Shown here: piece by piece, positions 1 through 64,000 of the stretch
Layout: each line of letters begins with the position of its first letter
How positions within the stretch are numbered: position 1 is the stretch's first letter
Origin: Chryseobacterium sp.
Lineage (GTDB): Bacteria > Bacteroidota > Bacteroidia > Flavobacteriales > Weeksellaceae
Length of the DNA stretch: 64,000 nucleotides
Direction of reading: 5' to 3'
Assembly: GCA_031286615.1 (NCBI GenBank)
Contig: JAITUA010000015.1
Span: 496,001 to 560,000 of the forward strand
Position numbers and translations under genes: made by a program
Notes under the pieces: generated by a model
Told to the model about the DNA's origin: nothing
The model's database searches: none
Seen by the model: only the letters and a program-made list of their open reading frames with translations

Positions 1-1383
1 ACGGAATTGTCTGAAATAGATGAAGCTATTGAAGCTGCCGTAGAAGCCTTCAAAATATGGAAAGAAGTTGCCACTCCTGAAAGAGCAAGATTATTTCTGA
101 AATACCAGAATCTTTTAAAAGAACATCAAAAAGAAATTGCAGAAATTCTCTCTAAGGAAAACGGAAAGACCTTTGCAGATGCTATGGGAGACGTTTGGCG
201 CGGTATAGAAGTAGTAGAACATGCCTGTAATATTCCGACTCTGATGATGGGGGAAACAGTAGAAAACGTAGCAAGAGGAGTAGACACTTACAGTTACATT
301 CAGCCTCTTGGGGTCTGTGCAGGAATTACTCCTTTTAACTTCCCGGCCATGATTCCTTTGTGGATGTTTCCTATGGCGATAGCATGCGGTAATACCTTTA
401 TTTTAAAACCTTCCGAGCAGACTCCTATGACCTCTATGAAAATGGCAGAGCTGTTTTTGGAGGCAGGCTTTCCTAAAGGTGTTTTAAATATTGTTCATGG
501 TACCAAAGATCAGGTAAACCATATTTTGAATCATGCTGATATCAGAGCTATTTCATTTGTAGGCTCTGTACCGGTTGCAGAACATGTTTACCGTACCGGA
601 ACCGATAATCTGAAAAGAGTTCAGGCTTTTGGCGGAGCTAAAAATCATATGGTGGTCATGCCGGATGCGAATAAAAGTCAGGTAATCAATAATTTGGTGG
701 GAGCTTCCTGTGGTGCTGCCGGCCAGCGTTGTATGGCGATCAGTGTTGCAGTATTGGTAGGAGAGGCCCAAAACTGGGTAGAAGATATTAAAATGGCTTT
801 AAGTACAATCAAACCAGGAGTTTGGTCTGATGAATCTGCTGCATTTGGTCCGTTAATCAATCAACAATCAAAAGATAAAGTGTTAAGATTGATTAAAAGT
901 GCTTACGATCAGGGAGCAGAAGTTCTGTTAGATGGAAGCAACTGTACCGTAGAAGGCTATGAAAAAGGATATTTTGTAGGACCTACCTTATTTAATAATG
1001 TTTCTGTGGATATGGATATCTACAAAGAGGAAATTTTTGGGCCGGCATTACTATTATTAAAGGCAGAAACCTTAGATGAAGCGATCAGAATTATTAATGA
1101 AAACCCGTACGGAAACGGAACCTCAATTTTTACCAATTCAGGAGCTGCTGCAAGAAAATTCCAGCATGAAATTGAAGTAGGGCAGATTGGAGTTAACCTT
1201 CCGATTCCTGTTCCACTGCCGTTTTTCTCTTTTACAGGATGGAGAAAGTCATTCTTTGGCGATCTGCATTCTTACGGAAAACAAGGGGTTCGTTTCTACA
1301 CCGAAACCAAGACCATTACAGCCCGTTGGTTTGAAGAAGATGTGCCGGGAGGAAGTGTGAACATGACCATCAACTTAAAATAA
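1..1383 (+). CDS. mmsA: Methylmalonate-semialdehyde dehydrogenase (acylating), 5' end cut by window
   Basis: Oxidises methylmalonate/malonate semialdehyde to propionyl-CoA or acetyl-CoA with NAD and CoA, a late step of valine catabolism. The frame is open to base 1, and the 460 visible codons are about 30 short of the usual 490-500, so the true start lies upstream. Visible signatures are the ALDH core, [40 protein letters not shown] (the MMSDH form of the ALDH Glu-region) and the catalytic Cys in GQRCMAIS (visible codon 244). It is the first visible gene of an operon carrying other steps of the same pathway, which supports the call over a generic aldehyde dehydrogenase. Confidence 0.93.
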
Positions 1384-1488
1384 GAGAAAGTAGATCATTG
1401 AAAATGATTGAAATGCTCAATGATCCAATTTTTATGTTCGATTATTCATTCTCAATTTTCAATTCAAATAAATTTTCAATTCAATACT

Positions 1489-2649
1489 ATGGAGTTTAAC
1501 CTAAATGAAGATCAGCTGGCATTTCAGGATGCCGCGAGAAAGTTTGCTGAAAAAGAGCTGTTTCCATATGCTTCAGAATGGGATGCTGAAAAGAAGTTTC
1601 CCAAAGAAGCTATTATTAAGGCCGGAGAATTAGGTTTCTGCGGTGTATATACCAGTGAAGAAGCCGGAGGACTGGGATTATCACGGCTGGATGCTGCCAT
1701 TATATTTGAAGAACTGGCAGCAGCATGTCCTTCTACTACGGCCTATATTACCATACACAATATGGTGTCATGGATGACTGATGAATTTGGAAATGATGAA
1801 ATCAGAAAAAACTTATGCCCGGATCTCGCATCAGGTAAACTTTTAGGCTCCTATTGTCTTACCGAACCAGGTTCAGGCTCAGATGCAGCAGGCCTGAAAA
1901 CAACTGCCATAAAAAAAGGAAACAAATATATTATTAATGGAACCAAAGCTTTTATCTCCGGAGCAGGTGAAAGTGATATATTAATTGTAATGGCCCGCAC
2001 GGGGGAATCTGGTACCAAAGGAATCAGTGCATTTGTAGTACATGCCGATACTCCGGGAATCAGTTTTGGAGAAAAAGAAAAAAAACTGGGCTGGAATACG
2101 CAGCCGACACGCTTTGTATTTTTAGATCATGTGGAGGTAGAAGAGAAATATCTTTTAGGTACATTAGGGGAAGGATTTAAAATAGCTCTGAAAGGATTGG
2201 ATGGAGGCCGCATCAATATCGGTACATGTTCTGTAGGAGCAGCACAGGGTGCAATTAATCAGGCTCAGCGCTATATGCATGAAAGGCAGCAGTTCGGGAA
2301 ATCTTTGGCCCAGTTTCAGTCTCTTCAGTTTAAAATTGCTGATATGGTGACAGAATTGGTTGCAGCCCGTCAAATGGTACAGTTGGCAGCATTCAAACTT
2401 GATTCCAAAGATCCCAATGCCACTACTTATTGTGCAATGGCGAAAAGACTGGCTACGGATATGAGTTTTAATATCTGCAACGAGGCCCTTCAGATCTTAG
2501 GAGGCTATGGCTGTACCCAGGATTTTCCGGTTGAAAGGCTGATGCGGGATGCCAGAGTACATCAGGTAGTGGAAGGAACCAATGAAATTATGAAACTTGT
2601 GATTTCAAGAAAGATTCTTGAAGAGGGAGCCACTTTGCAAATACGATGA
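1489..2649 (+). CDS. Acyl-CoA dehydrogenase, probably isobutyryl-CoA dehydrogenase
   Basis: A 386-residue FAD-dependent acyl-CoA dehydrogenase. I start at ATG 1489, where homology begins (MEFNLNEDQLAFQDAARKF). The frame is open further upstream but encodes low-complexity residues from an A/T-rich spacer. Visible motifs are YCLTEPGSGSDAAGLKT (FAD/substrate loop), AAQGAINQAQRYMHERQQFG, and LGGYGCTQDFPVERLMRDA with VVEGTNEI near the C-terminus. The Glu at about 362 is the expected catalytic base. Its place between mmsA and a 3-hydroxyisobutyryl-CoA hydrolase suggests it converts isobutyryl-CoA to methacrylyl-CoA. Short-branched-chain or butyryl specificity cannot be excluded from sequence alone. 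Confidence 0.88.
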   Translation: MEFNLNEDQLAFQDAARKFAEKELFPYASEWDAEKKFPKEAIIKAGELGFCGVYTSEEAGGLGLSRLDAAIIFEELAAACPSTTAYITIHNMVSWMTDEFGNDEIRKNLCPDLASGKLLGSYCLTEPGSGSDAAGLKTTAIKKGNKYIINGTKAFISGAGESDILIVMARTGESGTKGISAFVVHADTPGISFGEKEKKLGWNTQPTRFVFLDHVEVEEKYLLGTLGEGFKIALKGLDGGRINIGTCSVGAAQGAINQAQRYMHERQQFGKSLAQFQSLQFKIADMVTELVAARQMVQLAAFKLDSKDPNATTYCAMAKRLATDMSFNICNEALQILGGYGCTQDFPVERLMRDARVHQVVEGTNEIMKLVISRKILEEGATLQIR

Positions 2650-2677
2650 TAAACAGAGTTTTCATATTTAACTTAGA

Positions 2678-2910
2678 AGCTGTCTAAATTTTAATATTGA
2701 TTATTTTAACCACAAATCGAAGATTCGACGAAGTCAAAAGGCACAAAAGTTTTAAAAACTTAAGGTTTTAGAGCCAGACTGTAGGCATAGTAAGTACACC
2801 TGGGTTTTGTTGTGAACTTTTCTGCAGCATTATTTTAAACTTGCTTGAACTAAAGTGTTTTAAAATAAAAACTTTTGTGTCTTTTGTGGTTGTATAAAGT
2901 TTAGACAACT
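2678..2910. repeat. MITE-like imperfect inverted-repeat element, non-coding
   Basis: A 233-bp spacer element bounded by 11-bp terminal inverted repeats: AGCTGTCTAAA at 2678-2688 and TTTAGACAACT at 2900-2910 (10 of 11 paired). Inside, GGCACAAAAGTTTT at about 2740 is mirrored by AAAACTTTTGTGTC at about 2869, and AACCACAAA by TTTGTGGTT. The two arms therefore fold against each other over much of their length. No ORF is present. This looks like a miniature inverted-repeat or REP-type intergenic element, but no transposase or target duplication was identified. Confidence 0.55.
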
Positions 2911-2959
2911 TTTTAATAATAAATTTCAATTTTCAACTCTCAATTTTTAATTAAATACC

Positions 2960-4057
2960 ATGAGTGTAATTATAACAGAAATAAAAAATAAGGTCGGAAT
3001 TATTACCCTGAATTCTGAGAAAACCCTCAATTCGCTGTCATTGGAAATGATAGAAGAACTGAAAACTGTTTTGGAAGAGTGGAAGACCTCCGAAGAAGTA
3101 GCCTGTATATTCCTTCAGGGAGCTGGCGAAAAAGCATTATGTGCAGGGGGTGATGTGAGAAAATTACATGATGCTATTATTGCACAGCGTGCAATAGACG
3201 GTACAAAAGTTCCACAGGATTGTTTCGACTTCTTTTCAAAAGAATACGAGGTAGACTATGCCATCCATACCTATCCGAAACCTGTCATCGTCTGGGGACA
3301 CGGAATCGTTATGGGAGGTGGAATTGGTCTGATGGTGGGTGCCTCACACCGCATCGTTACAGAAAAAAGTAAGCTGGCAATGCCCGAAATTACAATTGGC
3401 CTGTATCCTGATGTAGGAGGAACCTGGTTTTTGAATAAAATGCCTTCCGCTTATGGAGTTTATTTAGGATTAACAGGCGCAAGATTGGATGGTGCAGATT
3501 GTAAATTCTTAGGATTGGCAGATTATTACATAGAATCCTCTTTAAAAGAAACTATTCTGAATTCCCTTCAGCAGGCAGACTGGAACGGAGCATCTCATAA
3601 AACTGTTTCCAATATCCTGGAAAATATTTCAAAAGAGGTCATTATTCCTCAGTCTCAGGCAGCCTTACATGAGTCTTTTATCAGAAAATTTGAAGGTGTA
3701 GATTCTCTGGAAGACTTCAGAAAAATATTAATCAGCTATAATGATAAAGATGAATGGATCAATAACGGTGTAAAAAGCTTTGAAGCCGGATCTCCAAGTT
3801 CAGCGCACATTATTTTCAGACAACTGAAACAAGGTAAAGATTTAAGCCTTGAAGAGGTTTTTCAATCTGAACTTAATCTATCTTGCCAATGCTGCATTCA
3901 CCCTGATTTTGCAGAAGGAGTAAGAGCATTATTAGTAGACAAAGATATGTCTCCGAAATGGCATCCCGCAATATGGGAAGATATTACAGAAGAATGGATA
4001 GATTCCTACTTTAAAGAACTTAAAATGGAAAATGAAAAATTGGGAATGGAGATTTAA
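2960..4057 (+). CDS. 3-hydroxyisobutyryl-CoA hydrolase (HIBCH-type crotonase)
   Basis: A 365-residue crotonase-fold protein that would hydrolyse 3-hydroxyisobutyryl-CoA to 3-hydroxyisobutyrate, the substrate of the next gene product. It carries the oxyanion-hole segment ALCAGGDVRKL (about 60-69), GIVMGGGIGLMVGASHRI (116-132) and the HIBCH signature PEITIGLYPDVGGTWFL. The Glu at 143 and Asp at 151 keep the spacing of the known catalytic pair. Its length (about 100 residues longer than enoyl-CoA hydratases) and the C-terminal helical extension also fit HIBCH rather than a plain hydratase. Confidence 0.9.
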   Translation: MSVIITEIKNKVGIITLNSEKTLNSLSLEMIEELKTVLEEWKTSEEVACIFLQGAGEKALCAGGDVRKLHDAIIAQRAIDGTKVPQDCFDFFSKEYEVDYAIHTYPKPVIVWGHGIVMGGGIGLMVGASHRIVTEKSKLAMPEITIGLYPDVGGTWFLNKMPSAYGVYLGLTGARLDGADCKFLGLADYYIESSLKETILNSLQQADWNGASHKTVSNILENISKEVIIPQSQAALHESFIRKFEGVDSLEDFRKILISYNDKDEWINNGVKSFEAGSPSSAHIIFRQLKQGKDLSLEEVFQSELNLSCQCCIHPDFAEGVRALLVDKDMSPKWHPAIWEDITEEWIDSYFKELKMENEKLGMEI

Positions 4058-4103
4058 GTACTACGCTTTGAACGCTCAACTCTAAACTTTAAACTAAAAA
4101 ATT

Positions 4104-4988
4104 ATGTCAAATATAGCATTCATAGGATTAGGAAATATGGGTGGGCCAATGGCCGTTAACCTGATCAAAAAAGGCCATCATGTGATGGGCTTTGATCTTT
4201 CAGAAGAAGCTTTGAAAATACTGGTTTCAGAAGGAGGACAGGCTGCCGAATCTGCTGTAGCTGCCTGTAAGGACGCAGATGTTGTGATTTCTATGCTGCC
4301 TTCAGGAAAACATGTAGCTGATCTTTATTCAGAAGAGTTTATAAGCAGTCTGAAACCAAACACATTATTGATTGACAGCAGTACTATTGATGCTGTTACA
4401 GCCCGTACAGTTGCTGAACTTGCTGTTTCAAAAGGCTGCAGAATGATAGATGCACCTGTTTCCGGAGGAACTGCCGGAGCTCAGGCGGGTACATTAACCT
4501 TTATTGTTGGTGGTAAACAGGAAGACTACGAAAAAGCCAGGCCAATACTCAAATGTATGGGGCAAAATATATTTCATGCCGGAGAATCCGGGGCGGGACA
4601 GGTTGCCAAGATCTGTAATAATATGCTGCTGGCCATTCATATGATCGGAACTTCAGAAGCCATCAATCTTGGAGTGAAACATGGTCTTAATCCTCAGATT
4701 TTAAGTGAGATTATGCAGAAGAGTTCCGGAAAAAACTGGTCGCTGGACGTGTATAACCCTTATCCGGGAGTGATGGAAAATGCTCCTGCTTCCCGTAATT
4801 ATTCCGATGGTTTTGCTGTTGACCTGATGACAAAAGATCTGGGGCTTGCTGCAGAAGCAGGTCTGGAAACCAAAACATCCACACCACTCGGTAATACGGC
4901 ATTGAATTTATACAGAATGTGGAGCGAATCAGGAAACGGAAAAACAGACTTTTCAAGTATTATTCAATTTCTAAACAGAGACCTTTAA
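4104..4988 (+). CDS. mmsB: 3-hydroxyisobutyrate dehydrogenase
   Basis: A 294-residue beta-hydroxyacid dehydrogenase that oxidises 3-hydroxyisobutyrate to methylmalonate semialdehyde with NAD, which feeds MmsA. Visible features are the N-terminal Rossmann motif IGLGNMGGPMAVNL (7-20), the substrate-binding segment DAPVSGGTAGAQAGTL (116-131) and the catalytic lysine in GAGQVAKICNNM (Lys169). The end KTDFSSIIQFL is typical of the family. It is separated from the following enoyl-CoA hydratase by only 2 bp, so the two are almost certainly co-transcribed. Confidence 0.95.
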   Translation: MSNIAFIGLGNMGGPMAVNLIKKGHHVMGFDLSEEALKILVSEGGQAAESAVAACKDADVVISMLPSGKHVADLYSEEFISSLKPNTLLIDSSTIDAVTARTVAELAVSKGCRMIDAPVSGGTAGAQAGTLTFIVGGKQEDYEKARPILKCMGQNIFHAGESGAGQVAKICNNMLLAIHMIGTSEAINLGVKHGLNPQILSEIMQKSSGKNWSLDVYNPYPGVMENAPASRNYSDGFAVDLMTKDLGLAAEAGLETKTSTPLGNTALNLYRMWSESGNGKTDFSSIIQFLNRDL

Positions 4989-4990
4989 AA

Positions 4991-5773
4991 ATGACTTTTG
5001 AAACATTACTATATCAACAGAACGGACACATTGGAACGTTAACAATTAATCGTCCGCAGGCCTTAAATTCATTGAATGAACAGGTTTTACAGGAACTTAA
5101 ATCATTTGCCGAACAGATAAAACCAGATAAAAATATCAGAGTATTAATCATTACCGGTTCCGGAGAAAAAGCTTTTGTTGCAGGGGCTGATATTAAAGCA
5201 ATGCAGCAGATGACTCCCGCAGAAGCAGAGGCGTTTTCAATTGCTGCACAGACCGCTTTTAATGCTATTGAAGAACTTCCGTTTGCGGTGATAGCCGCTG
5301 TAAATGGCTTTGCGTTGGGAGGAGGTTGTGAACTGGCATTATCCTGTGATATTATTCTGGCCAGTGGGAAAGCAAAATTTGGACTCCCTGAAGTGACACT
5401 AGGATTATTGCCTTGTTTTGGCGGAACCCAGCGTCTTCCAAGGGCAATTGGATTATACAAAGCAAGGGAAATGGTTTTCTCCGGAGAATTTTATTCCGCG
5501 GAGGCCTGTAAAGACTTTGGTTTTGTCAATCATGTTTTTGCTCCCGAAGAATTACTGAACGAAGCTCAAAAACTGGCAGAAACAATTGCTGCAAGAGGAC
5601 CTGTAGCCGTTGCAAAAGCGAAACAGTCGCTCAATACCGGATTTGAGCTGCATATCACAGACGGATTAAAGCAGGAAGCCGCTCTATTTGGGGAATTGTT
5701 TACCACAGAAGATCACAATGAAGGAATCGGAGCATTCATAGAAAAAAGAAGCCCGGACTTTAAAGGAAACTAA
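4991..5773 (+). CDS. Enoyl-CoA hydratase (crotonase)
   Basis: A 260-residue enoyl-CoA hydratase. The start at ATG 4991 follows the mmsB stop directly and gives the family's normal length. An upstream in-frame start would overlap mmsB. Both catalytic glutamates are visible: Glu114 in GGGCELALSCD and Glu134 in GLPEVTLGLLP, 20 residues apart as in the well-studied hydratases. The oxyanion segment is KAFVAGADI. In this operon it most likely hydrates methacrylyl-CoA to 3-hydroxyisobutyryl-CoA, which completes the route from isobutyryl-CoA to the MmsA product. Broader beta-oxidation use is possible. Confidence 0.92.
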   Translation: MTFETLLYQQNGHIGTLTINRPQALNSLNEQVLQELKSFAEQIKPDKNIRVLIITGSGEKAFVAGADIKAMQQMTPAEAEAFSIAAQTAFNAIEELPFAVIAAVNGFALGGGCELALSCDIILASGKAKFGLPEVTLGLLPCFGGTQRLPRAIGLYKAREMVFSGEFYSAEACKDFGFVNHVFAPEELLNEAQKLAETIAARGPVAVAKAKQSLNTGFELHITDGLKQEAALFGELFTTEDHNEGIGAFIEKRSPDFKGN

Positions 5774-5787
5774 TAAACTGGAAGGCC

Positions 5788-5850
5788 GAGAATTGAAAAT
5801 AATATGCTTTAAATTAAGTATCATCTTCCATTTTCAATTCTCTGTTTTTC
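5788..5850. terminator. Bidirectional terminator between valine operon and lrp-like gene
   Basis: GAGAATTGAAAAT (5788-5800) pairs perfectly with ATTTTCAATTCTC (5830-5842), followed by TGTTTTT. It lies between two convergent genes, so it can serve both strands. Confidence 0.65.
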
Positions 5851-5856
5851 CATTAT

Positions 5857-6318
5857 TTAAATGGTCAGCCCATGATTGTTTTTCACCTCAGCCATGACAA
5901 ATGTACTGTGGGTACTCCCGATAGAATCTACAGATCCCAGTTTGTTAAACACAAAATCCTGGTAATGTTTCATATCCCGTACCTGAACTTTCAGAAGAAA
6001 ATCAAAATCTCCGGAAATATTGTAGCATTCAGCCACTTCTTCAATTTCTAAAATTTCTTTTACAAAATCATAGCCTACAGATCTGTCATGAATTTTCAGC
6101 TTGATCTGGCAAAAAACTGTAAACCCACGGTTGAGCTTTTCAGCATCAAGAACAGCAGCATATCTTTTCACAAATCCTTCCTGTTCCAATCTTTTTACCC
6201 TTTCAAAAACCGGTGAAGTGGAAAGGTTCACTTCCTTTGCAAGTTCTTTAACGGTCAGTTTTGCATTTTTTTGAAGCAGCCTAAGCAGCTGTAGATCCTT
6301 GTCATCAAGTTGTTCCAC
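5857..6318 (-). CDS. Lrp/AsnC family transcriptional regulator
   Basis: A 153-residue regulator. The N-terminal winged helix-turn-helix (about 5-55: LDDKDLQLLRLLQKNAKLTV, then LSTSPVFERVKRLEQEG) is followed by the ligand-sensing RAM/ACT-like domain (about 65-145). Family members bind amino acids and control their metabolism. It converges on the valine-degradation operon and diverges from the metE leader, so regulation of branched-chain degradation (as BkdR does in pseudomonads) or of methionine synthesis are the two obvious hypotheses. No operator was identified. Confidence 0.9.
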   Translation of the reverse strand: MEQLDDKDLQLLRLLQKNAKLTVKELAKEVNLSTSPVFERVKRLEQEGFVKRYAAVLDAEKLNRGFTVFCQIKLKIHDRSVGYDFVKEILEIEEVAECYNISGDFDFLLKVQVRDMKHYQDFVFNKLGSVDSIGSTHSTFVMAEVKNNHGLTI

Positions 6319-6519
6319 AGAATAATATTCTTTTAGATTATAAAAACAATCAAATTTAAAGAATTATATGCTTTTATTAGTGTTTTTAAAAGTTTATTTT
6401 GCTTAATTATTTAGTTTCAATTGTATTTTTATTCTGTATTATTAATTTTACACAAAATTAAAAACTTTTATTGATAGTTATTGCCATCGTTAAAAGCACA
6501 GTTCTTTAGATACTTCATC

Positions 6520-6690
6520 AAACAGGAAAGGTTTTACTTAACGTAGATTAATAGGGAATCGTGTGAGAATCACGAGCTGTCGCGCAACTGTAAGTAATAT
6601 ACCAAAGGTTTCTGTCCTTGCATATCCACTGCCAAAGCGGGAAGGATGACGGAAACTGTTACAAGTCAGGAGACCTGCCTTTACTGAATT
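6520..6690 (+). promoter_or_regulatory. Cobalamin (AdoCbl-type) riboswitch upstream of metE
   Basis: The conserved core is readable in order: GGGAATCGTGTGAGAATCACG, the segment CTGTCGCGCAACTGTAA, CCACTGCCAAAGCGGGAAGG, and the B12 box AAGTCAGGAGACCTGCC at about 6663-6679. AAAGG near 6526 and CCTTT near 6678 can close the P1 helix. Cobalamin would repress the B12-independent methionine synthase encoded downstream. About 190 nt separate the B12 box from the metE start, and I did not find an obvious intrinsic terminator there, so the expression platform is unclear. Confidence 0.93.
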
Positions 6691-6870
6691 GACAATGCTT
6701 TCGCGGTCTGAAGCTTTTGGGTCATACAGATGATATATCGGATGTATACATTTTCTCTGTGAGGAAGTTGTATTGTTTGTTATATCATGATCCCTGAAAT
6801 TTTATCCGTTAAAACATTCCGAAGCATTTTAAAAGGGCTTTACCATTAAGTTTAATTAAAAAGTTTAAAA

Positions 6871-9174
6871 ATGCAAACTCACATTCTGGGCTATCCGCGT
6901 ATTGGTAGCAAAAGAGAACTCAAAAAAGCCTGCGAGCAATATTGGTCAGGTAAAATCCTTTTGGAAGAACTTCTGAATACAGGCAGAACGATCTGTAACC
7001 AAAACTGGAAGATTCAGAAAGAAGCAGGAATAGACCTTATTCCATGTAATGATTTTTCATACTATGATCAGGTATTGGATATGAGCCTTGTGGTGGGAGC
7101 AATTCCTACACGTTATCATGAAGTAGTGCTTAAAAAGAACAACACTGAGCTGGATCTTTACTTCGCTATGGCAAGAGGATACCAGAAAGAAGGATTGGAT
7201 ATCACTGCGATGGAAATGACAAAATGGTTTGATACCAATTATCACTATATCGTTCCCGAGTTTTATAAAAATCAGCAGTTTAAACTGAGTTCAGATAAAA
7301 TTTTCAATGAATTTGCGGGAGCAAAACAGGCGGGAATCAATGCAAAACCGGTAATCATCGGGCTGGTTTCTTATCTGCTGTTAGGAAAAGAAAAAGAAGA
7401 AGGATTTGATAAACTGGATCTGGCTGGAAACCTTCTTTCCGTATATACTGAGATTTTAACCAAACTTCAGGAGCAGGGCGCAGAATGGATTCAGTTTGAT
7501 GAACCTTTCTTAGCATTGGATTTAACAGAAAAAGCCAAAGAAACCTATCATTTTGTTTACACCGAAATAAGAAAACGCTTCCCGAAACTGAAATTTATTG
7601 TGGCTACTTATTTTGAAGGATTAAATGATAACGGATCACTTGCGGCATCACTTCCTGTGAATGTATTGCACCTAGATCTTGTAAGAAACCCGGAACAGTT
7701 GGATGAAATCCTTAAAAGTATTCCGGAAAGCTTAAGCCTTTCATTAGGAGTAGTTGACGGAAGAAATATCTGGAAAAATGATTTTGAAAAATCTTTGTCT
7801 CTCATCAGAAAAGCAGTTGAGAAATTGGGATCTGAAAGGGTTTTAATCGCTCCTTCCTCTTCATTACTTCATTCACCATGTGATCTGGATTTTGAAACCG
7901 CTCTTAATCCGGAAATTAAAAACTGGCTGGCTTTTGCCAAACAAAAAGTGGCAGAAGTGGTAACACTTAAAGAACTGGCATCCGGAACAGGAAATGAACA
8001 GATTCTTACCTCTTTTGAAGAAAATAAAAAAGCAATTGCAAGCAGAAGAACATCCTCGCTTATTCATAATGATGAGGTGAAGCAAAGAGCGAATGCTGTT
8101 ACTGAAAAAGATGCACAAAGGATCAATACCTTCAAAATCCGTAAAGAAGAACAGCAGAAAGTACTGCAGCTTCCCTTATTTCCAACAACAACCATCGGGT
8201 CATTCCCACAGACCACGGAGGTAAGAAGCTGGAGAGCAAAATTCAAGAAAGGAGAACTTACAGCAGAGCAGTATGATACTTTACTGAAAGAAGAAACTCA
8301 GAGAACCATCAACTGGCAGGAAGAAATAGGAATAGATGTATTGGTGCACGGAGAATTTGAGCGTAACGATATGGTGGAATATTTCGGGGAACAGCTGGAA
8401 GGTTTTGTATTTACGAAAAATGGCTGGGTACAAAGCTACGGAAGCCGTTGTGTAAAACCTCCTGTAATCTTTGGTGATGTTTCCCGTCCAACGCCGATGA
8501 CGGTATATTGGTCTCAATATGCACAATCCCAGACTGAAAAATGGGTAAAAGGAATGCTTACAGGTCCCGTTACCATTTTACAATGGTCTTTTGTACGTGA
8601 TGACCAGCCTCGTTCAGAGACCTGTAAACAAATTGCTCTGGCCATCCGTGATGAGGTTGTGGATCTTGAAAAAGCGGGAATAAGAATCATTCAGATTGAT
8701 GAGCCTGCGATAAGAGAAGGGCTTCCATTACGAAAAACAGACTGGCAGAATTATCTGAAATGGGCTGTAGAAGCTTTCAGAATTTCAGCAAGTGGAGTGG
8801 AAGATGCTACACAGATTCATACCCATATGTGCTATTCGGAATTCAATGATATTATTGAAAACATTGCCGATATGGATGCAGATGTGATTACCATAGAATG
8901 TTCCCGTTCTCAGATGGAACTGCTGAATGCTTTTGCAGACTTCAGATATCCGAACGAAATCGGCCCGGGAGTATACGATATTCATTCGCCAAGAGTTCCG
9001 TCCAAAGAAGAAATGATTGAACTGTTAAGAAAAGCCCAGAACGTCATTCCGGCCAATCAGCTTTGGGTAAATCCTGACTGCGGACTGAAAACAAGACACT
9101 GGGAAGAAACAGAAAAAGCTTTGATAGCAATGGTGGCAGCCGCTAAAGAAGCTTCCGTAGAATATGCACTTTAA
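6871..9174 (+). CDS. metE: 5-methyltetrahydropteroyltriglutamate-homocysteine methyltransferase (cobalamin-independent methionine synthase)
   Basis: A 767-residue enzyme, the standard MetE length, that transfers the methyl group of 5-methyl-tetrahydrofolate to homocysteine. The N-terminal duplicated barrel begins ILGYPRIGSKRELKKA. The C-terminal catalytic barrel carries PTTTIGSFPQT, then the zinc ligands His652 and Cys654 in HTHMCYSEF and Cys737 in NPDCGLKTR. It stands alone behind a cobalamin riboswitch, consistent with expression only when B12 is scarce. This implies the organism also has a B12-dependent MetH elsewhere or imports B12 (inference). Confidence 0.98.
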   Translation: MQTHILGYPRIGSKRELKKACEQYWSGKILLEELLNTGRTICNQNWKIQKEAGIDLIPCNDFSYYDQVLDMSLVVGAIPTRYHEVVLKKNNTELDLYFAMARGYQKEGLDITAMEMTKWFDTNYHYIVPEFYKNQQFKLSSDKIFNEFAGAKQAGINAKPVIIGLVSYLLLGKEKEEGFDKLDLAGNLLSVYTEILTKLQEQGAEWIQFDEPFLALDLTEKAKETYHFVYTEIRKRFPKLKFIVATYFEGLNDNGSLAASLPVNVLHLDLVRNPEQLDEILKSIPESLSLSLGVVDGRNIWKNDFEKSLSLIRKAVEKLGSERVLIAPSSSLLHSPCDLDFETALNPEIKNWLAFAKQKVAEVVTLKELASGTGNEQILTSFEENKKAIASRRTSSLIHNDEVKQRANAVTEKDAQRINTFKIRKEEQQKVLQLPLFPTTTIGSFPQTTEVRSWRAKFKKGELTAEQYDTLLKEETQRTINWQEEIGIDVLVHGEFERNDMVEYFGEQLEGFVFTKNGWVQSYGSRCVKPPVIFGDVSRPTPMTVYWSQYAQSQTEKWVKGMLTGPVTILQWSFVRDDQPRSETCKQIALAIRDEVVDLEKAGIRIIQIDEPAIREGLPLRKTDWQNYLKWAVEAFRISASGVEDATQIHTHMCYSEFNDIIENIADMDADVITIECSRSQMELLNAFADFRYPNEIGPGVYDIHSPRVPSKEEMIELLRKAQNVIPANQLWVNPDCGLKTRHWEETEKALIAMVAAAKEASVEYAL

Positions 9175-9205
9175 AAAAACTTTAAAATAATTAGATTCAA
9201 TAATT

Positions 9206-9245
9206 CAGATCGTGTTATGATTTTCATAGCGCGATCTGTTATTTT
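9206..9245. terminator. Intrinsic terminator after metE
   Basis: CAGATCGTGTTAT (9206-9218) pairs with ATAGCGCGATCTG (9226-9238) with G-U wobbles, then TTATTTT. It lies between convergent genes. Confidence 0.75.
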
Positions 9246-9289
9246 GGTGATCCTCGCTTTCAGATACATTTTTTTAGATGAAATCTAAG

Positions 9290-10087
9290 TTATTTTATCT
9301 GTAATGAACTCGGCGGATAACCAAACTGCTTTTTAAATGCGAAGGAAAAATGCGATAAATTTTCAAAGCCCAGATCCAGATAAATATCAGAAACCGATCT
9401 CCCTTTTTGAGTAAGCAGAAAATGAGCTTCCTTTAATCGTCTTAGTTGAAGCCATTGTCTTGGAGGTAACCCAAATATCTTTTGAAAATCTCTTTTAAAA
9501 GCAGACAGGCTCCTTCCCGTCAAATAAGCAAACCGTTCTACATTGACATTGAAATGAAAGTTTTTGTTCATAAAAGTTTCAATATCTATTTTGTAAGGCT
9601 CAGAGAAATCAAATAAAATATCCTTAAGACCAGGATCGTCGCTCAGCATCAGAAGTAAAGCTTCTTTCTGTTTGAGTTGCAGAAGCTCTGTAGAAGCAGG
9701 AAGCTCTTCATAAGCCAGTAAAGAATACATAAAAGAAGTTAATGCCTTTTGATCCGGTTTTATAAAAGCCGGAGTATTGTCTTTCCTCTCTGCCTGATAA
9801 CCATATTCACGGCTGAAATCTCGTAAGATGGCTTCATCAAAATAGATGGTTACCGTTCTTATCTCCCCATTTTTAGGTGGGTATTTTGCAAACTTCAGAA
9901 GACGGTTTTTTCTCGCAGAATAAAGTTCACCTTCTTTAAATATTGTCTTTGTGATCCCGTCATTCAGTTCCATTTCCCCGGAAAGAACCAGCCCCAGACT
10001 ATGGATTCGTGCAAACTGTTCTCCTTCCCTGAATTCTGAAAAATGACAGGAGTAATTGATAGGTAAAGGAATATTATTTTCGCTCAT
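9290..10087 (-). CDS. AraC family transcriptional regulator
   Basis: A 265-residue regulator. The N-terminal part (1-150) looks like a cupin/AraC-type effector-binding domain (LGLVLSGEMELNDGI). The C-terminal double helix-turn-helix (about 170-265) reads NVNVERFAYLTGRSLSAFKR and SVSDIYLDLGFENLSHFSFA, ending KKQFGYPPSSLQ. It is encoded just downstream of an aldehyde dehydrogenase on the same strand, its most likely target or partner. No binding site could be assigned. Confidence 0.88.
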   Translation of the reverse strand: MSENNIPLPINYSCHFSEFREGEQFARIHSLGLVLSGEMELNDGITKTIFKEGELYSARKNRLLKFAKYPPKNGEIRTVTIYFDEAILRDFSREYGYQAERKDNTPAFIKPDQKALTSFMYSLLAYEELPASTELLQLKQKEALLLMLSDDPGLKDILFDFSEPYKIDIETFMNKNFHFNVNVERFAYLTGRSLSAFKRDFQKIFGLPPRQWLQLRRLKEAHFLLTQKGRSVSDIYLDLGFENLSHFSFAFKKQFGYPPSSLQIK

Positions 10088-10169
10088 GGCTCAGGCGGTT
10101 ATTTCTTGATGGATTCTTTTTCAAACTTACAAAACTTTTTTAGTATCAATGATGAATTACTTATTGTTT

Positions 10170-10208
10170 AAATCCTCAAAGCCTGCTATTCAAAGACTTT
10201 GAGGATTT
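10170..10208 (-). terminator. Hairpin after aldehyde dehydrogenase gene
   Basis: A 12-bp stem, AAATCCTCAAAG (10170-10181) with CTTTGAGGATTT (10197-10208), starts right after the minus-strand stop codon. There is no strong U-tract on the minus strand, so it may slow or partly terminate transcription into the AraC gene. Confidence 0.4.
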
Positions 10209-10213
10209 TATTA

Positions 10214-11629
10214 TCAGGCAAGAATGGTTTTAGGTTCCAGATAAGCTTCCAATCCGAATACACCATACTCACGGCCGATACCACTTTGCTTAAACCCACC
10301 GAAAGGAGCATAAGGATCATGTGAAAATCCGTTGATGCAGATTCTTCCGGCATCAATCTGTGCTGCAATACGTTCTGCATGCTCTTTGTCAGAAGAACTG
10401 ATGTAAGCTGCCAGCCCATAGGTAGTATCATTCGCAATAGCAATCGCTTCCTCTTCATTACTATAAGAAATAATAGACAGCACAGGTCCGAAAATTTCCT
10501 CCTGAGCAATACGCATATCATTACGTACATTGGTGAAAATAGTTGCCTTGACAAAATTACCATTTTCAAAGCCTGCCGGTTTTCCTTCGCCACCTGCAAG
10601 CAGAGTAGCACCTTCTTCCTGTCCCAAACGAATGTAGCTTTGTACTCTTTCAAACTGTTTTGTGCTTACCATAGGTCCTACAAGGGTATCTTCTTCATTA
10701 GGGTTTCCTACTTTTACCTGTTCTACAGCCTTTTTAGCCAGTTCATTCACTTCATGCAATCTGTTTTCAGGAACAAGCAGGCGGGTAGGAGCAATGCAGG
10801 CTTGTCCATTGTTCATATACGCTCCGAAAACGGCCATTGGAATAGCTTTTTCCAGATCTGCATCTTCAAGAATGATATTCGGAGACTTTCCGCCAAGTTC
10901 AAGGGTTACTCTTTTCATAGTATCTACGGCCCCTTTGGCAATAGCTTTTCCTGTAAGGGTGGACCCTGTGAAAGAGATTTTTGCGATATCAGGATGCTGG
11001 GTGATTTCTGCACCTACTACATTTCCTAACCCGTTTACAATATTGAATATCCCGGCAGGCAATCCGGCTTCGTGGAAACATTCGGTAAGCAGTTGGGTTT
11101 GGGCAGCGCTCATTTCACTTGGTTTGATGACGGCTGTACAACCGGCAGCAATAGCGGTAGCCAGTTTGTTGCAGATAAAACTGTTGCTGGCATTCCATGG
11201 AGTAATGATTCCTACCACTCCCAAAGATTCAAAACGTACTTTAGAATGTCCCACTGTCTTTTCAAAGTCATAAGATTCCAGCGTAGTAATAGTTGTTGTA
11301 AAGGCTGAAATTGCATTTTGAACACTCATCCTGCAGAACTGTAACGTTCCTCCATATTCGTTTACCATCACAGAAATCAGTTCATCTTCCCGTTTACTAA
11401 CCGCTTCATGAAGTTTTTGAAGTAAGCTGATACGTTCTTCTTTTGTTGTTTTTGAAAAGGTTTTAAAAGCTTTCTTCGCTGCGGCGATGGCCATTCGGGT
11501 GTCTTCTTCATTTCCAAGAACAACTTCTCCGGTCTTTTGATTGTTTGTAGGGTTGATAAGGTCAAATGTTTCTGTTCCATTCGGTGTAACAAATTCACCG
11601 TTGATGTAAATTTTATTAATCTGTTTCAT
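10214..11629 (-). CDS. NAD(P)-dependent aldehyde dehydrogenase family protein
   Basis: A 471-residue aldehyde dehydrogenase. The cofactor segment GVVGIITPWNAS (138-149), the Glu general base in VTLELGGKSP (Glu244) and the catalytic Cys in NNGQACIAP (Cys278) are all present. The ending YAPFGGFKQSGIGREYG is typical of the betaine/succinate-semialdehyde type. The substrate cannot be told from sequence. The neighbouring AraC gene suggests induction by an aldehyde or its precursor. Confidence 0.9.
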   Translation of the reverse strand: MKQINKIYINGEFVTPNGTETFDLINPTNNQKTGEVVLGNEEDTRMAIAAAKKAFKTFSKTTKEERISLLQKLHEAVSKREDELISVMVNEYGGTLQFCRMSVQNAISAFTTTITTLESYDFEKTVGHSKVRFESLGVVGIITPWNASNSFICNKLATAIAAGCTAVIKPSEMSAAQTQLLTECFHEAGLPAGIFNIVNGLGNVVGAEITQHPDIAKISFTGSTLTGKAIAKGAVDTMKRVTLELGGKSPNIILEDADLEKAIPMAVFGAYMNNGQACIAPTRLLVPENRLHEVNELAKKAVEQVKVGNPNEEDTLVGPMVSTKQFERVQSYIRLGQEEGATLLAGGEGKPAGFENGNFVKATIFTNVRNDMRIAQEEIFGPVLSIISYSNEEEAIAIANDTTYGLAAYISSSDKEHAERIAAQIDAGRICINGFSHDPYAPFGGFKQSGIGREYGVFGLEAYLEPKTILA

Positions 11630-12136
11630 TTTGATGATTTTAATACGACAAAGTTCGTCAGAAACAGAAAAAACAGGTTTGTTGTATAGTTCAATTTTTA
11701 TTTGTTGTATGGTTCAGATTTGTGTATGAAATCTAAGCTGTTTGTTTTCCTTTTTGATTTAATATGAAAAAATGGTGTGTTCTTCTCTGAAATTGACTAC
11801 TTTTATCATAACCAAGTAAATAGGTCGTTTTTGAGAACAACACTTAAACTTATTATCGCTTAGTATCAGTCTTCGTAACCACAGGCTGATCGTTCTTTCG
11901 TTTGGATAATTCTATCCGAACAGGTTTTCATTTCATCATATTATCTATTGCATTGCCTTCGAAAGGCAGTTATATCTGTTGTTTATGCTTTAATCATTAT
12001 GATTTCAAAGACTGAATACAGATCAAATTATACCTTAAGAATAGTCTTTGGGTAAATCTCAGATGTATAACCTTCTTGTAATGCGTGAATAATATGGAAA
12101 AAATCCAACAAAGAATACCAGGCACGATTATAAGTA
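11630..12136. other. Intergenic region with two small hairpins, no gene seen
   Basis: About 500 A/T-rich bases between divergent genes. Two compact stem-loops are visible: GTTTGGATA/TATCCGAAC (11900-11921, one G-U pair) and TGCCTT/AAGGCA (11954-11968). Neither is followed by a T-tract. I could not assign an RNA gene or leader peptide. The region must hold the promoters of both flanking genes. Confidence 0.4.
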
Positions 12137-12784
12137 ATGAGTACAAAACATATTTGGGAGGTAAAAGCGAAAAACACTCCCTTACTAAAAAAGAAATGCA
12201 ATCATTGTAACAGCGACAGGTTTTACTGCAGCGATAAATTCAGATTGAATGCACAAAAAAAGAATATTGATATATGGTTGATTTACCGATGTGTAAAATG
12301 CAGCAACACCTATAACATGACTGTTTTTTCAAGAATAAGAACAGAATCTGTCAGTAAAGAATTCTTTAATAAATTTTCAGAAAACAATACAGAAATTGCC
12401 TGGGAATATGCTTTTTCACAGGAAATAAGAAGGAAAAATAATGTAGAAGCAGATATGGAAAGCGTAGAATATGAAATTCTATACAATAACATACTTGTTG
12501 AAGATCTGATCAAAATGAACAGTGAGACGATTTCATTTCAAATACAATGTTCTTTTGATTTTAACGTAAGAATTTCAACCGTTATCAGAACATGTTTAGG
12601 TCTTTCATCATCTAAATTGAACCTCCTGCTTGATTCAGGTACAGTTTATTTTAACGAAAAGCCTTTACAAAAGAAGTACAAGATTAAAAACGGCGATAGG
12701 GTCACCATCAGCAAGAAAACACTGATCGACATCTACCTTATCGGGAAAGAGGAATTACTTCTCAGGACCGCAGATACTCAATAA
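12137..12784 (+). CDS. DUF1062 family protein with zinc-ribbon-like N-terminus and S4-like C-terminus
   Basis: A 215-residue cytosolic protein recognisable as DUF1062 from the N-terminal CNHCNSDRFYCSDKFRLNAQ and DIWLIYRCVKCSNTYN. The two CxxC pairs (about residues 21/24 and 56/59) could hold a metal. The C-terminus (about 150-200: SSSKLNLLLDSGTVYFNEK, then KNGDRVTISK) resembles an S4-type RNA-binding fold. The function of the family is unknown. RNA binding is an inference from the C-terminal pattern. It is transcribed alone. Confidence 0.7.
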   Translation: MSTKHIWEVKAKNTPLLKKKCNHCNSDRFYCSDKFRLNAQKKNIDIWLIYRCVKCSNTYNMTVFSRIRTESVSKEFFNKFSENNTEIAWEYAFSQEIRRKNNVEADMESVEYEILYNNILVEDLIKMNSETISFQIQCSFDFNVRISTVIRTCLGLSSSKLNLLLDSGTVYFNEKPLQKKYKIKNGDRVTISKKTLIDIYLIGKEELLLRTADTQ

Positions 12785-12787
12785 TAA

Positions 12788-12824
12788 AAGAGCCTCTCAA
12801 TACTATTTTTGGAGGTTCTTTTTT
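12788..12824. terminator. Terminator between convergent genes
   Basis: AAGAGCCTC (12788-12796) pairs with GAGGTTCTT (12812-12820, one G-U), followed by a T-run on the plus strand. It directly follows the DUF1062 gene. Confidence 0.7.
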
Positions 12825-12828
12825 AATC

Positions 12829-14061
12829 TTACTTTGGCTTTTTTAAAAGATTGACCTGTTTCTGTAAAGTCTGTTTTTCCGGTTTTGACTTCGTAAGACG
12901 AATGGCTTCTTCAAAGTGATCAATCGCTTGATCCGGATTGATTTCAGCATACAAATATCCCAGCAATCCGTGATAATATTCGTTGTTGATGAGGTTAAGC
13001 TTTTCTGCTTCAGTAACGGCCATTTCATTTCCATAGACTTTGGAAAAAGCGAAAGCTCTGTTTAAGGCTGTAACCGGAGAATATTCAATGATGACAAGTT
13101 GATTGTAAAGGTTTAAAATATGCTGCCATTTATCTTTAGCAGATGAAGTATGCCAATACGCGATACCTGCCTCCAGATGATATTTTGAAACGGAACTACT
13201 CTCGGTCTTACAGGCTTCTATCAGGTAATAATTGCCTTTTTCGATCAAAACTTTATCCCATAATGTTACATCCTGTTCCTCAAAAAGAATGGCTTCACCT
13301 TCATCATTGGTTCTTGCATCAAGCCTCGAGCTCTGAAAACACATCAAAGCCAGCAAAGCATTGGTTTTTGGGGTGTTGGTCAACTGATTGTCAGTAAGAA
13401 TCAGGGTAAGTCTTATGGCTTCCAGGCAAAGGTCTTTACGGATTAAAAGAGTATTCGTTCTGGAAAAATAGCCTTCATTAAATAATAAATATAAAGAAGT
13501 CAGTACCGTTTCCAATCGCTGGTGAATATCCTGTTCACGTAAAGAATCTATTGTAAAATGGTGTGTTCTGAGAGTTTCCCGACCTCTTTGCAGGCGTTTT
13601 TTAATCGTCTCCGTTTTTGAAAGAAAAGCATTGGCAATTTCTTCAACACTGAAGCCACAGAGAATCTGAAGAGCCAGACATATTTGAGTTTCCCGGGAAT
13701 TGACAGGGTTACAGGCTGCAAAAATCATTTCCAGCTGGCTGTCAGTGATGTTTTTGGTATCAAAATCTATGTCTGGGCACTCTTTTTCTGTGGTTCTTAC
13801 TTCTTTTTTGTTCTTTTCAACAATGGAAAGGTGTTTGAAATAATCTTTTGCTTTATTCTTGGCCACCGTGTAAAGCCAGGCCGATGGATTATCCGGAATT
13901 CCGTGTAATGCCCAATATTCCGAAGCTTTCAGAAAGGTTTCACTGGCAATATCTTCTGCAATCTCGATATGTTTGATATCAAAACTTCTGCAAAGTACAG
14001 CAACTATTTTACTGTACTCGGTTCTGAATAAATGCGGTGTTATTTCATTCGGATTTGTCAT
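12829..14061 (-). CDS. ECF RNA polymerase sigma factor, ECF42-like, with C-terminal TPR-like extension
   Basis: A 410-residue protein. The N-terminal part (1-175) is a sigma-70 region 2 and 4 pair: ASETFLKASEYWALHG and AWLYTVAKNKAKDYF in region 2, VEEIANAFLSKTETIKKRL in region 4. The remaining 230 residues form a helical extension with TPR-like segments, for example LLGYLYAEINPDQAIDHFEE. ECF42 sigma factors have this architecture and are encoded beside a DGPF/YCII protein, exactly as here (33 bp upstream on the same strand). No anti-sigma gene is adjacent, and in ECF42 the C-terminal domain is thought to do the regulation. Confidence 0.88.
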   Translation of the reverse strand: MTNPNEITPHLFRTEYSKIVAVLCRSFDIKHIEIAEDIASETFLKASEYWALHGIPDNPSAWLYTVAKNKAKDYFKHLSIVEKNKKEVRTTEKECPDIDFDTKNITDSQLEMIFAACNPVNSRETQICLALQILCGFSVEEIANAFLSKTETIKKRLQRGRETLRTHHFTIDSLREQDIHQRLETVLTSLYLLFNEGYFSRTNTLLIRKDLCLEAIRLTLILTDNQLTNTPKTNALLALMCFQSSRLDARTNDEGEAILFEEQDVTLWDKVLIEKGNYYLIEACKTESSSVSKYHLEAGIAYWHTSSAKDKWQHILNLYNQLVIIEYSPVTALNRAFAFSKVYGNEMAVTEAEKLNLINNEYYHGLLGYLYAEINPDQAIDHFEEAIRLTKSKPEKQTLQKQVNLLKKPK

Positions 14062-14093
14062 GGCTTATCAAAAGGCTGTAACAAAGGTAATTA

Positions 14094-14444
14094 TTACAAT
14101 TTACTGATTTCCCTTACTTCTACATTTCCTCCAAATAACAGAATAGGACATTCTTTACATAAAGCAGCCGCTTCTTCAATAGATTCTGCATGGATGAGTG
14201 TATATCCCATGATGGATTCTTTGATTTCGGCATACGGACCATCAGAAATTATTCCATCAGATTTTACAACCTGTCCTGTGCTTTCCAGGCGGTTTCCTCT
14301 GTCGGCCAGTTTATTTTGCGCAGCAATTCCTGCGATCCAGTCCATCCATTTCTGGGTATTGGCTTGCATCTGTTCCGGTGATGTCTTAGGCATAGACTTG
14401 TAATCTGCACGGAAGACTAATAAGAATTCTTTCATTGTATTCAA
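14094..14444 (-). CDS. DGPF/YCII-related protein, ECF42 partner
   Basis: A 116-residue ferredoxin-like-fold protein of the YCII/DGPF family: MKEFLLVFRADY at the start, then the diagnostic motif as SDGPYAEIKESIMGYTLI (Tyr in place of the last Phe of DGPF). It precedes the sigma-factor gene in the same orientation with a 32-bp gap and is the typical target or partner gene of ECF42 sigma factors. Its biochemical role is unknown. A start at the internal Met at codon 4 is equally possible. Confidence 0.85.
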   Translation of the reverse strand: MNTMKEFLLVFRADYKSMPKTSPEQMQANTQKWMDWIAGIAAQNKLADRGNRLESTGQVVKSDGIISDGPYAEIKESIMGYTLIHAESIEEAAALCKECPILLFGGNVEVREISKL

Positions 14445-14674
14445 ATTTTTGATTCATCTTGATGACGACTAATTTTCTTCAATGGGGACATTTATTTTAT
14501 ATAAACGCCAGAATTATTTCAAATACATAGTTGTTCTGAAAATACATAAGTTTACTGTAAAAATACGGAATGAAACCAAGGATCTGATGTCTGTTTATTG
14601 TCATTTGATAAAAAAATAAACCAGAATCCTGAGATCCTGATTTATCAATAGTGAATAGAAAATTTCAAGGTATT

Positions 14675-15076
14675 TTAATCCCACTTATTTTGGGTAGAAA
14701 TTGCATACTTTCCAGCTCCTGTAAAGAAAAAACTTAGGCTTACCAGCATATAGATCACCAATAATTCCAAAGCCCAGCCTCCAAATTCATTAAGCTTGAA
14801 AATATTAGCGGTTTGCGCAAGGAGGGTAGCAGTAAAGCAATTAGCAGCAAAAATTAATCCTGCCAGCCTTGCCCTGAATCCTATAATCAACATAACAGGA
14901 GCTATAATTTCACCCGCAAAGACACCATAAGCAAAGAATGCTGGTAAGCCGTGCATGGTCATCATATCTTTAATAAATCCAACTCCGTGGATCAGTTTGC
15001 TGATTCCATAAACCGACATGGGAAATCCGATAGCTATTCTGCAGATAAGCATTCCTAGATCAATGTTCTTTTTCAT
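14675..15076 (-). CDS. DoxX family membrane protein
   Basis: A 133-residue integral membrane protein with four predicted helices (IAIGFPMSVYGISKLIHG, FAYGVFAGEIIAPVMLIIG, GLIFAANCFTATLLAQ, WALELLVIYMLVSLSFFF) and the DoxX pattern. Family members are linked to redox or quinone-related membrane functions, but the role here is unknown. It lies 13 bp after an outer-membrane-like protein gene on the same strand and is probably co-transcribed. Confidence 0.82.
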   Translation of the reverse strand: MKKNIDLGMLICRIAIGFPMSVYGISKLIHGVGFIKDMMTMHGLPAFFAYGVFAGEIIAPVMLIIGFRARLAGLIFAANCFTATLLAQTANIFKLNEFGGWALELLVIYMLVSLSFFFTGAGKYAISTQNKWD

Positions 15077-15089
15077 TTCGTATTATTAT

Positions 15090-15710
15090 TTAAAAGTTAT
15101 ATTTTATAAATGCCCCGATATTTTCCAGGGTCTTTTTTCCGTTGTTAAACTGATCAAAATTGGAGGCCAGCCCGTACATCATTTTATCCTGTTTCACACC
15201 AAGTCTGATAAACTGCAGTCCTCTGGGATATCCGCTGTCATCAAGATTTCCAATAGCCAGTACACTGAAATATCCTTTGAGATCTTTTGTCAGATAAGGA
15301 GTATATTCAAATGATATGGACTGCTCCAGTGAAAATCCTTTCTGATAAGTAGTTCCTATGGAGTAGGAGAGAGAATAGCTGGGCTGGATGATCTTATATT
15401 GCAGATAAGCACTGAAAAATGCTCCCGGATTTTTAATTCCAAACGCTGCGTTGGCGCTAAGTCTTTGGGTAAAGCTATAAGCCAGGGTATTTCTGATGAA
15501 GAATATATTTTCTTTGTCTTTGGTGTATTCTGTATCAAATAATGTAAGATTGTTCAGTTTCAACCGTTCATTCAGCTGATAATTGACATTGTGCATATAG
15601 GTATACGAACGATGTCCTAAAACAAGATCCGGAGTATAAGAAAGTTTCTGTGCATTCAGATTCAGGGAAGCTGACGCAAGAGCTGTTATTGTGATGATTT
15701 TTGCCTTCAT
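15090..15710 (-). CDS. Secreted outer-membrane beta-barrel-like protein, unrecognised
   Basis: A 206-residue protein with a signal peptide (MKAKIITITALASASLNLNA, cleavage before QKL). The rest has alternating hydrophobic/polar strands and ends in Phe (GAFIKYNF), as outer-membrane barrels do. No family was recognised. It sits between a Crp-like regulator and DoxX, all on the minus strand with short gaps, suggesting one transcript. Its function cannot be stated. Confidence 0.65.
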   Translation of the reverse strand: MKAKIITITALASASLNLNAQKLSYTPDLVLGHRSYTYMHNVNYQLNERLKLNNLTLFDTEYTKDKENIFFIRNTLAYSFTQRLSANAAFGIKNPGAFFSAYLQYKIIQPSYSLSYSIGTTYQKGFSLEQSISFEYTPYLTKDLKGYFSVLAIGNLDDSGYPRGLQFIRLGVKQDKMMYGLASNFDQFNNGKKTLENIGAFIKYNF

Positions 15711-15774
15711 ATTTCACTCATTAAATTCTGAGAGCAAAATTATTCGGGCTGGAACGGAATAAACTTAAGAAATC

Positions 15775-16374
15775 TTAAGAAAGGTCAGACAGGTGCTTTT
15801 TTCTGAGATAACTCAGGTATTCTACTGTGATTCCCAGATAGGAAGCAATCATGTATTGAGGAAAACGCTGTTCAATATTGCGGTAGGTGCTGACGAATGT
15901 CCTGTATTTGGTATAAGCATCAACTCTTGAATGCTCAAAGGTTCTTTCCTGTAACGTAACATAAGCAGACTGCATTTTCAGCCGCCAGAATTCTGAAATG
16001 GGCGGGACTTCTTTGTATAGTAATTCCAAATGGCTTTTACTGATTTGTATAATCGTGGTATCTTCATTAGCCTGAATAAACATTCTTGAAGGCAGTTCGC
16101 TCAGATAGCTGTACAGATCATTCACCCACCAGTTTTCAATACCTAGCTGAGTCGTATTTTCTTTTCCTTTTTCATCAATATGATAAGCGTACAGACTTCC
16201 CTGAGCAATGAAGCGCATGTGTCTTGAAATCTGACCTTCACGAAGGAGATATTCTTTCTTTTTGAGCTGGATGATTTCTAATTTCGAAGTGATATAATCA
16301 ATATCCTTATCTTCTAAAGAAACGATTTCCTTAAAATGTTTTATCAGCTGTAAAAGTATAGTATCCGTATCCAT
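15775..16374 (-). CDS. Crp/Fnr family transcriptional regulator (cyclic-nucleotide-like domain)
   Basis: About 199 residues from the second ATG of a start doublet at 16374/16377. An upstream ATG at 16419 adds 15 residues with no family likeness. The N-terminal jelly-roll domain includes KKKEYLLREGQISRHMRFIA and GSLYAYHIDEKGKENTTQ. The C-terminal winged helix is degenerate (FPQYMIASYLGITVEYLSYLRKKHL). This is the common Bacteroidota Crp-like type that usually lacks the cAMP-binding Arg-Glu set. It probably controls the following OMP-DoxX genes, 64 bp downstream. Confidence 0.85.
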   Translation of the reverse strand: MDTDTILLQLIKHFKEIVSLEDKDIDYITSKLEIIQLKKKEYLLREGQISRHMRFIAQGSLYAYHIDEKGKENTTQLGIENWWVNDLYSYLSELPSRMFIQANEDTTIIQISKSHLELLYKEVPPISEFWRLKMQSAYVTLQERTFEHSRVDAYTKYRTFVSTYRNIEQRFPQYMIASYLGITVEYLSYLRKKHLSDLS

Positions 16375-16492
16375 CATAAAGTATTGTGCTTTGTTCCCAA
16401 CGATCATGTCAGGGCGCACTATAGGTACAAATTTACGGAAATATTAAAAATTTTTAGTGATAAGGCAATCTTTTGAATCCTATTTAAAAAGA

Positions 16493-16529
16493 AGAAGACC
16501 ACAATTTACAAGGTAAATTGTGGTCTTCT
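16493..16529 (-). terminator. Strong intrinsic terminator
   Basis: A perfect 17-bp stem, AGAAGACCACAATTTAC (16493-16509) with GTAAATTGTGGTCTTCT (16513-16529), has a 3-nt loop. On the minus strand it is followed by TTTTTAAA, so it ends the gene at 16549-16962. Confidence 0.85.
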
Positions 16530-16548
16530 CAGCTTAGAACTATTTAAA

Positions 16549-16962
16549 CTACGATTCTGTTTTCAAATAACCATAATGCAAAGCTGTTTCTTTTCCAAAC
16601 AAGCTTGAGAAAATATTCTGAAACTCATGGATGTATTTACACTTTATAGCGTTCCCATATATTTTCAGACCTTCCAGTATTTTTCTGGAGCTCAGGTCTA
16701 TATCGTATTTTATAAAAGGTTCCGGTCTTTCATACCGTATACTCTTATCTGAACTGTACGTTCTTGAGAATCCCAGTTTTTCAAGCCATTCTTCTGTTAT
16801 TTTGATAGGTTTGATAGAATCTGCCGGGACTGAGATACTTTGAATATCATTTTCAATTTTTACAAAATAAGCCTGCTCGACATTATGAAAGATCTCAGAG
16901 ATCGTATAAATCTGATTATTATACTCCACCAAGTTCTTGATTTTTAAATCTACTACGTTCAT
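16549..16962 (-). CDS. Small hypothetical protein of a Bacteroidota family
   Basis: A 137-residue cytosolic protein. I start at ATG 16962 (NVVDLKIKNLVEYNNQIYTI); an upstream ATG at 17025 adds 21 residues without family likeness. The layout resembles small proteins often seen in Bacteroidota genomes and phages: an opening like LRIGNYV, a middle PIKITEEWLEKLGF, and an end KYIHEFQNIFSSLFGKE (usually YVHELQNLY). Their function is unknown. It is monocistronic, closed by a strong terminator. Confidence 0.6.
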   Translation of the reverse strand: MNVVDLKIKNLVEYNNQIYTISEIFHNVEQAYFVKIENDIQSISVPADSIKPIKITEEWLEKLGFSRTYSSDKSIRYERPEPFIKYDIDLSSRKILEGLKIYGNAIKCKYIHEFQNIFSSLFGKETALHYGYLKTES

Positions 16963-17160
16963 GATATTTTGGTTTTTTAGGTGATGATAAAGTTCTGTAT
17001 AAACAGCAAATACTATGCCCGGCATTACATTGTTGTGGGCTGTTTTAGTGAAGGTTAGGTTAAATTTTTGCTATAAAAAATTAATAATATGTTAAAATAG
17101 TACACTCATAGGCGAATTATAGCGTATTGCCAAAAAAAATGATGTGGTATGTATGTGGTA

Positions 17161-18363
17161 CTAGTTTTTTGTTCTTCCTTTAGGCATTACATTAGCCGTA
17201 GTTAGCAGAAGAGCTATAATAACAGCTATGATAAGAATTCCTATAAAGACATTCCAGGAATAAGCATGAAGGAGATAACCGGTACCACTACCCAGAATAC
17301 TGGAGCCAAAATAGTAAAACAGCCAATAAATGGAAGTAGCTGAAGACTTTCCACGTTTGGCATACAATGCAGTCATCTGGCTGGCCATCGTATGGGCTGC
17401 AAAAAAGGAAAGCGTAAAAAGACCAAGTCCGAAAATAAGAATATAGATATTTTCAGATAACAACAATGCGGCTCCGGTGAGCATAAACAGGATAGAACCT
17501 TTCAGGATATCATTCATGGGAAACCTTCTGGAAAGACGCCCGGTGACCATCGTACCAAAGACTCCGAAAATGTACATGAGAAAGATAAAAGCAATGATAA
17601 AATGGCTTAATGAAAATGGTTTTGCTTCCAGTCTGAACGTCAGATAATTATAAACACTCACAAAAACACCCATCAGCAAAGCAGCTGTGCAATACAGTCG
17701 AAGCATATAAGGATTAGTCAGGAAAAATTTCATCTGTTTTACCTTAAGGTGATAATCTGTTTTCTGTGGATTGAAAAACCTAGACTCCGGAAATAATTTC
17801 CAGAATACAGCCCCCAGAATGAAGCTTTCTATCCCGATAAAAAGAACAGCATTCCGCCATCCGAATTCACCAGCAAGAAGGGTAGCCATTATTCTTCCGC
17901 TCATTCCGCCAATCGTATTACCGCTGAGGTACATGCTGATGGCTGCCGGTACTGCCAGAGCATTCACTTCCTCTGTGAGATAGGCCAGAGCAACTGCAGA
18001 AACTCCGGAAACAACAAAGCCTTTCAGTACTCCGATAGCGATCAGGAGACTTAAGCTTGGGATCCAGGTGGAAATAATGGTAAGTAGAGCAGATGAAATC
18101 AATGAAAAGACCATCAGACCCTTTCTGGAATAGCTGTCTGCTTTAAAAGCAAAAAATAATAACCCTAATGCCATACCAATTGTGGAGGAGGAGACAAGAA
18201 GGGAAGTATCACCTACAGATACCCCGAACTGTTCTGCAGCCATAGGCAGCATCGGCTGGAAAAGATAAAGCTGAGCAAAAACCGAAAGTCCTGAAAAGAA
18301 AATACAAAGTTTTATAAATCGGAAACGTGAGCTTCCCTGATTGGCTTTTTCAGATGAATTCAT
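17161..18363 (-). CDS. Major facilitator superfamily transporter
   Basis: A 400-residue polytopic protein with about 12 hydrophobic helices. It has an MFS loop-like segment after helix 2 (FAFKADSYSRKGLMVFSL) and a second one midway (GTMVTGRLSRRFPMND). It resembles the YnfM/arabinose-efflux branch of drug:H+ antiporters. The substrate is unknown. Start ATG at 18363. The AraC-like gene upstream (18480-19436) points the same way, 116 bp off. Confidence 0.87.
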   Translation of the reverse strand: MNSSEKANQGSSRFRFIKLCIFFSGLSVFAQLYLFQPMLPMAAEQFGVSVGDTSLLVSSSTIGMALGLLFFAFKADSYSRKGLMVFSLISSALLTIISTWIPSLSLLIAIGVLKGFVVSGVSAVALAYLTEEVNALAVPAAISMYLSGNTIGGMSGRIMATLLAGEFGWRNAVLFIGIESFILGAVFWKLFPESRFFNPQKTDYHLKVKQMKFFLTNPYMLRLYCTAALLMGVFVSVYNYLTFRLEAKPFSLSHFIIAFIFLMYIFGVFGTMVTGRLSRRFPMNDILKGSILFMLTGAALLLSENIYILIFGLGLFTLSFFAAHTMASQMTALYAKRGKSSATSIYWLFYYFGSSILGSGTGYLLHAYSWNVFIGILIIAVIIALLLTTANVMPKGRTKN

Positions 18364-18479
18364 GATTTTTTTGCAATTAAAATGCAGTGGTTTGACAGAA
18401 AAATTAAGTCTTGTAAATTTCCTGATTATTTTCCGAATTTAAAAATCATTATTTCAATCATATGCATTGGTGAAACAAA

Positions 18480-19436
18480 TCAGTGAATTTGCAAACTGCT
18501 GATGTATTCAGAAGGAGTAATGCTTTCCATCTGTTTGAATACCCTGTTGAAAGTAGACTGGTTGGAGAATCCAGCTTCGGTATAAATATACATAAGGGTT
18601 ACTTTCTCAATATCATTTTCAGTAAGCAGCCTTTTTACACACTCAATTCGGTGCATATTCAGATAATTATTGAAGTTGGGATATCCCTTTGTACGGATGG
18701 ACTTTGAGATATAGCTGCTGTTGATATCCATTTCCGCAGAAAGTTTTGAAATATTAAAATTAACATCTTTATACAACTGTTTTTCTCTCATGACATGCTC
18801 AATTTTATCAAACAGTTCATCTGCAAAAGGAGCTTTTTCTGTTACAAGGGTTGGCTGAACTTCTGGATTCAGAGTTTTCTCCTCAATTTCACGGTAAATT
18901 TCAACTCTTTTTATTTTGTCTTTAAAATAGATCAGAAGGGATATTACAGCTACATTGGAAACCATAAGGATAGTATCTGTAATTCTTACATCATCCTGGC
19001 TGTGCAGAGGGAAGTCAAAGCTGAAATTTTTTGTAATAATATATCCTGCTATAATATTCAATAGTACAAAAAGGCTGTAGATAAAAACGTATTTCCTCTG
19101 AAAAAAAACATACGCTGCCAGCGGAATTGGGATAAGCCAGACAAAACTTGCAATAGAGTTGTTCCAGAAAGCAAGCATAATATAAAAATTATACATGGTG
19201 GCAATGATAATATAGGAATGTACCATTACATTTACCGAATACGTTTTGCGTACAATCAGGTAAGTGTAGACCAGTAAAAAAAGTCCTCCAAAGAGATACC
19301 AGGCCATTACTTTATCCGGGACGATAAAAGTAAATATCAACCCAAATACAGCAAGAATCACCGACATCAGAATGTTGTAATAATACACCAGCTGTCTTTT
19401 GTACTGTTCAATTTTTATGTCTTTTGCGGTATTCAT
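18480..19436 (-). CDS. Membrane-anchored AraC family transcriptional regulator
   Basis: A 318-residue protein. The N-terminal 190 residues contain about six hydrophobic helices (VILAVFGLIFTFIVPD, WYLFGGLFLLVYTYLIV, SFVWLIPIPLAAYVFF, FIYSLFVLLNIIAGYII, TILMVSNVAVISLLIYF). The C-terminal AraC domain (about 215-318) reads NFNISKLSAEMDINSSYISK and FSNQSTFNRVFKQMESITPS. The layout is common in flavobacteria and implies DNA binding from the membrane in response to an unknown cue. It may control the adjacent MFS gene. Confidence 0.82.
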   Translation of the reverse strand: MNTAKDIKIEQYKRQLVYYYNILMSVILAVFGLIFTFIVPDKVMAWYLFGGLFLLVYTYLIVRKTYSVNVMVHSYIIIATMYNFYIMLAFWNNSIASFVWLIPIPLAAYVFFQRKYVFIYSLFVLLNIIAGYIITKNFSFDFPLHSQDDVRITDTILMVSNVAVISLLIYFKDKIKRVEIYREIEEKTLNPEVQPTLVTEKAPFADELFDKIEHVMREKQLYKDVNFNISKLSAEMDINSSYISKSIRTKGYPNFNNYLNMHRIECVKRLLTENDIEKVTLMYIYTEAGFSNQSTFNRVFKQMESITPSEYISSLQIH

Positions 19437-19695
19437 TTGTGGTAACAGATAATTTTAAATCATTTCAATACGCTTCGTAACAGTCAAATATCAAAAAATG
19501 ACTGCGGTAAAATGTTGATTGTTAGTTATTTGTGTTTTGGTGAGCCGTTTCCGGTTTTTCATTGATTATTAAGGAATTTGATTTATCAGCGCAGATAACT
19601 TTGCACCAGCTAACTCAACAAGGGTTAATTGATAATATGTCAATTGATCTACGTAATGTATTTATCCCTAAATAATTTTAAACAAATATACTAAA

Positions 19696-20541
19696 ATGAA
19701 GAAAATAAAATTACCTCTTATTGGCATAATGATGTGTATTTCAACAGCTGTATATTCCCAGGTTGGTATCAATACAGATTCTCCTAAAGTAACATTACAC
19801 GTAGAAGGAAAGCCGGATGTCACTACTGTTCCTGATGGTGTAATGGCTCCTAGAGTAACGGGCGATCAGCTGAGGGCGAAAGATGATGTCTATTTAGCGG
19901 CGCAGACCGGAGCATTGGTGTATGTGACTCAAGCCGTGACGATGCCTTCTGCAAAGACGGCAAAGGTAGATAAAGCAGGATATTATATGTTCAACGGAAC
20001 TACCTGGAAGTTTGCATTTGGAGGTAAAGATGATGATATTACCATTGGAGACCTGATCTATTACCATGGAAGCATTCCTGCCAGTACCTCCGGAGCTGGT
20101 ACGTTGGCCAGTACTTATCTTTCTGATCTTCCTGTGTTGGGAGGTTTCTTAAGACTGGATGCTCAGTTTAACAGCAGTTCGGCGGGTACAGGGGCAGCTA
20201 CCACTTTTAATCCAAGACTCTATAACGTAGGTACTTCAGATGTAAAAATCTGGGTTTCGGAAATGTCTACCCATACGGGTGATTCTGACAACGGAAATAT
20301 TAAATTATCACCAGGAGCCTACAGACAGTTTGATGATGGTGTTTATCTTACACAGTCCCACAATGAAACGGTAACATTTGATATTACGATACAGGAACCG
20401 GAGCCAAGATGGTACAGAGTGTATTATGCATTCCGTGTAGATAACAAATCTACAACAGGAAGCAGTGATGCTACTACAACAGATTCTAATACCTCTGATA
20501 ACACAAGAGAATTGTTCCTATCTGTGCAGAGGTTATATTAA
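19696..20541 (+). CDS. Secreted protein with flavobacterial VGINT N-terminal motif
   Basis: A 281-residue exported protein: signal peptide (KKIKLPLIGIMMCISTAVYS) then QVGINTDSPKVTLHVEG, a motif that opens many surface or secreted proteins of Chryseobacterium-like species. The middle contains YYMFNGTTWKFAFGGKDDD, the usual end of that N-terminal module, followed by a beta-rich C-terminal half. No enzymatic motif was seen. A TAACTTTG box at 19596-19603 may be its -7 promoter element. Role unknown; surface structure is possible. Confidence 0.7.
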   Translation: MKKIKLPLIGIMMCISTAVYSQVGINTDSPKVTLHVEGKPDVTTVPDGVMAPRVTGDQLRAKDDVYLAAQTGALVYVTQAVTMPSAKTAKVDKAGYYMFNGTTWKFAFGGKDDDITIGDLIYYHGSIPASTSGAGTLASTYLSDLPVLGGFLRLDAQFNSSSAGTGAATTFNPRLYNVGTSDVKIWVSEMSTHTGDSDNGNIKLSPGAYRQFDDGVYLTQSHNETVTFDITIQEPEPRWYRVYYAFRVDNKSTTGSSDATTTDSNTSDNTRELFLSVQRLY

Positions 20542-20636
20542 CAGAACGTTTTTCTATGATTCTAAAAATACATTGATTCTATAAAAAATCAACAGATCAG
20601 GTGGTGAAAAAATCTAATGAGATTTGTGTTTTTTCT

Positions 20637-20671
20637 GGGGCCGGAATACTATGTGATTTCAGCCCCTTTTT
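20637..20671. terminator. Terminator between convergent genes
   Basis: GGGGC (20637-20641) pairs with GCCCC (20662-20666), followed by a TTTTTG run on the plus strand. The stem is short. Confidence 0.5.
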
Positions 20672-20672
20672 G

Positions 20673-21284
20673 TTAATGCATCATTTCATAGGCCTTGATA
20701 AGTTCTGCAATATTGGCAACATCTAGTTTTTGAAAAATTCTTTTTTTGTAAGTACTCACGGTAGACATTTGGATATTAAGCCTGTTGGCAATTTCAAGGT
20801 TTCCGTTTCCGTCAGCCAGAAGCTTGAAGATTTCATATTCACGGGATGACAACTTTTCTACAGGATTGTTTCTTTTGTTTTGAATAATAAGGCCAATCAG
20901 TTCTGCCGGATAAAAATATCCTTTTTCGATTACCGTTTTCACCGCATTTTTGATTTCCTCCTCACTGCTTTGCTTATTCAGGTAACCTTCAGCTCCCTCT
21001 CTGATATATTGGATGGCCACATCTTTGTCATAGCCTGAAAAGATAAGAATTTTGAGGTCATTCTGTATATTTTTAAGCTCCGGAATCATTTTTTTATACT
21101 GAGTTCCCGGCATATCAATATCTAAAATAAGCAGGTCAAAACGTGAACTCCCAAGCTTTTTTTTCACCTGGTCATAGTTTTCTGCAAAATCTATTTTCAA
21201 CTCCGGATAGGCAGTTTCAAGAACCAGAGAGGTTCCTGCCCTTACAACATAATGATCATCAGCGATTAAAATTCTTTCATTCAT
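20673..21284 (-). CDS. NarL/FixJ-type response regulator
   Basis: A 203-residue response regulator. The receiver domain (1-120) has the acidic pair in ILIADDHYVVRAG and the phospho-acceptor Asp in LLILDIDMPGTQ. The LuxR-type helix-turn-helix (about 140-203) reads KLSSREYEIFKLLADGNGNL and NRLNIQMSTVSTYKKRIFQK. It begins 5 bp after the histidine kinase stop codon on the same strand, so the two form a pair in one transcript. Confidence 0.93.
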   Translation of the reverse strand: MNERILIADDHYVVRAGTSLVLETAYPELKIDFAENYDQVKKKLGSSRFDLLILDIDMPGTQYKKMIPELKNIQNDLKILIFSGYDKDVAIQYIREGAEGYLNKQSSEEEIKNAVKTVIEKGYFYPAELIGLIIQNKRNNPVEKLSSREYEIFKLLADGNGNLEIANRLNIQMSTVSTYKKRIFQKLDVANIAELIKAYEMMH

Positions 21285-21289
21285 AGAGA

Positions 21290-24280
21290 TTAGTTTTTAT
21301 TGAGTATGATTTTCACAACCGTTCCCGAAGGCTGGTTTTGGCTGAAACTGATTTCAGCGCTGATCTTTTTCACAAGATGGATAACCATGTGCAGACCCAG
21401 CCCTTTTCCTTTGAAGCTTGGGGTTTCCAGCGTAGGATTTCTGAACAGGTTCATATAAGTGGCAATCTGTTCTGCAGACATTCCGGTACCTGTATCAGCG
21501 ATTATGATTGTGGATTTTTGTTGGTTTTCTGTAATATTCAGGCTGATGTTTCCTTCAAAGGTATTTTTCACCGCATTATCAAGAATGTTATGAATAATGG
21601 CTGTTAAGATACTTTCGTTTACCTTAGAATATATGGTGCGTTCAGCGAGTTGGGTGATTGTTGTTCCCTTTTCCTTGGCAATTTCACAAAATAGCCTGTT
21701 TTTGATTTCCAGGATTCTGTTGATAGGATATTCATTTTCTTCAAAAATATTTTCCGCTTTGTAAAGCTCAGTATATTCTTTTAAATTCAGAGTAAACTGG
21801 TAAAGCTGCTCCGAAGATTTATAAATACTGTCAAAGTATTTTTTCTGAAGCTCCACATCATCAGACTCATGAAGTTTTTGAGAAAGCATAGCGATAAATC
21901 GGATAGGAGTGGTAATATCGTGGCTGATGGTTTCCACTAGTTTTTTCTGATATTCCGTTTCCTTTTGCAGATTGTTTTTTACCACTTCAAGATGAAGAGA
22001 CGTTTCTTTCAGTTCAGAGTTTTTATTACGGACAATTTGCTTTAATGCTTTATTTTTTATTCTTAAAAAGTTGGTGGTCAGCTGAACAATGATAATGATG
22101 ATAATCAATATGATAACAGAAGCAGACACTCTGAACAATAATGTCTGATAAAAAAGAGGCTGAATGTTGAAACGAACTGTTTTAACTTCATACTTTCCGT
22201 CCGGAGAAATAAGGATTCTTATACTGAGCGTATATTCACCTGGAGAAAGATTACTGATGGTATATTTCAATTCATTTCCAGTTGCAATCTGTTCCCATTC
22301 AGTATTTTCCTTTCCCGATATTTTTCCTTCAAGATAAAGGTTTTCCGGATTAGAAAAATAGGGGATATCAATAAAAACATCAGCCGTTTTATAATCATTC
22401 TTTAAATCAAGCATCTGATGAAAATACTGAGGTTCAGCATTTCCGATTTTTACCCTTTCGATATAGATTTTATTCCTTTCCGGATAATAAGTCCGAATGT
22501 TGTTCGGGTTGAAAAACACAAAACCGTCCATTGATGGGAATACAAATTCTCCATTCTCCAAAGCATAGGCATTAGGCTCTGAACTCCCATTGAATTCATT
22601 CGTCAGGAAGCCGTCTCTTTTGGTGAAACGGTAATAGAATACCGGAGTTTTTCTGTTTTCTGCGTACTGAAGCAGTTGTTTTTTAGGAACCTTAAAAAGA
22701 CCATTATTAGAAGAGATCCAGTAAGCACCCTTTTGATCTTCAAGCATATAATGAGCAGATTGCAGGTAGCCATTCCTGTCATTCGGCATCTTGATAAGTT
22801 TGTGGTTTTTGAAAAGATAAAACCCACTTTTATTCGTAGTAATCCAGATCAGATTATCCTTTGTCCTGAAAATACTTTTGATATGAATATTTTTAATTAT
22901 TGGAGTTATTGTATTGCTCTCCAGTTTTATCGAATATAAACCATCACTATTCCCGGTTAAAATTTCATGATCACTGTATTGGAAAAAAATATTGACAAAA
23001 CTTTTAAAATTATAAATGAAATCCGGATGGGTAAACAGATCTTTTTTATAAAGACGAAGCTGAGTACCAGAAAGATCCGTAAATGTAGTTCCATAAAGAT
23101 TTCCGCTTTTCATGAAACTTTCAAACCTGTTGCTGATAAAAGTAGAATCCTTCTTTTTGTACCCTGAATTTTTGTAGTACCTGATAATACTGTTTCTCTT
23201 TCTGATCAGAATGTTTTCAGAATCGTCATACATCATCAGATAATTATCATTACATCCGAAAAGGTGTTTATTGACAATACCATTTTTTCCAAATTCTGTT
23301 CCGTCCTCTGCAATGATGGTGCTTTTACTGAACGGGAGAGAAGCATAATACACATTGTTGGAAAAATCTGCTTCTTTCTTTGATATATAAAAATTGGTAA
23401 GCTTAAGCACATTAAGCCCATTATTAAGCGTTCCCAGATAAAGTTTATTGAAGTCTTTATCAAAGAACATAGAGCAGTAGGAGTGATTGCCTATTTCATC
23501 AAACTTAATAAGAAATTTTAAGCGGAGATCCTTTTCATTACCTTCTAAAATATAAATATTATCATGATTGATGATAAAAGTCTGATTGGTAATCTGCTGC
23601 CAATAAATCTTGGTGTCCGGGTGATTAAAAAGTGTTAGTTCTTCAGAAACAGAGAGCTGTCCTTTATGAATAGAATAGGTTTTTCTTTTCTTCAGGTCAT
23701 TAATAAATAGAGTTTCATTCAGTACAAAAGTATTATTCAGATCCTTGTTGGTAAAGGGGATTGCTATTTTTGTTTCTTTTTTTCCTTCTTTATAGATGAT
23801 GAAGTTTTTTTCTGTAAAATAATAGGCTGAATTTTTAAGCTGTATAAAATAATGAATATCATTATAAAAGCTTGAGGTTATAATATTATTGGCAATTCGT
23901 TGTACAATAGTATTGCCCTTAGAAAAAGCCATTTTATCACTCCCGGTAAGGCTGGAAAGTTTTGGAAACCTGTTTTTAATGATGATTTTATTCTCCTGAA
24001 AATTATTAAGGACCGTAATACTGTCCAGAACCGGATCGCCAATAAATTCCCCGAAATGAAGATTGCTTACCTTGAAATTATTAAACGTAATAAACGAACT
24101 CCCGTCATACCGTACAAGACCGTTCTCAGTGGAGATCCAGATAAAACCATATCTGTCTTTGACAATAGCCTTTGCACTACTTTGCGGAAGCCCATTATCT
24201 ATATTGTACCACGTAGAAGTGTGGCTCTGCCCGTGAATGTTTAAATAGATGCAAGCAAATATAAATGCCCAAACTCTCAT
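21290..24280 (-). CDS. Sensor histidine kinase with periplasmic beta-propeller
   Basis: A 996-residue protein. A signal-like N-terminus (MRVWAFIFACIYLNIHG) precedes two-component-regulator propeller repeats (NIDNGLPQSSAKAIVKDRYG, FIWISTENGLVRYDG, further blades to about 600). A Y_Y_Y-type domain follows (about 620-710), then one transmembrane helix (about 715-740: SASVIILIIIIIIVQL), a coiled coil, the phospho-acceptor His787 in ETISHDITTPIRF, and a HATPase domain with NILDNAVKN, DTGTGMS and GKGLGLHMV. Unlike many Bacteroidota propeller kinases it has no fused receiver or AraC domain; the partner is encoded next door. The ligand is unknown. Confidence 0.92.
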   Translation of the reverse strand: MRVWAFIFACIYLNIHGQSHTSTWYNIDNGLPQSSAKAIVKDRYGFIWISTENGLVRYDGSSFITFNNFKVSNLHFGEFIGDPVLDSITVLNNFQENKIIIKNRFPKLSSLTGSDKMAFSKGNTIVQRIANNIITSSFYNDIHYFIQLKNSAYYFTEKNFIIYKEGKKETKIAIPFTNKDLNNTFVLNETLFINDLKKRKTYSIHKGQLSVSEELTLFNHPDTKIYWQQITNQTFIINHDNIYILEGNEKDLRLKFLIKFDEIGNHSYCSMFFDKDFNKLYLGTLNNGLNVLKLTNFYISKKEADFSNNVYYASLPFSKSTIIAEDGTEFGKNGIVNKHLFGCNDNYLMMYDDSENILIRKRNSIIRYYKNSGYKKKDSTFISNRFESFMKSGNLYGTTFTDLSGTQLRLYKKDLFTHPDFIYNFKSFVNIFFQYSDHEILTGNSDGLYSIKLESNTITPIIKNIHIKSIFRTKDNLIWITTNKSGFYLFKNHKLIKMPNDRNGYLQSAHYMLEDQKGAYWISSNNGLFKVPKKQLLQYAENRKTPVFYYRFTKRDGFLTNEFNGSSEPNAYALENGEFVFPSMDGFVFFNPNNIRTYYPERNKIYIERVKIGNAEPQYFHQMLDLKNDYKTADVFIDIPYFSNPENLYLEGKISGKENTEWEQIATGNELKYTISNLSPGEYTLSIRILISPDGKYEVKTVRFNIQPLFYQTLLFRVSASVIILIIIIIIVQLTTNFLRIKNKALKQIVRNKNSELKETSLHLEVVKNNLQKETEYQKKLVETISHDITTPIRFIAMLSQKLHESDDVELQKKYFDSIYKSSEQLYQFTLNLKEYTELYKAENIFEENEYPINRILEIKNRLFCEIAKEKGTTITQLAERTIYSKVNESILTAIIHNILDNAVKNTFEGNISLNITENQQKSTIIIADTGTGMSAEQIATYMNLFRNPTLETPSFKGKGLGLHMVIHLVKKISAEISFSQNQPSGTVVKIILNKN

Positions 24281-24781
24281 ATATGTGCAAAACTGATCTA
24301 TATCTCCTGCACTAATGCAAAAGACGGTTAATAATGTTTGTACAAGTCAATGTTTTTTTAATGGGCAGGAACGATTGAAAATAAATTTTTATCATTGAAG
24401 TTTTCAGGTCTTTTGTGTTTTATATTTTTTGATTGTGTAAAAATAGTGAAATTATGGCGATAAATCAGTATCTCAAAATCTGTTTTGTACAAGTTTTATC
24501 CCGCTTTGCAGACGATAAGGTACACAAAATTTTCAGAAATATTATGGTATTTCAATAATAAGTGATAAATTTATACTGTATTCATTTTGAAAATCATCCT
24601 ATTAATCTCAGTGCTGTACCGAATTTGTGATTGGTTTTAGGATTTTGCAAATAATAAATATTGATGCTTTTCTATTTTTTTAAGATTTCCTGATGAACGG
24701 TTTTTAGCTGGATTTAATTGCTTTTTGTAGTAAAAGTTTGACAAAAAACCGAGGTTAATTCTACATGGTATCTTTGTTAAG

Positions 24782-24922
24782 GCTTATGAATATTCATACT
24801 TTTGCAAAAATATTTTCACAACGAATAAAGAGGATTTATTGTATAAATAATGATTCTAAGAACACAAACGGCTTTATCTCAAAAACAAAAGAGGCTGCAT
24901 TAAATGTGGGCCTCTTTTTTAT
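24782..24922 (+). ncRNA. Candidate small transcript with own -7 box and intrinsic terminator
   Basis: Within the 738-bp spacer, TATCTTTG (24769-24776) matches the Bacteroidota -7 consensus TAnnTTTG. A 9-bp stem, AAAAGAGGC (24887-24895) with GCCTCTTTT (24910-24918), ends in a T-run. These would delimit a transcript of about 140 nt. The -33 element is not convincing (TTTG lies 28 nt upstream). A 75-codon frame at 24765-24992 reads through the terminator and looks like chance. No known RNA family was recognised. The rest of the spacer (24281-24760) holds nothing I can name. Confidence 0.35.
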
Positions 24923-24958
24923 TCCCCGATTCAAAAAATCAATTTTAAACATACAAAA

Positions 24959-24980
24959 ACCTCCCATAAATACGGGAGGT
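24959..24980 (-). terminator. Terminator of the DUF1349 gene
   Basis: ACCTCCC (24959-24965) pairs with GGGAGGT (24974-24980). On the minus strand the stem is followed by TTTTTGT. Confidence 0.7.
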
Positions 24981-25018
24981 GAATTAAACTGATTGTATAT
25001 TGAAATGTAATTCAATCA

Positions 25019-25666
25019 TTATTTATTATTTTCAAGCCACTTCAGTCTGCGTTCATCAGGCAGATGCTTTACTTTAAAGTTCTCAAAAACCGCATTGAAT
25101 CCCTGTCCGTCTGGGCAGGCGGCCATTAAACCCACCATTACAGGAGTATTATCCTGAAGAGGTGCATTTCGCATCATGATATAATTTTTATCATCAAAAG
25201 AATAAAATATCTCCACAGCATCCAGCCTTCTTACCGCTTTTATCCATACCGAAGGAGGTGTTTTTTCCAATGTGATGACACTCCAGTCACTTTTATTATG
25301 AGTTACCACAGTACTCAGATTATATTTGCCGTCTACAAATTCCACTCCGGCTTTGATGTAATGCTCCTTGTCGGTTCTCAGCATAAGACCCATCTGGTCA
25401 AACCGGGCTTTATAACTGCCGGTGATTTTTACTTTTGCTTCAAATTCGCCACCATAAGTGGCATAATAAAAAGGAGCGTCATCCACGGTAAATCCATAAT
25501 GTGAAACTCTCCAGTAATCACTCTGCGGCGTTACAAACATCGAAAGGCTGTTGTTTTTGATTTCCCATTTTTCAGGTTCATTGAACCATGTCATTTTTTC
25601 CAGGCTCTGGGCAGAAAGCTTTTGAATCAGGAATAGGGCGCAAAAGCCTAAAATCAATTTCTTCAT
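25019..25666 (-). CDS. DUF1349 domain secreted protein (concanavalin-like fold)
   Basis: A 215-residue exported protein: signal peptide (KKLILGFCALFLIQKLSA), then a DUF1349 lectin/concanavalin-like domain over the rest. Recognisable parts are MTWFNEPEKWEIKNNSLSMF, FDQMGLMLRTDKEHYIKAG and the terminal VGLMAACPDGQGFNAVFENF. Family members are often carbohydrate-associated, but no catalytic function is established. It is monocistronic. Confidence 0.82.
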   Translation of the reverse strand: MKKLILGFCALFLIQKLSAQSLEKMTWFNEPEKWEIKNNSLSMFVTPQSDYWRVSHYGFTVDDAPFYYATYGGEFEAKVKITGSYKARFDQMGLMLRTDKEHYIKAGVEFVDGKYNLSTVVTHNKSDWSVITLEKTPPSVWIKAVRRLDAVEIFYSFDDKNYIMMRNAPLQDNTPVMVGLMAACPDGQGFNAVFENFKVKHLPDERRLKWLENNK

Positions 25667-25754
25667 TCTCTTTGGATAAATTCTAAGGGTAAATTATTAT
25701 TTTAGCAAAAGTATTATTAAACCTCATTCGCGTCAATACTGATAAATAACCATT

Positions 25755-26504
25755 ATGGAAATCCGTGAACAGCTCAGCGATCAATTGCTTGATAACGCTT
25801 CCAGAAAATGCATGCTTGATATAGAAGTCTATAAGCAGAGAGCACTTGTGTACTCCCAGATGGAAGGGGCAATCTGTGTATTGAGCGATATGCAGGCGAA
25901 TAAAAGCTATATCTATAAATCTGCAGCAGCTGGTGAACTGGGACTGACTATGGGCGAAAATCCCACAAAAATTGACTCCATCTGGGAAGAAGAGATGTTA
26001 AAAAAAATCCATCCTGATGACCGGCTGAAGAAATATATTCATGAACTCCGTTTTTTCAAATTACTGGAAGCTATGGAAGTAGAACATCGCACAGAATACA
26101 GTGTCGTATCAAAAATCAGGATGAAGGATAAAAATGAAGAATACCGCTGGGTAAAACACCGGATGTTTTATGTGTATTCACCTTTCAATGGCAGATTAAG
26201 ACTGGCTCTCTGTCTTTATAATATTGCCCTGACTTCATCTGCAGTCCCTGATTTTATGATTATTAATACAATAAAAGGAGAAGTTGTTGTAAAAGATAAA
26301 CTTGATTATAAAAATATCCTGAGTCCAAGAGAACTGGAAGTTTTAAAATTTGTAGGAGAAGGCTACGCCAGCAAAGAAATTGCAGATCTACTTTTCATAA
26401 GTGTCAATACCGTAAGCAGACACCGGCAGAATATTTTGGAAAAACTGAAAGTAAAAAATTCTACACAAGCCTTCAAAGACAGTTTTATTGACAATTCAGT
26501 CTGA
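25755..26504 (+). CDS. LuxR-type transcriptional regulator with PAS-like N-terminal domain
   Basis: A 249-residue regulator. The N-terminal 170 residues have a PAS-like outline with MLKKIHPDDRLKKYI and EYRWVKHRMFYVYSPFNGRL. The C-terminal LuxR helix-turn-helix (about 190-245) reads LSPRELEVLKFVGEGYASKE and LLFISVNTVSRHRQNILEKL. No receiver domain is present, so it is not a classical response regulator. It may sense a small molecule or partner through the PAS-like part. Start ATG at 25755. Confidence 0.82.
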   Translation: MEIREQLSDQLLDNASRKCMLDIEVYKQRALVYSQMEGAICVLSDMQANKSYIYKSAAAGELGLTMGENPTKIDSIWEEEMLKKIHPDDRLKKYIHELRFFKLLEAMEVEHRTEYSVVSKIRMKDKNEEYRWVKHRMFYVYSPFNGRLRLALCLYNIALTSSAVPDFMIINTIKGEVVVKDKLDYKNILSPRELEVLKFVGEGYASKEIADLLFISVNTVSRHRQNILEKLKVKNSTQAFKDSFIDNSV

Positions 26505-26587
26505 AATATCCGAAAAGTTCACCATGTTATTTTGTATCTTATGATTAAATTTATACCTTGAATACAGATTAGCAAGATCAATAAGTG

Positions 26588-26941
26588 ATGAAAAGAAGTG
26601 AAGAAATTACCCGTCAATATTTTACCTTTCTGGACAAACATATTAAAGATGTTATTTCCGGAGCTGTTTCCGATTTTATGGAACTGAACGAAATTGCCGG
26701 AGAACTTGCAATCTCTCATAAACATCTCACCGATACGGTTAAAAAGGAAACGGGAGAACATCCCTGTTATTTTTATGATGGAAAAATTATCGAACAGGCC
26801 AAACAGATGCTTGTTAATTCCGATAAATCAGTTGCAGAAATTGCCCGTATTTTTACTTACGACCCTTCCAACTTTTCAAAATTTTTCAAAAAAATGACAG
26901 GCTCTACTCCCGGAGAATTTAGGAATTGTAATCAACTTTAA
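26588..26941 (+). CDS. Stand-alone AraC-type HTH protein
   Basis: A 117-residue protein that is little more than an AraC DNA-binding domain: ELNEIAGELAISHKHLTDTV for the first helix-turn-helix and KSVAEIARIFTYDPSNFSKF for the second, ending MTGSTPGEF. It lacks any sensor domain. It lies 83 bp after the LuxR-type gene in the same direction and could be co-transcribed. A GTG immediately before the ATG is an alternative start. Confidence 0.75.
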   Translation: MKRSEEITRQYFTFLDKHIKDVISGAVSDFMELNEIAGELAISHKHLTDTVKKETGEHPCYFYDGKIIEQAKQMLVNSDKSVAEIARIFTYDPSNFSKFFKKMTGSTPGEFRNCNQL

Positions 26942-27369
26942 CCTGCTTATTTTATTTCTTTAAAATTGCTGTGGCAGGGAATTTGTGACGATTTGCCTCT
27001 CTCGGTAGGGATTTAAACAGGCAGGGTTTTCCATTGTTATTGGCATTTTAGTGAATAATCACCAGAAAACTGCCTGAAAATAATCTTTTATAAATGAGAT
27101 GGTTGTAGGGAATTATCGCCTTTTTTTATTATTTATATATTAATATTTCTTTATTATTTACTTTTTTTATTAAATTTAGGTAAGAAAAAACTAATTAATT
27201 CAATAGGAAAAAGAACGTTAAAAAGATAGAGATATATAAATACTTTGGTTACCAGATCATAAGAATAAATTATTGTGTCTTTAATAATATTTAATCTTAA
27301 TGCAGGCATTCAGGCCCTCTAAATAGTTATATATTTGTTTCTTTTAAACCACAACAAACAAGATTAAGG
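26942..27369. other. A/T-rich intergenic region with hairpin and recurring AGGGAATT-like motif
   Basis: No gene seen in 428 bp. CAGGCAG (27018-27024) pairs with CTGCCTG (27070-27076), extended by TTTTC/GAAAA. G(C/T)AGGGAATT or close variants occur three times (about 26973, 27005, 27105). TATATTTG near 27327 could be the -7 box for the downstream synthase gene. Confidence 0.35.
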
Positions 27370-28626
27370 ATGAGCATCAATTTCACAACAGCAACTATTA
27401 AAGACTTTGAGAATATACCAGATAATGATATGGCTCAAAGGGCTGAAATTTTTTATGAATATTTAGACTATGTAAAGTCTAATGGACACATGAATTACAG
27501 ACTGAAGAACACTTCAGGAACCAATGCGATACTGAATGTAAATATTGCAAACCAAAATAGAGAATTTGTTAGTTTTGTATCAAGTGATTATTTAGGATTT
27601 ACACAGCACCCAAAAGTAAAACAGGCTGCCATTGAAGGAATCGAAAAATATGGTACAGGTACAGGAGCTACTCCTCTTATCGGTGGATATTTTGACTACC
27701 ACAATGCCTTAGAAAAAAAGATCTCAAGTTTTTTTAAAAGAACAGAAGATGAAGCCGTAGTATTTACTACCGGTTATACAGCTAATAGCGCTTCTTTACA
27801 ATGCTTAATGCAGAAAGAAGATCTGGCTATTTTAGACATGGCAGTGCATGCCAGTGTACACGAAGGATGTGCTTTTACTAATAAAAAAACATTTCCGCAC
27901 AATAATTTGGAATCTTTGGAACACATTTTGAAGGTATCTGAAAATCTGTACCGTACGAAACTCGTTATTGTGGACGGAGTGTATTCCCAGGATGGTGATA
28001 CCTCCCGTATTAATGAGATCTACAATCTTGTAAAAAAGTATAATGCCTTTCTAATGGTAGACGACGTACACGGTGTCGGTATCCTTGGGGAAACAGGGAG
28101 AGGTACTTTGGAACAGGCTGGATTGCTGGATAAAGTAGACATCATCACAGGAACATTCAGTAAAACGTTTGGTAACCTTGGAGGATATGTCATTGCCGAT
28201 AAAAAAATAGCAGCATTTATCAGATTCCAATCCCGTCAGCAGATTTTCTCAGCAACAGCTCCGCCATCATCCGCAGGAATTGTTAAAGCCATTGATTTAA
28301 TAGACGAAGAACCTATCTGGAGAGAAAAACTCTGGAATAATATCAATTATTTCAAAAAAGGGCTTGATGATTTAGGATTGGACACAGGAGTTACCTGTTC
28401 CGCAATTATTCCCGTAAAAATTGGAGATCCTTATGTAACAGGAGAAGCCGGAAAACTACTAATAGAAAAAGGAATCTATACCAACCCGATTCTTTACCCG
28501 GCTGTACCAAGAAAAGATGCGCGTATAAGGATGAGTGTGACTGCCAGACACGAAAAAGAACATCTCGACAAAACGCTGAATGCGTTTGATGATATTAATA
28601 AAAAATTGCATATTGCAAAAAAATAA
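27370..28626 (+). CDS. Alpha-oxoamine synthase family PLP enzyme (KBL/BioF/SPT-like)
   Basis: A 418-residue PLP-dependent acyl-CoA:amino acid condensing enzyme. Visible features are FVSSDYLGFTQHPKVKQAA, the cofactor segment MVDDVHGVGILGETGRGT and the Schiff-base lysine in GTFSKTFGNLGGYV. Family members make 8-amino-7-oxononanoate, 2-amino-3-ketobutyrate, 3-ketosphinganine or autoinducers. The sequence does not decide between these. An N-terminal extension of about 50 residues precedes the conserved core. No biotin genes are adjacent. A TetR gene follows after 6 bp, suggesting a regulated, possibly lipid- or signal-related role (inference). Serine palmitoyltransferase is a serious alternative because related bacteria make sphingolipids. 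Confidence 0.8.
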   Translation: MSINFTTATIKDFENIPDNDMAQRAEIFYEYLDYVKSNGHMNYRLKNTSGTNAILNVNIANQNREFVSFVSSDYLGFTQHPKVKQAAIEGIEKYGTGTGATPLIGGYFDYHNALEKKISSFFKRTEDEAVVFTTGYTANSASLQCLMQKEDLAILDMAVHASVHEGCAFTNKKTFPHNNLESLEHILKVSENLYRTKLVIVDGVYSQDGDTSRINEIYNLVKKYNAFLMVDDVHGVGILGETGRGTLEQAGLLDKVDIITGTFSKTFGNLGGYVIADKKIAAFIRFQSRQQIFSATAPPSSAGIVKAIDLIDEEPIWREKLWNNINYFKKGLDDLGLDTGVTCSAIIPVKIGDPYVTGEAGKLLIEKGIYTNPILYPAVPRKDARIRMSVTARHEKEHLDKTLNAFDDINKKLHIAKK

Positions 28627-28632
28627 TAAATT

Positions 28633-29265
28633 ATGCCTAGAAAAGTAGTGCAGGGCCCCATTAGGGACAAAGAAAAAACAAAGCAAAAACTGCTTGCTGC
28701 AGTTGGTAAAATTTTAAGAGTAAAAGGGTACTCCGGATTAAAAGTAAGTAAAATTGCTGCGGTGGCCGGATTTGATAAAAAATTGATCTATGAGTACTTT
28801 GGAAGTACAGATAAACTGATCGATGAATATATCAAATCTCAGGATTACTGGAGCCAGGTTAATCAGGACGTTGATATGGATTTTTCCGACGGCGGACATG
28901 AACTTACCAAAATGGTTGTACTTAATCAATTCGAAAACCTGAAGAAAAATAAAGAGCTTCAGAAAATTATCCTTTGGGAACTTTCAGAAAGTAAGCCTAT
29001 TCTTAAAAAACTGGTTGAACAACGTGAAGATGTAGGAGAGGTTTTATTTGGAAATATCTCAGACCCTTACTTTGGGGAAGGTGTGGCAACAAGACATAGA
29101 GCAATTATGGCTCTGATTGTTTCTGGTGCTTACTATCTTAACCTTTATACAGGATATAATGCCAACAAATTCTGTGGTATTGACCTGAAAACTGAAGAAG
29201 GAAGAAAAGAGATTGAAGGGGCTATTGTTGAATTGATTGACTTTGCATACAGCAAAAAAAAGTAA
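28633..29265 (+). CDS. TetR/AcrR family transcriptional regulator
   Basis: A 210-residue regulator. The N-terminal helix-turn-helix (about 15-65) reads KLLAAVGKILRVKGYSGLKV and KIAAVAGFDKKLIYEYFGS. An all-helical ligand domain follows. It begins 6 bp after the alpha-oxoamine synthase stop and most likely shares its mRNA and feeds back on it. Ligand unknown. Confidence 0.88.
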   Translation: MPRKVVQGPIRDKEKTKQKLLAAVGKILRVKGYSGLKVSKIAAVAGFDKKLIYEYFGSTDKLIDEYIKSQDYWSQVNQDVDMDFSDGGHELTKMVVLNQFENLKKNKELQKIILWELSESKPILKKLVEQREDVGEVLFGNISDPYFGEGVATRHRAIMALIVSGAYYLNLYTGYNANKFCGIDLKTEEGRKEIEGAIVELIDFAYSKKK

Positions 29266-29363
29266 AGGTTAAAAGTTTTCCGATTTAAACAGAAATATGC
29301 TTTTTGTTGATATTTGAAAACTTTTAATTTTCAAATTAAAACTATATTTCTTATTTTTGACCA

Positions 29364-30449
29364 ATGGAAAATTTTATAGTATCTGCAAGAAAATATCGTC
29401 CTCAGGAGTTTGATACGGTTGTAGGGCAATCTCATATTACGGATACTTTAGAACATGCAATTGAAGAAAGCCAATTAGCTCAGGCATTGCTTTTTTGCGG
29501 TCCTCGTGGTGTAGGTAAAACTACTTGCGCCAGAATTCTGGCAAGAAAGATCAATGAGAAAGATGGCTCGGTTTCAGAAGACGGCTTTGCCTATAATATC
29601 TATGAGCTGGATGCTGCATCCAATAACTCTGTAGATGATATCAGGGAACTGATAGATCAGGTAAGATTTGCACCTCAGGTAGGTAAATACAAAGTGTATA
29701 TTATTGACGAGGTTCATATGCTGTCTTCTGCCGCTTTCAATGCATTCCTTAAAACACTGGAAGAGCCGCCTGCTCATGCTATCTTTATTTTGGCTACCAC
29801 GGAGAAACATAAAATTATTCCAACAATTTTATCCCGTTGTCAGATCTATGACTTCAAGAGAATTACAATTGAGGATATCCAGAGCCACCTGAGAAATATT
29901 GCGCAGAAAGAAAATATCCAGTACGAAGATGACGCATTGTACCTGATTGCTCAAAAAGCTGATGGTGCATTAAGAGATGCGCTTTCTATCTTCGACAGGC
30001 TTTCAACCTTCTCTCAGAAAAATATTACGCTGGCAAAAGCAGCTGAAGTATTGAATATCCTGGATTACGATCAATATCTCAATATCGTAGATCTTGCTAA
30101 GGAAAACAAAATTCCTGAAGTACTTTTTGCATTCAATGAAATTGTAAAAAAAGGATTTGATCCCCATATATTCATTGCCGGATTAGGAAATCATTTCAGA
30201 GATCTGATGATGGCACAGAATACTTCTACTATCGATCTCATTGAAGTGGGAGAGAAGACAAAATCTAAATTTATAGAACAGGGACAGAAGTGGGCCGCCC
30301 AGCAGCTGATTGATGGTATTGAAATCTGTAACCATGCAGATATTAATTATAAGAATTCCAAAAACCCAAGACTTACGGTTGAAATTGCATTAATGCAGCT
30401 GGCTTCACTGACAGCTAATTTAGGCGATACTAAAAAAAAAAGTTCCTGA
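29364..30449 (+). CDS. dnaX: DNA polymerase III gamma subunit (0-frame product of dnaX)
   Basis: The zero frame gives a 361-residue gamma-like clamp loader ATPase that stops two codons after an A10 run (ending DTKKKSS). Features are Walker A GPRGVGKTTCAR (46-57), Walker B IIDEVHMLS, sensor 1 ATTEKHK and the arginine-finger motif LSRCQIYDF. The usual Cys4 zinc module between Walker A and ELDAASNN is replaced by a short Cys-free loop, as in other Bacteroidota. The C-terminal third holds the collar domain. This short product would match gamma of E. coli, made by frameshifting. Confidence 0.9.
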   Translation: MENFIVSARKYRPQEFDTVVGQSHITDTLEHAIEESQLAQALLFCGPRGVGKTTCARILARKINEKDGSVSEDGFAYNIYELDAASNNSVDDIRELIDQVRFAPQVGKYKVYIIDEVHMLSSAAFNAFLKTLEEPPAHAIFILATTEKHKIIPTILSRCQIYDFKRITIEDIQSHLRNIAQKENIQYEDDALYLIAQKADGALRDALSIFDRLSTFSQKNITLAKAAEVLNILDYDQYLNIVDLAKENKIPEVLFAFNEIVKKGFDPHIFIAGLGNHFRDLMMAQNTSTIDLIEVGEKTKSKFIEQGQKWAAQQLIDGIEICNHADINYKNSKNPRLTVEIALMQLASLTANLGDTKKKSS

Positions 30450-31063
30450 TCCTGGCTCCGTTTCTTAGTGAGAAACAGGAGGTGAAAATGCCGGAAAAAG
30501 CTCCGGAGAAAAAAGAAGTTAAGGCAGAACAACAGCCAACAGCTTCAGAAAAAATTGAGGAAGCTCCAGTAATAAAAACAAACAAACCATTATCAAGACC
30601 GGGAATTTCTTCCGGTTTCAGCATCAATTCTTTCCTGAATAAAGAAGATAAAGTAGAAACAGGAGAAACAATTGTTGCGAAAAATGAAAATCTTCCTCAA
30701 AACCATTTTACAGATACAGATCTGCAGATGGAATGGAAAATTATGCTTAAACAGCTTCAGGTAAAAAATAACTTTGTTTTTAACGCAGTAAAAACCTTCA
30801 AACTTGAAAAAGCTGAGGAAAATAAAATCAAAGTTTTATTCCCTTCAGATTCTGCCAAAGTAGAATTTGATAAAATAAGCGGAGAATTTTTTAATCATTT
30901 TAAAAGAAAAGTTCAAAACCATATTATTGAGATAGAATACGTCAGAGACGTTGAAAATCTGAAGATTGAGGTAGTGACCAAGAGAAAAATGTTTGAAAAA
31001 ATGATCGAAAAAAATCCACTTTTAAAAGATCTTGATGATTTAATGAAGTTTGATTTGACATAA
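29364..31063 (+). CDS. dnaX: DNA polymerase III tau subunit by -1 frameshift (full-length dnaX)
   Basis: A -1 shift at the A10 run (30432-30441) joins the gamma frame to a second open frame that ends at 31063, giving a 566-residue tau. The added 207 residues contain a charged Pro/Lys/Glu-rich linker (PEKAPEKKEVKAEQQ) and a folded C-terminal domain (QMEWKIMLKQLQVKNNFVFN to KNPLLKDLDDLMKFDL) typical of Bacteroidota DnaX tails. The second frame has no other convincing gene identity. A homopolymer sequencing error (11 A in reality) would give the same fused protein without recoding. Confidence 0.8.
30432..30490 (+). promoter_or_regulatory. Putative dnaX frameshift site: A10 slippery run, stem-loop and internal SD-like sequence
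   Basis: Ten consecutive A (30432-30441) are followed by G. Then CTCCGTTTCT (30456-30465) pairs with AGAAACAGGAG (30471-30481) as a 10-bp stem with one bulged A and a 5-nt loop. The 3' arm runs into AGGAGGTGA (30477-30485), a full Shine-Dalgarno match upstream of ATG 30488 in the tau frame. The zero-frame stop is at 30447-30449. The spacer to the stem is longer than the usual 5-9 nt. Confidence 0.65.
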
Positions 31064-31077
31064 TTTTTATATATTTG
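31049..31077 (+). promoter_or_regulatory. Promoter reading toward the aromatic leader and DAHP synthase gene
   Basis: TTTG (31049-31052), 17 nt, then TATATTTG (31070-31077) fit the flavobacterial TTG-N17-23-TAnnTTTG pattern. The box overlaps the dnaX stop codon, and transcription would start near 31083, about 75 nt before the leader ORF. Confidence 0.55.
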
Positions 31078-31160
31078 TCAAATATTTCTGTTGAAAATAT
31101 GTTTTCGACAAGAACAAATTATAACCAGAAAGGCTAAAACAAACGCATTTCTAGAATAAA

Positions 31161-31292
31161 ATGGAAAAATTGACTAACACATATCTGTCTTTTTTTGCAC
31201 CCGCTAATTACTTTTTTAGCGGTTATTTTAGTTTTTCTGCTTCTTATTATAGAAATTTCAGAACGTATTACCGATTTTATTGGTACTGTTAA
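31161..31292 (+). CDS. Putative Phe/Tyr-rich attenuation leader peptide (43 codons)
   Basis: ATG 31161 opens a 43-codon frame ending TAA at 31290-31292. Eighteen of 43 residues are aromatic (8 Phe, 9 Tyr, 1 Trp), with runs such as YLSFFAPANYFFSGYFSF and RTYYRFYWYC. There is no Ile or Val, which an arbitrary A/T-rich frame would be expected to contain. It lies between a consensus-like promoter and the gene for the first committed enzyme of aromatic amino-acid synthesis fused to chorismate mutase. A terminator-like hairpin (31201-31222) overlaps codons 14-21. By analogy with pheA/trp leaders it could couple aromatic tRNA charging to expression. Translation is not proven. Confidence 0.55.
   Translation: MEKLTNTYLSFFAPANYFFSGYFSFSASYYRNFRTYYRFYWYC
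31201..31236 (+). terminator. Terminator-like hairpin inside the aromatic leader (attenuator candidate)
   Basis: CCGCTAA (31201-31207) pairs perfectly with TTAGCGG (31216-31222), followed by TTATTTTAGTTTTT. GCTAAAA at 31134-31140 is complementary to TTTTAGC in the 3' arm and could form a competing pairing. It could also simply end dnaX transcription. Confidence 0.6.
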
Positions 31293-31463
31293 CTGAATTT
31301 CTTTCCAAAAAATACAGGAGAAGTAGAGCCCTATTATTTTCCTGATTCCTTTAAACAATTTTGAACGGCATTTTTTGAAAAGAATTATAAATTAAATTTT
31401 ATAATCCAAAGGGCTATTGCTGTCAACGAAAAAATTATATAAAAAAACAATAAAATTTAGAAT

Positions 31464-32546
31464 ATGAATTTAAATGATTTGAAAAATGAGTGGATCGATG
31501 GGCTTACACAGCCTCTGATGATCGCGGGACCATGTAGTGCGGAAAGTGAAGCTCAGATGCTTGAAACTGCAAGGAGAATTAAAGAATCCAATGCCAATGT
31601 ATCCGTTTTCCGTGCAGGAATCTGGAAACCTCGTACCAAACCAAACGGGTTTGAAGGAGTAGGAGTGATCGGTTTGAACTGGCTAAAAAAAGTAAAAGAA
31701 GAGTATGGTTTTAAAACAGCTACTGAAGTTGCAAACGCACACCACGTATTTGCCGCTCTGGAAGCAGATGTAGATGTTCTTTGGATCGGAGCGCGTTCTA
31801 CAGTAAACCCATTTACAGTACAGGAAATTGCAATGGCTTTAAGAGGAACAGATAAGCCTGTATTCGTGAAAAACCCTGTGAATCCGGATCTTGCATTATG
31901 GATTGGAGCATTGGAAAGACTCTTAGGTCAGGATATTAAAAATCTGGGAGTAATCCACAGAGGATTTTCGACATACCAGAAAACAAAATACAGAAATAAC
32001 CCGAACTGGCAGATTGCCCTTGATTTCAAGAGCCAGTTTCCAAATATTCCGATGCTGATTGATCCGTCACACATCTGCGGAAACAGAACAGGTCTTGCTG
32101 ACATCACACAGGAAGCTCTTAACGTAGGATACCAGGGAGCTATCATTGAATCACACTGCAATCCTGATGAAGCGTGGAGTGATGCTTCTCAGCAGATTAC
32201 TCCGGAAGTTCTTGCAGACCTTATTGGTAATCTGAAAGTAAGAAGCTCTAATCTTGCAGGATTTGAAGGAGAAATGGGAAGACACAGAACCTTGATCTCA
32301 GATCTTGACTTCCAGTTAATTGAACTTCTTTCTCAAAGAATGAAAATTTCTGAAAAGATCGGTAAGCTTAAAAAGGAAAATGATATTGCAATCTTCCAGC
32401 CTGAACGTTGGAAAGTAATCACTGAATACGCTACTCAAAAAGCGAAAGAAACAGGAATGTCTCAGGAATTTATTGAAAAAGTCTTCAAAGCAATTCACGA
32501 AGAATCTATCGAAGTTCAGAATAACATTATGATCGATAAGAGATAA
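31464..32546 (+). CDS. Bifunctional 3-deoxy-7-phosphoheptulonate synthase / chorismate mutase
   Basis: A 360-residue fusion. Residues 1-265 are a KDPS-like (type I beta) DAHP synthase: MIAGPCSAES, VFRAGIWKPRTKPNGFEG, WIGARSTVNPF, PMLIDPSHICGNR. Residues 270-360 form an AroQ-type chorismate mutase helix bundle: DLDFQLIELLSQRMKISEKI, IFQPERWKVI and FIEKVFKAIHEESIEVQ. The mutase is C-terminal, the reverse of the Bacillus order. The protein controls entry into the shikimate pathway and the branch to Phe/Tyr, so in-chain feedback by chorismate or prephenate is likely. The 400-bp upstream region contains a promoter and an aromatic-rich leader ORF. Confidence 0.93.
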   Translation: MNLNDLKNEWIDGLTQPLMIAGPCSAESEAQMLETARRIKESNANVSVFRAGIWKPRTKPNGFEGVGVIGLNWLKKVKEEYGFKTATEVANAHHVFAALEADVDVLWIGARSTVNPFTVQEIAMALRGTDKPVFVKNPVNPDLALWIGALERLLGQDIKNLGVIHRGFSTYQKTKYRNNPNWQIALDFKSQFPNIPMLIDPSHICGNRTGLADITQEALNVGYQGAIIESHCNPDEAWSDASQQITPEVLADLIGNLKVRSSNLAGFEGEMGRHRTLISDLDFQLIELLSQRMKISEKIGKLKKENDIAIFQPERWKVITEYATQKAKETGMSQEFIEKVFKAIHEESIEVQNNIMIDKR

Positions 32547-32741
32547 ATTGCAGGGAGCAGTAAAGAGATTAGGTTTTAAGAAAAGTAGAATAGTTTTAAT
32601 TCCTGAAATCGATTACCTGTTTCCAGCAAAAAATATTGATTAGGGCTTAGACCTCAGGATTTAGAAAAATAGAAACATGTGTTTTTAACCTATTTCCCGA
32701 ATTCTAAGCCCTAATTCCTTATATTTGCACCAGTATTATCT

Positions 32742-33668
32742 ATGAAAGGAAAAATCATTAAATCTACAGGCAGTTGGTACCAGGTTTTGGAATTGGAAAC
32801 AAATAAAATTTTCGAGGCCAGAATCAGGGGGAAATTCAAATTAATAAAAACCAGACTTACCAATCCACTTGCTGTAGGAGATTTTGTTGAGTTTCAACTG
32901 GAACAGGATGATATTGCCTGGATTACGAAAATTGAACCACGCTCCAATTACCTGATCAGAAAATCAGTAAACCTTTCAAAAGAAGCTCATATTATTGCTT
33001 CCAATATTGATTTGGCCTGTTTTATCTTTACTTTAAAGCATCCTGAAACATCTTTAGGATTTCTGGACAGATTTCTGGCATGTTGTGAAGCCTATAACAT
33101 TACACCACTGATTCTTTTTAATAAGATTGATGTTCTCCATGGAGAAGAAATAGAAATTGTAAAAGATATAGAATTTCTCTACCAGGAAATTGGATATCAG
33201 ACACTGGAAATCTCTTCCTATTCAAGACTGAACCTTGATCAGCTGGAAGAAATCCTTAAAGATAAAACTTCGGTGTTCTTCGGGCACTCGGGCTGTGGAA
33301 AGTCAACTCTGGTAAATGCTTTACAGCCAGGATTAAATTTAAAAACATCCGAAATTTCAGATACTCACCTGAAAGGAAAACATACAACTACTTTTGCACA
33401 AATGCACTTCTGGGATTTTGGCGGAAATGTTATAGATACCCCTGGTGTCCGTGAATTTGCCATGATTGATATTGAAAAAGAAGAAGTACAGCATTATTTC
33501 CCTGAGATTTTCAAAAAGAGAGAAGAGTGCAAATTTCACAATTGTCTTCACGTGAATGAGCCCAAGTGTGCTGTTCTTGATGCCCTTGAAACAGGAGAAA
33601 TACAACATTCACGCTATGCTACATACATTAAATTAATGGATGAGGCGGAAGAAGCTTCTCAGAAATAA
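32742..33668 (+). CDS. rsgA: Ribosome small-subunit-dependent GTPase A
   Basis: A 308-residue circularly permuted GTPase acting in late 30S maturation. An N-terminal OB fold (about 1-70, ARIRGKFKLIKTRLTNPLAV) is followed by the permuted G motifs: G4 ILFNKIDVL, G1 FFGHSGCGKST (about 180-190), a switch region HLKGKHTTTFAQMH and G3 VIDTPGVREF. The C-terminal zinc module is CKFHNCLHVNEPKCAV. All expected elements are present. Confidence 0.96.
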   Translation: MKGKIIKSTGSWYQVLELETNKIFEARIRGKFKLIKTRLTNPLAVGDFVEFQLEQDDIAWITKIEPRSNYLIRKSVNLSKEAHIIASNIDLACFIFTLKHPETSLGFLDRFLACCEAYNITPLILFNKIDVLHGEEIEIVKDIEFLYQEIGYQTLEISSYSRLNLDQLEEILKDKTSVFFGHSGCGKSTLVNALQPGLNLKTSEISDTHLKGKHTTTFAQMHFWDFGGNVIDTPGVREFAMIDIEKEEVQHYFPEIFKKREECKFHNCLHVNEPKCAVLDALETGEIQHSRYATYIKLMDEAEEASQK

Positions 33669-34260
33669 TTAACGAGATCAATTTACGATTCCATAACCAC
33701 TGCAGATTAATTCGGACAATCTGTACATATTCTATTGTTGTCATGTCAAAATAATATTTTTTAGATATTATCTTTTGAAGGTCAAATTTCACATCTTTAT
33801 GGATTGTCTGTTTTTTTTATGATTTGTTTTCTTAATTTTTACGAAAAAAATATGCTTTTTAGATAACTCTACTTTTTGATGTGACAAATTTGGCAGATAA
33901 CTCCACTTTTGGCACATTTTAGTTGATTGAAAAAATGATATTCTAGAAAATCTGATTATTTTATTGATCGAAATAAAAGCAATAATATTGTTAAATATTC
34001 CTCTTTATAGCTTTGAAAATTATAGAATTGATAAAAAAAGGTTGTTTTTTTTGAAAATAAAAAACCCAGCCGAAGCTGGGTAAAAACTAATAACCATGAA
34101 AACTCAAATTAAACATGAGAATCGCAATAGAATAAACAATTACTGTGCCAAAGATTAGTTCATGATTTCTTAATAAAAGTTATTTTTATGTTAAAAAAAA
34201 ATTAAAATAAAAATCAAAGATATTTTTTGTAATTTTGCGCCATTAAAAAAATATACATTT
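33669..34260. other. A/T-rich intergenic region with short tandem repeat and minus-strand terminator
   Basis: No protein gene seen. AGATAACTC(T/C)ACTTTT occurs twice, 34 bp apart (33861 and 33895). At 34064-34081, ACCCAGC and GCTGGGT enclose a 4-nt loop that reads TTCG on the minus strand and is followed there by TTTTTATTTT, a good minus-strand terminator with no known gene upstream of it. TATCTTTG on the minus strand (near 34218-34225) might start a short transcript of about 150 nt ending there. Confidence 0.4.
34230..34237 (+). promoter_or_regulatory. -7 box of ndk
   Basis: TAATTTTG matches TAnnTTTG, 23 bp before the ndk start codon. No clear -33 TTTG was found at the right spacing. Confidence 0.4.
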
Positions 34261-34677
34261 ATGTCTAACATTACATTCACTATGATTAAGCCTGATGCAG
34301 TTGCTGACGGACATATCGGTGCTATATTGGGTAAGATTGCTGAAGGAGGTTTTAAAATCAAAGCTTTAAAATTAACTCAGCTTACAGTTGCTGATGCAAA
34401 AAAATTCTATGAAGTACACGCTGAAAGACCATTTTATGGTGAGTTGGTAGAATTCATGAGCTCTGGACCTATCGTTGCTGCAGTTTTAGAAAAAGATAAT
34501 GCAGTTGAAGACTTCAGAACATTAATCGGTGCTACTAACCCTGCAGAAGCAGCTGAAGGTACAATCAGAAAGATGTTTGCAAGAAGCATCGGAGAAAATG
34601 CGGTTCACGGTTCAGATTCTGACGAGAATGCATTAATCGAAGCTCAGTTCCATTTTTCAGGAAGAGAGATTTTCTAA
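34261..34677 (+). CDS. ndk: Nucleoside-diphosphate kinase
   Basis: A 138-residue cytosolic enzyme that equilibrates the gamma-phosphate among nucleoside triphosphates. N-terminal [11 protein letters not shown], the binding loop [18 protein letters not shown], and the phospho-histidine His116 in [11 protein letters not shown] are all intact. It is monocistronic with its own -7 box and a strong terminator. Confidence 0.98.
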
Positions 34678-34701
34678 GAAAATCATCTTACAAAATAAAA
34701 G

Positions 34702-34733
34702 ATCCGGAGATTTTTCTCCGGATTTTGTTTTTT
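34702..34733 (+). terminator. Intrinsic terminator of ndk
   Basis: ATCCGGAG (34702-34709) pairs with CTCCGGAT (34716-34723), followed by TTTGTTTTTT. Confidence 0.88.
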
Positions 34734-34744
34734 ATGACATTCTA

Positions 34745-36592
34745 TTAAAGATTGTTTTCAATGGCACCCACATTTTCTCTGTAGAGCTCAAGAGGCTTGT
34801 TGAGTAAAACAGCAATGACCGTCATTTGCTTATCCAGCTTTTCCTTGGGAATATCAATGTAAATAATTCCCGGCCTGGCACTCCAGTACAGCTTATTGTA
34901 AATGGTATGTGAGAGCATTGTACCTTCTCCCACAACTCTGATTCTTGCAATCTCATTCTTTATTCCTTTAAGTGCAATCGGACCTGTAGGTGTTCCTTCT
35001 ACAAAAAGATAGAGTGTCTGTTTATCTTTTGATAATGCGCTCATTCCAGGATAATGTCCATCTGGTAATCCTTTCTCGGTTTCATAAAGTGCTTCCGCAT
35101 GTTTACTTATCCATTGCAGAGTTTCCTGATTGGTGTTGGGTGTTTTTTTTATTTTCATATCAAGCCCATCACTGGTTAGTCCTGATGAAGTTGGCAGATT
35201 ATGACCATTATATAGTGCATTGGCTATAGTATAGACTGCGTTCTGCGTATTTTTATCATCCATAATTTCTGCGAGAGGACGATCTTCCTTCTTAAAATCT
35301 TTCAAAAATAAAGGTGGGATATCAAAAGTAAGCTCTACAACGGTGACATCTTTATCAAATTTTACATTGGAAAAATTTAATGTCAGTGTTTTTTCAGCAT
35401 TATAGTCTGTTTTGATTACAGCAGAAGGATCTCCGATAACTTTTACTGAAGTAGGTTTTGTTCCCAGTCCATAAATCTTTGTGAAGTTTTTGGCTTCCTC
35501 CAGATAAAGGAATAATGACTTTTTTGTGGTGGATAAAGAAGATTTTCCTTTATAATTTTCAAAAGGAATTCCACGGGTTGTTTCATAAATGGCATGCTGA
35601 TTTTTGGAAGTCCAACGACCAAGATTTTTCAGAATTTCAATCTGTTCTTCGGGAATGGTGCCATCTGATCTGGGTCCGATATCAAGCAGGAGATTTCCTC
35701 CCATACTGATCACGTCTGCCAGGGTTCTGACAATCATATTAGGTGTTTTATAACTTTTATCGAAAGGTTGATATCCCCAGGAATCATTCATGGTATAACA
35801 AAGCTCCCAGTATGGATTTTGTGGTGGAACTACAGGAATTCCCTGTTCAGGAGTATCATAATCTCCATGAGTATTAAGTCTTGAATTGATAATGATATTG
35901 GAATTGTATTTCTTAAGCAGATCCAGCGTCTGAGTAGCTTTCCATTCCTCAGAAGTATGTTCCCAGTCTCCATCAAACCAAAGAAGGTCAGGCGAGTATT
36001 GAGAAGAAAGTTCATTAAGCTGGCTTTGATAATAGCTGATGAAATTCTGCCATCGTTTAGGGTCGTCTTTTATTTCGTACCGTTTTTTTGTCCGGGTGTT
36101 GATGTCATAATAAGGATGGCTCCAATCCGGCAAAGAGAAATAAAGTCCGGTTTTTAATCCTGAATTTTTCAAAGCGGAGACAAAAGGACTTAAAACATCT
36201 TTCTTAGCCAAAGACTGTCCTGGAATAGTAGTCGCTTTTTCAGCCTTAGAGTTCCACAATGAAACCCCGTCATGATGTTTGGTTGTAATAACAGCGTATT
36301 TTGCTCCGGATTCTTTAATAAGGTTTACCCATTGTTCCGGCTGATGTTTTGAAGCTGAAAAACCATTCAGCTGATTCATATAATTTTCGTGATTGATATA
36401 ATTGTTGAAAAATGACCATGATTCGGAGATTCCATTCACGGAGTAGATTCCCCAATGAATAAAAATACCCAGTTTGGCATTTTTAAACCATTCCATTTTC
36501 TTGCTGTTGTCAGCTGTTTGAACCTGTGCGTCGATAGTATAAGCCGATAATGTCAACCCAAGGAAAACAGCTTTAATCAGGCTGCTTTTCAT
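34745..36592 (-). CDS. Secreted alpha-L-fucosidase (GH29)
   Basis: About 615 residues from ATG 36592, which gives a good signal peptide (KSSLIKAVFLGLTLSAYTI, cut after DAQ). A further upstream ATG at 36664 adds 24 residues before it. The GH29 barrel is recognisable from KLGIFIHWGIYSVNG, YAVITTKHHDGVSLWNS and the nucleophile Asp in LLWFDGDW (about Asp207). NLLLDIGPRSDGTIPEEQ closes the barrel, followed by beta-rich C-terminal domains. It would release alpha-L-fucose from glycans in the periplasm or outside the cell. It stands alone, not in a SusC/SusD locus. Confidence 0.92.
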   Translation of the reverse strand: MKSSLIKAVFLGLTLSAYTIDAQVQTADNSKKMEWFKNAKLGIFIHWGIYSVNGISESWSFFNNYINHENYMNQLNGFSASKHQPEQWVNLIKESGAKYAVITTKHHDGVSLWNSKAEKATTIPGQSLAKKDVLSPFVSALKNSGLKTGLYFSLPDWSHPYYDINTRTKKRYEIKDDPKRWQNFISYYQSQLNELSSQYSPDLLWFDGDWEHTSEEWKATQTLDLLKKYNSNIIINSRLNTHGDYDTPEQGIPVVPPQNPYWELCYTMNDSWGYQPFDKSYKTPNMIVRTLADVISMGGNLLLDIGPRSDGTIPEEQIEILKNLGRWTSKNQHAIYETTRGIPFENYKGKSSLSTTKKSLFLYLEEAKNFTKIYGLGTKPTSVKVIGDPSAVIKTDYNAEKTLTLNFSNVKFDKDVTVVELTFDIPPLFLKDFKKEDRPLAEIMDDKNTQNAVYTIANALYNGHNLPTSSGLTSDGLDMKIKKTPNTNQETLQWISKHAEALYETEKGLPDGHYPGMSALSKDKQTLYLFVEGTPTGPIALKGIKNEIARIRVVGEGTMLSHTIYNKLYWSARPGIIYIDIPKEKLDKQMTVIAVLLNKPLELYRENVGAIENNL

Positions 36593-36848
36593 ATATAGTT
36601 TTATTTTATCATTAAATATAAATAAAGAAAGCATTACCGCAACAATTTCTTGATATTTACTCATAATTATTACCAGGGTGTTACCTTTATTATTGTATTT
36701 TTATGATTTTAATGAAAAATTACTAAATAATCCCCACTATGCAGACAAACCCTGACAAAAACAGGACAACCTCAACATATTGATGATTTCATAAGGTACG
36801 AATTTAGACATAAAAAGCCATAAATAAGTCATAAAGAGCTAAAGTTGA

Positions 36849-37195
36849 CGCTCTAAATCGTACAATTTAGGCTATGTTGATTTTTTGGAAAAAGTAATTC
36901 CTGACAGTGTGATTTTTTATACTTTGACCTGCCATACTTGATTACTTGCAGTGAGTGTAACAAATTATGGAATAAACAAAACGAAAGGCAGTTGGTAAAA
37001 ACATTGCATGAATTAAACAGGGGAAATATTCGTTTTGCCTGTTCAAATGTTGTTGTTTACAAAGGAAAAGAGAATACAATTTTTAATGATTGGGCAAAAG
37101 ATTACAATGTAACCCCGATCAGGAGTAACTATATCAGTTATCACGATAACAGCGTAAAAACATTTACGGAAGTTTTAGTTAAGAATTATGAATAA
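36849..37195 (+). pseudogene. Decayed C-terminal remnant of a D12-class DNA adenine methylase
   Basis: A frame at 36938-37195 reads NKLWNKQNERQLVKTLHELN, then RGNIRFACSNVVVYKG and NSVKTFTEVLVKNYE, the C-terminal third of Dam-like D12 N6-adenine methylases (conserved FxxSN and EVLxxNY). Upstream, SYNLGYVDFLEKVIPDSVIF (from 36855) is in a different frame, and the catalytic DPPY survives only as DLPY. The target-recognition and AdoMet-binding parts are missing. So the gene is 5'-deleted and frameshifted. Its stop overlaps an ATG (37190) of a 28-codon frame that may be the stump of a following gene. Confidence 0.6.
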
Positions 37196-37314
37196 TCCAG
37201 TGGGTGGGACTTTGCGATGGATACCGAAACAATGCAAAAAAATTGGTGTATCTCAAAAATGCAATAGATTGTAAAAATGAAACATACAAATAAAAAGGAT
37301 TAATAAAGTAAAAA

Positions 37315-37345
37315 TTTGTGTATAACTAAAAAGTAAATATCTTTG
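37315..37345 (+). promoter_or_regulatory. Consensus Bacteroidota promoter of the T6SS locus
   Basis: TTTG (37315-37318), 19 nt, then TATCTTTG (37338-37345) fit the TTTG-N19-TAnnTTTG consensus. Start codon of the first T6SS-locus gene lies 22 bp further on. Confidence 0.75.
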
Positions 37346-37367
37346 TAAGAAACACAACAAAAACCTA

Positions 37368-38432
37368 ATGAAGAAAAAGTATGCCAATTTCTTACCCAAT
37401 ATTGATCCTAAAATCTATATAAGCTTCGGAATTATTCTACTTTTAAGCTTAATTTTTTTACTGTACCAGTACCTTCGCCATGTTGACTGTGAAAATGCCA
37501 ACTATTACATTCATGCGGATGAATATATCGTTAACAAAGTAGTCGAGTTCAATGACAATACCAAAGGAGCAACTTCTTGGGAGTGGGATTTTGGGGATAG
37601 TACTGTGGTAGACCGCAGACAGCGTACCCTTCATTCTTATAAGAAGCCTGGCGAATATATCGTAAAGCTGAAGATCAACGGAAACTGCACCCATGAAAAG
37701 TTAGTTACCATTACCAGCATCAGCCAGCAGACCGGTTATCTTCCTATTATTATGGCTCCGGATGTTGCAACCGTTGGAGAAAATGTTTATTTCAATGCAG
37801 AAAAAGAAGGTGGCGAATCCTGGGAATGGAGCTTTGGGGAAACAGCCAGTACTGATGCCTTAGGAAAATCGCCTGTTTATAAATTCAAAACAACAGGAGA
37901 TAAAAAAATTACGCTTATTGTCAACGGAGATGTAGAACATACCGCTGTAAAAACCATTTATGTCGCTCCGAAGACTATCAAGGCAAAACAGAAAATTGAT
38001 ATTAAATCATACGAATTTGAAAAGTCTCATTCCTCATTTTCATTACCTATGGGAGATGCGCAAAAAGATCCGCTGGTTGATATGTTGCAATACATTCCTG
38101 TTTCTCCAAAAACAAAATCCAAAAAAGATTCCATAATAGCCGCTAAAAAAGCTCCTGAAATCTCTAACGAGCAATTTCAGCTATTACTTAACCAAGTCGC
38201 TACACAGGCAAAAACAAAGGATGATTTTAAAGATTACCTCTGTGGAAAATACGATATTCCTGTAGTTGCTAATGATGAAAAGCTGATTCCTTTTGATCAG
38301 TTCTGCCAGAATATTGCAGGAAATAAAATAAAAATTACGGCATTACGCCTGAATAAAGATGCTAATAACTGTGTTCAGAATATCAACATCCATTATAAGG
38401 TGAAAAAATGGATGATCTGGATGAAAGAATAA
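37368..38432 (+). CDS. PKD-domain inner-membrane protein of the T6SSiii (TssP candidate)
   Basis: A 354-residue protein. One transmembrane helix near the N-terminus (about 17-35, SFGIILLLSLIFLLYQYL) is followed by two PKD-like beta-sandwich repeats: GATSWEWDFGDSTVVDR and GGESWEWSFGETASTD. A Lys-rich linker and a 100-residue C-terminal domain complete it. Topology is a short cytosolic N-terminus with a large periplasmic part. It is the first gene of the T6SS transcript, 25 bp before tssH. Its place and topology suggest TssP, part of the TssNQOPR trans-envelope complex that replaces TssJLM, but I cannot prove that assignment from sequence. Confidence 0.6.
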   Translation: MKKKYANFLPNIDPKIYISFGIILLLSLIFLLYQYLRHVDCENANYYIHADEYIVNKVVEFNDNTKGATSWEWDFGDSTVVDRRQRTLHSYKKPGEYIVKLKINGNCTHEKLVTITSISQQTGYLPIIMAPDVATVGENVYFNAEKEGGESWEWSFGETASTDALGKSPVYKFKTTGDKKITLIVNGDVEHTAVKTIYVAPKTIKAKQKIDIKSYEFEKSHSSFSLPMGDAQKDPLVDMLQYIPVSPKTKSKKDSIIAAKKAPEISNEQFQLLLNQVATQAKTKDDFKDYLCGKYDIPVVANDEKLIPFDQFCQNIAGNKIKITALRLNKDANNCVQNINIHYKVKKWMIWMKE

Positions 38433-38457
38433 AAAAACAAAAACACAAAATTTTAAG

Positions 38458-40932
38458 ATGAATCAACAAACCACCTATGATCAGGAAGTAGCCAAAGCAC
38501 TCAATATAGCTCAAAAAATAGGACGAGAAAATCTAAATGCCCATTATTCAGGAGCACACCTGTTAAAAGCAATGCTTAACAGGGATTTATCATTGTTAAA
38601 GCAATTGGAAGCATTGGGTATTGATGTTTTTTATCTGGAAGAATGGGCGGAAGTACGCATTGAAGAGCTCCCTAAATCTCCTAATAAATATTCCTGTGAA
38701 CCTGACGAAATCATTGACGAAATTTTTGCGGAGGCAGATGCCGTTAGAGAGCTTTTAGCTGAAGAAGAGATTTCTCTATTCGCTGTAATGGTTTCTATCA
38801 GCTCTCCGGGAGTGGCATTTAATTTTGACCAGATGAAAACCTTTCCGGTTTCCCGAAATGAATTGCTAAAGGATGTATCCACATTCGGTGGAACGCAGGA
38901 AAATATAATAGCAGAATCATCTAAAAAAAACAGCAAAGGATTTATTCAGAAATACTGCATTAACAAAAAAGAGCAAGTTAAAAAGAAAAACAGAAAAGAG
39001 CTTCTTGTAGGCAGGGATACAGAGATCAATAAGATCACAGAAATCTTATGCCGTTTCAGTAAACAGAATGTTTTGGTTATTGGTGATCATGGTGTTGGAA
39101 AAACTGCACTTATCGAAGGATTTGTTCAGAAAGTTCTTTTAAAACAGATTCCCGACATTCTTTCCGAAGTGGAAATTTTCGAGCTGGATATGGGTGCTCT
39201 TATTGCCGGTGCTTCTTACAAAGGGGAAATTGAAGACCGTATCAAGAACATTGCTTTGGAACTGAAATCCATTCCTAAAGCGGTATTAATCATTGAAGAA
39301 TTTCATTCTTTATTCGGAAGCCACGGGTCAGATTCGGGAGTTGTGAATTTATTGAAAAGTGAATTGTCTAACGGACTGACCATTATCTCCACTTCTACGA
39401 TTGAAGAATACACCAAGAAAATTGAAAAAGAACAAGGCTTGACAGGAATGTTCGAGCTTCTGAAGCTGGAAGAAACCGATGATGAGATGCATTTCAGAAT
39501 GCTGAAACAAACATTAGAGGATTACCAGCTTCATCATAAGATCACAATAGACGATGATACGATGAAAGAGGCAATCCGTCTTTCCAAAAGATATATGAAA
39601 GAAAAAAGCCTGCCTGCATCTGCTATTGATTTGATAGACCATACAATGTCGGTTCTTAAAACTGCCGGAGAATCTTTTTTAAAGGAAAGAAATCATCTGG
39701 TAACGAAAATCATTTATCTGGAAGACAACACCAACAATTATACGGAAGAAGAACGGAAAATGCATTCCGACTGGCTGTTGAAGGATTTAATTGAGAAAAC
39801 GAAATATCTCATCAGTACATCAGATACAGAGCAGGAGGAAAAAGAGCTTCCGAAATTTGAAAATGCGGACGAAACTCTAAAATTTTCCAGAGAACTGATC
39901 GAAAAAACGGAAAAAATAGCTCAGGAAAAAAGAACCCATATCACGGAGTTCGATTTAGGCTTGATTATTTCCCAAAAAACGAATATTCCGATTGGTAAGC
40001 TAAAAGAAGAAGAAAAGCAAAAACTGAACGAAATGGAGGGTGTACTTGCCCGAAGAGTAGTCGGACAGGATCATGCGATTACTATTGTTTCGGAAGCCGT
40101 TTTGGAAACCCGTTCAGGGCTGAGCAAAGCAGGACAGCCAATTGGCTCATTTTTCTTTCTCGGACCAACAGGAACCGGAAAAACCGAATTGGCGAAATCC
40201 CTTGCCGAGTTTCTATTCCAGGATGAAAATGCGATTATCCGTTTTGATATGTCAGAATTCAAAGAGGAACATTCCGCAGCACTTTTGTATGGAGCTCCTC
40301 CGGGATATGTCGGTTATGAAGAAGGCGGACTTTTGGTCAATAAAATCCGTCAAAGACCGTATTCCATTGTATTGTTTGATGAAATCGAAAAAGCACACAC
40401 ATCCGTATTCGATGTTTTTCTACAGATTATGGACGAAGGAAAGTTGCATGACCGATTGGGGAAAGAAGGTGATTTTTCCAATGCCATTATTCTGTTTACT
40501 TCCAATATCGGTTCTGAATTTATTGTAGAATCTTTTGGTAAAGGAGAAATACCGCCTTCTTCAAAACTATTGGAAATGATGAGCCGTTTCTTCCGTCCCG
40601 AGTTTTTAGGAAGACTTACCGAAACCATTCCGTTTGCACCGATCAGCAAGGACAATGCCTTGAAAATTTTTGAAATTCATTTGAAAAAAGAATTACTGGA
40701 TCTGGCTAAAAATCTCAATATAGAATTAGTCATTACCCAGGAAGCCAAAGAATACCTTTCCACAGAAGGGTACGATATTAAATACGGTGCAAGACCTTTA
40801 AAGGGGGTTATCCGCGGAAGATTAAGAAGACCATTAGCAAAGAAAATTGTTGCAGGAGAGTTTAAAGACGGTGATACAGTAGAAGTTTCATTGGTGGATA
40901 ATGATTTGGTCTGGAAAAAAACTATAAATTAA
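38458..40932 (+). CDS. tssH: T6SS sheath-disassembly ATPase TssH (ClpV-like)
   Basis: An 824-residue Clp/Hsp100 protein with two AAA+ modules that would recycle contracted TssB/TssC sheath. N-domain about 1-150 (HYSGAHLLKAMLNR). First Walker A VIGDHGVGKTALIEG (about 207-221), with an unusual first Walker B VLIIEEFHSLFG in place of the common FIDEIH. Second Walker A FFLGPTGTGKTELAK (about 563-577) and Walker B IVLFDEIEKAH. The ending KYGARPLKGVIRGRLRRPLA is Clp-typical. Neighbours are all T6SS genes, which distinguishes it from ClpB/ClpC. Confidence 0.93.
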   Translation: MNQQTTYDQEVAKALNIAQKIGRENLNAHYSGAHLLKAMLNRDLSLLKQLEALGIDVFYLEEWAEVRIEELPKSPNKYSCEPDEIIDEIFAEADAVRELLAEEEISLFAVMVSISSPGVAFNFDQMKTFPVSRNELLKDVSTFGGTQENIIAESSKKNSKGFIQKYCINKKEQVKKKNRKELLVGRDTEINKITEILCRFSKQNVLVIGDHGVGKTALIEGFVQKVLLKQIPDILSEVEIFELDMGALIAGASYKGEIEDRIKNIALELKSIPKAVLIIEEFHSLFGSHGSDSGVVNLLKSELSNGLTIISTSTIEEYTKKIEKEQGLTGMFELLKLEETDDEMHFRMLKQTLEDYQLHHKITIDDDTMKEAIRLSKRYMKEKSLPASAIDLIDHTMSVLKTAGESFLKERNHLVTKIIYLEDNTNNYTEEERKMHSDWLLKDLIEKTKYLISTSDTEQEEKELPKFENADETLKFSRELIEKTEKIAQEKRTHITEFDLGLIISQKTNIPIGKLKEEEKQKLNEMEGVLARRVVGQDHAITIVSEAVLETRSGLSKAGQPIGSFFFLGPTGTGKTELAKSLAEFLFQDENAIIRFDMSEFKEEHSAALLYGAPPGYVGYEEGGLLVNKIRQRPYSIVLFDEIEKAHTSVFDVFLQIMDEGKLHDRLGKEGDFSNAIILFTSNIGSEFIVESFGKGEIPPSSKLLEMMSRFFRPEFLGRLTETIPFAPISKDNALKIFEIHLKKELLDLAKNLNIELVITQEAKEYLSTEGYDIKYGARPLKGVIRGRLRRPLAKKIVAGEFKDGDTVEVSLVDNDLVWKKTIN

Positions 40933-41113
40933 TACATTATATAAATTGAAATAAAAATTGAATATTATTTACAAACTATATGCTATTGATGAAAATGAAT
41001 ATTGTTTATTAATAATATAATACATTATTACTGAAAAATCTATATTATTAAATTGTGATGAATTTAGAATTTTCTTTAATTTTTTATCAATTTTTAGGCC
41101 AAAAGTTTGTTTA

Positions 41114-41147
41114 TTGACAATGTTTTATTGATAAATTGTTATATTTG
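41114..41147 (+). promoter_or_regulatory. Second promoter within the T6SS locus
   Basis: TTG (41114-41116), 23 nt, then TATATTTG (41140-41147). It would start transcription about 10 nt before ATG 41163, in the 230-bp gap after tssH. Confidence 0.5.
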
Positions 41148-41162
41148 TTGAAAACCAAATTG

Positions 41163-41810
41163 ATGAAACCTGATAAGCTATTTTACATAGTCATCTCTTC
41201 GATATTTTGTATCGTTGCCTTTTCATGCAGTAGTAAAAAGTACATCAAAGAAATCCCCTATAATTATTCATCTGACGAATTTTCCCAAATTGTTCAGAAG
41301 GATAAAGAAAGATCTGATTTCAAATATTCTGTTGTGGATGATAATCCACAGGGACTTAGTGATGATGTTTTAAAGGTCAAGGAGAAATATTCCATTATTT
41401 TAGAGGTAATGCCAAAGGAGATCCGGGATTACAAGCTGTATTCCTATATTGATGAGTGGATAGGCACCCCTTACAGAAAACAAATGCTGGAAAAACAGGT
41501 CGGCGCAGATGCTTCTTATTTCGTACAGGCACTTTTCAGTGATGTGTACGGAGAAACATTCTCCAAGACTCCTGATGGAATTTTCCGTTCCAAATCTATA
41601 CAGCTGTTTACCGGAAGAGCCTTTTTAAAAGAAGGTGATATTTTGTTTTTCAGATATGACAAATTCCATCCTATTTCGGATGTAGGAATTTATCTTCACA
41701 ATGACAGGATTCTGGCCTGTACGGCTAAAGGGCTTCAAATTTACAATTTCAATGATGAATACTTCCAGCTTCGGTATGTAGCAGCGGGAAGGTTAAAAGA
41801 AAAGCAATAG
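41163..41810 (+). CDS. NlpC/P60-like lipoprotein lacking catalytic residues (TssQ candidate)
   Basis: A 215-residue lipoprotein: signal peptide with lipobox VAFSC (Cys22). I start at ATG 41163 because the promoter and signal peptide fit it better than ATG 41136. The C-terminal half has the NlpC/P60 outline: EWIGTPYRKQ, GADASYFVQALFSDVYGE, EGDILFFRYDKFHPISDVGIYLHN. But the catalytic Cys of DCSG(F/Y) is Ala117, and the His of SHVGIY is Asp173, so it should be hydrolytically dead. It probably binds the cell wall or anchors the trans-envelope complex. TssQ is the lipoprotein of T6SSiii, so this may be it (inference). Confidence 0.72.
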   Translation: MKPDKLFYIVISSIFCIVAFSCSSKKYIKEIPYNYSSDEFSQIVQKDKERSDFKYSVVDDNPQGLSDDVLKVKEKYSIILEVMPKEIRDYKLYSYIDEWIGTPYRKQMLEKQVGADASYFVQALFSDVYGETFSKTPDGIFRSKSIQLFTGRAFLKEGDILFFRYDKFHPISDVGIYLHNDRILACTAKGLQIYNFNDEYFQLRYVAAGRLKEKQ

Positions 41811-41813
41811 TTT

Positions 41814-42749
41814 ATGGAGCATCTGGAACAAATCGCAAAACTTATCAGGACACTGAAAGATGATATCAGAGCCGAAGTGATCGTTAATGACCTACAGGAG
41901 CAAAATGATATCGGGCAGGAACAATATGTGATCCGTAACGAAGGGCAATTTTCCAGGGCATATCGGTTTGATGTGCTGGATTCGCAGGTTATTGACTACA
42001 ATTATGACAGTACCCAGATATTGAGCTTAAATCTATCAAGGGACAGCATGTATGATATACTTCCGGAAAATATTTTTCATTTCTCTAAAAGTGATACTCC
42101 GGGAAAGGATATAGATATCATGATAAAGGAATATAATGAGCAGAAGAAACAGCAGAAAGCAGCAAGAACATTTTTTCAGCCTTTTGAAAATGAATTGTTC
42201 AGATGTGGTGTAAAAACGGAAAACTTTGAAAGTCTTTTTCTCTCTGAGCTCAATGGCAGCAAAGTTCCGGGTATGTTTTATGACTTCTGGAATATCAGCC
42301 GGGATTTCCCGCCGCTTTTGGTTTCCAAATTTATAAGGCTGCTGCCTTTTGCGTATAAAATTGTAGGAAACATTTCCCTTGCAACGCATATTCTTTCTGT
42401 CCTGCTGGAAGAGCCTGTAGAAGTCAGCTACAGGGATTATCAGCAGTATGCAGATGAAAGCCAGGGAATTTCTCTGGGTAAAACCCACCTTGGATTGGAT
42501 ACTATTACAGGTACCCGTTATGATGATTATTCCTGCCATTTGGATATTAAGATCGGACCTTTGGGAAAATCATCGTTGAAAGACTTTATTCATGAGGGGA
42601 ATAAAAAGAAGTTTACAGAAATGTTTTACGAGCATTTCTTTCCGATAGAAGTAGAAATAAAAACAGTTATCCTACTTCCGAAAGATAAGCAGAAATTTGA
42701 GTTTAATACTATGGAAGCACCCGTTTTGGGCTATAATACGAGCATATGA
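41814..42749 (+). CDS. tssG: T6SS baseplate subunit TssG
   Basis: A 311-residue protein with TssG-like features: the C-terminal GKTHLGLDTITGTRYDDY followed by LDIKIGPLGKSSLKDFI and an ending VEIKTVILLPKDK. In other systems TssG joins two TssF copies in each baseplate wedge. It starts 3 bp after the lipoprotein stop and overlaps tssN by 4 bp (ATGA), so translation is probably coupled. Divergent from proteobacterial TssG. Confidence 0.78.
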   Translation: MEHLEQIAKLIRTLKDDIRAEVIVNDLQEQNDIGQEQYVIRNEGQFSRAYRFDVLDSQVIDYNYDSTQILSLNLSRDSMYDILPENIFHFSKSDTPGKDIDIMIKEYNEQKKQQKAARTFFQPFENELFRCGVKTENFESLFLSELNGSKVPGMFYDFWNISRDFPPLLVSKFIRLLPFAYKIVGNISLATHILSVLLEEPVEVSYRDYQQYADESQGISLGKTHLGLDTITGTRYDDYSCHLDIKIGPLGKSSLKDFIHEGNKKKFTEMFYEHFFPIEVEIKTVILLPKDKQKFEFNTMEAPVLGYNTSI

Positions 42750-43711
42750 ACAATATAAAGAAATACTTTACCAATTTATTTGACCCTCAGCTGCTGGTCA
42801 TTGTCCTTGTGGTGATTGCGGTATGTATCATTCTCACGATGATTTTTTCACAGAAAACGGCAGAGTTCAAACAGAAATACCGTTCTAAATTTTACATTTA
42901 CCTTTTTTCGTTTGCTTTTGTTTATGCTATTATTGCGCTATTAGGATACAATAAGCTTTTTCAGGATAATAACCTTTATGAGTTCGTTTTTTATCAGGTA
43001 TGTTCCCTGATTATAGGAATTATTCATTGCTACGCATACAGAGGATATTTTGAAAAATTCAGTTCTAAGAAACCGGGGAACGAATACCTGTTTGCTCTTT
43101 TGTCAGTATGCTTTGCGTCTGTTCCGTTTATGCTCATCTATACTTTTCTCAATGGGACGGATCTTGTGTATCTGATGTTGGGGCACTTCATTGTGTTTTT
43201 CATCCCGACTTTCCTTAACGATACATTTAACCGTGCCATGAACATTCCTCCCAAGGTATATGTTACGTGGCAGTTTCCGGAGAATTACAAAGAAAATATC
43301 GGGCTCAGTGATGAAGAATGGCGGGATATGGTGGTATTTACCTATGTGATGGATAAAGATAAGAAAGCTTCTAAATTTAGTATTTACCGTGCCAAGGGAC
43401 CGACAAGAATAGATTTTGGAAGGCTTTTCTACAACTTTGTTGTGGATTATAATCAAAGACATCCGGGCGAAGAAATACAGATTGAGGATGAAAACGGGCT
43501 TTTCGACTGGGTATTCTTCCTTCAGCCGAAATGGTATGAAGTGACAAAATATATTGACCCTAAACTTACCTTGTATATGAACGGTATCGAAGAAAACAGC
43601 GTAGTTTTCTGTATGAGAACGGATCAGGTGATGAAAAATAAAATTCAAAATCCTAAAACGGATTTTGAATTTAATAAGGAAAAGGATAATGAAAGAATTG
43701 TAAGCGAATAA
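42746..43711 (+). CDS. tssN: T6SSiii inner-membrane protein TssN
   Basis: A 321-residue protein with five hydrophobic helices in its N-terminal 160 residues (LLVIVLVVIAVCIILTMIFS, YIYLFSFAFVYAIIALLGY, FYQVCSLIIGIIHCYAY, LFALLSVCFASVPFMLIYTF, VYLMLGHFIVFFIPTFL). A soluble domain follows, with KVYVTWQFPENYKENIG and RPTRIDFGRLF-like elements. TssN is specific to T6SSiii, where it belongs to the trans-envelope complex. Neighbours and topology fit well. Confidence 0.82.
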   Translation: MNNIKKYFTNLFDPQLLVIVLVVIAVCIILTMIFSQKTAEFKQKYRSKFYIYLFSFAFVYAIIALLGYNKLFQDNNLYEFVFYQVCSLIIGIIHCYAYRGYFEKFSSKKPGNEYLFALLSVCFASVPFMLIYTFLNGTDLVYLMLGHFIVFFIPTFLNDTFNRAMNIPPKVYVTWQFPENYKENIGLSDEEWRDMVVFTYVMDKDKKASKFSIYRAKGPTRIDFGRLFYNFVVDYNQRHPGEEIQIEDENGLFDWVFFLQPKWYEVTKYIDPKLTLYMNGIEENSVVFCMRTDQVMKNKIQNPKTDFEFNKEKDNERIVSE

Positions 43712-43721
43712 AAACAAATTT

Positions 43722-44882
43722 ATGTTAGAAAAACTTAGTCATTTCCCGGTAAACTGGATAGACGGGATGAGTATCAATAAAACCCATTTCACGGATGTTC
43801 AGAATTTTGTAAGCGATTCTGTCCGGGATGCTGTGGGAGTCCATACTTCAATGATCGGCTATGGTCTTTTGCCTGTAAAAGATCCCGTTAAAATCAACCT
43901 GATTATCGACAATCATAAGCTTTTGAGAATAAAAGTGGAAGAATGCCACGCTATTACTCCCAACGGTTCGAGAATAGAAATTGGAAACAGCACATCGGAA
44001 AACCTCAGTCTTTCCATTCCTTATCCCGAAACGGTCAGAGAACTGAAAGAAAATGAAAATACGGTTCTGCTGGCATGTATTTCAGTCAACCCTTTCAAAA
44101 GAACACCCCACGGGGAACCTGACCCCGAAGAAAACCCGCCAAGGTATCCATATACGCTTCCCGAATACACCCTTAACCTTATTCCTGAAGATGAGCTAAA
44201 AAATACGGTAGGATTCGGGATTCATTATCTTACCATTGGTAAAATTCTGGTAAGTTCGGGAGAATCAAAGATCGATGAAAATTATATCCCGCCCTGTGTA
44301 ACCGTTTCCGGTCACCAAAAACTTCAGGAGCTTTATATGGAAATTGATCGTTTTTACGGACAGATTGAATTGTATGCAGCTCAGATTGCACAAAAAATTT
44401 ATAGCAGGAAGCAGAGCAATGAACTGGCATTGATGATGGAACTGATGGCGGATAAAACCCTGAATTACCTGGGTATGGAAATCAATAAATTCCGGTGGAT
44501 GTCACCCCATTCTTCACCTGCTGAAATGCTGGTATCCGTAGTCGCTTTGGCAAGGATACTGAAAAATTTTATTGATGCCCGCTCAGGAGCCGGAAAAGAA
44601 GAGCTGCTGAATTACTTTGCGGAATGGTGCAACGTCAGCCAGGGGGATTTTGAGATTATATTTTCCGAAGCTATCAATACGGATTATAACCATAACCAAA
44701 TGGATATCGTGATTGCCAAAGTTATACGATTCATGAAAACGCTGGAAGATCTGTATGCTGTGTTAAGCAGGCTGGATTATATCGGTAAGAAACGGGATGG
44801 AAGCATTTTCGTTTCTGAGAATACAGATGAAAGAGATGCGGTTATTCATGCTAAGCGAAGCCGGACATTTCTTGCAGACTGA
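43722..44882 (+). CDS. tssK: T6SS baseplate subunit TssK
   Basis: A 386-residue protein starting KLSHFPVNWIDGMSINKTHF, the subtype-iii form of the TssK opening. Middle helical bundle: ELYMEIDRFYGQIELYAAQI. The C-terminal domain (from about residue 300) is the usual attachment to the membrane complex. TssK links the baseplate to the membrane complex. It lies between tssN and tssO with short gaps. Confidence 0.85.
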   Translation: MLEKLSHFPVNWIDGMSINKTHFTDVQNFVSDSVRDAVGVHTSMIGYGLLPVKDPVKINLIIDNHKLLRIKVEECHAITPNGSRIEIGNSTSENLSLSIPYPETVRELKENENTVLLACISVNPFKRTPHGEPDPEENPPRYPYTLPEYTLNLIPEDELKNTVGFGIHYLTIGKILVSSGESKIDENYIPPCVTVSGHQKLQELYMEIDRFYGQIELYAAQIAQKIYSRKQSNELALMMELMADKTLNYLGMEINKFRWMSPHSSPAEMLVSVVALARILKNFIDARSGAGKEELLNYFAEWCNVSQGDFEIIFSEAINTDYNHNQMDIVIAKVIRFMKTLEDLYAVLSRLDYIGKKRDGSIFVSENTDERDAVIHAKRSRTFLAD

Positions 44883-44916
44883 TAACTATTAAAATTCAAA
44901 AATTCTAACTTATAAT

Positions 44917-45429
44917 ATGGAAGTTTTAAATAAGAAACAACGGAGAAGTGCCTATTGGTTTTTTGTATTGTTTTTCCTGCTTACGGTTTCGGTTCTGATA
45001 ACAGCCGTTTTCTTTAATGCCTATTTTCCGTTTAAAGAGAACAGTCTTCTGAAAGCAGAAAATACGAGGATGAAAAAAGAAATGGAAACCCAGAATAAGT
45101 TTTCTTTTCAATTAGAAAAAGTGAAGCATGCGGTGGATTCTATCGGTGTACGGGGACAAAATGATTTTTTCAATGAAAAGCTTGCGCTTTCCATTTTGGC
45201 AGATATGTACAAGCAGCTCCCGAAAGACACCCTGAAAAACAAAAATATGTACAATAATACCATTATGTCCTATAAAGATCTGATCGATGCGAAGAAACAA
45301 GTAAAGCAACTTTCAGGGAATCAGGTATTAATGGATAGCTTGAGTACGATCAATAAAACATTGAAGGAAGAATATGATAAAATGAAAACCGACCTTGATG
45401 TTTGCAGACAATTGTATCAGGCACAATAG
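44917..45429 (+). CDS. tssO: T6SSiii membrane protein TssO
   Basis: A 170-residue single-pass protein: a short basic cytosolic N-terminus (LNKKQRRS), one helix (about 12-33, YWFFVLFFLLTVSVLITAVF), then a periplasmic part with long helical, coiled-coil-prone segments (LLKAENTRMKKEMETQNK, KTLKEEYDKMKTDLDVC). This matches TssO of T6SSiii. Gaps are 34 bp to tssK and 9 bp to the next gene. Confidence 0.8.
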   Translation: MEVLNKKQRRSAYWFFVLFFLLTVSVLITAVFFNAYFPFKENSLLKAENTRMKKEMETQNKFSFQLEKVKHAVDSIGVRGQNDFFNEKLALSILADMYKQLPKDTLKNKNMYNNTIMSYKDLIDAKKQVKQLSGNQVLMDSLSTINKTLKEEYDKMKTDLDVCRQLYQAQ

Positions 45430-45438
45430 CCAAATGTT

Positions 45439-46038
45439 ATGACGCTAAAAAAAATCCTACTTTCTTGTTTTTTTATAGTATGTTCCGGAGGAATAAATGC
45501 GCAGAACACAGAAACAGATTCGTTGGAATTTGCTCATTTTGACTGTGGGATTATCCAGACCAAACAAAAGCTGGATAAACAATTCTTTGCCAGTACCCCG
45601 CCCATTCAGCTCAGGGTTAATAATGAGGAGTTCACTTACGCTACTTTTCAGCTTGGGAAAAGGAAAAATAAGATGTATCTCTATCTGAGGATTCTTGCAG
45701 ATAATATCTGCATAAAGAAAGATAAGAATGTAGACATCTATTTCAAATCGGGAGAAATCATTACTCTGAAGAACGAATATCCGTTGAATTGTGAATCTTT
45801 TTTTGCCAGGCAATTAAAAAAGAAAGAGCTTCAAAAGCTAAGGGACAATGATATCACAATGGTTAAAATATATACCTATAAGAAAAATTATGAGCTCTAT
45901 TTAGGTGAAGTACAGAATCAGGATATCAAACATCAGCTTGATTGCCTTTTAGGGTATAAAGTTAAAAAGTCCGATGAAGTGAAGATAAAGAAGAAAGATA
46001 AAAAGAATAAGAATCAAGAAGAAAATGTTAATCCCTGA
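45439..46038 (+). CDS. Exported T6SS-locus protein, unrecognised
   Basis: A 199-residue protein with a signal peptide (TLKKILLSCFFIVCSGGINA). The Cys in FFIVCSGG could also serve as a weak lipobox. The mature part is beta-rich (LRVNNEEFTYATFQLG, KNKMYLYLRILADNI) and ends in a Lys-rich tail (KIKKKDKKNKNQEENVN). No family recognised. It lies 9 bp after tssO, so it is probably a periplasmic component of the apparatus. It is an alternative candidate for TssQ. Confidence 0.6.
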   Translation: MTLKKILLSCFFIVCSGGINAQNTETDSLEFAHFDCGIIQTKQKLDKQFFASTPPIQLRVNNEEFTYATFQLGKRKNKMYLYLRILADNICIKKDKNVDIYFKSGEIITLKNEYPLNCESFFARQLKKKELQKLRDNDITMVKIYTYKKNYELYLGEVQNQDIKHQLDCLLGYKVKKSDEVKIKKKDKKNKNQEENVNP

Positions 46039-46061
46039 ATTTTTAACTGAAAACTACTGAA

Positions 46062-46763
46062 ATGAGCCCGCTACCGGAATTGAACCTGAATTTAGGGATG
46101 ACCAATAATCCCGGTTCCCCATTTTACGGAGGAAACGGAGAAGAAGGCGTTGTTGTCCGTACCGATTCAGGATTAAAAAAGCATACCATTACCCTTATCA
46201 TCTCGGATCAGGAAGCAGGAAGCATTGCTCTCAAAGTGGGAGAAAAAGAAATTGAAGTTCCTACCTATAAGCTAACCGTAACGGATGATAAAACAGGGGA
46301 AACAGAGGCGTATCAGGTAACACGGGATACACTGAGCTTTGTGAAAAGCAAGACCAAAAAAAGCTTCTTATCATTCTTCGGGTTTAAACGGTTTGATAAG
46401 ACCTCTTTCCTGTATGATACGATTGCTTTTGAACCTCAATTAGAAGACATTGAGAGGTTCGATATTTCAAAGTACAGAAAATTCTCTATGGATACACTTA
46501 CCTATGAACTGGAAGGAAACGGACAAAAAATTATGCTGTATGCCGGAGATATTAACCGCTTTATCAAGCCTGAATCTATTGAAAAATACTTTATAGTAGT
46601 AGATAAGGACAATGGTATAAGCTTTATCGGGGATATTCTCTTCCGTGAGAAATTTCTGAAGCTTACCCCAAAAGTGGAGCTTCATATTATTAAGAGGAAA
46701 AAGGTGCCTAAGAATTTTGAATACGATGACAAAGGAAATATCAAAAGAGTAATGTATATCTGA
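46062..46763 (+). CDS. T6SS-locus protein of unknown function
   Basis: A 233-residue cytosolic protein without signal peptide or membrane segment. It starts with an extended, Gly/Pro/Asn-rich stretch (MSPLPELNLNLGMTNNPGSP) and continues beta-rich (TYKLTVTDDKTGETEAYQVT, KKSFLSFFGFKRFDKTSF). Not recognised. It lies between the exported protein and tssE with short gaps, so a baseplate or tail-tip adaptor role is conceivable. Confidence 0.55.
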   Translation: MSPLPELNLNLGMTNNPGSPFYGGNGEEGVVVRTDSGLKKHTITLIISDQEAGSIALKVGEKEIEVPTYKLTVTDDKTGETEAYQVTRDTLSFVKSKTKKSFLSFFGFKRFDKTSFLYDTIAFEPQLEDIERFDISKYRKFSMDTLTYELEGNGQKIMLYAGDINRFIKPESIEKYFIVVDKDNGISFIGDILFREKFLKLTPKVELHIIKRKKVPKNFEYDDKGNIKRVMYI

Positions 46764-46784
46764 TAAAAAAGGAATTGAATACCG

Positions 46785-47213
46785 ATGAAAGGAATCTATT
46801 ATAAAATACCGGTTGATTTTGAAGCTCTGACCGGAAAAAAAGATACTGAAAAAGTTGCTTTGGATACCTCGATCCGTCAGCACATATTTCTTTTGGCTAC
46901 CACCGCATTAGGCGAATGTAAATTTGATGAAACCTATGGTACGGAAATCTGGGAAATGGATTTTGACCTGATGAAGAGTGACAACAGCCTGAAAGAAATG
47001 ATTGCAGAAACATTGAAGACCTCCATTACAAGGCATGAAAAACGATTGATATTGGAGAATGTAGAAGTATCTGTAAACGATTATAATTTAGGAACATTAG
47101 GAAAAAGAAGAATGAAAAAAAGAGTAACTATTGCCATTAAGGGACTCATATTGGAAACCAATCGAAACTTTACTTTCAGTAATTCGTTTTTTGTAGGTCC
47201 ACTTTCATATTAA
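46785..47213 (+). CDS. tssE: T6SS baseplate subunit TssE (gp25-like)
   Basis: A 142-residue GPW/gp25-family protein: DTSIRQHIFLLATTALGECK, then the family core FDETYGTEIWEMDFDLM (the usual E-[FY]G-x-x-[IL]W), and a later LILENVEVSVNDYNL. TssE sits at the base of the sheath and triggers its assembly. Confidence 0.88.
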   Translation: MKGIYYKIPVDFEALTGKKDTEKVALDTSIRQHIFLLATTALGECKFDETYGTEIWEMDFDLMKSDNSLKEMIAETLKTSITRHEKRLILENVEVSVNDYNLGTLGKRRMKKRVTIAIKGLILETNRNFTFSNSFFVGPLSY

Positions 47214-47234
47214 AAAAGAAATAAAATAATAAAA

Positions 47235-48296
47235 ATGTCAATTTACCTAAGGACACATATTGTACAAAGAGGCGAAACCCTGGAAGATATTGTTTCAAAA
47301 TACGATATTCCCGATGTAGAAATGCTGCGGTATTTCCATAATCAAAATTCGCCCAAAAACAGTAACCATATTGGTTCGGTTGTTTTTCCGGGAGAGGAGA
47401 TTTTCATTCCGGAAAAACATGACATAGAAAAGATTATCTCTAAAAGGATTAAGATTAAAAACGAAAATAAAGCAATAGAGGCTGAACGTCTGAAAAACCA
47501 GGTATTAATCCCATATTTTTTAGGTTTTGATGCACAATACTTCGTTAAAATTGTCCATTATTTTGGGAATAAGCAGGAAAACAAAGATAGTTTGGGTTTC
47601 AATGCTCGCATTAAATATGTTGGTACAACAAAAGATGGTTTTCCTATAATGCAATATCAAAAAGGAAACTATAAAATAAATGGAGAGGATCCAGAACTGA
47701 AGTTATATAATTTAGTAATCCAAAGTACAGATTTCATTTATCCTTTAGAAATTTCTCTTAGTACATCCGCATGTCCTCACGGAATTATTAATCTGAAGGA
47801 AATAACTGCCCGCTGGAAAGCAACAAAAGAAAAAACAAATAATAAATATACAGATGCTCATTCCCAAGAATATGTAGAACAGATGAACCGGGTAATGGAC
47901 GCAGGCTTGCAAAAATATCTGATGCGAGATCTGTTCCTTCAATTCTTTTTTGCGCCTTATACAGAATATTCCAATGGAAAATCGAGTTCAGAACACCGTT
48001 TCCATAATTATAGAATACTGTATCAGAATATAATGGAGCTAGAAAACATGCAGGATAAAATTATTATAAAACAAGCTGCTGATTGTATTGATTCCAGAAC
48101 GCCTCAGCAGATTTTAGACCAGTGGTATCCGGAAAATGATGTTAAAGAAGAAAATACCTTGTTATTGGAGTCTTCGATTTGGGGAGAATACCAATTGGAT
48201 AAGCAGTATAAAACCGTTCAATCTGCCAAAGTGCATATAAAAACCTTGTTTTACGGAAAAGATGAGAGAATGGAAATAACAATTGATCGTATTTAA
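47235..48296 (+). CDS. LysM-domain protein of the T6SS baseplate region
   Basis: A 353-residue protein. The N-terminal LysM domain (about 4-57) reads YLRTHIVQRGETLEDIVSKY and GSVVFPGEEIFIPE. The remaining 300 residues are not recognised. There is no signal peptide, so LysM is unlikely to act as a secreted wall binder. LysM proteins occur in baseplates of phages and other contractile systems, where they stabilise the tube-spike junction. Its place between tssE and the PAAR gene supports such a role here (inference). From about 47,520 on the DNA is A/T-richer than the tss genes. Confidence 0.6.
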   Translation: MSIYLRTHIVQRGETLEDIVSKYDIPDVEMLRYFHNQNSPKNSNHIGSVVFPGEEIFIPEKHDIEKIISKRIKIKNENKAIEAERLKNQVLIPYFLGFDAQYFVKIVHYFGNKQENKDSLGFNARIKYVGTTKDGFPIMQYQKGNYKINGEDPELKLYNLVIQSTDFIYPLEISLSTSACPHGIINLKEITARWKATKEKTNNKYTDAHSQEYVEQMNRVMDAGLQKYLMRDLFLQFFFAPYTEYSNGKSSSEHRFHNYRILYQNIMELENMQDKIIIKQAADCIDSRTPQQILDQWYPENDVKEENTLLLESSIWGEYQLDKQYKTVQSAKVHIKTLFYGKDERMEITIDRI

Positions 48297-48324
48297 TTTT
48301 TTAACCAACATAAATAAATGAAAA

Positions 48325-48804
48325 ATGTCAAACGAACACGAAAATAAATATTTTATCATCCAGAAAGGAAAAGCCGTTTGCGACAAAGGTACTAAGTTTC
48401 CGAATTTTAAAGTGAATAGTCACCATAAACATTATTGGAATGATGAGGATGGTGCTTCGGATTATCTTGCTGTAACAGAAGATGATATTCAGTTCAATCC
48501 ACCTGCTATTCCGTTTGGTAACTGTTCCATAAAGAATGGGCAGCCTTGTAGCTTTGCTCCTGTGGAAAAATGGAATAAACCTTATGAAAAAGTAAAAGTA
48601 ATGGGTAAAAGTTGTCTTACCGAAATTTCCGAACTCCAATGCGCCATAGGCGGAAAAATAAAGGTTTTGGAGCATGGGCAAAAAGAAGAACTTAGTAAAC
48701 AGAACTTCAAAAATGTCAATCCACAGATACATAACCAGATAAATCCATTAGTGGATTTGGAAGAGTTTATAGAGAATCTGGAAGGAGATGATTTTTATTT
48801 TTAA
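48325..48804 (+). CDS. PAAR-like spike-tip protein (DUF4280)
   Basis: A 159-residue cysteine-containing protein: IIQKGKAVCDKGTKFPNFKV near the start, PAIPFGNCSIKNGQPCSFAP in the middle and LQCAIGGKIKVLEHG near the end match DUF4280 PAAR-like proteins. These cap the VgrG spike and often connect it to an effector. The next gene, 12 bp on, is a large effector, which supports that function. A Glu/Asp-rich tail may be the effector-facing end. Confidence 0.8.
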   Translation: MSNEHENKYFIIQKGKAVCDKGTKFPNFKVNSHHKHYWNDEDGASDYLAVTEDDIQFNPPAIPFGNCSIKNGQPCSFAPVEKWNKPYEKVKVMGKSCLTEISELQCAIGGKIKVLEHGQKEELSKQNFKNVNPQIHNQINPLVDLEEFIENLEGDDFYF

Positions 48805-48816
48805 AGTTTAGAAATT

Positions 48817-51408
48817 ATGCCAAAACTTACGATTATAGGAAATTCAACACTGGAAATAGGAAAACAAAACCAATACAGTATAGTTTCATTGGGCTTTAAT
48901 CCTATATCATATAACAATCCTTTTTCTCCGCAGAAACCGCTACTGACGGAATGGACTATCTATGTTCTGGAAGCCGGAAATTGGCGTAAAACCACAGAAA
49001 ATACCAAATACGGAGATACTGTTTCTTATACCTTTACCCAAAAAAGCCTTACCAGAAAAGGGATAAAGCTGAAAGTAATCAAGGGAGAAGATTCTGGGGA
49101 ATTGATAATAAAGCCGAAGTCGGCAAAAAATCCTAAAATTATCAAAATAGAACTTCTTGATATCAACGGAAAGAAAGTAACAAAACCGTTGAGTTATATG
49201 GATACATTGGTAGCTAAAGCCCACTGCACTGATATGGAAGGGCAGACTTTACATTTTACGCTTTGGGAAGATGATGCACAAAGACCGGGACACGATTCTA
49301 TAAATGAAAAAAATAAGATTAATATATTCCCAGTACCCGCAACCGTAAAGAAAGGCATTGCTGAAGCAAAATTTAATATGGCACAGTATGCGATGGCATC
49401 TATGATAGCCAATATGCAGGTTGCCAAAGGAGATAAGAACGAAGGTAAAACCCACGAGTATTATGTAACAGCAGAATATTTCGGGAAACTGGAAGCCAGC
49501 AACAATGTGAATCTCAAAAACCCAGCCTACAATCCCGATTCAGGAACATCGCAAAAAGCACCTGCAAATGCGGGTAATACAAATCCGAAAAGCCCGGCAA
49601 GCTCGCCAAAGCCCAATAAAAATCCGGTTCCCGTTTCTGCTCCGAAGAAGGAAACGTATAAAGCCCCCGTCACCTCAGGTTCAAAGACCAAAGCACCGGA
49701 TTCGAAAGGGAAAATTGTAAAAGTGTCTTTTGTAGACAAAAATGATAAGCCAATTAACAATTTTAAAACCATCCAAGGCGTTATTGCAAAGATAGAAACC
49801 AAAAATATGGTGGGCAGATCCGTAAAGCTGACAATCTGGGAAGAGGATACCATCTCCAATGATAAAATATGGAGCGAGTTGGTAAAAATAACCAAAGATG
49901 TGTGCTACAAAGGCATTCCTATTACCGGGAAAATGTGGGAGATAGGAAATGATGGTGGCGACAGCACTACACAAGAGTATTTTTTGGAAGTGGAATATGC
50001 AGGAGACGAAATAAAATCCGGCGTGGTAACCGTAGATAAGGATGCTCCCCGAACAAAAACGGAAACCGGGAAGAGTATGACAAAGGTGAAGGGAGAAGAA
50101 AAGAAAGAGGATAAAAAAGATCACAAATGTCCGAATTGTGAAAAGGATATAACAGCAGATGATTTGAAAACCATTTTCCCAAATGCCGATGCTTCCAAAA
50201 GGAAAATAGTTGCAGATACTTATAACAAGTATATGAAGGTTTTGAATATGAATACTTGCTGGAACAAAGCACATTTTTTTGCACAGGCAATAGTAGAAGG
50301 AGGAAAAAGTCTTGATTTAAAAGAAGGTGAAGGTTTCAATTATTCAGCAGAGGCTCTACCAGATAATTTTGGAGCATTTAGTGCAAACGGAAAAAGAGGC
50401 GGTCCTCCTAATGAGTTAGCTTATAAATATGGAAGAAGTAGACAAAATCACTTTAAAGCAGATAAAAAAATGATTGCTAATATAGCTTATAGCAATAGAA
50501 AAGAACTAGGTAATATTGGAGGAGATGATGGATGGAATTATAGAGGAAGAGGATTAATCCAAATTACAGGTAGGGAAATATACTCTTTTTGTAACCCCTA
50601 CACAATAAAATATGAAAATACTGATGTTTTGTCTAATCCAGATTTAGTTGGTGAAAAAATTAGTTTAGGTGTATCTACTTCAATGATCTTTTTTCTTTGG
50701 AAAAAAAATAAAAAAGGAGTTCCTCTTAATAAATTGACATTAGGTACTAAAGATGCTAAAGGAGTTATTTGTCCTTTAGTTGGAAATAATGTAGATATTA
50801 AAGACAAAAGTGGTAAAAAAATAACTACCAACTGGAATGAAAAACAAGATAATTTTGATAAGATAACTTCAATTATTTTTATTATAAATCAATGCAATTT
50901 GACAAAAAATAAAAATAGTGAACAACCAAAAGACTCTAAGGTAATAATTAAGTTTGGTGAAAATGCGGATAAATCTGTGGTAAGTGAGAAATCTTTAAAT
51001 ATTTTAAGAGAGGTAGGCGAACAAACTAAAAATTATTTAATCACAATTACAAGTACAGCAAGAGACCCATATAATCAAGCGAGAGTTATGTATGATAACA
51101 TTATTAAAAAAGGGATGAAAGAACAAAGAAAAACTTATAAAGAGCCAGGTCAACGAGTTTTAGATGCATATGAGTCTGCAAAAGCAAAAGGTAAAAATAA
51201 AGAAGGAACTATAAAAGAAATGGAGATGAAAATAAAAGAAATAGGACCATCAAAAGTTTCAAGACATTGTGGTGATCCTAATTTTGTAAATGTTTTTGAT
51301 GTTACACAGGGAATGAGTAATCCACAAGATTTCAAGAAAGTAATAACACCAAAAATAAAAACTCTTCTTGATGAAAACGGATGTTATCATCTCGAAATAC
51401 CCCAGTAG
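48817..51408 (+). CDS. T6SS effector: delivery domain, GH19-like muramidase and M15-like peptidase
   Basis: An 863-residue multidomain protein. Residues 1-435 hold two repeats of a beta-rich module (KIIKIELLDINGKKVT with LHFTLWEDDA, and GKIVKVSFVDKNDKPIN with VKLTIWEEDT) separated by a Pro/Ser/Asn-rich linker. A CPNC motif (Cys438, Cys441) opens a GH19-like lysozyme domain, with Glu494 in AQAIVEGGK as probable catalytic acid and NYRGRGLIQITGRE. The last 150 residues look like an M15 D,D-peptidase: His817 (SRHCGD), Asp828 (VFDV) and His858 (YHLEIP) as metal ligands. It should cut both glycan and peptide bonds of peptidoglycan. DNA becomes much A/T-richer from the GH19 part onward. Confidence 0.78.
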   Translation: MPKLTIIGNSTLEIGKQNQYSIVSLGFNPISYNNPFSPQKPLLTEWTIYVLEAGNWRKTTENTKYGDTVSYTFTQKSLTRKGIKLKVIKGEDSGELIIKPKSAKNPKIIKIELLDINGKKVTKPLSYMDTLVAKAHCTDMEGQTLHFTLWEDDAQRPGHDSINEKNKINIFPVPATVKKGIAEAKFNMAQYAMASMIANMQVAKGDKNEGKTHEYYVTAEYFGKLEASNNVNLKNPAYNPDSGTSQKAPANAGNTNPKSPASSPKPNKNPVPVSAPKKETYKAPVTSGSKTKAPDSKGKIVKVSFVDKNDKPINNFKTIQGVIAKIETKNMVGRSVKLTIWEEDTISNDKIWSELVKITKDVCYKGIPITGKMWEIGNDGGDSTTQEYFLEVEYAGDEIKSGVVTVDKDAPRTKTETGKSMTKVKGEEKKEDKKDHKCPNCEKDITADDLKTIFPNADASKRKIVADTYNKYMKVLNMNTCWNKAHFFAQAIVEGGKSLDLKEGEGFNYSAEALPDNFGAFSANGKRGGPPNELAYKYGRSRQNHFKADKKMIANIAYSNRKELGNIGGDDGWNYRGRGLIQITGREIYSFCNPYTIKYENTDVLSNPDLVGEKISLGVSTSMIFFLWKKNKKGVPLNKLTLGTKDAKGVICPLVGNNVDIKDKSGKKITTNWNEKQDNFDKITSIIFIINQCNLTKNKNSEQPKDSKVIIKFGENADKSVVSEKSLNILREVGEQTKNYLITITSTARDPYNQARVMYDNIIKKGMKEQRKTYKEPGQRVLDAYESAKAKGKNKEGTIKEMEMKIKEIGPSKVSRHCGDPNFVNVFDVTQGMSNPQDFKKVITPKIKTLLDENGCYHLEIPQ

Positions 51409-51410
51409 TT

Positions 51411-52367
51411 ATGAGAAATTTATTCATATATATGTTACTTACGTGTACTTTTACAATTGCATGTAAGAAATCTTTTGAGAGCGAAACATCAACTTTTTCG
51501 AAGTCGGATACTATTTTTTTGAACAATCAAGGTGTTCTTTTTATCTCGCCAGATGATAAAGATATTGACAATCTCAAAAAGCAACAAGGAGATGATTTTT
51601 ATACTATTGCAGATGATGCAAATAATTACTTTTCTGAGGCATCAACTTATTTAGATTCTATGAAAATACCGTATAAAAATTATAATAGTGACCATATAAT
51701 TGGATTTAAAACAAACGAAAAATTCGTTGAAATCCCAAAATATAAAAACCCTTGGTATTTAATTTTTTATCAGAATGGAAAATATAAAGTACTAGATTTA
51801 ATAGATGTTAGAGAAGAATACCCAAAGTTTTTTAATAGCAGAAAACCTACCAACTCAATGAATTTAGATTCAAAAAGGATAATAGATTCTGTTGCAGGAA
51901 ACAAGTATTTTGTGGTAGAAGAAAGAGATTGTGATTTAAACAATGATACGTTTAAAGATAAAATCATTATTCTAGGTAATAATAATGATGTTGATCCACA
52001 TGATCCAGATACCAGAATTGCACCAATTTTAATTCTCTTAAATGAACAAAACGAGAGGTATAAGATTTTAACAAATCAATATATATATCCAAACAATTTT
52101 GGAGATGCTTTCAAAAGATTAGTTGTCAAAAATCAGTTTTTTACGATTGAATTATCAAACGAAGTTCCAGATAAATATATCTCGAATAAATACATTACAT
52201 TCAGATACGATGAAAAGGCGGGAGAGATTGTCCTTTCTAAATATGGAGAAATTATACATTGGAATGATGGTGAAAAAAATAATATCTTATGTTCAGAGAA
52301 AAATTTCGGAAAAATTTCATTTCAAGAGTTTAGCTCTAACGAAATTCAGAATAAATGTCCTCAGTAA
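51411..52367 (+). CDS. Lipoprotein, probable immunity protein of the adjacent effector
   Basis: A 318-residue lipoprotein. I start at ATG 51411, 2 bp after the effector stop; the frame is open further up inside the effector gene. The signal ends with lipobox FTIAC. The mature part has an acidic, beta-rich C-terminal domain with DCDLNNDTFKDKIIILGN and APILILLNEQNERYKIL. No enzymatic motif was seen. The location right behind a periplasm-acting effector, the lipid anchor and the similarly low G+C fit an immunity protein that blocks the hydrolase in the periplasm. Confidence 0.65.
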   Translation: MRNLFIYMLLTCTFTIACKKSFESETSTFSKSDTIFLNNQGVLFISPDDKDIDNLKKQQGDDFYTIADDANNYFSEASTYLDSMKIPYKNYNSDHIIGFKTNEKFVEIPKYKNPWYLIFYQNGKYKVLDLIDVREEYPKFFNSRKPTNSMNLDSKRIIDSVAGNKYFVVEERDCDLNNDTFKDKIIILGNNNDVDPHDPDTRIAPILILLNEQNERYKILTNQYIYPNNFGDAFKRLVVKNQFFTIELSNEVPDKYISNKYITFRYDEKAGEIVLSKYGEIIHWNDGEKNNILCSEKNFGKISFQEFSSNEIQNKCPQ

Positions 52368-52395
52368 TTTAAATAAGGTCGGATAGAGTAAAAAA

Positions 52396-53784
52396 ATGAC
52401 GCTCAATAAATACATATATGCTTTAATTATGGTATTTAATATATCATGTCAAGGTCAAGAGAATAAAAGTTCCAATATAGAAAAAAAAGAGATGGAAATA
52501 TTTAGCAAAATTTTGAATAAATCACAATTTCAAAATCCTGAAGAAAATTTTGAAAATATTAATAAAGAGCTTTTAGGTATAAATACCCGAAATTTAGAAG
52601 AAGGTTATAATGAAATTAACATATTTAATGAGGCTATAGATTACCAAATATCTAAAGAAGGAAAATATATAAAAATAGGAGATGATGTTTTACCGGATAT
52701 AGATAAAATTAATGAAGAGAATTTAATTACTTATCCATATATGAAATCAGTTGTTAATCTGAATAAAATTATATATCAAAATGATTTAACTTCTATTTTA
52801 ACAACTACCCATAGTGATGTTGATTTAGCAAGGGATATTGTTATTCTATTCAATTATGAAAAAAATGAAATTTTATTAAAAAAGATTTCTAACAACATAC
52901 AGGACTTGAAAGATTACACAAATAATTTCATATTATCAATTGTTTTCTATAATAAAGACCATACGATTAGAAAAAAACTATTAGAGTATTTATCAAAAAA
53001 TCAAGAGCTAATATCTCATATAACCTTTTATTTGGCAGACAATAAAAAGGAAATAGTAAATAAGAACAAATTACTAAGCAAAGATATTGATGGAGCAATA
53101 GCATTTCTTTTAAACCTTGGACTCCAAGGTAGAGAGAACGATGATATATATACAGGCAATGATTTTTCTTATGGATTACTAAATAATATTTTTATTTCTT
53201 ATCCAAATTTAATAGAAGAATTTGGAAAGAATAATTATTTTGGATACGATGCTTTAAAATATTTTACTAAAGTATTCCAAACTGAACAGGAACATATTAA
53301 TGAAAGTGATTCGATTGAAGTTTATGTCATCGAAGATCCCGACGGCTACACCAATCTACGCAAAGAAAAAAGTGCACAATCAGAAATCTTGCAAAAAATA
53401 AAGACAGGAGAACAGATAGAAGTTTTAGACAATACAGGCGATTGGTTTTTAGTGAAAACCAAAGAAGGCAAAACAGGTTACGTACACAAAAGCAGAGTTA
53501 AATCGGGCAATAGTAGTAGCCATTCAACAACCTATAAATTGTACGACCGCCCGGATTTTTCTAGCTTCTCTCGTGAAGTTATAGCAAAAGACGAAATAGA
53601 AACAGTCCATAATATAGAAGGTTGGGATTTTGTAAAAATAGATGGAGTAACAGGTTATCTTCCAACAGAAGAAGCCAAAGAGCAACAAAAAACAACAGAA
53701 AACCGTAAATACACTTTTCTTGCTGAGGAAGACGAGATAAAACCTGAAAAGAAAAAGGGTTTTGGGGATAATTTATTTGGGTAA
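52396..53784 (+). CDS. SH3b-domain lipoprotein A, probable immunity or cell-wall protection protein
   Basis: A 462-residue lipoprotein (signal with lipobox FNISC). The N-terminal 300 residues are helical and unrecognised (HEAT-like character is possible). Residues about 312-430 hold two bacterial SH3 domains: NLRKEKSAQSEILQKIKTGE, GDWFLVKTKEGKTGYVHKSR, and a second with EIETVHNIEGWDFVKIDG. The tail ends GFGDNLFG. The SH3 block is nearly identical to that of the next gene. SH3b domains commonly bind peptidoglycan, so it may shield the wall or dock the immunity domain where the effector acts. Confidence 0.65.
   Translation: MTLNKYIYALIMVFNISCQGQENKSSNIEKKEMEIFSKILNKSQFQNPEENFENINKELLGINTRNLEEGYNEINIFNEAIDYQISKEGKYIKIGDDVLPDIDKINEENLITYPYMKSVVNLNKIIYQNDLTSILTTTHSDVDLARDIVILFNYEKNEILLKKISNNIQDLKDYTNNFILSIVFYNKDHTIRKKLLEYLSKNQELISHITFYLADNKKEIVNKNKLLSKDIDGAIAFLLNLGLQGRENDDIYTGNDFSYGLLNNIFISYPNLIEEFGKNNYFGYDALKYFTKVFQTEQEHINESDSIEVYVIEDPDGYTNLRKEKSAQSEILQKIKTGEQIEVLDNTGDWFLVKTKEGKTGYVHKSRVKSGNSSSHSTTYKLYDRPDFSSFSREVIAKDEIETVHNIEGWDFVKIDGVTGYLPTEEAKEQQKTTENRKYTFLAEEDEIKPEKKKGFGDNLFG
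53341..53784 (+). repeat. Direct repeat copy 1 (SH3b module)
   Basis: 444 bp starting GACGGCTACACCAATCTACG, repeated at 54703-55143 with roughly 90 percent identity by eye, same orientation and reading frame. Confidence 0.85.
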
Positions 53785-53796
53785 AAGATAGTCATT

Positions 53797-55125
53797 ATGA
53801 AAATCAAATTTGTTTATATCTTTTCATTATTGATGTTTGCGGTTTCATGTGATGGTCAAAAAAAAGCAAAAAGATGTAGTATTGATGGAGCAATTAATGT
53901 AGTAAACTCTTTACCCGAAGTTAAAAAGCAAAGTAAGTTTGTTGATTCAATCTCGCAAAACAAAAAACATTTATCATTTATAACTGATAGCATAGAAATA
54001 AAAAATCATCAGTATTATATGATAAAAACTGGATTTAATGGACAGTTTCATTGGGAAACATACACAATCTTCTATGTAGATAAAAATAATTGTAGTGAAA
54101 TATTAGTAGATGAAGTGGTTTCGGGAGAAATAATGCCAATAAACAAATGGAGAAAATTAAAGAATAAACAAGTAAATAAAATGAATAGTAACTCGTTTAG
54201 TTTTTCATATTTATTCAATGAAGGAACGGTAGTAAAATTCACTCCAAAAGACTTAGATAATACAAATCCTGAAATTCAAAAATTTAAAAGAAAACTTAAA
54301 CGATATGAAGAGGAACATCCATTATCTGAAGATTTTGATAAAGCAGATTTGACAAGTTTGATAAACAACGAAACTTTTTTTGATTTGCAATATTATATAG
54401 ATAGTAGTTGGTTGATATATTTTATTGATAAATATAAAATTGATGTTACTACACTAAATTTATTAATGAATGAAGCTATAAAGCAGGAAGATTATAAAGC
54501 TGTTGAAATACTAATTGGAAAAGGTTATATTATTTCTAATATAGAACTAAATGTAGTTAAAGAAACTCAAGAAGCAAAAAAAAATAATATTGAAGAAAAT
54601 GGAAAAGAAGGGTTTGAAATGTATTTGGTTGAAAAATCAAAAATTGAGGATATTTCAAAAATTATAAAATCCCAATATTTAAACAATCATATAGAGGATC
54701 TAGACGGCTACACTAATCTACGCAAAGAAAAACACACACAATCAGAAATTTTGCAAAAAGTAAAGACAGGAGAAAAGATAGAAGTTTTAGACAATACAGG
54801 AGATTGGTTTTTAGTAAAAACAAAAGAAGGTAAAACAGGATACATACATAAAAGTAGAGTAAAATCGGGTAATAACAGTAGCCATTCAACAACTTATAAA
54901 TTATATGACCGTCCCGATTTTTCCAGCTTCTCTCGTGAAGTTATAGCAAAAGGGGAAATAGAAACAGTCCACAATATAGAAGGTTGGGATTTTGTAAAAG
55001 TAAACGGGGTAACAGGTTATCTTCCGAGAGAAGAAACCAAAGAGCAACAAAAAGTAGCAAATAACCATAAACACACTTTTCTGGCAGAAGAAGACGAAAT
55101 AAAACCTGAAAAAAAGGGTTTTTAG
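53797..55125 (+). CDS. SH3b-domain lipoprotein B, paralogue with a different N-terminal domain
   Basis: A 442-residue lipoprotein (lipobox AVSC). Its N-terminal 300 residues are unrelated by eye to those of lipoprotein A. From about residue 303 the tandem SH3 block is almost the same, with about 16 differences over 140 residues. In A the tail continues GDNLFG; here the GGG codon is TAG, so translation stops after KPEKKGF although DNLFG remains readable in frame. It begins 13 bp after gene A. Probably another immunity-type protein made by domain shuffling. Confidence 0.63.
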   Translation: MKIKFVYIFSLLMFAVSCDGQKKAKRCSIDGAINVVNSLPEVKKQSKFVDSISQNKKHLSFITDSIEIKNHQYYMIKTGFNGQFHWETYTIFYVDKNNCSEILVDEVVSGEIMPINKWRKLKNKQVNKMNSNSFSFSYLFNEGTVVKFTPKDLDNTNPEIQKFKRKLKRYEEEHPLSEDFDKADLTSLINNETFFDLQYYIDSSWLIYFIDKYKIDVTTLNLLMNEAIKQEDYKAVEILIGKGYIISNIELNVVKETQEAKKNNIEENGKEGFEMYLVEKSKIEDISKIIKSQYLNNHIEDLDGYTNLRKEKHTQSEILQKVKTGEKIEVLDNTGDWFLVKTKEGKTGYIHKSRVKSGNNSSHSTTYKLYDRPDFSSFSREVIAKGEIETVHNIEGWDFVKVNGVTGYLPREETKEQQKVANNHKHTFLAEEDEIKPEKKGF

Positions 55126-55143
55126 GATAATTTGTTTGGATAA
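54703..55143 (+). repeat. Direct repeat copy 2 (SH3b module)
   Basis: Second copy of the SH3b-coding repeat, starting GACGGCTACACTAATCTACG. It has one codon fewer in a Lys run and a GGG to TAG change near the end. Homology continues past that stop to the original TAA at 55141. Confidence 0.85.
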
Positions 55144-55163
55144 AATATAACACAGAACAGACC

Positions 55164-56993
55164 ATGAATCAAGATCGTATTAAAGACAGGATATTAAGAA
55201 GAGCCGCCCGTATGTGGGGATATAATGAATTAGAAGCGGAAACCTCTTTTGATCCTATTGTCGGCTTACTGTTGTCTGCCTGTGCCGCAGAACTTGAAAA
55301 GCTGGACTTTGAACTGGAAAGTTCCAGAGCAAGAATCATTGAAAGAGTGCTGGAAGTTATGTTTCCTGAAGAAGTTTCGGGTGTTGTTCCGGCAAGGACT
55401 CTCCTTCAGGTCGATCCATTGGAGAATAATGCAGCAATATCCCTATACAGCAGCTTTAAAACTTCCATCCGGAAACAGAATATTTATAATCCTGCGGAAA
55501 GCATTATAAAAGAAGTTTATTTCAGCCCCTCCATAGAAGCGAAGCTGACAACGGCAAAAGTAAAATATATTGCTTATGACGGTACTCTGAATCATATTGA
55601 AAGCTTCTTTTCTGAGGATGCTGTGGGAAAAGCCGAAAAGTATCTCCCTTCCGGAGAGCTGTGGCTGGGTATCCATTCCCCGAATAAAGAAAATCCGGAA
55701 GACCTGATGTTTTTTATTGATATCAACAATACCTATCAGAAAGAGCTGTTTTTTTATTATCTCAAACAGGTAAAAGTATATTTTTCAGGTAAAGAATATG
55801 CTCTTCAGGAAGGTTACAATGTAGAAAATAATGGCTTAAATCTGGAAAATATCATCACCAGCAATTATTCTGACCTGGAATATATCTATAGTGAAGCGAA
55901 CCAGTATTATGCAGGAAACTTTTTTACGCTGAAAGGTACAATTGATTTTTCGGAAACCCCCGAAAAAGAGGAGCTATTCATAAGGAATTTTCCGAACCAC
56001 AGAGCAGGAGAAGAAAGTGATGTGATCTGGCTTAAGTTCAGCTTTTCTGAAGCCATTGTACCTGATATATTGCAAAATGTACGTTTTGCCTTAAATTGTA
56101 TTCCAATGCTTAATATCAGAAACCGAGATTTAAAACGTAAAATTAAGGAAAGGCTGAATATCATCCCAATCCATGAAGAAGACCATTTTTTAGATCTGGA
56201 TTATGTTTCCGATGACCGTAACGGCAAAAGGCTGGATATAAAAAATTATGATGCGGATAGTGAAGGAATGATCGCAATACTAAGAAAAGGTGGAGTATCC
56301 CGCTTTGATAGCAGAAATGCTTCCGAGTTGCTGCAATATCTTTTAGAGCTGATCAAGGATGAAACAGCTGCTTTTGCAGGAATGGGTATCAATTCTGTCA
56401 ATGAAACCCTTAAACAGATCAACCAGAACGTAGCTTCTCTTCATCAGGTGGCCAAAGAGAAGAATTTTATACAGACCAATAATCCATACCTGATTATTTC
56501 TTCAGGAAATGAGAATGCGGAAATTAAATGCTCTATTTCATATTGGTCTACCGCAGCCGAAGAAGCAAATAATCTCAAACCCGCTACGGTAATGACAGAG
56601 GATAAAACAGGAAACGGGATAGTAAAACCTGCTGCTGTGATGATCAAACCTTCTGTTGGAGGAAGAAAAAAACTTTCGCCTCATGATAAAATTCTGGAAT
56701 ACAGAAGTGCGCTTCTTACCAGAGGAAGAATTGTCACTGTTGCGGATATTAGAGCCTTTGGAATGAATCATTTCAAAAATACCATTACCGGTATAGAAGT
56801 GAAGAAAGGAACCAAAAAGGAAGTTTCCTTAAAAGGAGGTTTTAGCAGAACCATTGATATTTTTCTTATTCGTAATAAGGAAAATGCAGATATAATTGAA
56901 GAATCCGAATGGAATTATTTGTGTGAAAGCTTTTCTTTAAAACTTAAAAATGCTTCTGCCAATATATATCCATACCGGTTATTTGAAAAGTAA
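55164..56993 (+). CDS. tssF: T6SS baseplate subunit TssF
   Basis: A 609-residue protein with the TssF N-terminus: ILRRAARMWGYNELEAETSF, then DPIVGLLLSACAAELEKLDF and RIIERVLEVMFPEEVSGVVP. The middle has the expected PMLNIRNRDLKRKIKERLN, and the C-terminal part LTRGRIVTVADIRAFGMNHF matches baseplate wedge proteins. Base composition returns to that of the other tss genes, so the low-G+C effector/immunity block ends just before it. It is separated from tssG by about 12 kb. Confidence 0.87.
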   Translation: MNQDRIKDRILRRAARMWGYNELEAETSFDPIVGLLLSACAAELEKLDFELESSRARIIERVLEVMFPEEVSGVVPARTLLQVDPLENNAAISLYSSFKTSIRKQNIYNPAESIIKEVYFSPSIEAKLTTAKVKYIAYDGTLNHIESFFSEDAVGKAEKYLPSGELWLGIHSPNKENPEDLMFFIDINNTYQKELFFYYLKQVKVYFSGKEYALQEGYNVENNGLNLENIITSNYSDLEYIYSEANQYYAGNFFTLKGTIDFSETPEKEELFIRNFPNHRAGEESDVIWLKFSFSEAIVPDILQNVRFALNCIPMLNIRNRDLKRKIKERLNIIPIHEEDHFLDLDYVSDDRNGKRLDIKNYDADSEGMIAILRKGGVSRFDSRNASELLQYLLELIKDETAAFAGMGINSVNETLKQINQNVASLHQVAKEKNFIQTNNPYLIISSGNENAEIKCSISYWSTAAEEANNLKPATVMTEDKTGNGIVKPAAVMIKPSVGGRKKLSPHDKILEYRSALLTRGRIVTVADIRAFGMNHFKNTITGIEVKKGTKKEVSLKGGFSRTIDIFLIRNKENADIIEESEWNYLCESFSLKLKNASANIYPYRLFEK

Positions 56994-57181
56994 AAAGTAG
57001 AAATTGCTCATATAGAAGATTTTAATATATTTATAAAAACAAAAAACACATTGATGAAATCGCTTTAATTCCTTATGAAGCCTGAATAATTCTCATTTCA
57101 GCTATTCTTTTGCGGAAAATACGATATCATCTTTGGATTACAACTCTGAAAAAGAAAGTAAACAATTTTAAACCATACATT

Positions 57182-57631
57182 ATGTTAGTAAACAAAGGGA
57201 TTGGTGGTAATGAAGTACCACTGGACGCAAACGAAGCGATTGGGGAAATTCCACAGAACAGAACACTTTTCGCACAGAAACTTACAGCCGATGATCCGGT
57301 AAAGCCGGAACTGGTAGAAGGACTTACTACGGTAGAGAGAGTCTTTGAGCACTACAAGCCGGAAGTTAAAGTCGATTTTGAAGATGCGAACGGTTCTATG
57401 AAAATGGAGAATCTGAAATTCAAAAATCTGGGAGATTTCGGAACAAAGGGAATTACGGCTCAAAGCAGTTTTCTGACCGGATTGGAAACAGAGAAAGACC
57501 AGTATCAGAAGATCGTGAAGCAGCTTAAGACCAACAAAATTCTTAAAGCCGCATTGGAAGATCCGGATGCCAAGAAAGCATTGCATGATACATTGCAGTC
57601 ATTGATCAGGGAATTAGAAGAGAACAAATAA
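57182..57631 (+). CDS. tssB: T6SS contractile sheath small subunit TssB
   Basis: A 149-residue sheath protein. I start at ATG 57182 (LVNKGIGGNEVPLDANEAIG); the longer frame from 57110 begins in spacer sequence. Features are ERVFEHYKPEVKVDFEDANG, LKFKNLGDFGTKGITAQSSF and a C-terminal helix KKALHDTLQSLIRELEEN. It interlocks with TssC, encoded 21 bp on, to form the sheath. Confidence 0.92.
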   Translation: MLVNKGIGGNEVPLDANEAIGEIPQNRTLFAQKLTADDPVKPELVEGLTTVERVFEHYKPEVKVDFEDANGSMKMENLKFKNLGDFGTKGITAQSSFLTGLETEKDQYQKIVKQLKTNKILKAALEDPDAKKALHDTLQSLIRELEENK

Positions 57632-57652
57632 ACCACAGAAACACAAAGTAAA

Positions 57653-59026
57653 ATGTCACAAAAACAACAAGAAGTTGCACAGACAGCAGAAGCTCCTGTT
57701 TTGGAACAGAAAAAAGGACAACAGGTTTCCTTAGAAAAATCTATCGAGAAATTAGCCCGCTACGGAGCTTTTGATTTATTGGAAACATCTATTGAGAACG
57801 TTCAGAATATCAACCCGGATAGAAAAGCAAGAAGAAAGATCTTCCTGACTGAAAAAGGAAAAGAGAAAGAAAGGGAAACCCTTAAAAAAACGCTGGAGCT
57901 TTGGGCAAGCGTTATCAGCAAAAGTGATTCTTTAACCGATATGGTAGCACACTGTGAAGACCAGAGAAAATCAGCAGAAGAACTGCTTTCTAAAAATCTT
58001 TCCAAAGCGGTGGATGTAACAAGAGAGCTTGAAGGGAATTACAGAACCGTAGCATTATTCTATAAGAATACGGAATCGGATAAAGTAAAAAATGTAACGA
58101 TTGTCAATTCTACGTTAGAGCAGCTGAAAGATTTAGACAATACCCGTTTTATTGATACTATCCACGCAGAGCTTTCCGATAATTATGACCGTTTAGACCT
58201 GAAGAATAACTATGGGCTTTTGGTTATTCCGGGATATTTAGGCTCTAATACTGTAGTGGAGAAATGGGCAAAGATTGCTCACCAGAATAAAGTTATGCTG
58301 GTAACGGATTTCGAACATTTGGATGAGCCGGATGATGTGATGGAAATGTTCGATCAGGCATATCTCACAGGAGGAGATATTTACCGTTCCAACGTGCTGA
58401 TGACCTGCAACTGGCTGGTAGGAAGAGGAAGATTTGAGGAAATTGACGAATTGGATGACCTTTTCATTCCGCCATCAGGAGCATTGGCCGGAAAAGTGTA
58501 CAAAACGCTGATGTCCCAAGTAACCGCAGGAAAGAAATTCGGGGGAATGAATGAAGTGGACGGAGTGAAATTCGATCTTAAGAAAAGTGAAATTGCCAAC
58601 CTTGAAAACTTAGGATTGATTCCTATGGTAAATGAATACGGGAAAGTAATGGCATTCTCGGGAAAAACCCTGTTTAATGGTGATAACTTAGGATTGCAGA
58701 CCTATTCTGTGGTAAGGGTTTTCGATTATGTAACCAAAGTACTGATGGATTTTCTGAACAGAAGAGCATTTGAAAACTTTACTGCTGTTACAAGAAAAGA
58801 AATTATGAACCAGATCGTCCGTTTTTTAGACGGTATCACAGGTCCTGGCAAGCTGATTGAAAATTTTGAGATCAGAAGATTTGAGCAGGATCCGGTACAA
58901 AAAGACAGAATCCACTTGGATATTCATATGAAACCATACTTCCCGGCTAAGAATTTCCTTATCAAAATGGATGGGCATAAGGGAGATGATGGTAACGAAT
59001 GGGATACGGAATACGAGCAGAAATAA
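57653..59026 (+). CDS. tssC: T6SS contractile sheath large subunit TssC
   Basis: A 457-residue sheath protein: N-terminal helical region (LEKSIEKLARYGAFDLLETS), then the core DNYDRLDLKNNYGLLVIPGY, DIYRSNVLMTCNWLVGRGRF and the C-terminal IRRFEQDPVQKDRIHLDIHM with PYFPAKNFLIKMDGHKGDD. The last part is the tube-contacting and ClpV-accessible region in the family. A terminator follows, so this closes the first T6SS transcript. Confidence 0.93.
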   Translation: MSQKQQEVAQTAEAPVLEQKKGQQVSLEKSIEKLARYGAFDLLETSIENVQNINPDRKARRKIFLTEKGKEKERETLKKTLELWASVISKSDSLTDMVAHCEDQRKSAEELLSKNLSKAVDVTRELEGNYRTVALFYKNTESDKVKNVTIVNSTLEQLKDLDNTRFIDTIHAELSDNYDRLDLKNNYGLLVIPGYLGSNTVVEKWAKIAHQNKVMLVTDFEHLDEPDDVMEMFDQAYLTGGDIYRSNVLMTCNWLVGRGRFEEIDELDDLFIPPSGALAGKVYKTLMSQVTAGKKFGGMNEVDGVKFDLKKSEIANLENLGLIPMVNEYGKVMAFSGKTLFNGDNLGLQTYSVVRVFDYVTKVLMDFLNRRAFENFTAVTRKEIMNQIVRFLDGITGPGKLIENFEIRRFEQDPVQKDRIHLDIHMKPYFPAKNFLIKMDGHKGDDGNEWDTEYEQK

Positions 59027-59134
59027 TATTATTAATAACATAATTACTGCAATCGTAGTATGTATTATTTAGGAGACAGAAAAGAGTTCAAAATTATTGG
59101 TCGTTTCCTAAATTTTTCATCATTTGTGTTTTTG

Positions 59135-59171
59135 GTGCAGGGGAATAATTATCTCCTGCACTTTTCATTTT
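59135..59171 (+). terminator. Terminator after tssC
   Basis: GTGCAGGGGA (59135-59144) pairs with TCTCCTGCAC (59152-59161, one G-U), followed by TTTTCATTTT. Confidence 0.8.
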
Positions 59172-59380
59172 AAGATTACTTTACAATATAGAAATCAAAA
59201 TAAATAAACATAACGATTTTTGTTAATTGTTTGTGATATTGATAATAATAATCAAATATATTTAAAGTTTTTAAATTAATAAAAATATATCTTAATTATA
59301 TATTTAGTATTGATTTTATAATTTATATTGCATTTAGCTATTAAAAATGTAAAAAAATGTTATTTTTTTTATCAAAAACA

Positions 59381-59411
59381 TTTGGAGGATAAAAAAATAA
59401 TCTTACATTTG
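59381..59411 (+). promoter_or_regulatory. Promoter upstream of truncated hcp
   Basis: TTTG (59381-59384), 19 nt, then TACATTTG (59404-59411) match TTTG-N19-TAnnTTTG. The 300 bp around it (59172-59474) is very A/T-rich and holds no other gene. Confidence 0.65.
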
Positions 59412-59474
59412 TTTCGGTTATGATTCTAAAATTTGATAATGGAGGAATCGTTTCTTTGAGATTATATTCCATAT

Positions 59475-59807
59475 TTGGTTTGTTTAAATGTAATTTATAT
59501 GATGAAGACAGGAAGGCCCTCTTCCGTATCCCGTGGCGGGAAAATCTTTATCACAGTAGAAGGCACAGGCGAAACCGATCTTTTTGAATGGATGACCAAT
59601 TCATTCGAGAGAAAGGACGGTAGCGTAAAATTCATCAAAAGGGACAGTGACGCGACTTTGAAGGAATTGAAATTCAAAGAAGCCTATATTGTGAAATACA
59701 ACGAAAATTTTGATGCATCAGGTGACAACCCATTAACGGAAACCTTCGTGCTTTCAGCAAAAGAAATTGAGCTGGGTAATGCGAAGCATACCAATGAGTG
59801 GGTATAA
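59475..59807 (+). pseudogene. 5'-truncated hcp (tssD) paralogue
   Basis: The frame from about 59502 encodes the last 100 residues of an Hcp-like tube protein: TGRPSSVSRGGKIFITVEGT, FEWMTNSFERKDGSVKF and FDASGDNPLTETFVLSAKEI, ending HTNEWV. Compared with the intact 128-residue copy at 60026, the first 30 residues (two beta-strands of the ring fold) are missing. What precedes the homology is unrelated spacer. It should not form a tube. Yet the reading frame is otherwise intact and a consensus promoter lies upstream. Confidence 0.75.
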
Positions 59808-60025
59808 TCCGATTTATCATTATCCTCATTGCTGAAAAAAATTTCTTTCAGCTTGAATAACCAAAATCTTTTTATTTTTCAATAGTAAAGAAGTGGGAAT
59901 TTTTTTCTCTTCTTTAGAAGGAATATTGCTTATTACATAAACCTAATGTAAATAAAACCATTTTGAAAACAAAAGGATTTTAGAAAACACAAATACTTCA
60001 TATTAACAATTAAAATTTTTAAATT

Positions 60026-60412
60026 ATGTCATTTAAAGCAAAACTAAAAGTAGCAGGTAAAGAATATAATGTACTGAGTATAAACTACGGATTATTTCAG
60101 GAAACTGATGCCACAGGAAGACCATCCACAGTAACCCGTGGAGGAAAAATCGATGTTATCGTAGAAGGAACCGGAGCAACAGATCTTTTTGAATGGATGA
60201 CCAATTCGTTTGAAAGAAAAGACGGAAGTGTAGTATTCTTCAAAAGGGACAGCGAAGCTACTTTGAAAGAACTGAAGTTCTCAGAAGCGTATTTAGTAAA
60301 GCACAAAGAAAAGTTTGATGCTTCAGGAGAAAATCCACTTACCGAATCCTTTACAATCTCTGCAAGGAGCATCTCAATGGGAGAAGGCAAATATGAAAAC
60401 GAATGGGTATAA
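60026..60412 (+). CDS. tssD: T6SS tube protein Hcp (TssD)
   Basis: A 128-residue subtype-iii Hcp: SFKAKLKVAGKEYNVLSINY, GLFQETDATGRPSTVTRGGK, FEWMTNSFERKDGSVVFF, and the end MGEGKYENEWV. Rings of this protein form the inner tube propelled by the sheath and can carry effectors. It lies 218 bp after the truncated copy and 141 bp before a second, divergent paralogue. Confidence 0.92.
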   Translation: MSFKAKLKVAGKEYNVLSINYGLFQETDATGRPSTVTRGGKIDVIVEGTGATDLFEWMTNSFERKDGSVVFFKRDSEATLKELKFSEAYLVKHKEKFDASGENPLTESFTISARSISMGEGKYENEWV

Positions 60413-60553
60413 CCCTATTAAATAGATAAAATGGGTAATAATTAGTATTACCCATTTTTGCATATAAGTGAAGGAAACCGACTAAAGGAAAGAGTTGTAT
60501 TAGTATTCTCCATTGCTTATCATGCGTTACTCATAACCTATAACTTAAAGAAT

Positions 60554-60943
60554 ATGTCGTTTTTATCAAAATTAGAATTAGACGGGAATACTTACAATAT
60601 ATTGGAATGCAAATACAAATTTGTTCAGCCGGTAGACTCCACTGGAAAGCCTAAAGGAATGCCAAAAGGTGGGGAAATTGTAATCCGTATCGAAAGTACA
60701 GGAAATCCCGAATTATTAAGCTGGATGCTCGATCATAGCCAGGTCAAGAACGGAAAGATCGTTTTTTACCGCAGGGATGCTATGAGTAAATTGCAGGAGC
60801 TTGTTTTTGAGAAAGCCTTTTGCGTGGAATTCTCAGAACATTTCAATGCCAGCAATGATGAGCCTTTGCAGATCGAAATGCATCTGATCGCCAAAACATT
60901 TAATGTGAATGGAGCCGTTCATGAAAAACTTTGGAGCGAATAA
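60554..60943 (+). CDS. tssD: Second, divergent Hcp-like tube protein
   Basis: A 129-residue Hcp-family protein from ATG 60554 (SFLSKLELDGNTYNILECKY). The longer frame from 60458 starts in spacer sequence. It keeps the family pattern (QPVDSTGKPKGMPKGGEIVI, LSWMLDHSQVKNGKIVFYRR, FNASNDEPLQIEMHLIAK) but is only distantly similar to the first copy. It directly precedes vgrG (47 bp), so it may be the cognate ring below the spike, or an Hcp adapted to a specific cargo (inference). Confidence 0.88.
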   Translation: MSFLSKLELDGNTYNILECKYKFVQPVDSTGKPKGMPKGGEIVIRIESTGNPELLSWMLDHSQVKNGKIVFYRRDAMSKLQELVFEKAFCVEFSEHFNASNDEPLQIEMHLIAKTFNVNGAVHEKLWSE

Positions 60944-60990
60944 AGAGTATTACTATCTATTATTTATAAACCTACAAAACAACGCAAATT

Positions 60991-62871
60991 ATGGAAAATA
61001 TAGATTTAAATACTGTTTTTGGTACATCAAGGTCTTTCAAGGAACAACTTCATGACTCCAATAATCCCAACGTCTACTGTCTTTTGACAATGAACGGAAA
61101 AGAATTCCTGCTAAAAAACAGCTATGAGGTGGAGCTTCATCAAAAAACAGCTGACCACGATACCTTTACGATTACTGTTCCCGATGATGCATTGGACAGC
61201 TTTAAAGGGTATGTGCTGGAAAACTCCAAGAATATTCTTGGGAACGACCTTACTATTTCCTATTGGAAGTTTGGGACAATCCAACAGGTTTTCAGCGGAA
61301 TTATTGGCGGAATTGATAATTTGAAAAATGAAGGAGGTGGTTATGGTGATTTGGTCATTACAGGATTTTCTCCAAGTATTTTACTGGAAAGCGGGAAAGA
61401 TTGCCAAAGTTTTGAAAATAAAACCTTAGAGCAAATAATAAAAGAGGTTTGTGAAATCTATCCTACGGAAGCCCAGATAAATGTTGATCTTCCTAATGTA
61501 AAGCATGTGCTTCCCTATACCGTTCAGTACAAAGAATCGGACTATCAGTTCATTCGCAGACTGGCAGTGTGTTATGGGGAGTTTTTCTATTACAACGGGG
61601 AACGAATGATTTTCGGAACCGGAACACAGCCGATACTTAAACTTAAGGAAGGAAACGATTTAATAGATGTTAAGTTTTCTTTGAAAATCGGAGCTCAAGA
61701 TTTCGGATTTACGGGTTATGATGCCCAAAGCGGAGCAAAAATAGAAAAGGACGGCAAAACACAACAAAGTGAATTCAAAGAAAACCTTTTCCAAAGCGTT
61801 GCTGTGAACAGATCGGGAAATCTCTTTAAAAAGAAGCCGAAAATGCACTTTAACCATACAGGAATCATGCAATCTGAAAAAGAACTGGAAGAAGCTGTTA
61901 GATTAGAGAAAGAAAAAAGAGAAAACCTGATGCAGGTAACCGGACGAAGCTCCAATCCGGCTCTGAAGATCGGAGGACGAGCCGAACTTTCGGACATTAA
62001 CGGTAAAGCGATGGAAACTTACCGCATCATCGAGATAAAACATATTCACGATCCCGGAGAATACTATAATGAGTTTACCGCTATTCCTGATTTGTTTAAT
62101 GCTCCATACATTGATACCGAAGCCGTACCGAAAGGTGAAGAGCAATCAGCAAGAGTAATGGATAACAACGATCCTATGGGAATGGGAAGAGTACGGGTAC
62201 AATTCCCTTGGCAGGAGGAAAAAAACCAAATGACACCTTGGCTACGATTGATACAACCCCACTCCGGAGCCGGTAAGGGATTTTATTTCGTTCCTGAGAT
62301 CGGTGAAGAAGTTTTGGTAGGTTTTGAAAGCCAAAATGCAGAAAAACCTTTTGTGATGGGAATGCATTATAATGGTAGTGAAACGAGCTCTTATCACACA
62401 AGTGGAAATGACAAGAAAGTGATTCATACACGAAGTGGAACTAAAATTATTCTAAACGATGCAGAAGGTTCTGTCTTCATAGAAGACCCCAGTGGGAATA
62501 CCTATCTGATGGATGGACAGGGTAATATTAATGTCAATGCTCCAAATGATATGACCCTTACGGCAGGAAAAAATCTTAATATCAATGTTGGGCAAAATAT
62601 GACCACAACAGTTGGAATGAACAAAAGCAATTCTGTAGGCATGAATATCACAGAGGTTGCAGGAATGAACATTTTTCAGAATGCAACATTAGATTATAGC
62701 CTAAATGCTACTAATATTACCAAAATTGCAAATGAAAACTACAGTTATGAAGCTAATGATATTCATAAGAACGCTTCAGAAAATATAGAAGTGGTAGCAA
62801 TGAAAGATTATGTACAGAATAGTGAGAAAACAATACATAATTTATCTGGAGAAGAGGGACATAGCGCATAA
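60991..62871 (+). CDS. tssI: T6SS spike protein VgrG (TssI)
   Basis: A 626-residue VgrG. The N-terminal gp27-like part (1-370) includes HVLPYTVQYKESDYQFIRRL and AVCYGEFFYYNGERMIFGTG. The gp5 OB-fold (about 390-470) has DPMGMGRVRVQFPWQEEKNQ, LRLIQPHSGAGKGFYFVPEI and GEEVLVGFESQNAEKPFVMG. The C-terminal beta-helix (about 480-620) contains short repeats such as MTLTAGKNLNINVGQNMTTT. There is no C-terminal toxin extension, so cargo must attach through the PAAR-like protein or adaptors. Confidence 0.95.
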   Translation: MENIDLNTVFGTSRSFKEQLHDSNNPNVYCLLTMNGKEFLLKNSYEVELHQKTADHDTFTITVPDDALDSFKGYVLENSKNILGNDLTISYWKFGTIQQVFSGIIGGIDNLKNEGGGYGDLVITGFSPSILLESGKDCQSFENKTLEQIIKEVCEIYPTEAQINVDLPNVKHVLPYTVQYKESDYQFIRRLAVCYGEFFYYNGERMIFGTGTQPILKLKEGNDLIDVKFSLKIGAQDFGFTGYDAQSGAKIEKDGKTQQSEFKENLFQSVAVNRSGNLFKKKPKMHFNHTGIMQSEKELEEAVRLEKEKRENLMQVTGRSSNPALKIGGRAELSDINGKAMETYRIIEIKHIHDPGEYYNEFTAIPDLFNAPYIDTEAVPKGEEQSARVMDNNDPMGMGRVRVQFPWQEEKNQMTPWLRLIQPHSGAGKGFYFVPEIGEEVLVGFESQNAEKPFVMGMHYNGSETSSYHTSGNDKKVIHTRSGTKIILNDAEGSVFIEDPSGNTYLMDGQGNINVNAPNDMTLTAGKNLNINVGQNMTTTVGMNKSNSVGMNITEVAGMNIFQNATLDYSLNATNITKIANENYSYEANDIHKNASENIEVVAMKDYVQNSEKTIHNLSGEEGHSA

Positions 62872-62882
62872 AATTTTGAGTT

Positions 62883-64000
62883 ATGGAAAATCAAGAACAA
62901 AAAAAAGGACAAATACAGATATTTGCTAAAAATATAAAAGGAAAAGCGAGAGGTAAAATACAGGAAGATAGCAAGATAACGAAAAATATTGTAGAAGGAA
63001 ACCACGTCCAAAATGGAGGGGGTGGAGTGAATAATGATGTAAATACAGAAAGAAAACAATTAAAAATAGGTCGTTATTTTGAAAGTGCTATTTGGACAAA
63101 CCACAAAGATGAGCCTATAAAAAGAGCTATTTACGGACAAACTGTAAGACTGAATATAATAATGAATAAAGAATATGTAAAAGTAGGAGAAGAAGTTCAG
63201 TTCAAATTATATAATGTTGACAAATCGACAAAAAAAGAAACACTTGTAGGTTTAGTAAATACAAAAGATAATAAAATAGGTTATGACAGGGTCAAAATAC
63301 AAAATATAGGAGGAAAGTATAAAGCAATCATCATATTTACCCTTACTCCTGATAATCTTGATAAGGAGTTACCTCCTTACATGAAAAATCACTTGGAATG
63401 GCTGTATTGCAGATGCAGTTATCAATCTGAACATAAAGACTGGGAGCACAAACAGATACCTAAGAAACAGGCAGATTATTTGGAAATGGGAGTTTTGGTA
63501 ATTGACCGATATAAAATGCCAGGATTAAAACCTGACGGATCAGATATTGCGGATGATATGACATACGGAACGGGGCATCCACATAAAAAGCTGATATACT
63601 CGGCAGACAGACGCTCAAAATACACAGAAGAATATAAAACTTTTGGTTTTGATGTTTCTAAACATGCCCTGTTCGCTGATGCAGAAGATGATGTACTTAT
63701 GGAGCCCTATGAAATAGAAGAAGTCGTTGTAACCAATAAAAAACAGGAAGAATACAAAGCTCCTGTAGACCACACTGCCGTTTATATAACAAAGTTTCCT
63801 ACTCCCACAGAAGAAAGAAATGCACTTAAAAAAGTAAGAAACAAAAATGTAAAGGCGATTTATACCAAAGAGCAATGCTACAGTACAAAATATGGTATTA
63901 TCTCCACAGGATTAGATGTTAGGATTTTTGATAATCTTTCTGATGAACAATTGTTTTGGGATTTTGAAAATACGGCAGAATTCTATTTTGCAAGAGGAGA
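62883..64000 (+). CDS. VgrG-linked protein of unknown function, 3' end beyond window
   Basis: ATG 62883, 11 bp after the vgrG stop, opens a frame that stays open to the window end (372 full codons), so it is a real but truncated gene. It starts polar and Lys/Gln-rich (ENQEQKKGQIQIFAKNIKGK), followed by a beta-rich segment (VGEEVQFKLYNVDKSTKKET) similar in style to the delivery modules of the large effector. It continues with WLYCRCSYQSEHKDWEHKQI, MTYGTGHPHKKLIYSADRRS and EIEEVVVTNKKQEEYKAPVD. I recognise no enzyme family in the visible part. Position suggests a T6SS cargo or adaptor with its toxin domain downstream. Confidence 0.6.
   Translation, partial: MENQEQKKGQIQIFAKNIKGKARGKIQEDSKITKNIVEGNHVQNGGGGVNNDVNTERKQLKIGRYFESAIWTNHKDEPIKRAIYGQTVRLNIIMNKEYVKVGEEVQFKLYNVDKSTKKETLVGLVNTKDNKIGYDRVKIQNIGGKYKAIIIFTLTPDNLDKELPPYMKNHLEWLYCRCSYQSEHKDWEHKQIPKKQADYLEMGVLVIDRYKMPGLKPDGSDIADDMTYGTGHPHKKLIYSADRRSKYTEEYKTFGFDVSKHALFADAEDDVLMEPYEIEEVVVTNKKQEEYKAPVDHTAVYITKFPTPTEERNALKKVRNKNVKAIYTKEQCYSTKYGIISTGLDVRIFDNLSDEQLFWDFENTAEFYFARG

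Follow-up and report, generated by a model that had tools for sequence, protein, structure and literature searches.

A conserved aromatic-rich leader peptide and a probable attenuator of unusual layout upstream of the DAHP synthase-chorismate mutase gene of Chryseobacterium

The leader-peptide attenuators of E. coli have a four-segment layout, with a terminator located after the ORF. The aroR-aroF leader of C. glutamicum was reportedly described originally by Neshat et al. 2014. According to PMC4046766 and PMC11802643, the DAHP synthase gene aroF of C. glutamicum is preceded by the aroR leader peptide, which carries Phe and Tyr codons, and a response to Phe limitation is reported; leader peptides are also said to be used at pheA (pheL), pheST, and trp in E. 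coli (PMC11802643). The locus studied here resembles aroR in that a leader with Phe/Tyr codons lies before a DAHP synthase gene, but it belongs to another phylum and has 18 aromatic codons in 43, whereas the motif given for aroR is Phe-Tyr-Phe. As in the E. coli pheA, pheST, and trp leaders, the regulatory codons overlap segment 1 and segment 2 is at the stop codon; in the E. coli leaders, however, the terminator follows the ORF, whereas a terminator-like hairpin lies inside the ORF in Chryseobacterium. The Bacteroid-trp leader RNA (Rfam RF01692) is also a leader-peptide RNA of Bacteroidota and matches a Flavobacteriales relative (L195), but it is a Trp leader located before trpE with its terminator after the ORF, and has no match in the window, i.e., the whole stretch of 64,000 nt analyzed. 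When the window was searched with Rfam release 15 (leader, T-box, and other families) at the gathering score, only a cobalamin riboswitch located elsewhere was found, and in the leader region, with E values up to 1, there was one weak match, on the opposite strand only.

The window comes from Chryseobacterium sp. (GCA_031286615.1, contig JAITUA010000015.1, positions 496,001–560,000 of the forward strand); all the positions given below are those of the window, and all the features are on the plus strand. The gene at 31464–32546 encodes the enzyme with which aromatic amino acid synthesis begins, identified by its domain matches as a fusion of DAHP synthase (PF00793) with chorismate mutase type II (PF01817), and this identity fits the aromatic codons of the leader. 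The consensus-like promoter proposed in a previous sequence-only reading at 31049–31077 was recovered, with TTTG at 31049–31052, 17 nt, and TATATTTG at 31070–31077; it is called a promoter here by comparison with the Bacteroidota consensus. The −7 box pattern occurs in 115/115 spacers (110 from the best-scoring close relatives, which form overlapping sets including 98 distinct spacers, and 5 from further family loci picked by hand), the match used being located elsewhere in 5 of them, and the aligned −7 box is intact in all 47 rows listed. Transcription would start at about 31083. A second promoter picked by eye at about 31371–31405 was rejected: it lacks a TAnnTTTG box, and several relatives have not kept its first element.

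The leader ORF (31161–31292) encodes MEKLTNTYLSFFAPANYFFSGYFSFSASYYRNFRTYYRFYWYC, and 18 of its 43 residues are aromatic (8 Phe, 9 Tyr, and 1 Trp), in agreement with the previous reading. It ranks first in aromatic content among the 347 ORFs of 30–70 aa that the two strands of the window contain. The region being 74% A+T, the ORF might be a chance by-product of a U-rich structured RNA, but this explanation is hardly credible: none of 5000 dinucleotide shuffles of 31064–31463 yielded an ORF of 30–70 aa with at least 40% aromatics, and the ORF behaves as a coding sequence in the relatives. Aligning orthologous spacers, as the same reading had recommended, showed the ORF in all 110 close-relative spacers (98 distinct) and in the 5 family loci picked by hand, with lengths of 41–52 codons, so that the lack of a conserved ORF, named in that reading as a refutation, was not what was found; since the start codon was taken to be that giving a length nearest to 44 codons, the start of the leader is uncertain in some rows (e.g., L067, L072, and L108). 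The length differences are divisible by 3 in 94/98 cases, unlike those of both flanks, and four leaders (L085, L090, L100, and L102) have an altered stretch around codons 31–35 and regain the original frame at codon 37.

Codons 28–43 are under purifying selection (pN/pS 0.29), and codons 2–12 are nearly unconstrained (pN/pS 0.90). Trp41 is conserved in 48/48 sequences, Tyr29 in 46/48, and Phe12 in 39/48, and the C-terminal aromatic cluster (YYRNFRTYYRFYWY) is formed by codons 29–42 (31245–31286). The amino acid conservation in codons 28–43 exceeds what a simple codon counter would need. Selection of this kind on the C-terminal half is what a functional small protein located by coincidence before the gene would also show; this is nevertheless very unlikely in view of the near absence of constraint on codons 2–12, of the conserved helices spanning both the ORF and its flanks, and of three diverged leaders which have kept the aromatic richness but not the sequence. 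A model of the 3′ half of the leader gave one match each in 170/296 genomes of the family, belonging to 3/33 genera, and in the nine genomes inspected by eye (G000, G025, G027, G036, G042, G082, G107, G111, and G360), this match directly precedes the DAHP synthase-chorismate mutase gene. Sequence comparisons support the presence at this gene of a conserved aromatic leader peptide, which is probably translated.

The pairing between RNA strands was assessed with a covariation test in which the sequences are permuted and the tree is ignored, slid and unrelated controls serving to guard against relatedness. The four controls slid by 20 nt gave z values of −0.4 to −1.4, and values near −2 mean little since one of the three unrelated control pairs reached −2.4; no window pair in the unbiased scan was above z +4. 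Six helices are backed by matched changes in both arms (H5, H1, R1:R4, 1:2, P3, and P4; z −4.1 to −9.3). H5, a hairpin at the predicted 5′ end of the transcript (31086–31113), came top of the unbiased scan (cognate-arm z −9.3, 0/5000 permutations). The 14-bp helix formed by R1 (31126–31139) and R4 (31226–31239), the latter detected in both the unbiased scan and the cognate-arm test, has a z value of −6.1 (0/5000; slid-by-20 control −1.4); the leader start codon and H1 both lie within it, and its pairing probability is 0.97 when no ribosome is present.

H1 is the 7-bp hairpin with a T-rich tail noted previously at 31201–31236: its arms, CCGCTAA (31201–31207) and TTAGCGG (31216–31222), fall within codons 14–21 (z −9.0), and its tail TTATTTTAGT makes up the R4 strand. 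It is the only terminator-like site in 30950–31600, where 0.2 would be expected. In the relatives, local folding showed that the stem is kept in 48/48 and the U-rich tail in 44/48; H1 was scored as terminator-like in 38/48, and the other 10/48 lack such a site both at H1 and in the rest of the 5′UTR and ORF. H1 may be a terminator inside the ORF, although, since it lies there, a freely moving ribosome would cover it too. The idea that a stalled ribosome would cover the 5′ arm is borne out by the computed geometry, in which an A-site stall at the Phe12 codon (31194–31196) is predicted to mask the whole arm. The competing structure suggested previously, namely the pairing of GCTAAAA with the 3′ arm of H1, stood up less well. 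The motif is present, at 31133–31139 and not at 31134, and can form this duplex (−7.2), but its far better partner is R4 (14 pairs, −14.0). Pairing with the H1 3′ arm had a probability of 0.00 in 45 folded states, and reached 0.29–0.35 only when a ribosome sat at codon 12 of a short transcript (ending at 31224 or 31230); its z values are −2.0/−2.1 as against −6.1 for R1:R4, apart from one scan window at −4.8. This antiterminator is thus weakly supported and was not retained.

The same genome carries textbook His and Trp leaders (L173 and L172), which, like the aromatic leader, are short ORFs with cognate codons, here in runs, and which have their terminators after the ORF. In the Chryseobacterium loci, the His leader has 16 codons and the Trp leader 22–25, with a T-run 56–70 nt past the stop, whereas the aromatic leader has 41–52 codons and no terminator-like site at that place. 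In the same genome and its relatives, such a site follows the leader at 22/22 His loci and 21/21 Trp loci scored, versus 0/48 for the aromatic leader with the same script, so that the arrangement with a hairpin inside rather than after the ORF, pointed out as unusual in the sequence-only reading, is indeed unlike that of the other leaders of the cell. As regards other loci of this genome, no aromatic leader passing the filter used was found at pheA (prephenate dehydratase), the plus strand of the pheS locus has a single aromatic ORF, of 38 aa, and leuA could not be located by a PF08502 match.

A second structural domain, which was absent from the previous reading, surrounds the leader stop codon. 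Segment 1 (AGAAATTTCAG, 31251–31261), which includes the codons for R-N-F-R, pairs with segment 2 (CTGAATTTCT, 31293–31302), directly 3′ of the stop codon (z −4.1), and this helix 1:2 thus joins codons 31–34 to the sequence just past the stop. One of its pairs is C-G in 26, U-A in 11, and unpaired in 10 of 47 sequences. The competing H2 stem is predicted by folding: its core consists of an A-tract (31307–31312) and a U-tract (31371–31376) and encloses P3 and H4. This A6:U6 pairing is nearly invariant, which leaves covariation nothing to score (z about 0). With stalls at codons 29–42, the predicted probability of H2 is 0.84–0.95 in one set of foldings and 0.87–0.94 in another, as against 0.12–0.29 for a ribosome located at the stop and 0.68–0.73 in its absence. 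In transcripts ending at the second U-tract (31376), it is at most 0.09 in every state, and H2 therefore cannot decide termination there. Several other elements were discarded, namely the H2 outer stem (z about 0, nearly invariant), H4 (z −1.1, without covariation support), a small hairpin of codons 36–42 (z −1.0), and an antiterminator pairing the stop region (31286–31290) with the H4 3′ arm (31364–31368), which shows no covariation (z +0.7) and is predicted at 0.31 with the ribosome at Phe33 and 0.68 at Tyr37 in the transcripts of the window ending at 31376. H3, a short A/U hairpin (31384–31405), has a z value of −2.3, no stronger than that of one unrelated control (−2.4).

H2 changes most when the ribosome is located at the stop, as would be expected if the conserved C-terminal peptide RNFRxYYRFYWYC arrested the ribosome in response to a free amino acid, the stall near the stop setting the RNA fold. 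TnaC is an arrest peptide responding to a free amino acid in this way. The strict maintenance of residue identity in codons 28–43, beyond what codon counting calls for, fits nascent-peptide arrest too, but part of the conserved stretch also forms helix 1:2, which itself constrains the codons, and both the 18 aromatic codons and the presence of His and Trp leaders in this genome suggest instead that charged tRNA is sensed. We regard arrest as rather unlikely.

Further downstream, the P3 hairpin (31315–31322 paired with 31337–31344; z −6.2, 0/5000) carries in its loop the 5′ strand of P4 (31327–31332), the 3′ strand of which (31410–31415) lies about 50 nt upstream of the start codon of the gene (z −7.7, 0/5000). 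P4 was found by the unbiased scan. Since its 3′ strand is downstream of all the candidate terminators, the structure of the full-length RNA seems to matter as well. Together with the lack of any terminator-like site after the ORF, this lends some weight to purely post-transcriptional control, in which the position of the leader ribosome would set the P3/P4 pseudoknot or the H2 fold and affect how the message is translated or how stable it is, without a terminator playing a part. P4 is strong (duplex energy −5 or better) in only 21/48 sequences, however, and the accessibility of the start region of the gene (0.46–0.53) is the same whatever the state of the ribosome, for which reason translational gating of the start was rejected; control of this kind is possible but doubtful.

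The reading we favor, and consider likely, is that of a ribosome-mediated attenuator of unusual layout, sensing aromatic shortage at the DAHP synthase-chorismate mutase gene. The interpretation given in the sequence-only reading is supported in part. After initiation near 31083, a ribosome would enter the 43-codon leader with RNA polymerase close ahead. A shortage of charged tRNA-Phe, -Tyr, or -Trp would make it stall at one of the 18 aromatic codons, which would change the RNA helices available, and the gene would then be reached by more polymerases or more usable messages. At a first site, a stall at Phe12 would cover the 5′ arm of H1, no other terminator-like hairpin having been found in the leader. 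At a second site, segment 2 would be released into the H2 fold because a stall in codons 29–42 covers segment 1, and a ribosome at the stop would cover segment 2 and block the H2 fold. A fuller version combining both sites can be put forward tentatively: the early stall at Phe12 would prevent termination at H1 inside the ORF, and late stalls in the Tyr/Phe/Trp cluster would decide whether helix 1:2 or the branched H2 fold forms, with the readout taking place via the P3/P4 pseudoknot on the message.

Bacteroidota begin translation without the usual Shine-Dalgarno pairing. If the favored reading is true, this locus would provide an example from this phylum in which charged tRNA is sensed at the entry to aromatic synthesis. 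Since the aromatic leader is laid out differently from its His and Trp counterparts in the cell, a single organism permits a direct comparison between classical and unusual attenuators, and a few reporter constructs directed at the helices and codons identified above should be enough to test the mechanism.

The gene downstream of the aro leader (31464-32546) encodes a DAHP synthase fused to a type II chorismate mutase (matches to PF00793 and PF01817), in the order dnaX, this gene, rsgA. The named loci carrying the most similar gene belong to Chryseobacterium, C. candidae coming first, and judging from its sequence the genome is Chryseobacterium-like. The dnaX-to-gene spacer (400 nt, G+C 26%) holds the leader ORF at 31161-31292, the 43 codons of which include 8 Phe, 9 Tyr and 1 Trp. 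A putative promoter of the flavobacterial consensus type (31049-31077) overlaps the end of dnaX. In dnaX itself, an A10 run (30432-30441) followed by a stem-loop, where a 361-aa frame is split from an open -1 frame, looks like a site of programmed slippage for gamma and tau; the run was found in 11 loci by a strict pattern, and is A10 in all of them. A cobalamin riboswitch is also present at 6512-6696 (95.7 bits).

Among 5000 dinucleotide-preserving shuffles of 31064-31463, 2681 contained an ORF of 30-70 codons and none had one with at least 40% aromatics. The aromatic fraction of the leader ORF, 0.419, ranks first among the 347 ORFs of this length on both strands of the window, the next being 0.333. 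The sequence-only reading had proposed looking for a conserved short ORF in orthologous spacers: it was kept in all 110 spacers (98 distinct) of the best-scoring relatives, and in 115 of 115 when five loci chosen for having the ORF from 40 family and order loci (L111, L112, L113, L130, and L137) are included. The 115 leaders, 103 of which are distinct, start with ATG (70), GTG (36), or TTG (9). In an alignment of 98 sequences made without codon information, 94 have an ORF whose length departs from that of the window ORF by whole codons (multiples of 3), and the flanks differ by any number. In 48 sequences less than 90% identical, the pN/pS ratio was 0.90 in codons 2-12, 0.63 in codons 13-27, and 0.29 in codons 28-43, and the Trp41 codon is TGG in all 48. 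In L085, L090, L100, and L102, codons ~31-35 are changed and the original frame is back at codon 37.

As regards the rest of the 40 family and order loci, three divergent Chryseobacterium loci (L134, L136, and L138) carry by eye a different aromatic leader, and no leader was recognised in the remaining 32. Inspection at the DNA level covered 22 of these 40 loci, many with a short dnaX-to-gene spacer; a few of the 32 contain other ORFs with at least 28% aromatics, which were not taken for leaders (e.g., L119, L123, L131, L133, L135, L142, and L144). In several genera of the family (L114-L131), the leader is absent and the spacer is some tens of bases long, as seen by eye, so that the leader as a whole appears to have been gained or lost inside one family.

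A covariance model was built from 48 sequences (146 positions), spanning codons 28-43 and the ~90 nt that follow, and was searched against family and order genomes. At E 0.01 or better and with stricter filters, it matched 170 of the 296 family genomes, once each, in 3 of 33 genera (145 genomes in g1, 25 in g52 and g75), and 36 of the 296 order genomes, in 2 of 90 genera. In the source genome, the aro leader site was the single match up to an E-value of 1. The match lies directly 5' of the DAHP synthase-chorismate mutase gene in the nine genomes compared by eye (9/9); in G291, it lies near the end of contig C63 and the gene is on C71. Four g1 genomes gave no match (G064, G099, G079, and G053): three carry the diverged leaders L134, L136, and L138, and G099 (L135) a short spacer.

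Six RNA helices were supported by a test independent of alignment columns, in which the duplex energies of arms from the same species were compared with those of arms exchanged between species (48 sequences, 5000 permutations). The z values were -9.3 for the 5'-end hairpin H5, -9.0 for the in-ORF hairpin H1 (31201-31222, with a U-rich tail), -7.7 for P4 (31327-31332 in the P3 loop with 31410-31415), -6.2 for P3, -6.1 for R1:R4 (31126-31139 with the H1 tail, 31226-31239), and -4.1 for 1:2 (31251-31261 with 31293-31302, directly after the stop), no permutation being as low in any case. In the controls, z was -0.4 to -1.4 when the 3' arm was displaced by 20 nt (n=4) and +1.1, -0.6, and -2.4 for unrelated pairs (n=3); because of the last value, a z near -2, such as that of H3 (31384-31405; -2.3), is no evidence. 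An unbiased scan of 2485 window pairs, 192 of which were strong enough for scoring, brought P4 to light, the duplex of which reaches -5 kcal/mol in 21 of the 48 sequences. Fifteen pairs scored below -4 and none above +4; all 15 lie in or beside the six helices save one (-4.8), which joins R1 to the 3' arm of H1. This competing pairing had been proposed previously, and apart from that scan pair its arm test (z -2.1) is likewise no evidence. In the columns of alignment A1, paired cells (91.8% vs 91.0% shuffled; 10 of 500 shuffles as high), the covariation score (0.115 vs 0.101; 5/500), and double-changed cells (21 vs 10.8; 0/500) exceeded shuffled values; pairs with double changes (100/500) and further pair types (267/500) did not. 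Among 47 sequences, one pair of 1:2 is C-G in 26 and U-A in 11 and does not form in the other 10; shifting the alignment by one column reduced pairing to 65-67%. The H3 palindrome (31382-31406, minus strand) weakly matches RF03141 (S4-Flavobacteria; 20.5 bits vs a cut-off of 35.2), probably by chance.

The source genome also carries, 5' of hisG (L173, 1157-1207), a His-rich leader, MKPTFLALHHYYHHLC, and, 5' of trpE (L172, minus strand), a Trp leader with WWW, MSNNIWWWLSNSSSGLKVLSCC. A strong hairpin and a T-run come after each of the two. His leaders were present in 22 of 22 hisG loci (18 Chryseobacterium, four other Flavobacteriales; 30 genomes surveyed, eight without a hisG match), and Trp leaders in all 21 trpE loci scored (L172, L195-L214; WW only in L196). 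Not included in the latter count are nine other PF04715 loci (L215-L223), most of them weaker: seven showed no WW ORF, and two (L219, L220) have one that is unlike a leader. In L197 (G118), two successive WWW leader ORFs (102 and 235), each with a hairpin and T-run, precede trpE and are possibly tandem attenuators.

With one script, a terminator-like site was found after the leader stop in 22/22 His, 21/21 Trp, and 0/48 aro leaders; in the aro leaders it lies at H1 in 38 and is lacking in 10. The in-ORF hairpin, previously described as an unusual layout, is indeed the sole terminator-like one, those of the His and Trp leaders lying after the stop. A T-run of at least 5 is present 57-91 nt (median 78) past the stop in 103 of 103 aro leaders, near the position of the His and Trp T6 runs (51-70 nt; one His locus without), and H4, the hairpin preceding it, is weak.

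Folding of the window with a masked ribosome (equilibrium folds, no pseudoknots) predicted that an A-site stall at Phe12 abolishes H1 and keeps R1:R4. In transcripts to 31430 or longer, stalls at codons 29-42 gave predicted values of 0.84-0.95 for H2 (the A6:U6 fold 31307-31376 enclosing P3 and H4) and at most 0.07 for 1:2; H2 was predicted at 0.12-0.29 with the ribosome at the stop and 0.68-0.73 without a ribosome. In transcripts ending at 31376, the U-tract being just made, H2 did not exceed 0.09 in any of the states modelled and therefore cannot decide termination at that U-tract. Since polymerase would be only ~75 nt beyond the leader start on reaching the tail of H1, H1 may instead act as a pause letting the ribosome catch up.

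In the literature covered, which was judged largely by title and the start of the abstract and included few subscription journals, no paper was recognised as describing a Bacteroidota leader ahead of this gene. The closest known system is aroR before aroF in C. glutamicum (PMC4046766, PMC11802643), unvalidated short ORFs reminiscent of leader peptides are reported in Bacteroides 5'UTRs (PMC7366714), PMC4833913 deals with other leader genes, and none of the terms sought occurs in PMC2965389. RF01692, which matches L195 and not L172, is a Bacteroidota Trp leader already in Rfam; together with the His and Trp leaders, it makes leader-peptide attenuation a known kind of control in the phylum. The aro element is unusual in having its sole terminator-like hairpin within the ORF, a long R1:R4 helix tying up the tail of that hairpin, and the 3' strand of P4 beyond all candidate terminators. 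Because a terminator after the ORF, a defining feature, was looked for and not found, it is not classed as a proven classical attenuator. The simplest account, which we consider probable, is that it works like an attenuator, scarce charged tRNA-Phe, -Tyr, or -Trp exerting ribosome-mediated control.
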